A stretch of 28,158 nucleotides of DNA from a virus: positions 1 through 28,158 of IMG/VR virus record IMGVR_UViG_3300027721_000059. One strand, 5' to 3'. Below, piece after piece: positions 1 through 28,158 of the stretch; the stretch's first letter is position 1; every line of letters begins with the position of its first letter. The notes under the pieces were generated by a model. That model did no database searches and was not told the origin of the DNA. It worked only from the letters and a program-made list of their open reading frames with translations. The position numbers and the translations under genes were made by a program.

Positions 1-125
1 TTCTAAATAGTAGGACTCTATGACTCTAGTCTCACTTACGAGGGCTGTGGAAATAAGGGTCCTGTTCGCGCGAAAAACCCCTCTATAGCTTTGGAGTCCT
101 AGAGGGGTTTACATGAAACAACTAC
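1..125. repeat. Terminal arm of the 125-bp inverted repeat IR-A (left copy)
   Basis: These 125 bases are the exact reverse complement of 20900-21024, with no mismatch when read base by base. The arm starts at the first base of the window with the tip TTCTAAATAG. It carries the perfect palindrome TTCGCGCGAA at 65-74 and a bidirectional terminator-like hairpin at 75-110. Together the two arms bracket the whole virion gene module. It is not an insertion sequence, because no transposase lies between or next to the arms. Confidence 0.97.
75..110. terminator. Bidirectional terminator-like hairpin in IR-A left arm
   Basis: AAACCCCTCTA (75-85) pairs perfectly with TAGAGGGGTTT (100-110), an 11-bp stem with a 14-base loop. 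On the minus strand the stem is followed by TT, giving a short U run; on the plus strand the tail is TTTACA. Placed just before the virion genes, it would stop transcription entering this module from the left or leaving it leftward. Confidence 0.75.
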
Positions 126-215
126 GTAACAACGAATCTCACGATTCCTTATATATATCCCGGTTCGCAAATCTGTTTTGTTTTCGGGGATAAATAAAAT
201 AAATGCTCCAAAAAT
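126..215 (+). promoter_or_regulatory. Upstream region of the virion operon
   Basis: The stretch 128-151 contains ACGAATC and ACGATTCCTTA, a diverged copy of the TTAACGAATC/TTAACGATTCC repeats found before the small genes at 21.5-23.7 kb. Downstream, GATAAATA (189-196) ends 19 bases before the start of the small terminase gene and resembles the T4 late promoter box TATAAATA. A probable promoter for the virion genes therefore lies here, but neither a host-type -33/-7 pair nor a transcription start can be fixed with confidence. Confidence 0.45.
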
Positions 216-545
216 ATGTCCCTTAAAAAGATTATAACAGATTACTTAAAAGATAAAGACCTATACCATGAGTCTGATGAGATATTAGTGGATGAACTGG
301 TCTTTAATATAGACTTAGCAAAAGAGGCTAAAGAGGATATAAAGGCTAATGGGATAGAAGTTAATATAACTAGGGACCCAAAGAAAGAGCCATATTATAT
401 AAAGAATAAGTCTATAGACATATATCAGCAGGCCCTTAAGAATCTACAGGGTCTATTTAGACAGTTAGCCCTGTCTCCAAGTGAACGTCAGAAACTAAAA
501 ATAGAGCTCTCCTCTAAAAAGGATGAGTTCGACGAGATATTTTAA
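216..545 (+). CDS. terS: Terminase small subunit, P27 family
   Basis: This 109-residue protein should recognise phage DNA and load the large terminase for packaging. Residues about 30-95 match the P27-type small terminase pattern: an alanine/lysine-rich helix (DLAKEAKEDIKANGIEV), then a tyrosine/asparagine segment (YYIKNKSIDIY), then the hallmark LALSPSERQKLKIEL where the family has LgLsPxsRxKL. The position two genes before a large terminase supports the call. The start at 216 follows an A-rich leader (CCAAAAAT) without Shine-Dalgarno, as elsewhere in this genome. It is the first gene of the virion operon. Confidence 0.88.
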   Translation: MSLKKIITDYLKDKDLYHESDEILVDELVFNIDLAKEAKEDIKANGIEVNITRDPKKEPYYIKNKSIDIYQQALKNLQGLFRQLALSPSERQKLKIELSSKKDEFDEIF

Positions 546-547
546 TT

Positions 548-769
548 ATGGAAAAGTCAGTAGAAACAATAGCGGATAAACCGATGTATACTAGGATTCC
601 CACAGTAAGGCTTAGTATAGACAACTACTTAAGGGACCAGTTAATAGCTGAAGGAGTAGACCCAGATACTATAGTCTTCGAAACTGAAGAGCTTCCTAGA
701 GATAGTAGATGTTGTAAAAAGATATTAGTAAAAGCCCATGGAACAACAACTGAAGAAGAGGGGTCTTAA
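548..769 (+). CDS. Small protein between the terminase subunits, function unknown
   Basis: A 73-residue protein starting two bases after the small terminase stop, so it is probably translated from the same message. No family is recognised. It has a central segment (residues about 20-50, RLSIDNYLRDQLIAEGVDPD) and a charged end with a Cys-Cys pair (RDSRCCKK) and an acidic tail. The position suggests a packaging accessory or an HNH-less remnant, but nothing in the sequence proves either. Confidence 0.6.
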   Translation: MEKSVETIADKPMYTRIPTVRLSIDNYLRDQLIAEGVDPDTIVFETEELPRDSRCCKKILVKAHGTTTEEEGS

Positions 770-869
770 TAAGCTCTATTATATGACTAAGGCTGCAGAG
801 AGTAAGAATATAGCCCATGCTATATTAATAGTTCACTTCGTAAGACACCTAGATAGATTATGCAATTAG
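738..869 (+). CDS. Possible 43-residue overlapping ORF before the large terminase
   Basis: An ATG at 738, inside the end of the preceding gene, opens a frame that fills the otherwise unexplained 90 bases before the large terminase and ends at TAG 867-869, ten bases into that gene. The product begins MEQQLKKRGLNKLYYMTKAA and has a hydrophobic, histidine-containing centre (IAHAILIVHFVRHLDRL). Double overlap is common in tightly packed phage operons, so it could be a real coupled gene. It may equally be a chance frame; a start at 783 would give 28 residues. Confidence 0.35.
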   Translation: MEQQLKKRGLNKLYYMTKAAESKNIAHAILIVHFVRHLDRLCN

Positions 870-2524
870 AAGAATATGTAAAGAGATGCTGGGACCTAGT
901 AGAGGAGTATATTACAGGAGTAACGAATGAAACTATAATAACTAATAAATGGGTTAAGCTCTCTGTAAAGAACTTCTTAAAAGACCTGAACAGAGAAGAC
1001 CTCGAATATAGAACTGAAGCAGTAGATAGAGTCTTCAAGTTTTTCTATTTCATACGGATTAATAAATCCAATAGATATTCCAGGTTCGAACCACTTCCTT
1101 TCCAAGCTTTCATACTAGCGGCTCTGTTCGGGTTTTTTTATAAGAAGACAGGTAAGAGAAGATATAAGTATGTCTTTCTCTTTATGGCCCGAAAGAACGG
1201 TAAGAGCGTTTTTTCAGCAGCTCTGCAGCTATACTTCTTAGTCGCAGATGGAGTAGCAGACCCTCAGTCTTTACTATTAGCCTCTACAAGAGAACAGGCC
1301 TCTATATGTCTGGAATATGCTACAGGTATAATAAACAACTCTCCTGCTCTTTCTAAGCGACTGGAAGCTCAAAGATATAAAATCATATTTAGGGATAGAA
1401 CTAAAGGAGGATTTAGTAAGACCTTAGCCTCTATAGCTCATAAGCTAGATGGATATTCTGCAAATGGAGCTATATTAGATGAGATACACAGCTACCCCGA
1501 CGACAAGCTTTTTAATGTTGTAAAGTCCTCGACCTTAGCTAGGGAGAATCCTATGCTCTTTCTTATATCTACGGCTGGATATAGTCTAACCTCTTTCTGC
1601 TATAACTTTCTTCTATATTCTAAGAACGTTCTTAATGGAGATATAGTAGATGACACGCTATTTCCAATGCTATACTGTATAGATGACAATGACGATTATA
1701 AAGACCCTTCGGTATGGATTAAGGCTAATCCTGCTTTAGGAGAGATAAATCACTTAGACGACCTACTTAGCGAGTTTAATCAGAGTAAATACTCAAAGAC
1801 CCAAATAGATAACTTTCTTACTAAACACTTAAACATATTTGTCGACCAGGAGAGAGCCTGGATTCCTAACGAAACCTTAACGAAGTCTATTCGAGACTTC
1901 GATGAGAAGGAGCTATACGGTAAGGAATGCTATATAGGAGTGGATTTATCTTCAACGAGAGACCTAACAGCCCTAGTATGCTTAATTCCGAATCAGGATA
2001 AATACTATGTTCTTCCTTATTTCTTCATGGCTAATAATGCAGAGAAGTTTTTAAGAAGTGGAGGAGTCAACTTAAAGACATGGATAGAAGAAGGATTCGT
2101 TACTCTATGTCAGACTCCGACGGTGGATTACGATTTAATAGCTGAGAAGTTTAGGGAACTAAATGACAAGTTCGATATTCGACTATGTTCGTATGACCCT
2201 TATAATATAGCTTCTATAATAAACAAGCTATATGAAATAGGTATACCAATGGGTCCTTTCGAACAGAGAGCTATTCGTTTTAATGAGCCTCTTAAGAAAC
2301 TGGAAAAAGAGTTTTTCAATGAGAATATAATAATGAAAAGCCCAGTTATAAAATGGAACATAAACAACGCTATTTTACAAAGGGACCAAAACGGGAACAT
2401 AAAAATGGATAAGAACCGCTCTCTCGATAGTATAGATGGAGCCGTAGCTTTAGGAATGGCGATGGGAGCTTATGAACAGACAAACAGGGGGACACTAATA
2501 AAATCGAATCTTTGGAATAACTAA
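860..2524 (+). CDS. terL: Terminase large subunit
   Basis: The ATPase-nuclease motor that packages DNA into proheads, 554 residues, of normal length. The ATPase domain shows a Walker A-like loop ARKNGKS (residues 110-116), Walker B GAILDEIH (203-210, with D207 and catalytic E208) and the coupling motif STAG (237-240). The RNase H-like nuclease follows: GVDLSSTRDLTA (D362), SYDPYN (D446) and SLDSIDG (D523/D526) supply the acidic metal ligands. The ARKNGKS loop and pairing with a P27 small subunit place it in the Terminase_1/HK97-type group. The start at 860 has the N-terminus MQLEEYVKRC typical of this group. Confidence 0.97.
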   Translation: MQLEEYVKRCWDLVEEYITGVTNETIITNKWVKLSVKNFLKDLNREDLEYRTEAVDRVFKFFYFIRINKSNRYSRFEPLPFQAFILAALFGFFYKKTGKRRYKYVFLFMARKNGKSVFSAALQLYFLVADGVADPQSLLLASTREQASICLEYATGIINNSPALSKRLEAQRYKIIFRDRTKGGFSKTLASIAHKLDGYSANGAILDEIHSYPDDKLFNVVKSSTLARENPMLFLISTAGYSLTSFCYNFLLYSKNVLNGDIVDDTLFPMLYCIDDNDDYKDPSVWIKANPALGEINHLDDLLSEFNQSKYSKTQIDNFLTKHLNIFVDQERAWIPNETLTKSIRDFDEKELYGKECYIGVDLSSTRDLTALVCLIPNQDKYYVLPYFFMANNAEKFLRSGGVNLKTWIEEGFVTLCQTPTVDYDLIAEKFRELNDKFDIRLCSYDPYNIASIINKLYEIGIPMGPFEQRAIRFNEPLKKLEKEFFNENIIMKSPVIKWNINNAILQRDQNGNIKMDKNRSLDSIDGAVALGMAMGAYEQTNRGTLIKSNLWNN

Positions 2525-2549
2525 TATATAGTAAAATAACTACTTAAAG

Positions 2550-3860
2550 ATGTTCGAAAATATAAAAAGACAATTAAGTTATGTCTTCGGAGGAGGCTCA
2601 AGTCAGCCAAGTATGGTTTTAGGAACTAACGAAACATATATAGACCAGGTTTTGGACCCTTTACGTATGGGGAATAAAAGAAATACCTTCCAAAACTCTG
2701 ATGCTGAAAAGGTAGCTACATGTATGACGGCTATAAAGGTTTTAGGAGATACTATGGGGCGTCTTCCTATAAATGTATACCAAACGACAGACTCAGGAAA
2801 CCAAGTAGATAAGTCAGATTATAGATATGACCTACTTCACTTTTCGCCAGATGGAATAATAACTTCCCAGGCTTTTTTCTCAGCGCTAGAATATAACAGG
2901 AATCTTAAAGGAAACGCCTTCGCTAGAATACATAGAGACCGTATGTCTGGAGACGTTATATCTCTGGAGCTTATTCCTTCTAATTATGTCGGGGGATATA
3001 AAATGGTCCGGGGACAACTATATTATATAGTTTACCTAAAGAAGGAAAACGGGAGCACAAAGGAGACCGTTATTAACTCCCAAGATATGCTTCACTTTAA
3101 GATGGTGACGAAAAATGGGATATGGGGGATAAACCCTATAGAAGCTCAACGTCTTAATCTCTCAACTTTATGGAAAGCTAAGAATACAGTAGATGTTTTT
3201 TATGAAAACAATGCTTTCTCCCCTCTAGTCTTAAAATCGGTTATTCCTGACCAGGCTTTCCAAAAGCAGTTCTCAGAAGCAATGGAGGGATTCAAGAATA
3301 ATAATGCTGGAGTTCCTAATGCAGGGACCCTTATAAAACTTCCACCCTTCACAGAAATACAGCAGCTCACAATGGACCCTGTAGATTCTAAGTTTATAGA
3401 ATCTCAAAAGTTCGATACAACTCAAATAGCTGCTTTCTATGGAGTTCCTCCAGATATGGTGGGGGTTTACGAATACTCCAAATATAATAACGTAGAGCAG
3501 GCTCAGCTAAACTTCAAGGTTAATACGGTAGCTTCTATAGCTCGTATGTATAGACAAGAGCTGGAAATGAAACTCTTAACCTCAGAAGAGAGAAAGGCTG
3601 GAAAGAGTATAGAGTTCGTTACTCAGGCCCTAGTAGAAACGGATATTGTAACAAGAAGCAACTATTATAGGACTATGCAGGACTTAGGAGTTATGACGCC
3701 TAACCAGATAGCTCTATTAGAAGGACTTCCTACTTTCCCTGAAGGAGATAAACACTATATGTCAAGTCAAACTCTTCCTATAGAGGATAGGGACTCTAAT
3801 AAAGCGGCTCCTCCTGAACCCGAACAAGGGGATGAAGAGCAAGAAAATATAAACGAATAA
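2550..3860 (+). CDS. Portal protein, HK97/SPP1-type
   Basis: A 436-residue portal that should form the dodecameric ring at the packaging vertex. Features typical of the HK97-type portal family are the early segment KVLGDTMGRLPINVY (residues about 64-78), the clip/wing region ALEYNRNLKGNAFARI (about 113-128), the motif FYGVPPDMVGV (about 302-312) and the stem-like helix ARMYRQELEMKLL (about 338-350). The last 25 residues are acidic and disordered. It sits between the large terminase and the prohead protease, the standard order. Confidence 0.94.
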   Translation: MFENIKRQLSYVFGGGSSQPSMVLGTNETYIDQVLDPLRMGNKRNTFQNSDAEKVATCMTAIKVLGDTMGRLPINVYQTTDSGNQVDKSDYRYDLLHFSPDGIITSQAFFSALEYNRNLKGNAFARIHRDRMSGDVISLELIPSNYVGGYKMVRGQLYYIVYLKKENGSTKETVINSQDMLHFKMVTKNGIWGINPIEAQRLNLSTLWKAKNTVDVFYENNAFSPLVLKSVIPDQAFQKQFSEAMEGFKNNNAGVPNAGTLIKLPPFTEIQQLTMDPVDSKFIESQKFDTTQIAAFYGVPPDMVGVYEYSKYNNVEQAQLNFKVNTVASIARMYRQELEMKLLTSEERKAGKSIEFVTQALVETDIVTRSNYYRTMQDLGVMTPNQIALLEGLPTFPEGDKHYMSSQTLPIEDRDSNKAAPPEPEQGDEEQENINE

Positions 3861-3899
3861 ATAGATATATGCCTCTAATATATCTCTATATTTAAGATT

Positions 3900-4718
3900 A
3901 TGCAAAATAAATCTAATAACATGAAATATAATAAGATTCAAGAGAGGGTCTACAATAGTAAGGACCTTCAAATAAGAGCGGTAGAGGATGAAAGCAAAGG
4001 AATGGTTCTAGAAGGATATGCCGCCTTATATAATGTTCGTTCTCAATTACTATTTAATCAGTTCTATGAAACAATCGAGAGAGGAGCTTTCGATAAAGTT
4101 CTGAAGAACAAAGAGTTAGACGTGGTTCTTAACTTTAACCATAACAATTCCCAGATAATGGGAAGAACGGTAAATGGAACCCTTACTCTAAGTTCAGACG
4201 ATACTGGTTTATTCTTTAGAGCGACACTCCCTGACACAAGCTATGCGAAAGACGTTTATAGCTTAGTAAAAAGAGGCGATTTATTTCAAAACTCCTTCGC
4301 CTTTCTCCCTTCTAAAAGAGGTTATAGGTCTGATAAAGCCGAAGACGGAACGGACCTATATGTTGTAACAGAAGTTCAGACGCTTCGTGACGTGGCCGTA
4401 GTTACTTTTCCTGCGTATAGCGCAACTAGAGTAAAAGCTCGTCAACTAGTAGACCCCGAAACAGGTGAAGAAATACCTGCTGTAGAGGTAGCTGAAGAAG
4501 CTCTTAAAGAAGTTATGGATTTAGTCTCTCAACTTCAAGAAAAACTTATGGCCCTTAAGCCAGAGGAAGAACCTGAAGAAGAGCCTGAAGAGGAACCTAC
4601 AGAAGAACCCGCTCCTGAAGAGGAACCGGGGGAGGAAGAAGAAGAGGATGCAAATAGAAAGCTGACCGAAATATATAAAAAGCGAATGAAAATCGTTAAA
4701 CTCAAATATGTAAAATAA
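3900..4718 (+). CDS. Prohead maturation protease, HK97 (S78) family
   Basis: A serine protease that cleaves capsid proteins during head maturation, 272 residues. The core holds GYAALYN (39-45), the catalytic histidine region NFNHNN (H81) and the catalytic serine in QNSFAF (S132), as in HK97 gp4-like proteases. From about residue 215 the protein continues into a helix and a Glu/Pro-rich repeat (units of EEEPEEEP) and ends in a basic tail (KKRMKIVKLKYVK). That tail is unusual and may serve a scaffold or capsid-interaction role. The start could be 3900 or 3921; both follow AT-rich leaders. Confidence 0.92.
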   Translation: MQNKSNNMKYNKIQERVYNSKDLQIRAVEDESKGMVLEGYAALYNVRSQLLFNQFYETIERGAFDKVLKNKELDVVLNFNHNNSQIMGRTVNGTLTLSSDDTGLFFRATLPDTSYAKDVYSLVKRGDLFQNSFAFLPSKRGYRSDKAEDGTDLYVVTEVQTLRDVAVVTFPAYSATRVKARQLVDPETGEEIPAVEVAEEALKEVMDLVSQLQEKLMALKPEEEPEEEPEEEPTEEPAPEEEPGEEEEEDANRKLTEIYKKRMKIVKLKYVK

Positions 4719-4729
4719 ATAAATCAAAA

Positions 4730-5824
4730 ATGAAAACACTCAAAGACTTAAAAGCTGAAAGGTCCCAGTTCATAACCAGGATGGAAGAAATCACTGGCCA
4801 AGATATGACCGATAAGCTACGTTCAGAATGGGACGGACTTAATGAAAAAGTAGAAGGTCTCTCTAAAGACATAGAAAGATTAGAGAAGCAGGAAGAACTA
4901 AACAAGAGAATGGTTAATTCAAATACCGTAGAGGAAAAGGAAGAATCCAAATCACTCGGAGCTCAGTTCAGAGACTTCTTAATCGACGCTGTCGAAAGGG
5001 GTGGAACTTCTAAGTTTTCCCTAAGGGCTGACCCTATTCTTTCAAGCACAACTACAGCAGTTATTAATAAAGAAGTTAATAACTCAGTAGATATTTTAGT
5101 TTCTCCAGGTGAAGCTTTTTTAAGAGAGCTAGGAGTTACTTTCTACCCAGGACTAGTAGGAAACTTCGTTATTCCTGCAATGGCTGAAGATTTAGCAACC
5201 TTCCCAGGTGAAGATGCAAGCGCAGCCTCTGCAGATATGACTCCAGAAGCTCTTACTTTAGCAGCTAGAAGGCTTACTCACTTCCAGGGCGTTACAAGAG
5301 AAACCTTAGCACAGACAAATCCTGCTATTTACAATGGAATCGTTCAGAATCTAGTAAACGGTTTTTGGAAAGCTGTAGCAAACGACCTCTTCGACACTCT
5401 AGAAGCTGATGCTGCTACTCAGATAGGCGGTTTCGGAGGTGGACCTGTAGTATACAGAGATTTAGTTAACATGGAAGCTTCCATAGGAGGTCTTTCTGTA
5501 AATACTCCTGCATACGTTACAACTCCTGCAGTTAAGGCTTACTTAAAGCAAACTGTAGAATCCACGTATGGAAAGAACATATGGATGGATGAGGAGATTA
5601 ATGGCTATAAGGCTTATGGCGTTCCCGCTGCTAATACTGACAAGATTTACTTCGGTGACTGGTCAAGAACAGCAGTAGGTTCATGGGGGAATCTAGAAAT
5701 AATCGTAGACCCTTATACTAAAGCTAAACAGGGTGAAATCGTTCTTACTATTGTAGGTCTAGTAGATACTGGATGTTTCAATAAGAGAGCTTTCGCTATT
5801 ATGACTGATGCTTCAGTAGTTTAA
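4730..5824 (+). CDS. Major capsid protein, HK97 fold
   Basis: A 364-residue capsid protein. Residues 1-75 form a charged coiled coil (LKAERSQFITRMEE, then EGLSKDIERLEKQEEL), the scaffold-like delta domain that the upstream protease normally removes; cleavage probably falls near residue 100, before the segment starting DPILSSTTTA. The rest matches the HK97-fold pattern: SPGEAFLRELGV, NFVIPAMAED, the A-domain region, and GVPAANTDKIYFGDW near the end. Codons are the cleanest and most biased in the window, as expected of an abundant protein. A hairpin lies right after the stop. Confidence 0.95.
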   Translation: MKTLKDLKAERSQFITRMEEITGQDMTDKLRSEWDGLNEKVEGLSKDIERLEKQEELNKRMVNSNTVEEKEESKSLGAQFRDFLIDAVERGGTSKFSLRADPILSSTTTAVINKEVNNSVDILVSPGEAFLRELGVTFYPGLVGNFVIPAMAEDLATFPGEDASAASADMTPEALTLAARRLTHFQGVTRETLAQTNPAIYNGIVQNLVNGFWKAVANDLFDTLEADAATQIGGFGGGPVVYRDLVNMEASIGGLSVNTPAYVTTPAVKAYLKQTVESTYGKNIWMDEEINGYKAYGVPAANTDKIYFGDWSRTAVGSWGNLEIIVDPYTKAKQGEIVLTIVGLVDTGCFNKRAFAIMTDASVV

Positions 5825-5832
5825 TCTATTTT

Positions 5833-5859
5833 GGAAGGGGGGCTAATAACTCCCCTTTC
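5833..5859 (+). terminator. Hairpin after the major capsid gene
   Basis: GGAAGGGG (5833-5840) pairs with CCCCTTTC (5852-5859) through eight pairs including one G-U, with an 11-base loop, nine bases after the capsid stop codon. No U run follows, so it may act as a weak or partial terminator or as an mRNA 3' stabiliser. Either would raise capsid protein yield relative to the connector genes downstream. Confidence 0.55.
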
Positions 5860-5877
5860 TTAAAATAACTTCTAGAA

Positions 5878-6408
5878 ATGGCTATTCCAGTTAAAACAAA
5901 AAGCTCGTGGCCTGTTTCTCTTTCTGAAGCTAAAAGACACTTAAGGGTGGATGAGGACTTTCATGATGATGATGACTATATCTCAGTCTTAATTCAAGCA
6001 GCAACAGAAAAAGCAGAAAGGTATATCGGAAAAGACATAGCAGAAACTACTTCTGTTCAGGCTCTATATGACTTCCTAGGGAGCTATTTATGGATTCCGG
6101 AAGGAAACTTCCGTTCTTTAGATTATGCTGTAACAGATACTTCTGTTTATGCAACTATATCTAAAACAGATATAAGATATAATGGAGTTTATATAGAGTT
6201 CGATACTTCTTATGATGCAGACCCGTTAACTATTTCATATTCAACTGGTTATACAGAAGGGGAATGTCCCCCCTCTATTAAACAAGCCGTTTTAATAAAA
6301 ATAGCTGACCTCTTCGATATAGACAGGCAAAGCTATACAGAGGGAAGTATAAAAGAGAGCAAAGCCTTCGAATACCTTTTGGATTCGTTTCGCTTAGTAG
6401 AGTTTTAA
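5878..6408 (+). CDS. Head-tail connector (adaptor), gp6-like family
   Basis: A 176-residue protein of the phage head-tail connector (HK97 gp6 / phiE125 gp8-like) family, which forms the adaptor ring under the portal. The N-terminus WPVSLSEAKRHLRVDEDFHDDD (read in parts) and the helix ISVLIQAATEKAERYIGKDI are typical, as is the later SYSTGYTEGECPPSIKQAVL segment. It directly follows the capsid gene, the usual place. Confidence 0.9.
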   Translation: MAIPVKTKSSWPVSLSEAKRHLRVDEDFHDDDDYISVLIQAATEKAERYIGKDIAETTSVQALYDFLGSYLWIPEGNFRSLDYAVTDTSVYATISKTDIRYNGVYIEFDTSYDADPLTISYSTGYTEGECPPSIKQAVLIKIADLFDIDRQSYTEGSIKESKAFEYLLDSFRLVEF

Positions 6409-6411
6409 GAT

Positions 6412-6741
6412 ATGATAACCAGTAAGTTAAGCAAACAGATAACTATAGAGAAGGAATCAACTTCTACTAATAGAGTGGGAACGCCTCAGGAGAGTTATAC
6501 TTTTCTAAAGGATACTTATGCGGATATTTATATTCAAGCCGTTACTACTCAATACTCAACCACTGGTTCGCTTCCTTTCTCCCAAACAGTCTTTACAATA
6601 AGATATGATGAAGACGTGGATTACAAATGTAGATTAATCTATAATAATAACTATTTCAAAATAGAAAGTATAGAGGAGATAGGCCGTAAACACTGGATGA
6701 GAATAAGATGCATAGTCTGGGAAAGAGCAACAAACTATTAA
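6412..6741 (+). CDS. Head closure protein (head-tail joining)
   Basis: A 109-residue beta-rich protein matching the phage head-tail joining (SPP1 gp16-like) family: an N-terminal strand pair ITIEKEST, a central DTYADIYIQ segment, and the C-terminal pattern CRLIYNNNYFKIESIEEI followed by a short basic strand. It is expected to plug the connector after DNA packaging. It starts three bases after the adaptor gene ends. Confidence 0.85.
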   Translation: MITSKLSKQITIEKESTSTNRVGTPQESYTFLKDTYADIYIQAVTTQYSTTGSLPFSQTVFTIRYDEDVDYKCRLIYNNNYFKIESIEEIGRKHWMRIRCIVWERATNY

Positions 6742-6742
6742 G

Positions 6743-7195
6743 ATGGAAACAGGGAACTTAGAGGGATATGATGAGATACTCAAACTGCTTCAGGAACTAG
6801 GAAACGACAAGGCGATTAATGAGATTCTTAAAAAATCTAATAGGGATATAATAACCCCCTTAAGAAATGAGATGGCTTCTTCTCTGTCCTATGCTCCATG
6901 GTTAAAAAAGGAGATTAGAGTAAGAGCAGCTAAGGTGGATGGACAAAGTCACCCTAATGCAGTTATGGTAGGGCCTACGTCAGATTCTTTTCTTATTCGT
7001 TTTTTGGATAAGGGAACTGTAGAAAGATATACAAAAGCAGGAAGATATGCTGGTAAGATTACTGGGAAACATGAAATAGAGCCTTTCTTCGATAATAAAG
7101 CTCCTAAAATACAAAAGGATGCTGCAAAAGAATATGGAGAAGCTCTAGTGAAGCAAACAGAAAAATATACTAAAAAAATAACTAAAAAGAAATGA
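6743..7195 (+). CDS. Tail completion/neck protein, HK97 gp10-like
   Basis: A 150-residue protein of the HK97 gp10-like family that caps the tail tube and joins it to the head. Supporting features are the N-terminal helix LEGYDEILKLLQELGNDK, the central RFLDKGTVER (family: fleyGT...R), and the late IEPFFDNKAPKI leading into a basic lysine-rich end. It begins one base after the preceding stop and overlaps the next gene by four bases (ATGA), so these genes are translationally coupled. Confidence 0.85.
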   Translation: METGNLEGYDEILKLLQELGNDKAINEILKKSNRDIITPLRNEMASSLSYAPWLKKEIRVRAAKVDGQSHPNAVMVGPTSDSFLIRFLDKGTVERYTKAGRYAGKITGKHEIEPFFDNKAPKIQKDAAKEYGEALVKQTEKYTKKITKKK

Positions 7196-7590
7196 GTTTC
7201 GCAACAGATATAAATGCAGTTTTAATAGGAGATGCTTCTATTAACTCTTATATCGATGGGGGGATTCACTATGAAAACCTAATCGATAACTGGTTAGCTG
7301 AAACTAATGATGATATATGGATAGTTTATGACTTTAATAAATCGGAGCAAACCGACTGCTTAAACTCTAAAAATGTCTATATGACATATACTCTAAATAT
7401 AGTAGTTATACAGAGAAGCACTAATACATATATCGATTTAATTACAGACCGATTAGTCGATTACCTTAATGGATATGAAGCTGGAAATATATTAGATATA
7501 GCTTTCGTAAGAGACCAAACCTCTTTTAATCAACAGCAAGACATATACACTAATACTATGGAGTTTAGAAGCTACTATTTAGAATCATAA
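7192..7590 (+). CDS. Tail terminator / tail completion protein
   Basis: A 132-residue protein in the position of the lambda gpU / HK97 gp11 type tail terminator, between the gp10-like gene and the tail tube gene. Residues about 27-60 (ENLIDNWLAETNDDIWIVYDF) and the beta strands that follow fit a DUF3168-like tail terminator fold, which ends tail tube polymerisation. The call rests mainly on gene order and size. Confidence 0.65.
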   Translation: MSFATDINAVLIGDASINSYIDGGIHYENLIDNWLAETNDDIWIVYDFNKSEQTDCLNSKNVYMTYTLNIVVIQRSTNTYIDLITDRLVDYLNGYEAGNILDIAFVRDQTSFNQQQDIYTNTMEFRSYYLES

Positions 7591-7624
7591 TATATAGAAT
7601 ATAACCAAAAATAATAATAGAAAA

Positions 7625-8047
7625 ATGGCTACACCCTTATTTTCGAAAAGTATGTCGATAGTGATAGATGGTTCTACCCTAATATGCGGCACGGATTTTT
7701 CGCTAGCAATCACTAAAGATATGATAGAAATCGCCTGTTTAACTGCTACTGGAGCTAAACAACAAGTCCCTGACCTTTATGGCTGGACAGTTTCTTTTAG
7801 CGGATTAAGAATGCAGAGCGCTTCTGTCGATTCAGGATATTTAAGCTACGATTTTTTAGCAAATAAGCTTATTACAAGCGATGCTTCTGTTTCGATTTAT
7901 ATCTACCCTGATGTTTCTTCAAACCACTATTTAAGTGGAGCTGGTTACCTCTCTAGCCTTTCAATGGACGGTGGAGTAGGTTCACCAGTTACTTTTAGTG
8001 GAGAAATAGCAGGAGATGGACCTCTAACTCAGCAGACTACGTCTTAA
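7625..8047 (+). CDS. Major tail (tube) protein
   Basis: A 140-residue protein resembling the TP901-1-type major tail protein family: the start GKS-like strand (LFSKSMSIVIDGSTLI), a central WTVSFSGLRM strand, and SPVTFSGEIAGDGPLT near the end, all beta-strand rich. It should polymerise into the tail tube. It stands between the tail terminator and the tail chaperone genes as expected. The leader is A-rich (AATAGAAAA) and there is no Shine-Dalgarno. Confidence 0.85.
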   Translation: MATPLFSKSMSIVIDGSTLICGTDFSLAITKDMIEIACLTATGAKQQVPDLYGWTVSFSGLRMQSASVDSGYLSYDFLANKLITSDASVSIYIYPDVSSNHYLSGAGYLSSLSMDGGVGSPVTFSGEIAGDGPLTQQTTS

Positions 8048-8100
8048 GATAAAAAGATAAAAACTCTTCATAGATATATAGACAAATAAAAATCTATTCT

Positions 8101-8394
8101 ATGAACTATTTAACTTACAAAGGAGTCGAGTTTCCGATTAGAGTTTCTTACTATGCTCTAAAACAGTTCCAGTTAGAAACAGGAAAAGGTATAGAGACCA
8201 TAGACCAAGAAATAGGTAACCTCGAGATTCTACTCTATTATGCTCTAATAGCAGGTTCAAAGGCTGAAGATAAGCCTATGAAACTGAAGAAAGAGGATAT
8301 GGAGTTCATGCTAGACGAATGCTTAGCGGATTTTAATAAAATCCTTATGGCTTCGTTTCCAGATTCTAAAGGAGGAAACGATAAAAAAAAATAA
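8101..8394 (+). CDS. Tail assembly chaperone, short form (gpG-like)
   Basis: A 97-residue protein, the zero-frame product of a lambda G/GT-type pair that holds the tape measure during tail assembly. It begins MNYLTYKGVEFPIRVSYYAL and contains a helical domain with EDKPMKLKKEDMEFMLDE. The gene ends GAT followed by nine A residues (8383-8391) and TAA. That run is the slip site that yields the longer fusion described in the next entry. It lies between the tail tube and tape measure genes, exactly where this pair is found in lambda and many siphoviruses. Confidence 0.85.
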   Translation: MNYLTYKGVEFPIRVSYYALKQFQLETGKGIETIDQEIGNLEILLYYALIAGSKAEDKPMKLKKEDMEFMLDECLADFNKILMASFPDSKGGNDKKK

Positions 8395-8822
8395 TAACCC
8401 TCGATGAACTTTTCGGTATAGCCGTAGGTTCCGTAGGATTAAGTCCAAACGATTTTTGGACCCTTACGCCGAGGGAGTTTTCGTATATTTTAGATTCATG
8501 GAATGAAAGAAGAGAGGAAGGAATCCAGTCCTCATGGGAACAGACAAGAATAATAGTTTACTACATATACTGCTCTATTTCCAAGAAGAATAGAAATCCC
8601 TCTTTCCAAAGATTTAAGGCCGAACACCTTCCTTTTACATGGGATAAGATGAAACGCTCGAAGGACTATGATGAAGAAGAATACTTAACTAAAGAAGAGC
8701 CCTTAACTCCTGACCAATGGTGGGAAAGAATAAGAAAGATAAGAGAGCCTAAAAAAGAATCTGTAGAATCTAAAACTCTAAATCTGGAGGAGCTGGCCTT
8801 AATACAAGAGAAGTTAAAATAA
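8101..8822 (+). CDS. Tail assembly chaperone, frameshifted long form (gpGT-like)
   Basis: A -1 shift on the nine-A run at 8383-8391 moves ribosomes into a frame open to TAA 8820-8822, giving about 240 residues. The 143 residues gained begin ITLDELFGIAVGSVGLSP and continue NDFWTLTPREFSYILDSW. This matches the T domain of GT chaperones, where a small acidic helix is followed by an L-x-P-x-x-F/W and a T-P-x-E-F motif. The -1 frame has no ATG until 8650, which explains why the stretch looks empty if only ATG frames are read. The A-AAA-AAA type slip site is classical for -1 shifting. Confidence 0.88.
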
Positions 8823-8865
8823 CTTCTCTTTTTTTTAGGATAAATACATAAATAAACCCCTATTA

Positions 8866-10857
8866 ATGGCTACTATTTTATCCGACCTCGCTCTACGACT
8901 TTACGCTCAAGTCTCTGAACTTAAAAAGGGCTTAACAGAAGCTAGTTCAAGCGTAAAGAAATATAACTCTGATACTAAGACCGCTACTGCTAACGCTAGC
9001 AAGAGCTTCGGTGACATGTCTAAGAATGCTGGAAGCGCTATGTCTCAAATGACTGGCGGGCTTTCAGCTTTTGGACCTGCTGCACAACAAAGCGTTGGAG
9101 GATTCCAAGCTTTAGCAGGCGGAGCAAAACTTCTTAATGCAGCTCTAGGCCCCATTGGTTTAATAATCGCGGCAATAGCCATAGCAGTAAAAGCTCTTTC
9201 TGCATATTTCAAAGGCTCTACTGATGGAGCTGAAAAGTTCGCTCAGATTATGGGATTCCTTCAAGGAGTCTTAGGAGCTATTCAAGATGCTTTCATAGCC
9301 TTAGGTAGGATTATAGTTAAAGCTTTCGAAGACCCAAAACAGGCAATCGCCGACCTATGGGAAGCAATCAAAACAAATATATGGAATAGGTGGGAAGGAT
9401 TAGTTATGTTCTTTAGCAAGTCTTTCGATTTTCTTAAAAATGGATTCGCAGCTCTTAAAGAGACTATAAAAGGTTTATTCGATAAAGACGCTAAAGATGA
9501 GGCTAAGAAATACTGGGAAGCAGCTAAGCAGAACCTATTAGATATGGGTGATGCTGCAGTTCAAGTAGCTACCGGTCTGGATAAAGCTCAAAGGTCAGAG
9601 ATTTTCGATGCTATATCTAACTTTACTAAAGAGGCTATTAAGGATGGTAAAGCTTTAGCAGCTATAAAGGCTCAGGAGGTAAGATTAGAACTAAAGAAAG
9701 CTACAGCTCTTAAGACCTATGCAGACTTAGATGCAAAAATAGCAGACCTAAAACTAAAGTCAATCGATAAGGAGACCTATTCTAATGAGCAGAGGCTTAA
9801 GTTCAATGAAGAAGCTCAGAAGCTAATACAACAAGAGGGAGCTCTAAAAATAGCTATAGCTCAGGAAGAACTAGATATTCAAAGAGCTAAAATGGCTCTT
9901 ACAGAAAATGGACCCGAGGAGGTTAAAAAAGAAGCTGAAGCCTATGCAGCTCTTATAGCTCAGCAAAAAGCAGTTTCAGACCAGTTAAGAGAAGTTACAG
10001 CTCAACACGTAGAAATAACTAATACAATAAAAGCAGAAGAAGCTGCAACTAAAGCTAAAACTGATGCTGAAGCTAAAGCTCTAGAGACCCTTAAACAAAA
10101 AGAAGGGGAATATGCTCAGGCTATTATAGATAGAAACAAGGCAGATAAGCAGCAAGCTTCTTATGAGGGTAGGATTCAAGCTATTAAAGATGCTACAGAT
10201 GCTGAACTGGCAATCTTAGAAGAAAAATACAAAAAAGAACTTATATTAGAGTCACAATACTTAGAGGCTAAGAAAGCTTTAGCAGAAACCGCTGCAAGAG
10301 AGGTGGCTGGAGTAGAGTTAGAGATAGAACAGGATAAGAAGGATAAGAAGGATGAAATGATAGCAGCAGGATTCGAATCTGCTCAACTACTTACAGAAGC
10401 TACAGCCTCTATATTCGAAGCAGCTAAACAAAGAGAGTTAAAAGCAGCAGGGGATAATGAAGAGGCTAAGGCTAAAATAATGAAAAAGTATGCTAAGAGG
10501 GAAAAAGGAATAGCAATCGTTCAGGCTTTAATCAATACAGCTCTAGCCTTCACAAAAGCTTTAAGTGGTTCTCCTCCTCCAATGAACTTTATTCTGGCTG
10601 CTGCAACGGCAGCTGCAGGTCTGGCTCAAGTAGCAGCAATAGCTTCTCAGCCTTTAGCTCAGGGGGGTTTAGCTTTTGGACCAGTAAATGCTTTAATCGG
10701 GGAATATGCAGGAGCAAGAACAAACCCTGAAGTAGTAGCTCCTCTAGATAAGCTACAAAGAATGCTAGGAAGTGGCGGTGAGGTAGTTTTCAGAATAGAA
10801 TATGACCAATTAGTAGGAGTTCTTAATAATGGAGCACAAGTAAAAGCAGCAATATAA
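8866..10857 (+). CDS. Tail tape measure protein
   Basis: A 663-residue protein that sets tail length and helps DNA ejection. The N-terminal part shows LYAQVSELKKGLTEAS followed by a hydrophobic segment at about residues 92-113 (GPIGLIIAAIAIAVKAL). Residues about 250-520 are a long Ala/Lys/Glu/Gln-rich coiled coil. A second hydrophobic stretch (about 565-590) and the end QPLAQGGLAFGPVNALIGEY, then NPEVVAPL, are typical of tape measure C-termini. Using the usual 0.15 nm per residue, the predicted tail is about 100 nm. GATAAATA at 8839-8846 precedes the start. Confidence 0.93.
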   Translation: MATILSDLALRLYAQVSELKKGLTEASSSVKKYNSDTKTATANASKSFGDMSKNAGSAMSQMTGGLSAFGPAAQQSVGGFQALAGGAKLLNAALGPIGLIIAAIAIAVKALSAYFKGSTDGAEKFAQIMGFLQGVLGAIQDAFIALGRIIVKAFEDPKQAIADLWEAIKTNIWNRWEGLVMFFSKSFDFLKNGFAALKETIKGLFDKDAKDEAKKYWEAAKQNLLDMGDAAVQVATGLDKAQRSEIFDAISNFTKEAIKDGKALAAIKAQEVRLELKKATALKTYADLDAKIADLKLKSIDKETYSNEQRLKFNEEAQKLIQQEGALKIAIAQEELDIQRAKMALTENGPEEVKKEAEAYAALIAQQKAVSDQLREVTAQHVEITNTIKAEEAATKAKTDAEAKALETLKQKEGEYAQAIIDRNKADKQQASYEGRIQAIKDATDAELAILEEKYKKELILESQYLEAKKALAETAAREVAGVELEIEQDKKDKKDEMIAAGFESAQLLTEATASIFEAAKQRELKAAGDNEEAKAKIMKKYAKREKGIAIVQALINTALAFTKALSGSPPPMNFILAAATAAAGLAQVAAIASQPLAQGGLAFGPVNALIGEYAGARTNPEVVAPLDKLQRMLGSGGEVVFRIEYDQLVGVLNNGAQVKAAI

Positions 10858-10858
10858 T

Positions 10859-13156
10859 ATGGCATATGCAACTAAATACTATATAGACCACTATTCCAAT
10901 GCTGGAATAAGATATTATGTAAGGCTTCAGAAGGATGGCTATTCAGGTTCAGCGTCTAGGCTGAAACTTACAAAAGGAGGTTTAACAATAGATTATGACC
11001 TAAAAGACTGGGACGAAACAGTGATGGTCATGAGTTCTAAACTAAATATACTTAATGACGCCTCTAACTGGTATGCTTATGAGGACTTATTTACACTAGA
11101 GGATAAAGAGTTTAAGATATTAATAGATGCTTCTTATAATGGCCAGAATGTAAAACTATTCGATGGATGGATAAACTCCTCCCCTGTTGTTCAGAAATAC
11201 CTTAATAATTCAGTTATAAACATAACGGGGTCTAACTTTATTCAGAAGATGGATAAGTTAAGCCCCCCTATAATCAATACTCAGGATGCTTCTAATGGAG
11301 ATACAAGAAGTATAATAGATTTAATAAATGGAGCAGTTCAGCTAACAGGTAAAATAGACCCAATATATGTAAACTGCACTTTAGAGCCCTCTGGAGGAAT
11401 AATAGATTCAAGCACGACCCTATTTAATAAATGCGGGCTTAATCCTACAATCTTTATGGATGATAATGCTAATAGAGAGAGTGGATTAGATATGGTAGCG
11501 GATATTCTTACCCCTTTTAATAGTTATTTATACTGGTGGAATGGAGCCTGGTATGCAGAAAGATATGCAGATTTATGTCCTTCAACAGGAAATAAGGGAT
11601 ATGTAAAATATACTTATGCAACTGCAGACGTCTCTTACTGGTATAGCGATAAAGGGGTTTATACTCCTATAAATGAACCTTCTATAAATCTACCTATATC
11701 TTCTATAGATTCTTCAGTAGTTTTTGGAGGAGCTTCTCAAACTATTAGTATGATACCTGGTCTGGAGTTCTTAGAAATAAGTCTAGATGAAAGCGAATGC
11801 TTAAACCTAACAGTAAATGACTTCACTGGAATACAAGGAGGTTCTTTTCCCTCAGTCCACTACCCCCCTTATAAGAAATGGAATGCTTCTAGATTCACAA
11901 CTCCTACAACAGGAACTGGGTGGCACTTTCCTGGATATACAGCTACACTTTTATTAAGCACTTCTACAGGATATTCGTTCGAAGAATCCTATAATATAAA
12001 ATGGACTGCTGACTCTTCTGCTATAGGACTATATCGAACAGGACCTGGTAAGCCATACAGTGGAATACAGAACTCCATACTTAGATGGGGGGTTCCTTCT
12101 AGATGGGCAGGCGGAGTTTTTCAAGAGAATAATAAACACTATGCAGGTCTTTCTACAAGATTCAAAGTGAGCCTATATAATGAGGAAACTAAACTAAATA
12201 TAAAATGGAAGTTTCTTCCTATATCTGTTGGCTCTGGAGGGCCAAAAGCATGGGATTATAAATGCTACTGGACTCTTAGAGCCCCCACAGGAAGCTATTG
12301 GATAGTTTATAATGAGGATTCCGATATATGGGAATATAAATACTCTAACACTTTAGCAGACTACGTTAATACTATAGAGGTTACAGGCCCAGACCTAAAT
12401 GAAGCCGGATATGCGGATATAGCTGTAGATATTCCTATTGGAGATGTAAGTGGATGGGTTAATACAGGGGATAAAGATTTAATCTTTTCTATTTTAGGCG
12501 AAGATATAAGAAAGACAGCAACTACTACATGGAATACTTCTAATTATGTCCTATTCGCTGGATATGGTGATGTTTTTATAACGGGGCAGAGTGGTATAGA
12601 CAAAGCTAATAATAAAATAATAGCCCAGTTAAATAAGAATGTCTTAAATAGTAAGAAAATACAGATGAAAATCTATGACACTAGTTCTCTTATGTTGGAT
12701 AACGGAGTTCAGACAGCTTCTAACTTCTCAACAAGAACTAGTTTATGGAAAGAACACGGAAAGACTACTGCTAGGTCTTTAGTAGAATGGTATATTCATG
12801 ACAGGTATATGCTCTATAATAGAAATAGAAGAGAGATAAGTGGGAATATAATATATCCTGGCTACTTAAAGCCCATGTCATGCTGGTATGATATAAATGA
12901 CCCTAGCACAAGAAAATATGTTCTTACGGGCTACACTTATAAAATAGACGAAGATTCTTATAACTGCACATGGCTAGAATATGATAACAATTCAGTTATA
13001 AACATAACTGGAGCAGGACAGAGACCAGATACTTTAGTAGACCCCAGGTCAACTAGAGATAGAAGCGCCGGAACTACTACAGGAACAGTTAGAAGCGTAG
13101 GGGATAGAACAGTCCCGACTTCTACTTCTACTACAAGGACTTCTAGAAGAATATAA
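10859..13156 (+). CDS. Tail tip / hub protein (minor tail protein)
   Basis: A 765-residue protein that starts one base after the tape measure stop. The position matches distal tail or tail hub proteins. It is beta-rich and aromatic throughout; I see no enzymatic motif. The segment NNSVINITG occurs twice, near residues 118 and 715, coded by almost the same bases (11206-11226 and 12988-13008). The final 50 residues are a low-complexity Thr/Ser/Arg tail (TTTGTVRSVGDRT, then TSTSTTRTSRR), probably a flexible linker to adhesins. The hub call is by order, not by a recognised domain. Confidence 0.7.
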   Translation: MAYATKYYIDHYSNAGIRYYVRLQKDGYSGSASRLKLTKGGLTIDYDLKDWDETVMVMSSKLNILNDASNWYAYEDLFTLEDKEFKILIDASYNGQNVKLFDGWINSSPVVQKYLNNSVINITGSNFIQKMDKLSPPIINTQDASNGDTRSIIDLINGAVQLTGKIDPIYVNCTLEPSGGIIDSSTTLFNKCGLNPTIFMDDNANRESGLDMVADILTPFNSYLYWWNGAWYAERYADLCPSTGNKGYVKYTYATADVSYWYSDKGVYTPINEPSINLPISSIDSSVVFGGASQTISMIPGLEFLEISLDESECLNLTVNDFTGIQGGSFPSVHYPPYKKWNASRFTTPTTGTGWHFPGYTATLLLSTSTGYSFEESYNIKWTADSSAIGLYRTGPGKPYSGIQNSILRWGVPSRWAGGVFQENNKHYAGLSTRFKVSLYNEETKLNIKWKFLPISVGSGGPKAWDYKCYWTLRAPTGSYWIVYNEDSDIWEYKYSNTLADYVNTIEVTGPDLNEAGYADIAVDIPIGDVSGWVNTGDKDLIFSILGEDIRKTATTTWNTSNYVLFAGYGDVFITGQSGIDKANNKIIAQLNKNVLNSKKIQMKIYDTSSLMLDNGVQTASNFSTRTSLWKEHGKTTARSLVEWYIHDRYMLYNRNRREISGNIIYPGYLKPMSCWYDINDPSTRKYVLTGYTYKIDEDSYNCTWLEYDNNSVINITGAGQRPDTLVDPRSTRDRSAGTTTGTVRSVGDRTVPTSTSTTRTSRRI

Positions 13157-13170
13157 AAAATATGTAAGAT

Positions 13171-14226
13171 ATGTCATACGACGTAAGTATATATTACTCA
13201 AGGGTTAAAACAGCCTATTACGATTCAGTTGAGGGGGGTAGTTCAGTAGCTAGTGGAGCCTCTCCTTATTCCTCAGCTACAGGTGGTGGCGGAGGTGGTT
13301 CTGTTTCTGGGGTAGTTAGAACAACGGGGGACCAAATAGCTTCCGGCATAAAGATATGGGATTCTAGCGCTATATTCAATAATGATGTTTCTATTTTAGG
13401 AGGATTAGATGCTTCTTCATGGGCAACTTTCGGAATGGATGTTTCTATAAAAGGAGACTTATATGTAGAAGGAGATATAAATGGAGGGGACTTAACTTTA
13501 GTAAATCTTCATGTAACAAATGATGTTTCTATAGATGGCAATCTATATCTAAATGGGAATCTTTTAGGATTTACTTTAGGAGAGTTAAATGATGTTTCAG
13601 TTTCTGGGGTTACTCTAAATCAAGTTCTTTCATGGGATGGAACATACTGGGTTCCTGCTGATAGTTCTACAGCAGGTTCTGCTACATATACTTATGTGGA
13701 TGGCTCTCTAAATGAGCGAGATGTTTCAATAGCATGGCTAGTAGGATATAATGACGAACAGGATACTTCTATAGCATGGCTAAGGACATATATGTATACT
13801 AAGGCTGAGGTAGATGATATGTTCGTTCCAAGAGATGCTTCTATAATAAGAATAGATGGTTCTCTTAATTCTCTTTTTAATAAGAATGTCTCCCAAGATG
13901 CTTCAATAGTTTCTTTAAGAGCTACAAATACTTCCCAAGATGCTTCAATAGTAGTTATAAGAGCTAGATTAGATGCTTCCTTAATCACAGACCTTAATGG
14001 TTTACAGGATGTAAATATAACGTCCCTTAATGATAATGACTTTCTTCTATTTAATACTGATACTTCTAAATGGGAGAATCAGCCTTCGGAAGAGTTAATA
14101 GAGTTCGGGTCAAAAGATTCTTCAGCAACAGGGCTTCCAGGACAAATGGCTTATGATGCTTCTTATTTTTATCTATGCACAAGCACTAATGTATGGATGA
14201 GATTTTTAGGAGAAAATAATTACTAA
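13171..14226 (+). CDS. Tail fibre/adhesin protein with D-x-S-I repeats
   Basis: A 351-residue protein, likely part of the tail fibre. A glycine-rich stretch (GGGGGGS, about residues 38-45) is followed by at least eight copies of a D-(V/A/T)-S-I tetrapeptide in longer units such as NNDVSI, TNDVSI, ERDVSIAWL, EQDTSIAWL and SQDASIV. Such spaced repeats with a hydrophobic in register suggest a trimeric coiled coil or triple beta-helix shaft. The C-terminus (LPGQMAYDASYFYLCTSTNV) resembles ends of phage tail fibres that fold as trimers. Its stop overlaps the next start. Confidence 0.75.
   Translation: MSYDVSIYYSRVKTAYYDSVEGGSSVASGASPYSSATGGGGGGSVSGVVRTTGDQIASGIKIWDSSAIFNNDVSILGGLDASSWATFGMDVSIKGDLYVEGDINGGDLTLVNLHVTNDVSIDGNLYLNGNLLGFTLGELNDVSVSGVTLNQVLSWDGTYWVPADSSTAGSATYTYVDGSLNERDVSIAWLVGYNDEQDTSIAWLRTYMYTKAEVDDMFVPRDASIIRIDGSLNSLFNKNVSQDASIVSLRATNTSQDASIVVIRARLDASLITDLNGLQDVNITSLNDNDFLLFNTDTSKWENQPSEELIEFGSKDSSATGLPGQMAYDASYFYLCTSTNVWMRFLGENNY
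13180..13990 (+). repeat. D-x-S-I coding repeats, first block
   Basis: Within the fibre gene the codons for D-x-S-I recur with the forms gatgtttc(t/a)ata, gatacttctata and gatgcttcaata, at spacings of roughly 15 to 40 residues. Two adjacent units near 13895-13955 share the bases tcccaagatgcttcaatag exactly. These are protein-level repeats with drifting DNA, not CRISPR or iteron repeats. Confidence 0.75.
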
Positions 14227-14984
14227 TGTATAGACCTATTAATAGAAATGGAAACCCTTTATTAAGGAATGGAAGTCCTTTAATGGGTAACTCTGCTAAA
14301 TACTCCAGAAAAGGATTATTGGCAAGATGGGATTTTAATGACACTCTAATAGATTCCTATAATAATTATGTTCTTACTTTAGCTGACGGCTCTATAATAT
14401 ACTCAACTAATAGAAAGGAAGGGACAAAAAGTCTATATTTCGATGGAAGCACTTATTTTAATGTCCCCACCGAACTATGGGGTATAGGTGGTCCAGGACC
14501 ACCTAACTCCCCTTTTACTATTAACTGGTGGATGAACGTTCCTTCTACAAGTCCCTCTACAGGATATGTCAATACTGCATGGTCTATTTCCTACGCCCCT
14601 GTTGGAACTGATAATTCTAGAATACTGGCAAATAATGTCCTTTTTAATAGAATGAACCAGTTCTACGATAGTAACAGAACAGCAGTTCTTAATGGAACTC
14701 CGTCTGCTAATACATGGACTATGTATACAGCAAGATTCGATGGAACTACAATGAAGTTTCAATCAGATAATGGGGGTTATTCTGGAACTGCTTCAGTTCC
14801 TGGAAACTATTATACTATAACTCCTCTTTACTTTTGGTTAGGAAGAGACTGGTATAGTCTTATAACTCACCCTGACCCTGATAATGCAGCTCCTGGTCTT
14901 ATGATAGATGTGATGTATATCTATGATAGATGGATTACTGATGAAGAAGTAGGCCTTTTATGGAACTCTGGAAGGGGAGGATAA
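14226..14984 (+). CDS. LamG/concanavalin-like tail protein
   Basis: A 252-residue protein whose residues about 30-250 look like a LamG or concanavalin A-like jelly roll. The typical opening GLLARWDFNDTLIDSYNNY is followed by EGTKSLYFDGSTYFNVP, a FTINWWMNVPST strand and a WTMYTARFDGTTMKF segment; it ends with DVMYIYDRWITDEEVGLLWN as in other glycan-binding LamG domains. It probably binds host surface polysaccharide. It begins with the last A of the previous stop codon, so it is coupled. A homologous domain occurs in the 17467 and 18989 products. Confidence 0.8.
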   Translation: MYRPINRNGNPLLRNGSPLMGNSAKYSRKGLLARWDFNDTLIDSYNNYVLTLADGSIIYSTNRKEGTKSLYFDGSTYFNVPTELWGIGGPGPPNSPFTINWWMNVPSTSPSTGYVNTAWSISYAPVGTDNSRILANNVLFNRMNQFYDSNRTAVLNGTPSANTWTMYTARFDGTTMKFQSDNGGYSGTASVPGNYYTITPLYFWLGRDWYSLITHPDPDNAAPGLMIDVMYIYDRWITDEEVGLLWNSGRGG

Positions 14985-15004
14985 ATAGGAGAAACTCCCT
15001 ATTT
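14983..15004 (+). terminator. Weak hairpin after the first LamG gene
   Basis: AAATAGG (14983-14989) pairs with CCTATTT (14998-15004), with an optional AG/CT extension into the loop. The stem is AU-rich and only TCTAAAT follows, so it could be a weak attenuator or an mRNA stability element between the LamG gene and the long fibre gene at 15041. Confidence 0.35.
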
Positions 15005-15040
15005 CTAAATGAAGATATATAATCTAAATAACTATTTCTT

Positions 15041-17419
15041 ATGTCACAAATCCAAGGAAGAGTTTTCGATTCTTCAATATATGGATGGGTAGCCGACGTG
15101 GCCTCCTCTCTTTCAGCTTCAGGATATGCAACTATAACTTATGTGGACTCCTCGCTCTCTGCAAGGGACACTTCAATAGACTTTCTAAAAGCCTATAATG
15201 CTATTCAAGATGCAAGTATAGCAGCTTTAGCTAGCGATGATGTAACGCAAGCCTATGTCGATGGGTCTTTAGGAGCTAGAGATACTTCTATAGCCTGGCT
15301 CAAATCATATGATACAATTCAGGACACTTCAATAGGACTTAAAGCTGATAAAACTTATGTAGATGGCTCTTTATCCCTTAAAGCAGATAAGACTTATGTC
15401 GATTCTTCTCTTTCTTCAATGGACGCTTCAATAGCTTATATAGCTTCTAATTATGTAGAGGAAGTTATAAATGACCCGGGTATAGGCGCGAGCTGGTCTC
15501 TTATAAACTCAAGTGAAGGCCCTTCTGTCACTATAAAGGGGTTTCAAACCATTTTTCCGTTACAAACCTCAAATACAGGGCCTTATTTATCTACTCAGGT
15601 TTCAACAACATGGATAAATAATCTGGATTCCTCTATAAATGGAGCATATGCTGCTTCAGCTTCTTATGATACTATTCAGGATGTTTCAATAGCTAATGCT
15701 CTGACTAAGAATACGGCTCAGGATGTTTCAATAGCTTTCTTAAATACCTATAGAGGGGTTCAGGATACTTCTATTTCTACACTAGAGAGTAGGGTCTCAG
15801 CTAACGATGTAAGCATAGCTTTCTTAAATACTTATAGAGTAGTTCAGGATACTTCTATTTCTACTCTTCAAACAGGAGTCTCGGCCAATGACACTTCTAT
15901 AGCGTGGCTAGATTCTTATAGGGAGGTTCAAGATACTTCAATAGCAGAGAAACTCCCATTTCAAATAGCCAGAGACACTTATTTCACAACGGGTTTCGTT
16001 AATAGAACAGATTCTTCTTTGGCTTTCGATAGTTCTACTAGAGTCTTTACTATTTCAACAGGAAGTTCTTATTCTATTTATAATGAAAGTATAAAGTCTA
16101 CTATTTCTGCGGATGCTTCTACTCAACTCTCTGATGATGTTGGAATACACTATATCTGGTATGACTCTTCAGCCTCCCTACAACATGCAATTACAGCATG
16201 GAGTATAGTTTCAAATAATGCTCCAGTAGCAACAGTCTATTGGGATGGTTCAAAAGGAACTCTAAACGAAGAAAGACACTCAGCCGGTAGAAACTTAGAA
16301 TGGCACGAATGGGCTCACGACACTATAGGAACTAGATATGAGAGCGGATTAGCAGGAACTTTCCAAGATGGGTCTACCTCTTTTACAGCCGGATATATTC
16401 ATGACGAAGATATAGACTTCTATATTTCTACCCAGACTTTATTAAGACCATGGTATAGAAAGACAGGTGGATTAGAAATGACTTTCGATAGTTCCACTCT
16501 CCCATATGCTGCTAAAGTTATAGGAGGAGTTCTACAATATGATAATGCTGGAACTCTAACAAACGTTACAAATAACTATTATATCTGCAACTGGGTATAT
16601 GCGGAGACTAATATGGAATACCCTATATTCTTCGTAGTAGGCCAGGCTCAATATAACAAACTTTCAGATGCTCTATTAGACCCTGCTCCTACTATTCCTA
16701 ATATAATAAGCCCAGAATATAAACTATTATATAGAACAGTATGGCAGAATAACAGTGGAACCCCAGATTATATTCAGAATCAGGACTTAAGATTACAGAC
16801 AAGTTTACCCGGCGCAGGAACTTCAACTGTTTCTGCTGCTTCTGTAACGTTTAGCCCATATGAAACTATAGAAGCTACAAATGTTCAAGCAGCTATTCAG
16901 GAAGTAGTAAATGAGTTTACTACAAAGACTTATGTAGATTCTTCTTTAGGAGCTAGAGACGCTTCTATAGCATGGTTAAATGCTTATAGAATAATTCAAG
17001 ATGCTTCAATAGCTTCAATAGCTGGAGTGGATAAAACTTATGTAGATTCTTCTCTAGGATTTAGAGACGTTTCAATAGCTTTCTTAAATACCTATAGAGG
17101 AGTTCAGGACACTTCAATAGCGTTAAAAGCAAACCTAAATACTGCTTTTACTGAAGTCTCCACAGCTTATGTAGTTCTTTCTACTGATAATAATAAGATT
17201 ATAAAATGTGATGCTTCCTTAGTAGTTACTTTCCCAGATAGCTTAACAACAGGATTCCAATGCACAGTCCTTAATGCTTCAACAGGATATGTAAGGCTGG
17301 ATGCTTCAACTCTTAGAACAACAGATAGCTCAACTCAATTAAAGAATCTATATGCAGGGGCTTCAGCAGTTCACTATGGCTCTGGAATCTGGTATGCGTG
17401 GGGCAACTTAAAAGGTTAA
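15041..17419 (+). CDS. Long tail fibre/tail spike with D-x-S-I repeats
   Basis: At 792 residues this is the largest protein here and the best candidate for the main receptor-binding fibre. About 18 D-x-S-I tetrapeptides lie in units of the type TYVDSSLGARDTSIAWL and IQDASI, in residues 35-320 and again 630-710. Between them is a non-repeat globular part (about 320-600) rich in aromatic residues, with WHEWAHD and EDIDFYISTQTLL. A phage-tail motif, EATNVQAAIQEV, precedes the second repeat block. The C-terminus after residue 715 is a small beta domain ending SGIWYAWGNLKG, like trimerising tips of phage fibres. No enzymatic site is evident. Confidence 0.8.
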   Translation: MSQIQGRVFDSSIYGWVADVASSLSASGYATITYVDSSLSARDTSIDFLKAYNAIQDASIAALASDDVTQAYVDGSLGARDTSIAWLKSYDTIQDTSIGLKADKTYVDGSLSLKADKTYVDSSLSSMDASIAYIASNYVEEVINDPGIGASWSLINSSEGPSVTIKGFQTIFPLQTSNTGPYLSTQVSTTWINNLDSSINGAYAASASYDTIQDVSIANALTKNTAQDVSIAFLNTYRGVQDTSISTLESRVSANDVSIAFLNTYRVVQDTSISTLQTGVSANDTSIAWLDSYREVQDTSIAEKLPFQIARDTYFTTGFVNRTDSSLAFDSSTRVFTISTGSSYSIYNESIKSTISADASTQLSDDVGIHYIWYDSSASLQHAITAWSIVSNNAPVATVYWDGSKGTLNEERHSAGRNLEWHEWAHDTIGTRYESGLAGTFQDGSTSFTAGYIHDEDIDFYISTQTLLRPWYRKTGGLEMTFDSSTLPYAAKVIGGVLQYDNAGTLTNVTNNYYICNWVYAETNMEYPIFFVVGQAQYNKLSDALLDPAPTIPNIISPEYKLLYRTVWQNNSGTPDYIQNQDLRLQTSLPGAGTSTVSAASVTFSPYETIEATNVQAAIQEVVNEFTTKTYVDSSLGARDASIAWLNAYRIIQDASIASIAGVDKTYVDSSLGFRDVSIAFLNTYRGVQDTSIALKANLNTAFTEVSTAYVVLSTDNNKIIKCDASLVVTFPDSLTTGFQCTVLNASTGYVRLDASTLRTTDSSTQLKNLYAGASAVHYGSGIWYAWGNLKG
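15150..17130 (+). repeat. D-x-S-I coding repeats, second and third blocks
   Basis: Repeat units fill 15150-15960 and 16915-17130. A stretch coding AFLNTYRGVQDTSI occurs near 15735-15775 and near 17080-17120 with few base differences, and a close third copy lies near 15820-15865. Copies this similar could recombine and change fibre length or domain order. Confidence 0.75.
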
Positions 17420-17466
17420 AATACGTTAATTATTAAACCTTTATAAAAAAAGACTATATAAAAAAT

Positions 17467-18210
17467 ATGATAATCTTAAGACATGGTATATTAGAGCAGG
17501 AAATACAGGTAGCAACCCCGCCGACCCCGTCATACCCGACTGATGGACTTTTGGCGAGATACGATTTTAATGATACTCTTAATGATACTTATGGTAGTTT
17601 CAATGGATGGGAGTCTCAAGCAACCCCGGCAGAATGGTCTTATGGGGAGTCAGGAGTTATAAATAAGGACTTTAAGACAAATGTAACAACAGGGTGGTCG
17701 TCTGGTGGAGCTCAGCCAAAAAAATGCTTAAAAAATGTAACAGATGCAAGCCTTTATGGTATGGTTAACGGAACTGGAAAGGAATGGGCCGTTTCTTTTT
17801 GGGCAAAGATTACAACCGCCGGGATGACGTTAGGATATGGAGTTACATGGAATGATAGCCCTTCAACAGAAAAAATAAAAGTAGGATGGTATAATCCAGG
17901 CACACCAAGACTAATAGTTTATGGCGCCTCCGGAGAAATAATAGGATATAATAATGACTATAGGGATAGTAGTTGGCATAATTATGTTCTTAATATGGAT
18001 GCAACAAATATAAAACTTTATGTTGACACAGCAGAAGTAGCTTCGGGCTCTCGAGTTAATCTAACAGGCGCGGATATATGTGGAATAGGGGCAAATGCTG
18101 TAGCAACAGACCAGATTCTTATGGGCGAAATCGATTTAGTTTATTTCTATAATAAGGCAATAAGCACTGGGGATATAACTCAATTATATAATGGGGGAAG
18201 TGGAATATAA
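17467..18210 (+). CDS. LamG/concanavalin-like tail protein, second copy
   Basis: A 247-residue protein with the same opening as the 14226 product: GLLARYDFNDTLNDTYGSF. A jelly-roll-like body follows (WAVSFWAKITTAGMTLGYGV, then WHNYVLNMDATNIKLYVD), ending DLVYFYNKAISTGDITQLYN as in LamG-type domains. It probably binds glycans as a fibre-associated lectin. Base use differs slightly from the neighbours: more GC-rich codons such as accccgccgaccccg near 17515, which may mark a more recent acquisition. It precedes the formyltransferase-like gene. Confidence 0.78.
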   Translation: MIILRHGILEQEIQVATPPTPSYPTDGLLARYDFNDTLNDTYGSFNGWESQATPAEWSYGESGVINKDFKTNVTTGWSSGGAQPKKCLKNVTDASLYGMVNGTGKEWAVSFWAKITTAGMTLGYGVTWNDSPSTEKIKVGWYNPGTPRLIVYGASGEIIGYNNDYRDSSWHNYVLNMDATNIKLYVDTAEVASGSRVNLTGADICGIGANAVATDQILMGEIDLVYFYNKAISTGDITQLYNGGSGI

Positions 18211-18222
18211 AAAAATAAAAAA

Positions 18223-18975
18223 ATGGAAAGAAAAAAAGTTATTCTATGCGGATATAACTGGTCAGGATGTAAAGCTCTAGAACTCTTATTAGAAGAGGGT
18301 CATGATATATTCGTATACACTCATGAAAATCCAGACCATATAAACTCCTTAAAAAGCCTATGTGAAAAAAGAGGGGTTCCCTATTCTCTGGAGAAGATTA
18401 GTATGGGGAATCTTCCGTTTATTCCTGATATAATATGTTCAATATACTATTCCTATATTATACCTGACGATGTGATAAAATCTGCTGAAGGAAAGGCTTT
18501 TAATCTTCACCCTTCTCTTCTTCCTAAATATAAGGGATGTTCTAGTTTAACATGGGCTATGATAGAGGGGGAGAAGTTCGTTGGCTATTCTTTTCACTAT
18601 TTAACTCCAGATATAGATGGCGGGAATATAATACTTCGGGATTCAATAAAAGTAGAGGACTTCGATACTCAAATAACACTTTATTATAGAGTTATGTTCG
18701 AGGCCCTAAAAGACTTTCAAAAAGCTTTTAATCATGTTCTTAATGAGTATAAAGGAAAAAAACAGGAAACTGGAGGTAGCTATAATAAAAGAGGCTGTCC
18801 TTATGATGGAAATATAGACCCTACATGGGGCGATGAAAAAAAGGAAAGATTTATAAGAGCTATGATATATCCTCCTCTTAAAGGGGCTAGTTATTTAGGA
18901 GAAGAAATAGGAAGTTATGAAAGAATGAAAAAGCTAGATGAAATAATGCAGGGCTTAACAGCTGACTTAATATAA
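18223..18975 (+). CDS. N-formyltransferase-like enzyme (FMT/sugar N-formyltransferase fold)
   Basis: A 250-residue protein with the folate-dependent formyltransferase fold. The catalytic triad is intact: N94 and H96 in FNLHPSLLPKYKG and D132 in TPDIDGGNI, with the same 36-residue H-to-D spacing as E. coli Fmt (H108 to D144). The N-terminus VILCGYNWSGCKALELL is a Rossmann-like start. It lacks the C-terminal tRNA-binding domain of methionyl-tRNA formyltransferases, so a small-molecule or nucleotide-sugar amine is a likelier acceptor. Its place between LamG and baseplate genes suggests modification of a surface sugar or of the virion, but no substrate is shown. Confidence 0.85.
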   Translation: MERKKVILCGYNWSGCKALELLLEEGHDIFVYTHENPDHINSLKSLCEKRGVPYSLEKISMGNLPFIPDIICSIYYSYIIPDDVIKSAEGKAFNLHPSLLPKYKGCSSLTWAMIEGEKFVGYSFHYLTPDIDGGNIILRDSIKVEDFDTQITLYYRVMFEALKDFQKAFNHVLNEYKGKKQETGGSYNKRGCPYDGNIDPTWGDEKKERFIRAMIYPPLKGASYLGEEIGSYERMKKLDEIMQGLTADLI

Positions 18976-18988
18976 AAGAAATGAAAAT

Positions 18989-20314
18989 ATGGGGCTTCTT
19001 CCTGTAGGCATAAACAATAGAATAGTGGAATGGAGGGCAAAGGATAAGATAGTTAATGTCTTTCTTAATGATGCTTCAGGCTCCGTAACTTCTATAGCTG
19101 ACTTAAGCGCTTATTTCTATGCAAAGAAGTTTCCTATTTCTAGTTCAGCAGATTTAGATATTTCAATAGGATATTATAGTAAGGACCTGGATAAGAAAAT
19201 GTTCTGCTTCCACCTATATCCTTTTATTACAGATATATCTATTGGAGATTACTTATATGAGATTCTTATTACTGACACTGCTGGATTAAGAATAACCATT
19301 GTTCAAGATAGATTTTCTCTGCTTCAAACAGTTTTCGAAGGATATACTGCTGGAAACTCTATTAACCCTTCAACTTATTCATTTACTAATTATGACTCCT
19401 CTATGATATTAACAATAGAGGGTAGAACAGAGGAGTGGAATCTATATACTCCAGACTGGATTACAGCCAGTAGAACTTCAGGAACATATGGGACTTATGA
19501 AGTGGTTCTTACAGCTAATTCAGATGTAAGCGTTCCATATGCAGATGTTTCTATAGTCTTTAACAATGAGACTATGGTCATGGATACTTCATATGGCTAT
19601 TATAATCTCTCCCTAGATTCATGGTGGAAGTTCGAGAATAATCTATTGGATTCTTCTTCTGGAACGTATAATCTAGAAGCTTCAGTAGGATATGCATACC
19701 CTCCAATCCCTACAGACTACTATTACTATGATGTAGCTTCTGTAGACTCCTCATGTATATTCTTAATTAATGATAAGGGAGCAGTTATACAAAATATAGT
19801 TCTTAGCACTAATAATACTACAAATCTATATAATAGAGAGCCTGGATGGTCTAATTCAGTATGGTTCAAAGCTCCTCACCTTCCTGTAAGTTATAGGGGT
19901 GGAGCTATGGTCTTCTCTAACCATGGAAATGGAGAGGTGGGAATAGATATAGGTATAGATAGTGATGGAAAGGTTTTCGCAAGAAGAATAGAGGTATGGG
20001 GGGGAGACTGGTGGTGGGGATGGACAAGTGATAGTTCAGTAGTAGGAGACGACACATGGCATAATATAATCCATACCTATAATTCTATTACAAAAGTCTC
20101 TAAGGTATATCTAGATGGAGCTCTTACGTATACTGCTGACCCAGTAACAGACTATTTAATAACTGGATTCGATTCTACATATTTAGGAGCAGAATGGATA
20201 GACCAGGGATTTATTATAAGAAATGGCTTCTGGGGATACTTAGATGAGGTTAAGATTTTTGGATACCCTCTACCTGCTTCACAGGTTAGCCAAATATATA
20301 ATCAGGGAATATAA
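18989..20314 (+). CDS. BppU-like baseplate/tail protein with C-terminal LamG domain
   Basis: A 441-residue two-domain protein. Residues 1-120 are a BppU N-terminal-like beta domain, with DKIVNVFLNDASGSV, a lysine strand FYAKKFPI, and the ending GDYLYEILITD...ITIVQDRFSL. A middle Ig-like or linker part (about 125-210, TIEGRTEEWNLYTPDWITAS) leads to a LamG-like domain (about 210-440: DSWWKFENNLLDSSSGTYNL, then SVWFKAPHLP, VYLDGALTYT and VKIFGYPLPASQVSQIYNQG). It is probably an upper-baseplate protein carrying a lectin. The N-terminal domain is repeated alone in the next gene. Confidence 0.8.
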   Translation: MGLLPVGINNRIVEWRAKDKIVNVFLNDASGSVTSIADLSAYFYAKKFPISSSADLDISIGYYSKDLDKKMFCFHLYPFITDISIGDYLYEILITDTAGLRITIVQDRFSLLQTVFEGYTAGNSINPSTYSFTNYDSSMILTIEGRTEEWNLYTPDWITASRTSGTYGTYEVVLTANSDVSVPYADVSIVFNNETMVMDTSYGYYNLSLDSWWKFENNLLDSSSGTYNLEASVGYAYPPIPTDYYYYDVASVDSSCIFLINDKGAVIQNIVLSTNNTTNLYNREPGWSNSVWFKAPHLPVSYRGGAMVFSNHGNGEVGIDIGIDSDGKVFARRIEVWGGDWWWGWTSDSSVVGDDTWHNIIHTYNSITKVSKVYLDGALTYTADPVTDYLITGFDSTYLGAEWIDQGFIIRNGFWGYLDEVKIFGYPLPASQVSQIYNQGI

Positions 20315-20327
20315 ATAAATAGAGTAT

Positions 20328-20672
20328 ATGGGAACTTATAACTTATACAACAATAAACTAGAAGGCTTTCAGGGGAACACCAAGGACGTTCTAGTAGTCG
20401 TTTACGATGCTTCTGGAAATCTGATGGATATAACAGATTATGACGCTTCCCTCTATATGAAGAAATACCCTATTAGACCGGGAAACCCAATAGATGTAGC
20501 TAAGTCTTATATTACAAAGGATGCTTCTGCAGGTTCTTTCCTATTCAAAATGTCTTCAGAAGACCTGGATATAGCAGCAGGCGATTATGTTTATGAGGTC
20601 ATAATAGATAATACAGCTCAAAGACACACTGTCGTTCAGGACAGATTTAACTTAAAAGACTCAATAATATAA
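20328..20672 (+). CDS. Single-domain BppU-like baseplate protein
   Basis: A 114-residue protein equal to just the BppU-like N-terminal domain of the preceding gene. Matching parts are KDVLVVVYDASGNLMDITDY, LYMKKYPI, AGDYVYEVIIDNT and HTVVQDRFNL. It likely packs into the baseplate as a connector without a lectin, or is a truncated duplicate kept for structural use. TATAAATA overlaps the upstream stop at 20310-20317, which may be chance in such AT-rich leaders. Confidence 0.75.
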   Translation: MGTYNLYNNKLEGFQGNTKDVLVVVYDASGNLMDITDYDASLYMKKYPIRPGNPIDVAKSYITKDASAGSFLFKMSSEDLDIAAGDYVYEVIIDNTAQRHTVVQDRFNLKDSII

Positions 20673-20678
20673 AGTAAG

Positions 20679-20903
20679 ATGAAGAGTATGCTAGATAAGA
20701 TATACAACTTTTCGTTTCCTGTAGGAGGCGGAACACTAGGAGCTATAACCAAAGTTCCCGAGGTCACAAGTTCAACGATTACTCATAGCGGAATAGTTTT
20801 AGAAACTATATTAGTAGCAGCAATAGGAGCCTTAACTGGATATATCGTTAAGAAACTTTTAGATTACATATGGCCGAAGTTCTGTAGGCTATGTAAGAAG
20901 TAG
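20679..20903 (+). CDS. Small membrane protein, holin candidate
   Basis: A 74-residue protein with one clear transmembrane helix (about residues 38-56, GIVLETILVAAIGALTGYIV), a short polar N-terminus and a basic, cysteine-containing tail (KFCRLCKK). Its size, topology and place at the end of the virion operon fit a small holin or tail-anchored lysis protein. No endolysin gene is recognised near it, so the lysis assignment is inference. Its stop codon (20901-20903) lies inside the right IR-A arm. Confidence 0.6.
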   Translation: MKSMLDKIYNFSFPVGGGTLGAITKVPEVTSSTITHSGIVLETILVAAIGALTGYIVKKLLDYIWPKFCRLCKK

Positions 20904-21024
20904 TTGTTTCATGTAAACCCCTCTAGGACTCCAAAGCTATAGAGGGGTTTTTCGCGCGAACAGGACCCTTATTTCCACAGCCCTCGTAAGTGAGACTAGA
21001 GTCATAGAGTCCTACTATTTAGAA
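20900..21024. repeat. Right arm of the 125-bp inverted repeat IR-A
   Basis: The perfect reverse complement of 1-125. It starts inside the last codons of the holin-like gene and ends with TATTTAGAA at 21016-21024. That end forms a 9-bp palindrome with TTCTAAATA at 21028-21036 (three-base centre TCT), so the repeat boundary falls at the centre of a dyad. The palindrome TTCGCGCGAA is at 20951-20960. Confidence 0.97.
20915..20952 (+). terminator. Strong terminator of the virion operon
   Basis: AAACCCCTCTA (20915-20925) pairs perfectly with TAGAGGGGTTT (20940-20950), an 11-bp stem closed by a 14-base loop and followed by TT to give a TTTTT run, 12 bases after the last virion gene. This is a convincing intrinsic terminator and is also part of the inverted repeat, so its mirror image stands at the left end of the module. 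Confidence 0.85.
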
Positions 21025-21226
21025 TCTTTCTAAATAAGGCCCGAACAATAGGTTTAAGTATACCCGAAGACCGTCTCATGTTCCTTCAGGGGAGTCGGCC
21101 CGAAAGCCCTCTAGTGGTGAGTTTTTTTTTCCGGCGCTCACGGGCGGCTCGCGATTCTTATCGTTTTCTCCACCCCTTTAGTATGTAGAGCTCATGGGAC
21201 CTCCCTGGGGTTCTTACTGTCTATAC
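21025..21226. other. Non-coding linker between the two repeat-bounded modules
   Basis: 202 bases of about even GC content, richer than the surrounding genome, with no open frame of note. It begins TCTTTCTAAATAAGG and holds TCGGCCCGA at 21095-21103, so its left half looks like a diverged copy of the IR-A arm; CGAAAGCCCTCTA here mirrors CGAAAAACCCCTCTA there. A nine-T run (21122-21130) lies between GTGAG and CTCAC, which could pair. The right half contains TCGCGA (21150-21155). If the true genome holds two inverted copies of 20900-21327, this linker should be present twice. Confidence 0.6.
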
Positions 21227-21327
21227 TTAATCTAAATAGAGATAAAGGACTGGGGAGTATGACCTTAAGGGTCTGGGGGCTATACGTTCCGTTCGCGCGA
21301 CTGAGGGACTGGGGTAGTGGGTAAGTA
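21227..21327. repeat. Left arm of the 101-bp inverted repeat IR-B
   Basis: The perfect reverse complement of 28058-28158. The outer end reads TTAATCTAAATAGAG, the palindrome TCGCGCGA is at 21293-21300, and GGACTGGGG occurs twice in direct orientation (21247-21255 and 21306-21314). Although unrelated in most of its length to IR-A, it shares the tip motif and the palindrome at almost the same distance from the tip. Confidence 0.97.
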
Positions 21328-21348
21328 AGGGTGAAGGTATATCGTTTA

Positions 21349-21373
21349 GTATACGCTACGTATAGGCGTATAC
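21349..21373. promoter_or_regulatory. Palindromic site, possible operator
   Basis: GTATACGC (21349-21356) and GCGTATAC (21366-21373) form a perfect 8-bp inverted repeat around nine bases that include TACGTA. It lies just inside the IR-B arm upstream of the small-gene operon, so it could bind a dimeric regulator. No obvious regulator gene is in the window. Confidence 0.5.
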
Positions 21374-21399
21374 GAATAAGATATAGAGGGACTAATAGA

Positions 21400-21427
21400 G
21401 AAGGTCTTCCATGGCGGGAAGACCTTC
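21400..21427. promoter_or_regulatory. Perfect 11-bp stem-loop upstream of the small-gene operon
   Basis: GAAGGTCTTCC (21400-21410) and GGAAGACCTTC (21417-21427) pair perfectly around ATGGCG. No T run follows (AACGAGAAATAAAATAA), so it is either a Rho-independent terminator lacking its tail, an operator, or a structure at the 5' end of an RNA. A 13-codon frame with an A-rich leader starts shortly after, at 21453, and may be a leader peptide or chance. Confidence 0.45.
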
Positions 21428-21514
21428 AACGAGAAATAAAATAATTACAAATATGGCTTTATTTGCTTACTATATATCCATGAGAAAGGATTAGGTATAG
21501 AGAATCGTAGAATA

Positions 21515-21560
21515 GATTCCTTAACGATTCCTTAACGTTCCTAACGATTTTTAACGATTT
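21515..21560. repeat. TTAACGATT-type repeats upstream of the first small gene
   Basis: Four copies of a (T)TAACGATT/TTAACGTTCC unit at about 10-11-bp spacing, one per helical turn, which puts them on the same DNA face. They directly precede the promoter at 21567-21596. Similar clusters occur at 128-151, 21989-22010, 22660-22700 and 23671-23735. They look like operator iterons for one regulator, or initiator-type iterons. Confidence 0.75.
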
Positions 21561-21566
21561 ATTTCG

Positions 21567-21596
21567 TTGCCATGTGAGTAGGAATGTTTATATTTA
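21567..21596 (+). promoter_or_regulatory. Bacteroidota-type promoter for the small-gene region
   Basis: TTG at 21567-21569 and TATATTTA at 21589-21596 are separated by 19 bp, matching the Bacteroidota housekeeping pattern (TTTG, about 19 bp, TAnnTTTG). The gene start at 21626 lies 29 bases beyond the -7 box. The TTAACGATT repeats end seven bases before the -33 box, so a bound regulator could block or assist polymerase. Confidence 0.7.
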
Positions 21597-21625
21597 CTCT
21601 GTATAACCAATAAAAGAATAACAAA

Positions 21626-21955
21626 ATGGAAACAAGATTTTATGACATTCTCTTTCAGCCGCAGAAGAATATGATAAGCAGAATCTCCGATAGGGGAGAA
21701 GACATAGACGGCGATGCTACAAGGCCCATACACTTATTGAAGGGCTTAACCAAATCCCAATATAAGAAATGGATTCGTAAGAATCAGGACAAATGCTTAG
21801 TAGTAGTCGTAAGCGATGGGATTAACAAAGAGACTCCTGCTTACTATTATGCTCATAATCCTATAGCAGAAAGGTTCTTCTGGTCATGGTTCGGCGCTCT
21901 TATAAATGGAACAGCAGGAAATGGAGCTGCTATATTAATGGATTACTCTAAGTAA
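21626..21955 (+). CDS. Hypothetical protein, first gene after the early-type promoter
   Basis: A 109-residue protein I do not recognise. It begins METRFYDILFQPQKNMISRI, contains TRPIHLLKGLTKSQYKKWIR with a basic patch, then the strand CLVVVVSDGI, and ends with GTAGNGAAILMDYSK. The fold appears mixed alpha/beta and soluble. It has its own promoter and repeat cluster, typical of an early phage gene that interferes with or takes over host functions. The A-rich leader AATAACAAAATG supports the start. Confidence 0.65.
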   Translation: METRFYDILFQPQKNMISRISDRGEDIDGDATRPIHLLKGLTKSQYKKWIRKNQDKCLVVVVSDGINKETPAYYYAHNPIAERFFWSWFGALINGTAGNGAAILMDYSK

Positions 21956-21963
21956 ATAAGTTC

Positions 21964-21989
21964 TAGGGAATGGGTGAGAGCCTATTCCC
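21964..21989 (+). terminator. Hairpin after the first small gene
   Basis: AGGGAAT (21965-21971) pairs with ATTCCCT (21984-21990) around a 12-base loop that can extend by GG/CC. The next TTAACGATT cluster follows at once, without a U run. It may be a weak terminator separating the first small gene from the second. Confidence 0.4.
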
Positions 21990-22010
21990 TTAACGATTCC
22001 TTAACGATTT
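21989..22010. repeat. Paired TTAACGATT repeats
   Basis: Two units, CTTAACGATTC and CTTAACGATTT, in tandem at 11-bp spacing, ending 14 bases before the ATG of the next gene. The same arrangement precedes other small genes, which points to shared regulation rather than coincidence. Confidence 0.7.
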
Positions 22011-22024
22011 AATTATATAATAAA

Positions 22025-22336
22025 ATGGAATACAAAAAAGATTTTTTCTGGACAACAAAGAAACTATGGGGAGATAAACTAGATGAAGGACTTTTCCCAG
22101 TCCTTAAAGCCTCTATAGGAGGGCTTCCTCTAACTATTCCTAAAGGAGCAGTCTTAATGGCTGTAGTGGAATACCCCGCAGACTGGACTTTAGCCCAAAG
22201 GATGCATGCTCTGGAGGATAGAGATATTAAGCCATGCATAATGGTGGACGTAAGCTCTGAAGGTAAAAGGGGAGTTTTTATGGGACTTTTAATAGGAACA
22301 TATTTGGAACTTATTTATAAAAATAATAAAAAATAA
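22025..22336 (+). CDS. Hypothetical protein of the small-gene region
   Basis: A 103-residue protein without a recognised family. The N-terminal part is aromatic and charged (MEYKKDFFWTTKKLWGDK), the middle has a hydrophobic strand (AVLMAVVEYPADWTL) and the end is GVFMGLLIGTYLELIYKNNKK, possibly a weak membrane-associated helix. It stands in series with its neighbours behind an operator-like repeat pair. Leader ATATAATAAAATG fits the genome's start style. Confidence 0.6.
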   Translation: MEYKKDFFWTTKKLWGDKLDEGLFPVLKASIGGLPLTIPKGAVLMAVVEYPADWTLAQRMHALEDRDIKPCIMVDVSSEGKRGVFMGLLIGTYLELIYKNNKK

Positions 22337-22340
22337 CGAG

Positions 22341-22664
22341 ATGAAAAAGATGAAACACTACGATTACAGGTTCCGCGCAGAATGTATGCGTGATGTAAAA
22401 GAACTCGAAAAGGTCTTACAGAAGGCCGGCGTATATCCTATATGGGGTAGCCATGAACCGCTTAAGAACGGGAAGAAGTGGGTGAATAGATTTATTACGG
22501 AGAGAGACAAGGAGTTCCCTGATGTTGAAGTCTGGGCTCAGTCCGCTATGGAGATAGAGGAGCTCAGGGACTACATGAGGATGGTGGATGACGGCCATGT
22601 CATGGTCCAGACTCTTAATTATACTTTTCTCTATACTGGAGAAAGAGACTGCGATAAATCTTAA
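22341..22664 (+). CDS. Hypothetical protein of the small-gene region
   Basis: A 107-residue charged protein starting four bases after the previous stop, hence probably cotranscribed. It has a helix VKELEKVLQKAGVYPIWG, a basic stretch LKNGKKWVNRF and an acidic helix AMEIEELRDYMRMVDDG, ending FLYTGERDCDK. An alternative start is at 22350 (MKHYDYRF). No family is recognised; the size and soluble make-up fit small host-takeover proteins. The codons are GC-richer here (ggccggcgt, gacggccat) than in the virion genes. Confidence 0.6.
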   Translation: MKKMKHYDYRFRAECMRDVKELEKVLQKAGVYPIWGSHEPLKNGKKWVNRFITERDKEFPDVEVWAQSAMEIEELRDYMRMVDDGHVMVQTLNYTFLYTGERDCDKS

Positions 22665-22700
22665 CGAATCCTTAACGATTTTAACGAATCCTTAACGATT
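22660..22700. repeat. Tandem 20-bp repeat (TTAACGAATCCTTAACGATT, two copies)
   Basis: The 20-base unit at 22661-22680 is repeated exactly at 22681-22700. Each unit is itself a pair of TTAACGA(A/T)T half-repeats. This is the cleanest cluster of its kind in the window, and it leads straight into TATTTCGT and the promoter box at 22730-22737, like the cluster at 21515-21560. Confidence 0.85.
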
Positions 22701-22707
22701 TATTTCG

Positions 22708-22737
22708 TCTGTATGTAGAATGGATTTATTATATTTG
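22708..22737 (+). promoter_or_regulatory. Probable promoter with perfect TATATTTG -7 box
   Basis: TATATTTG (22730-22737) matches the Bacteroidota -7 consensus exactly and lies 26 bases before the gene at 22764. The -33 position holds TCT rather than TTG, so the promoter may need an activator bound at the adjacent repeats. The sequence between repeats and box is laid out as at 21561-21596. Confidence 0.6.
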
Positions 22738-22763
22738 GACTACATAATTAACATAATACAGAA

Positions 22764-23222
22764 ATGAAACAGAAAACCGTAGAAAACGCAAAGAGAGTTC
22801 TGGAACTATTTCCTAGTCCTCATGAACTCATGAACAGCCCGCTTATGGGTAAAGTTCTTTACCCAATACATATTATGGCCTTTAGGGATTCTCAGGAGTG
22901 GGAAGGTCTCTCTATGGCTGTAGACCATATTATGATGACTATGCAGCATAGGTCCTTCACTAAGAATGGCTACCTCTTTCCCAGAAACAGGGAGAAGGGA
23001 GAAGTCATATTACTTCACGCGTATGACGGGGAGACCCTGGTAGATAGTCTTACAGTCTATAAAGCTCTTCTGGTTCTTATGTTCTGCTCATGGATGGGTA
23101 TGGAATGCTTCTCCACTGATGTAGACTATATCCGTAAGAACTATGCTAAGATAGAGAAGCAGGCCGCTGCTTACGATAAGCTAAGATTTGATGATGACGA
23201 GATATATTCCCTAATGGACTAA
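22764..23222 (+). CDS. Hypothetical protein of the small-gene region
   Basis: A 152-residue protein, unrecognised. It is mostly helical with several methionine/histidine-rich stretches (AVDHIMMTMQHRSF, YKALLVLMFCSWMGM) and an acidic end (DDDEIYSLMD). The hydrophobic run at about residues 103-116 may be a buried helix rather than a membrane span. It has its own repeat cluster and promoter, implying it is an independently controlled early gene. Confidence 0.6.
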   Translation: MKQKTVENAKRVLELFPSPHELMNSPLMGKVLYPIHIMAFRDSQEWEGLSMAVDHIMMTMQHRSFTKNGYLFPRNREKGEVILLHAYDGETLVDSLTVYKALLVLMFCSWMGMECFSTDVDYIRKNYAKIEKQAAAYDKLRFDDDEIYSLMD

Positions 23223-23277
23223 TAGGGGGATAAATCTAATGGATTTATAATGAGTATAAATATAAAAAAAAAGAACT

Positions 23278-23478
23278 ATGAAAAAAGCAGTAGAATTATT
23301 GGAAAGAGCCTTAGGCTTTATTAACTACGTAAAGGACTCCGAAGGAGAGATAAACGATGAAGGTCTCGAAGGAGATATAATGGAGTTCCTATATGGCGAG
23401 CTAGAGGAGAGGGAAACTAATAAGGAATCCTCTTCACAACTGGATTCTATTATTAAATCTGGTGAAGGTCTTTTTTAA
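23278..23478 (+). CDS. Small acidic hypothetical protein
   Basis: A 66-residue strongly acidic protein (EGEINDEGLEGDIMEFLYGE, then ELEERETNKESSSQ). Small acidic early phage proteins often act as inhibitors or DNA mimics, but nothing here proves such a role. The leader is AAAAAAAGAACTATG, typical of this genome. The gene is followed by the folded region at 23542-23627. Confidence 0.55.
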   Translation: MKKAVELLERALGFINYVKDSEGEINDEGLEGDIMEFLYGELEERETNKESSSQLDSIIKSGEGLF

Positions 23479-23541
23479 GGAGATATGGTTATGAATAAAG
23501 AACTTCTTCCCGTTCTGCCTCAGAGTCTAAGTTTAGTTGTC

Positions 23542-23627
23542 CAACGTCTCGATAACGTTTCAGAGACGAGCTCTGAAGCCGTCTCGACGTTGTCCAGCCT
23601 TCGACTTCGGAGAAACAGAGTTTCTCC
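23542..23627 (+). ncRNA. Candidate structured RNA or RNA element
   Basis: Two strong stem-loops with five-base loops lie close together: GTTTCAGAG / CTCTGAAGC (23557-23579, nine pairs with one G-U, loop ACGAG) and GGAGAAA / TTTCTCC (23609-23627, seven perfect pairs, loop CAGAG). CAACGT (23542-23547) can also pair with ACGTTG (23587-23592) to enclose the first. The segment is clearly GC-richer than its surroundings. A 63-codon frame covers it (23485-23676), but its product is a Ser/Arg-rich string with codons unlike the neighbours, so an RNA function seems likelier. No known RNA family is recognised. Confidence 0.4.
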
Positions 23628-23670
23628 TACGTCTCAGGTAAAGCCCTCTACTTATGTATGTTTTGAGTTT

Positions 23671-23735
23671 CGTTAAGATTTCGTTAAAAAAGTTAAAGTC
23701 TCGTTAATTAACGTTTCCTTAACGTTCTTAACATA
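23671..23735. repeat. Degenerate GTTAA/TTAAC repeat cluster
   Basis: About eight GTTAA or TTAAC elements in both orientations occupy 65 bases, including GTTAATTAAC as a palindrome and two CTTAACGTT-like units. It is a more degenerate version of the TTAACGATT clusters upstream of other small genes and probably serves the gene at 23835 and the short frame before it. Confidence 0.6.
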
Positions 23736-23784
23736 GCTTTAACAAGAAGGGATAGAACTTATTTAAGAATAATCCATACTTACT

Positions 23785-23835
23785 ATGAAGGATATTAAGA
23801 GAAGAAAGAATAATAACCTTAACAACTACGTATAA
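23785..23835 (+). CDS. Possible 16-residue basic leader peptide
   Basis: A short frame MKDIKRRKNNNLNNYV ends TAA with its final A forming the ATG of the next gene, so translation could be coupled. It is rich in basic residues and asparagine. It may be a leader peptide or chance; nothing else supports it. Confidence 0.25.
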   Translation: MKDIKRRKNNNLNNYV

Positions 23836-24299
23836 TGAATGTTTTAGAAAGAGATGAATTAGGAGTAAAGACCTTACTCCATACGATTAAACTTCTTAGG
23901 GATAAGAATGAAGCTTACTTCCATGGAACCTTTAACTGGCTTATTAAGAATAGGTCTCCGTTCGCCAAGTCCCATATGCTCTATGACCCTGACAGCAACA
24001 GCTTTAAGTGGTTTACTAAACCCATACTCTATACTGAGAAAGGATGGAATGACTTTGGTCCTAATGACTATATAAAGGAACTCCATTTCTCGTATAGCTC
24101 TACAAGGCCTTTTGGTGCTATAGTTTCAGATTCCGTATGGGTTCATAAACTTCTTAATGCAAGAGCAGATGACATAGCTATAAACAAAGCTATAGAGGTA
24201 TGGGTAGCAGACTACCACTCTAAAGCTACTGACGAGCTACTACACTTTCAGAAGATACTCTTAGATATTAGAAGGGGAGGTTCTATTCCCTTATTTTAG
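23835..24299 (+). CDS. Hypothetical protein before the accessory module
   Basis: A 154-residue protein without a recognised family. It begins MNVLERDELGVKTLLHTIKL, has an aromatic central part (FHGTFNWLIKNRSPFAKSHM, then SFKWFTKPILYTEKGWNDFG) and a helical end (AINKAIEVWVADYHSKATDE). It reads as a soluble globular protein. It is the last gene before a strong terminator, closing the early-type region. Confidence 0.6.
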   Translation: MNVLERDELGVKTLLHTIKLLRDKNEAYFHGTFNWLIKNRSPFAKSHMLYDPDSNSFKWFTKPILYTEKGWNDFGPNDYIKELHFSYSSTRPFGAIVSDSVWVHKLLNARADDIAINKAIEVWVADYHSKATDELLHFQKILLDIRRGGSIPLF

Positions 24300-24464
24300 G
24301 TCTGCGTTTCTTTTCTCATGGGGGACTGCTGTTTTATTGGTTTCAGCGGTCCCCTTATTTTTTGGCTTACTTTTACATACTCCAAAATAGGATTTACTTT
24401 CCGGCCCATTGGCCTTCTCATAAGCTCTAACCTGCTTTTCTAGAACTTTCTTAAACTTTTCCAT
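24291..24464 (-). CDS. Possible 57-residue minus-strand gene
   Basis: On the minus strand an ATG at 24464 opens 57 codons to TAA at 24291-24293. The product, MEKFKKVLEKQVRAYEKANG followed by a Lys/Ser-rich middle (GPESKSYFGVCKSKPKNKG) and ending PHEKRNADLK, has a believable helix and codon choice like the other genes. Its leader (TATATATTATG) is AT-rich as elsewhere. It would be the only minus-strand gene, overlaps the terminator at 24321-24363 and runs nine bases into the end of the gene before. A small antisense-side gene is plausible but unproven. Confidence 0.4.
   Translation of the reverse strand: MEKFKKVLEKQVRAYEKANGPESKSYFGVCKSKPKNKGTAETNKTAVPHEKRNADLK
24321..24363 (+). terminator. 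Strong terminator closing the small-gene region
   Basis: GGGGACTGCTG (24321-24331) pairs with CAGCGGTCCCC (24344-24354), 11 pairs with one G-U, a 12-base loop and a following TTATTTTTT. It stands 22 bases after the 23835 gene. This is a clear intrinsic terminator separating the early-type genes from the endonuclease/modification block. Confidence 0.88.
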
Positions 24465-24488
24465 AATATATAGATAAATGGCTTAAAT

Positions 24489-24692
24489 ATGAAAAAACTA
24501 CTTAAATCCTTTTTACAAGTTATAGATGCTGTAGGAGCGGTTATTCTTAACTGGTTTTTTGGATTAATTATATTCCTATTTATATCTTTTTTAAGTTTCT
24601 GTTCTTTCCTTATAGGGGGGAAAGCAGGGCTTATTCGTTTTTATAAGGATTATGGAAGTTCCCTCGATTATGAAGAAGAACATAGACGTTAG
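24489..24692 (+). CDS. Small membrane protein
   Basis: A 67-residue protein with a basic start (MKKLLKSFLQ), a continuous hydrophobic stretch from about residue 16 to 46 (AVILNWFFGLIIFLFISFL, then SFCSFLIGG) and a charged tail (DYGSSLDYEEEHRR). The hydrophobic part could be one long or two short membrane helices. A second holin-like or membrane-exclusion role is possible; the sequence does not decide. It overlaps the next gene by about 40 bases (or 23 if that gene starts at 24670). Confidence 0.6.
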   Translation: MKKLLKSFLQVIDAVGAVILNWFFGLIIFLFISFLSFCSFLIGGKAGLIRFYKDYGSSLDYEEEHRR

Positions 24693-25008
24693 GACTAAAG
24701 AGGGTAGAGCAGATTTTTATCGCTCTACAGAATGGCTTATGCTTAGACAGTATATTCTCTCTAAGAATCCACTATGCGAGAGATGCCTTAAAAAGGATAG
24801 AATAACTCCAGCAACTGAAATACACCATAGAGTGGATTTAGCCTATTTCCCGGAAGGACGATTAGACCCTAATAACCTAGAAGCCCTATGCGCTCCCTGT
24901 CATAATAGCCACTCGGCTAGAGAAGCTACAGGTTCAGAATTAGATTTAGAAGTAGTTAATAGGAACTGGAAAATAGATGTAGAAGACTTTAATAAAAATC
25001 CAAAATGA
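24652..25008 (+). CDS. HNH endonuclease, phage packaging type
   Basis: A 118-residue protein with the phage HNH pattern: FYRSTEWLMLRQYIL (22-36), zinc ligands C42 and C45 (LCERC), catalytic H58-H59 (EIHHRVDL), N75 in the NNLEALC segment and C80, C83 with H84 and H87 (CAPCHNSH). Such enzymes usually lie next to the terminase genes and assist packaging in HK97-like phages; here it is about 22 kb away on the other module, which is notable. The start may be 24670 (MKKNIDVRTKEG), since 24652 lies deeper in the previous gene. It overlaps the next gene at ATGA. Confidence 0.88.
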   Translation: MEVPSIMKKNIDVRTKEGRADFYRSTEWLMLRQYILSKNPLCERCLKKDRITPATEIHHRVDLAYFPEGRLDPNNLEALCAPCHNSHSAREATGSELDLEVVNRNWKIDVEDFNKNPK

Positions 25009-25487
25009 ACGAGATTAGAAACTTAAAATACTTTCCTGGATATGGAGTAACCATAGATGGAGAGGTATGGAGTTATAAAGGGGAAGAACCTATAAGACTT
25101 CAGGAAATAAATCATGCTTACGATTATGACGTTGTAAATCTAACTAAGGAGGATGGAAAGAGAGCTACTGTCTTAATCCACCAACTCGTTATGGAAGCAT
25201 GGGGAGTTCCTAGACCCAGACCTTTTAGTGAACATGTCATAACCCATTTGGATAGAAATAAGAAGAATAATAGATTAGATAATCTTAGATGGATTCGTAA
25301 GGATGAAATAAGAGCTAATAAATCACTACCTGTAAGAGCTATAGGAATAGATGAAGGGGATAAGATACTATTCCGAACAACAACAGATGCGGCTAAATAC
25401 TTTAGAACAAATCAGGTGAAAATAAGAGATGCTATTATAGCAGGAAAAATCTGGAGAGGATATAAGTTTGAATATATCGAAAAATAA
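25005..25487 (+). CDS. HNH homing-type endonuclease with NUMOD domains
   Basis: A 160-residue protein of free-standing homing endonuclease design. Residues about 5-30 resemble NUMOD4 (YFPGYGVTIDGEVWSYKG). The HNH_3 core spans about 57-97, with LIHQLVMEAWGV, the H81-D83 pair in ITHLDRNKKNN and N93 in LDNLRWI. Residues 108-157 resemble NUMOD1, a DNA-binding helix-turn-helix ending WRGYKFEYIE. Such genes spread by cutting phage genomes that lack them. The gene is coupled by ATGA to the HNH gene before it and is followed directly by the glycosyltransferase gene. Confidence 0.87.
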   Translation: MNEIRNLKYFPGYGVTIDGEVWSYKGEEPIRLQEINHAYDYDVVNLTKEDGKRATVLIHQLVMEAWGVPRPRPFSEHVITHLDRNKKNNRLDNLRWIRKDEIRANKSLPVRAIGIDEGDKILFRTTTDAAKYFRTNQVKIRDAIIAGKIWRGYKFEYIEK

Positions 25488-25489
25488 TC

Positions 25490-26239
25490 ATGAAAGAAGG
25501 TATATCTATTTTAATAACGGCTTTTCAGGCGCAGGACTTTATAGATAGATGTTTATATTCTATAGAGACACAGACCTATTTTAAGGACAACGATAACTAT
25601 GAGGTCTTAATAGGAGTAGATGGATGTGAGCCTACTCTAACTGCTATACAAGAAATAATGCTTAGGAGGGGATTTAGGAATATAAGAGTTTTTATGATGG
25701 ACTCTAATAAGGGGACCTTTATAACTATGAACACTCTTATAGACCTATATAAGTATAATCAGTTTATTAGATTCGATGCAGATGACATAATGAGGACTAC
25801 TATGGTCGAAAGGATTATGGACGAGAAGGATGGATATGACTTAGTGAGATATTTTTACCATAACTTCCATAATAATGGAGAACCTGCTGAGCCCTATTTA
25901 CAAAAAGACGTTATGTATGGTCAGGGGTGCTCTTACTTTAAGCGTAGGGTCTTCGATGTTGTAGGAGGGTATATGCCATGGCTATGTGGAGCGGATTCTG
26001 AAATACTATATCGCATAGAGAGAACAGGTATACTTAAGACTATGAAGATAAATGAGGTCTTATTCGAGAGAAGACTTCATGACCATAATCTTACTATATC
26101 TCCAAAAACAGGACTCCAGTCCCCCCTAAGAAAACACTATGCTAACGTCATAAAGAATATGAATAAGGGAATAGCTTTTGGCCTAGAAAACCCTTATTTG
26201 GATAAAGTAACTAACACCTATAAAGAAGTAGAACTATGA
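25490..26239 (+). CDS. Glycosyltransferase, GT-A fold, family-2-like
   Basis: A 249-residue soluble transferase. The N-terminal nucleotide-binding part reads ISILITAFQAQDFIDRCLYS (5-24), with YEVLIGVDGCEPT as the second strand. The metal-binding DxD motif is FDADD (95-99). The acceptor region contains GYMPWLCGADSEILYR (160-175), where GT2 enzymes have the ED catalytic segment. No membrane helices, so it acts in the cytoplasm on a soluble or peripheral acceptor. Together with the PP-loop ATPase and formyltransferase it hints at a phage-coded modification of surface glycan, protein or DNA; the acceptor is unknown. Confidence 0.88.
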   Translation: MKEGISILITAFQAQDFIDRCLYSIETQTYFKDNDNYEVLIGVDGCEPTLTAIQEIMLRRGFRNIRVFMMDSNKGTFITMNTLIDLYKYNQFIRFDADDIMRTTMVERIMDEKDGYDLVRYFYHNFHNNGEPAEPYLQKDVMYGQGCSYFKRRVFDVVGGYMPWLCGADSEILYRIERTGILKTMKINEVLFERRLHDHNLTISPKTGLQSPLRKHYANVIKNMNKGIAFGLENPYLDKVTNTYKEVEL

Positions 26240-26514
26240 AACAACAGGAACCAGAAATGGATTATAGGAGAAACAAGAGAGTAGTTTTCCTTAATCCTGA
26301 AAACTTAGAACCAGAACTATTAGCCCTTTCTGTAGCAGATGCCTCTAGATATTTACATATAGGTCAGAATATAGTAACAGACTTATGCATGAATAGAATA
26401 GAGAAGGTTCCTAAAAAGAGTAGGGAAAAGATAGGATATAAGATTATGTATGCCGACCAGTGGGAGAAGGAGCATAATGAGTTATTACCTTACGGAAGAG
26501 TAAATCTGGAGTAG
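26236..26514 (+). CDS. NUMOD1-like DNA-binding protein
   Basis: A 92-residue protein. Residues about 32-75 match the NUMOD1-like helix-turn-helix pattern: LSVADASRYLHIGQNIVTDL, then a basic stretch (KVPKKSREK) and GYKIMYADQWE, where the family has G-Y-x-x-x-Y. It is free-standing without a nuclease, so it may be a stand-alone regulator or the leftover half of a homing endonuclease. It is coupled by ATGA overlap to the glycosyltransferase. An alternative start lies at 26257. Confidence 0.65.
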   Translation: MKQQEPEMDYRRNKRVVFLNPENLEPELLALSVADASRYLHIGQNIVTDLCMNRIEKVPKKSREKIGYKIMYADQWEKEHNELLPYGRVNLE

Positions 26515-26571
26515 GATATATACTATGCTTCCTTTTATCTTTGGAGGCTCTTTCGGAATTATGTTTTTTTT

Positions 26572-26602
26572 CCCTCTCCTGAAATCTCAGGAGAGGGTTT
26601 TT
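26572..26602 (+). terminator. Strong terminator before the sigma factor gene
   Basis: CCCTCTCCTGA (26572-26582) and TCAGGAGAGGG (26587-26597) form a perfect 11-bp stem with a four-base loop followed by TTTTT. It ends 12 bases before the ATG at 26615. It closes the operon ending with the NUMOD-like gene and implies that the sigma factor gene needs its own promoter within those few bases or depends on read-through. Confidence 0.9.
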
Positions 26603-26614
26603 ATTATAAGATAT

Positions 26615-26965
26615 ATGGCTTTACACTACGTTAAAAATAAAGAGCTCTATTTAGAGATAATAAAATCCAAGGACTCCTCATGCGCTACTGCAGAACTTAT
26701 GGGGATGTTCTTTAAGATGAGCAATGGATTAGCAAATAAGTTTAACTTCTCCCAGCAAGATAGAGAGGACTGTATAATGGGCGGAGTAGAGGATGCATGG
26801 AAATACTTCTGGAACTTCGATGCCTCTATATCCACTAATGCCTTCGCCTATATAACTCAGATTATAAAGAATGGTCAGTTTAAGACCCATAGAGATATTT
26901 ATAAATCCTACTTTAAGGATATAGGATATAAGCAGGTTTCTATTAATAACATATACAACTTATGA
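26615..26965 (+). CDS. Late-type sigma factor, T4 gp55-like
   Basis: A 116-residue protein that looks like sigma region 2 alone. Residues about 38-96 (GLANKFNFSQQDREDCIMGG, then VEDAWKYFWNFDASISTNAF and AYITQIIKNGQF) parallel T4 gp55 in the D-x-I-x-D-G-[IV]-E...NFDP...NPFAYFTQI pattern that contacts core polymerase and melts the -10 region. Region 4 is absent, as in gp55. I chose the ATG at 26615 because an upstream in-frame ATG at 26525 would place the terminator hairpin inside the gene and add an unrelated hydrophobic 30-residue N-terminus. The stop overlaps the next start (ATGA). Confidence 0.75.
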   Translation: MALHYVKNKELYLEIIKSKDSSCATAELMGMFFKMSNGLANKFNFSQQDREDCIMGGVEDAWKYFWNFDASISTNAFAYITQIIKNGQFKTHRDIYKSYFKDIGYKQVSINNIYNL

Positions 26966-28035
26966 AATACCTCTTAAGTCCTAACACTTTCGTTCAGGAT
27001 AAACAGGACCTGTTTATAACTCATAAAGGAGCTACAACATGGTTTAGAATGCCTCCTGGATTTAGTATAAAAGAGGTAAGTGAGGACCTTAAAATACTAT
27101 GCCTTACCCTTCTATTCTACCCCCTGAATAGGGATATTTATAATCATGAGTATACCAGAACGCCAACAGGTAGCAATATAGGTATGGCCTATTCTGGAGG
27201 AACAGATTCTGCCTCTATGGCTTTCCTCTTACCTGAAGATAGAACTATTCCTTTCCACCATTTAAGATTAGCAACAACTAAAACAGTATATAAACCAGAT
27301 AACCAGACTTTCTGTGCAGATGTTTTCGAAGACACAACTATAAAGAGATTCCGGAGAGGTATAATAAGGATTCCTTCTACGTTTGAAGACCTCAGACAAC
27401 TAAGAGGATTAAGACCTGGGTTCATGAATGACTATTCCTTTTTCGCAGGAATAGTTCTTATGGCTGATGAACTAGGATTAGGCTACCTCTCTCAGGGTAG
27501 ACTAATAGAGAACTCCTGGATACACTCTGGACAATACTACCAGGACTGGCCTAATACGGAACACTATAAGACCTTCTTTGGCCTATTCGAAAGAGCAGGC
27601 CTTCCTCTATATCTTCCTATTACTCTATGCTCTGAAGCTCTTACTACAAAGATAGTAACAGCAGAAGGACTATTTACACAGCCATGTATGAGAGGGTCCA
27701 GAGGACAAGGATGTAACAACTGCTACAAATGCTTTAGAAAAAGTATGCTTAAAGGAGAGCTTATACCCTATAAAGATTCTAAAGAGATAATGACCTATAT
27801 AACTAAGAGACCACTTAAGCAGGCTTCAGGACTTATACATGCTATGAATAAGTATGGATTCGATATACCAGAGCTACAAGAGTATAAAGGATTAGACCTT
27901 TCGTTCCTGGAGAAGTGGTTCCCTTATACACTCAGAGGTATACCAAAAGAGTTCCATGAAGACCTCTCTGCTAGAATAAGTCAATATGCAGAAAGAGAGG
28001 AAGACCCTACCAGACTATTAGAGTATAAGATATAA
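26962..28035 (+). CDS. PP-loop ATPase with QueC-like zinc-binding cysteines
   Basis: A 357-residue adenylating enzyme of the PP-loop (adenine nucleotide alpha-hydrolase-like) superfamily. The ATP pyrophosphate loop is SGGTDSAS (78-85). Cysteines C242, C251, C254 and C257 (in GCNNCYKCFRK) form a C-x8-C-x2-C-x2-C cluster like the zinc site of QueC, the 7-cyano-7-deazaguanine synthase. The remaining sequence and the greater length differ from QueC, and no QueD, QueE or transglycosylase gene is in view, so the substrate is open. It is coupled to the sigma gene. It could serve DNA base or sugar modification. Confidence 0.8.
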   Translation: MKYLLSPNTFVQDKQDLFITHKGATTWFRMPPGFSIKEVSEDLKILCLTLLFYPLNRDIYNHEYTRTPTGSNIGMAYSGGTDSASMAFLLPEDRTIPFHHLRLATTKTVYKPDNQTFCADVFEDTTIKRFRRGIIRIPSTFEDLRQLRGLRPGFMNDYSFFAGIVLMADELGLGYLSQGRLIENSWIHSGQYYQDWPNTEHYKTFFGLFERAGLPLYLPITLCSEALTTKIVTAEGLFTQPCMRGSRGQGCNNCYKCFRKSMLKGELIPYKDSKEIMTYITKRPLKQASGLIHAMNKYGFDIPELQEYKGLDLSFLEKWFPYTLRGIPKEFHEDLSARISQYAEREEDPTRLLEYKI

Positions 28036-28057
28036 CTATTTGATTACTAATACTTTA

Positions 28058-28158
28058 TACTTACCCACTACCCCAGTCCCTCAGTCGCGCGAACGGAACG
28101 TATAGCCCCCAGACCCTTAAGGTCATACTCCCCAGTCCTTTATCTCTATTTAGATTAA
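28058..28158. repeat. Right arm of the 101-bp inverted repeat IR-B
   Basis: The perfect reverse complement of 21227-21327, starting 22 bases after the last gene and running to the last base of the window. It carries TCGCGCGA at 28085-28092 and ends TATTTAGATTAA. Read across a circular junction to base 1, TATTTAGA (28147-28154) and TCTAAATA (2-9) would form an 8-bp inverted repeat with a five-base centre. Confidence 0.97.

Follow-up and report, generated by a model that had tools for sequence, protein, structure and literature searches.

The window (the whole stretch of DNA analysed) is an IMG/VR virus record of 28,158 bases. Genes for a terminase, a portal and a prohead protease are present in it, and the record is therefore that of a tailed phage. 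When bacterial genomes were searched with the portal, no host was found, the single match being remote (25% identity). An SD-like motif was absent from 33 of the 36 gene starts examined (a doubtful 63-codon frame being counted in the 36), and promoter-like words of the form TATATTT(A/G) were found upstream of two early genes. In the passages of PMC6847099 that deal with these signals, Bacteroidota are described as lacking SD leaders and as having the −7 element TAHHTTTG. The SD-less starts and the TATATTT(A/G) words fit a host of this lineage, which we infer from the sequence. No tRNA or tmRNA was detected.

In the early region of this phage, positions 23479-23834 form a gap with genes on both sides and divergent arrays of TTAAC units inside. 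The features in and around it are:

23278-23478, + strand: small acidic gene of 66 codons upstream of the folded element, with a weak match to PHROG 35033 (E 5e-4), where the function is unknown
23485-23676, + strand: open frame of 63 codons (61 from 23491), judged non-coding from its codon score and from having no relative and no family
23536-23640, strand undesignated: whole folded element with tandem hairpins, defined by energies, z and shuffles
23671-23707, − strand: leftward array of four TTAAC units (23707, 23696, 23687, 23676; spacing 11-9-11), a possible operator facing the hairpins
23708-23743, + strand: rightward array of four TTAAC units (23708, 23719, 23728, 23739; spacing 11-9-11), facing the 154-codon gene
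23835-24299, + strand: 154-codon gene downstream of the element, no family

Both the small acidic gene before the folded segment and the repeat cluster after it had been described in the earlier note. The 154-codon protein had no match in Pfam, PHROGs, NCBIfam or PADLOC, and its single-sequence structure prediction (pLDDT 37.7) was uninformative and too poor for a fold search. Past its gene, at 24320-24360, we observed a strong intrinsic terminator, consisting of a 12-pair stem followed by TTATTTTTT (z −3.99).

Folding was scanned in 654 windows of 86 bases. The two lowest energies on the + strand were those of the windows starting at 23522 and 23542, and the lowest on the − strand was that of the window starting at 23542. 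The lowest + strand z in the scan belonged to window 23522 (−5.74, 50 shuffles), and window 23542 ranked 20 by z on the + strand and 30 on the − strand. Positions 23542-23627, which the earlier note had singled out as a strongly folded segment of 86 bases, showed on their own a moderate excess, with z values of −3.16 on the + strand (4 of 600 shuffles as stable) and −2.36 on the − strand (12 of 600). The wider stretch 23536-23640 reached −41.6 kcal/mol on the + strand and −45.0 on the − strand, with z values of −4.37 and −4.29 and none of 600 shuffles as stable on either strand, for a structure that was picked after the sequence had been seen. The scan energies and these z values confirm the strong fold but not its 86-base extent: the folding signal is real and unusual, and is better delimited as 23536-23640, which holds two tandem hairpins. 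The segment had also been called GC-rich between AT-rich regions. Its GC content is 0.52, compared with 0.375 for the window as a whole and with 0.37 (left) and 0.28 (right) for the flanks, but the excess is modest, as 1.3% of all 86-base windows are equally GC-rich.

The two hairpins are built as follows:

23538-23596, strand undesignated: hairpin 1, from pair probabilities and the loop list
23542-23548/23586-23592 (7 pairs), 23551-23553/23581-23583 (3) and 23557-23565/23571-23579 (9): helices of hairpin 1, with outermost pairs 23538-23539/23595-23596
23566-23570: terminal loop of hairpin 1, 5 bases
23540-23541/23593-23594 and 23549-23550/23584-23585: 2x2 loops of hairpin 1, TC/TC on the + strand and GA/GA on the − strand
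23597-23639, strand undesignated: hairpin 2, from pair probabilities and z
23609-23616/23620-23627 (8 pairs), 23603-23605/23631-23633 (3) and 23597-23600/23636-23639 (4): helices of hairpin 2
23617-23619: terminal loop of hairpin 2, 3 bases
23601-23602/23634-23635 (2x2) and 23606-23608/23628-23630 (3x3, GUA/GAA on the − strand): internal loops of hairpin 2

In + strand letters, the outer part of hairpin 1 runs UG/CA, loop UC/UC, CAACGUC/GACGUUG, loop UC/UC, GAU/GUC, and its inner part loop AAC/C, stem GUUUCAGAG/CUCUGAAGC and terminal loop ACGAG; pair probabilities on this strand were 0.94-0.98 for 23542-23548/23586-23592 and 23559-23565/23571-23577. Hairpin 2 reads GCCU/AGGU, loop UC/UC, GAC/GUC, loop UUC/UAC, GGAGAAAC/GUUUCUCC and terminal loop AGA, its 8-pair stem having a pair probability of 0.97-1.0 on both strands. 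Two hairpins of seven to nine pairs with five-base loops, plus an outer six-pair helix, had been proposed. This description suits hairpin 1 (9-pair stem, 5-base loop) but not the three-base loop of hairpin 2, and instead of a helix round both hairpins, the 7-pair helix 23542-23548/23586-23592 encloses hairpin 1 only. The hairpins resemble each other in part (TTGTCCAACGTCTC at 23537 versus TTCTCCTACGTCTC at 23622, 86% over 14), and a partial duplication may contribute to this likeness. An intrinsic terminator was considered and rejected: hairpin 2 is followed by TACGTCTCAGG, with no T-run, and is absent from the terminator scan.

The 63-codon frame runs across the whole element. It is open, and AAGGAG lies eight bases before the ATG at 23491, as would be expected if the frame encoded a genuine 61- to 63-residue protein and the hairpins were incidental. 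However, a leader of this kind is missing at all but three of the starts listed for this phage. Moreover, the codon log-odds of the frame, scored from 23491, were −0.099, compared to a mean of 0.25 (sd 0.083) for gene windows, none of the 332 being as low; among off-frame open windows, 80% of 25 scored equal to or above it. The codons had previously been called foreign to the neighbourhood, which agrees with a score below every gene window. When all six frames were compared, the region was fitted better by a − strand frame model than by the + frame. We found no relative of the frame in IMG/VR and no family in Pfam, PHROGs, NCBIfam or PADLOC, and the AlphaFold prediction for the 61-residue product (single sequence, mean pLDDT 56) was too poor to use. 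The frame was judged non-coding, and on codon usage, leader type and missing relatives we rejected the protein reading, to which we give next to no credence.

Furthermore, we searched for relatives of the element itself. Neither the element nor the adjacent 152- and 154-codon genes had relatives in IMG/VR. Among 50,697 phage records there was likewise no relative of the element or of these genes, one search giving only matches that cover 15-18% of the query with E values of 1 to 5, and among plasmids three records gave 23-base matches at chance level. Nine relatives were found through the portal; the element is absent from all nine, which are mostly fragments, and the near-identical G001 ends before it. 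A covariance model built from the single sequence was run against 19 of 30 sources (the window and 18 of 29 loci; L001, L009, L011-L018 and L028, as duplicates or overlapping pieces, were left out) and found itself, a weak + strand self-overlap and nothing else. An exact 17-base hairpin word occurred in three viral contigs, where the match stops at 17-19 bases and was dismissed as chance. When early-gene homologues of the HNH-like protein were sought, only the known relative was returned. An Rfam search had been proposed earlier as a check; with Rfam 15 at the gathering score no family was matched in the window, and a permissive search of 23440-23760 gave three sub-threshold hits, all at chance level.

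Occurrence in this record only, together with composition and codons that differ from those of the neighbours, would also suit a recent foreign insert or a functionless near-palindrome that merely folds well. Against this stand the placement of the segment in a compact early region and the recurrence of one tandem-mismatch loop, identical in all three cases, in separate helices, which would be hard to reach by drift from a palindrome, and we regard such an origin as improbable.

These loops are the main reason for interest in the element. In − strand letters, each of the three 2x2 internal loops is GA/GA, that is, tandem G-A pairs, and the one 3x3 loop is GUA/GAA. In 1000 − strand shuffles, one GA/GA loop was seen in 39 folds and more than one in none, although these loop tests were set up after the loop pattern had been seen. 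On the + strand the same three loops are UC/UC, of which one was present in 15 of 1000 shuffles and more than one in none; two identical 2x2 loops of whatever kind appeared in 2 of 1000 + strand shuffles. Of 9532 windows scanned in the window and in seven loci, both strands included, five had two GA/GA loops, three of them here and two in L007. When the − strand was folded over the wider 23497-23662, the GA/GA loop of hairpin 2 was lost to other pairing and two remained. Tandem G-A pairs stack and stiffen RNA and are common sites of protein or tertiary contact, and tandem G-A loops stabilise RNA depending on their closing pairs; this stability and dependence were reportedly described by Walter in 1994, in a paper cited by PMC5393185.

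The clues to the strand conflict. Hairpin 1 folds better on the + strand (z −4.16 versus −3.29), where two wobble pairs are kept, and hairpin 2 (23598-23640) folds better on the − strand (z −3.84 versus −2.62). A further clue to the + strand is that the element sits downstream of rightward genes. We lean slightly to the leftward reading over the rightward one, because the symmetric 2x2 internal loops all turn into tandem G-A pairs on the − strand, a design that gives a sharp prediction of which strand works.

The leftward and rightward TTAAC arrays stand back to back at 23707/23708. The same four-unit arrangement, spacing 11-9-11, was found at 22661 (+ strand, 22661-22697) before the gene at 22764, and an array with one variant among its four units, as read from the sequence, was found at 21521 (21521-21556) before 21626. 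TTAACG units with a 9-11-base period precede early genes and are also listed at 21990-22006. In the relative G002, one of six loci scanned (L020) has a four-unit array with spacing 11-10-9 at 12997-12967, before an early gene. Among 1000 dinucleotide shuffles of 20901-28158, chains of four TTAAC units did not occur and a chain of three occurred once. A search for the TTAACG-array pattern elsewhere gave three contigs, all carrying one near-identical unrelated stretch, and was discarded. The arrays look like operators for a regulator that binds in tandem, and are possible candidate binding sites; 11-base direct repeats recall OmpR/PhoB or CtrA sites.

A site acting at the DNA level (a replication origin, for instance, or a dyad bound by protein) would have hairpins that extrude or present symmetric half-sites, with the eight TTAAC units resembling iterons. 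The two strands fold about equally well, an excess is seen for single-stranded DNA folding as well (z −3.66 on the + strand and −4.02 on the − strand), the arrays adjoin the hairpins, and the words CGTCTC/GAGACG are dense here, with four within 91 bases compared to six in the remaining window. However, no initiator protein was recognised, and the similar arrays before 22764, before 21626 (with its variant unit) and before the early gene of the relative fit promoters or operators better than an origin. We consider a DNA-level site unlikely.

Past the last unit of the arrays before 21626 and 22764, TATATTT(A/G) follows at 38 bases; at that distance from the arrays adjoining the hairpins it is absent on either side. 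At the expected spot after either adjoining array, the −7 motif TAHHTTTG, as given in the passages of PMC6847099 on this element and applied here on a presumed host lineage, was not found, and only words with a single mismatch were present. A rightward near-match, TAAGTTTA at 23528, lies just before the hairpins and carries a disfavoured G; in the same part of PMC6847099, G is virtually absent at that position of the motif. On neither strand was a convincing promoter for the element found.

Further upstream, TATATTTG at 22730, 38 bases past the last unit of a TTAAC array, is a plausible promoter; the element lies downstream of it and of two + strand genes, and a rightward early message would start near 22742. 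The hairpins would then be an intercistronic pair in that message, serving as an RNase III processing site or a stabilising 3′ end. This amounts to the RNA reading on the + strand and overlaps in part with the explanation preferred below. The greater stability of hairpin 1 on the + strand agrees with it; on the other hand, there is no T-run past hairpin 2, whereas the end of the next gene has a classical terminator, and we know of no stabilising role for UC/UC loops. As a separate explanation we hold it possible, though well short of even. In phage T7, RNase III processing hairpins lie among the early genes. The likeness consists of irregular long hairpins between co-directional genes, the intercistronic position and the fold both being found here; the element differs in having two hairpins with a repeated loop type and in being known from sequence alone, with a host lineage that is only presumed.

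Of the earlier suggestion that the segment may be a small RNA, the non-coding character and the strong fold are upheld by the codon score, the folding energies and the loop statistics, but the Rfam and promoter searches gave no support for a separate small RNA. Our preferred explanation, which we put only just above even, is that 23536-23640 is a candidate structured non-coding RNA element of the phage early region, matching no family. Its two tandem stem-loops, with short helices separated by one repeated small internal loop, would act as folded RNA. It may be a short transcript that runs leftward out of the divergent operators at 23671-23743 or, alternatively, a 3′ untranslated or intercistronic part of a rightward early message. 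A stable, probably protein-bound RNA of this kind could tune early gene expression, or protect the message or mark it for cutting. More specifically, and as a rather doubtful proposal, it could be a leftward phage RNA of ~105-165 nt, with two hairpins that contain regularly repeated tandem sheared G-A modules; such an RNA would be transcribed from a divergent operator whose 4+4 TTAAC units are in helical phase, and would regulate the early region by binding protein. If it is an RNA, it would be a structured phage RNA without a described family, in a phage with Bacteroidota-like promoters. To our knowledge few phage RNAs are described for Bacteroidota hosts, and a literature search for them brought up nothing. 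Should it prove not to be an RNA, the region would still be a divergent regulatory site worth mapping.

Among known systems, the element resembles phage small regulatory RNAs and structured UTR elements, which form no single family, in being short, strongly folded, non-coding and placed among early genes; it differs in having no Rfam match at the gathering score, its best permissive hits being at chance level. On the − strand, 23546-23588 partly resembles Rfam RF01369 (CRISPR-DR56) but scores 15.3 bits (E 3.2) where the gathering score is 35, and a CRISPR-repeat mimic was rejected on this chance-level score. In type III toxin-antitoxin systems, a ToxI-like RNA of tandem direct repeats precedes a ToxN-type toxin. 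Here, too, a structured RNA would lie upstream of a gene of ~150 codons. In contrast to such systems, the hairpins hold no tandem repeats (the one Tandem Repeats Finder row, of 15 bases, lies in the TTAAC arrays), operator arrays separate the RNA from the gene, and the 154-codon protein matches no toxin model.

The window ends are perfect reverse complements of internal parts (1-125 of 20900-21024, and 28058-28158 of 21227-21327). These matches point to a map of ~28.4 kb, circular or permuted, in which two perfect inverted repeats of ~428 bases lie between a late and an early arm and the contig breaks off within the second repeat copy; an assembly error is also possible. At 20903-21626 lies a gap of ~700 bases that has no long open frames and is GC-rich in part; 20900-21327 belongs to the inverted repeat, and no Rfam match above chance was found in the gap. 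The relative G002 (portal 75% identical) is laid out in the same way, its inverted repeat being ~1.1 kb long; the positions concerned are:

L003, 1-103
L020, 9164-9266, 10163-10261 and 15400-15498

Its early genes (for a 67-residue protein, an HNH and an HNH-like protein, 35-46% identical) are oppositely oriented relative to the late genes. The inverted repeats seem to divide the maps of the phage and its relative into two arms that differ in relative orientation, and the arms may invert through recombination at the repeats. A literature search showed no paper on this layout. In the early arm we further observed a glycosyltransferase-like protein at 25490-26239 (NCBIfam, sub-threshold) and a DUF6395 protein at 26962-28035. 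Positions 26525-26965 match PHROG 234, a late sigma transcription factor (E 9e-13).
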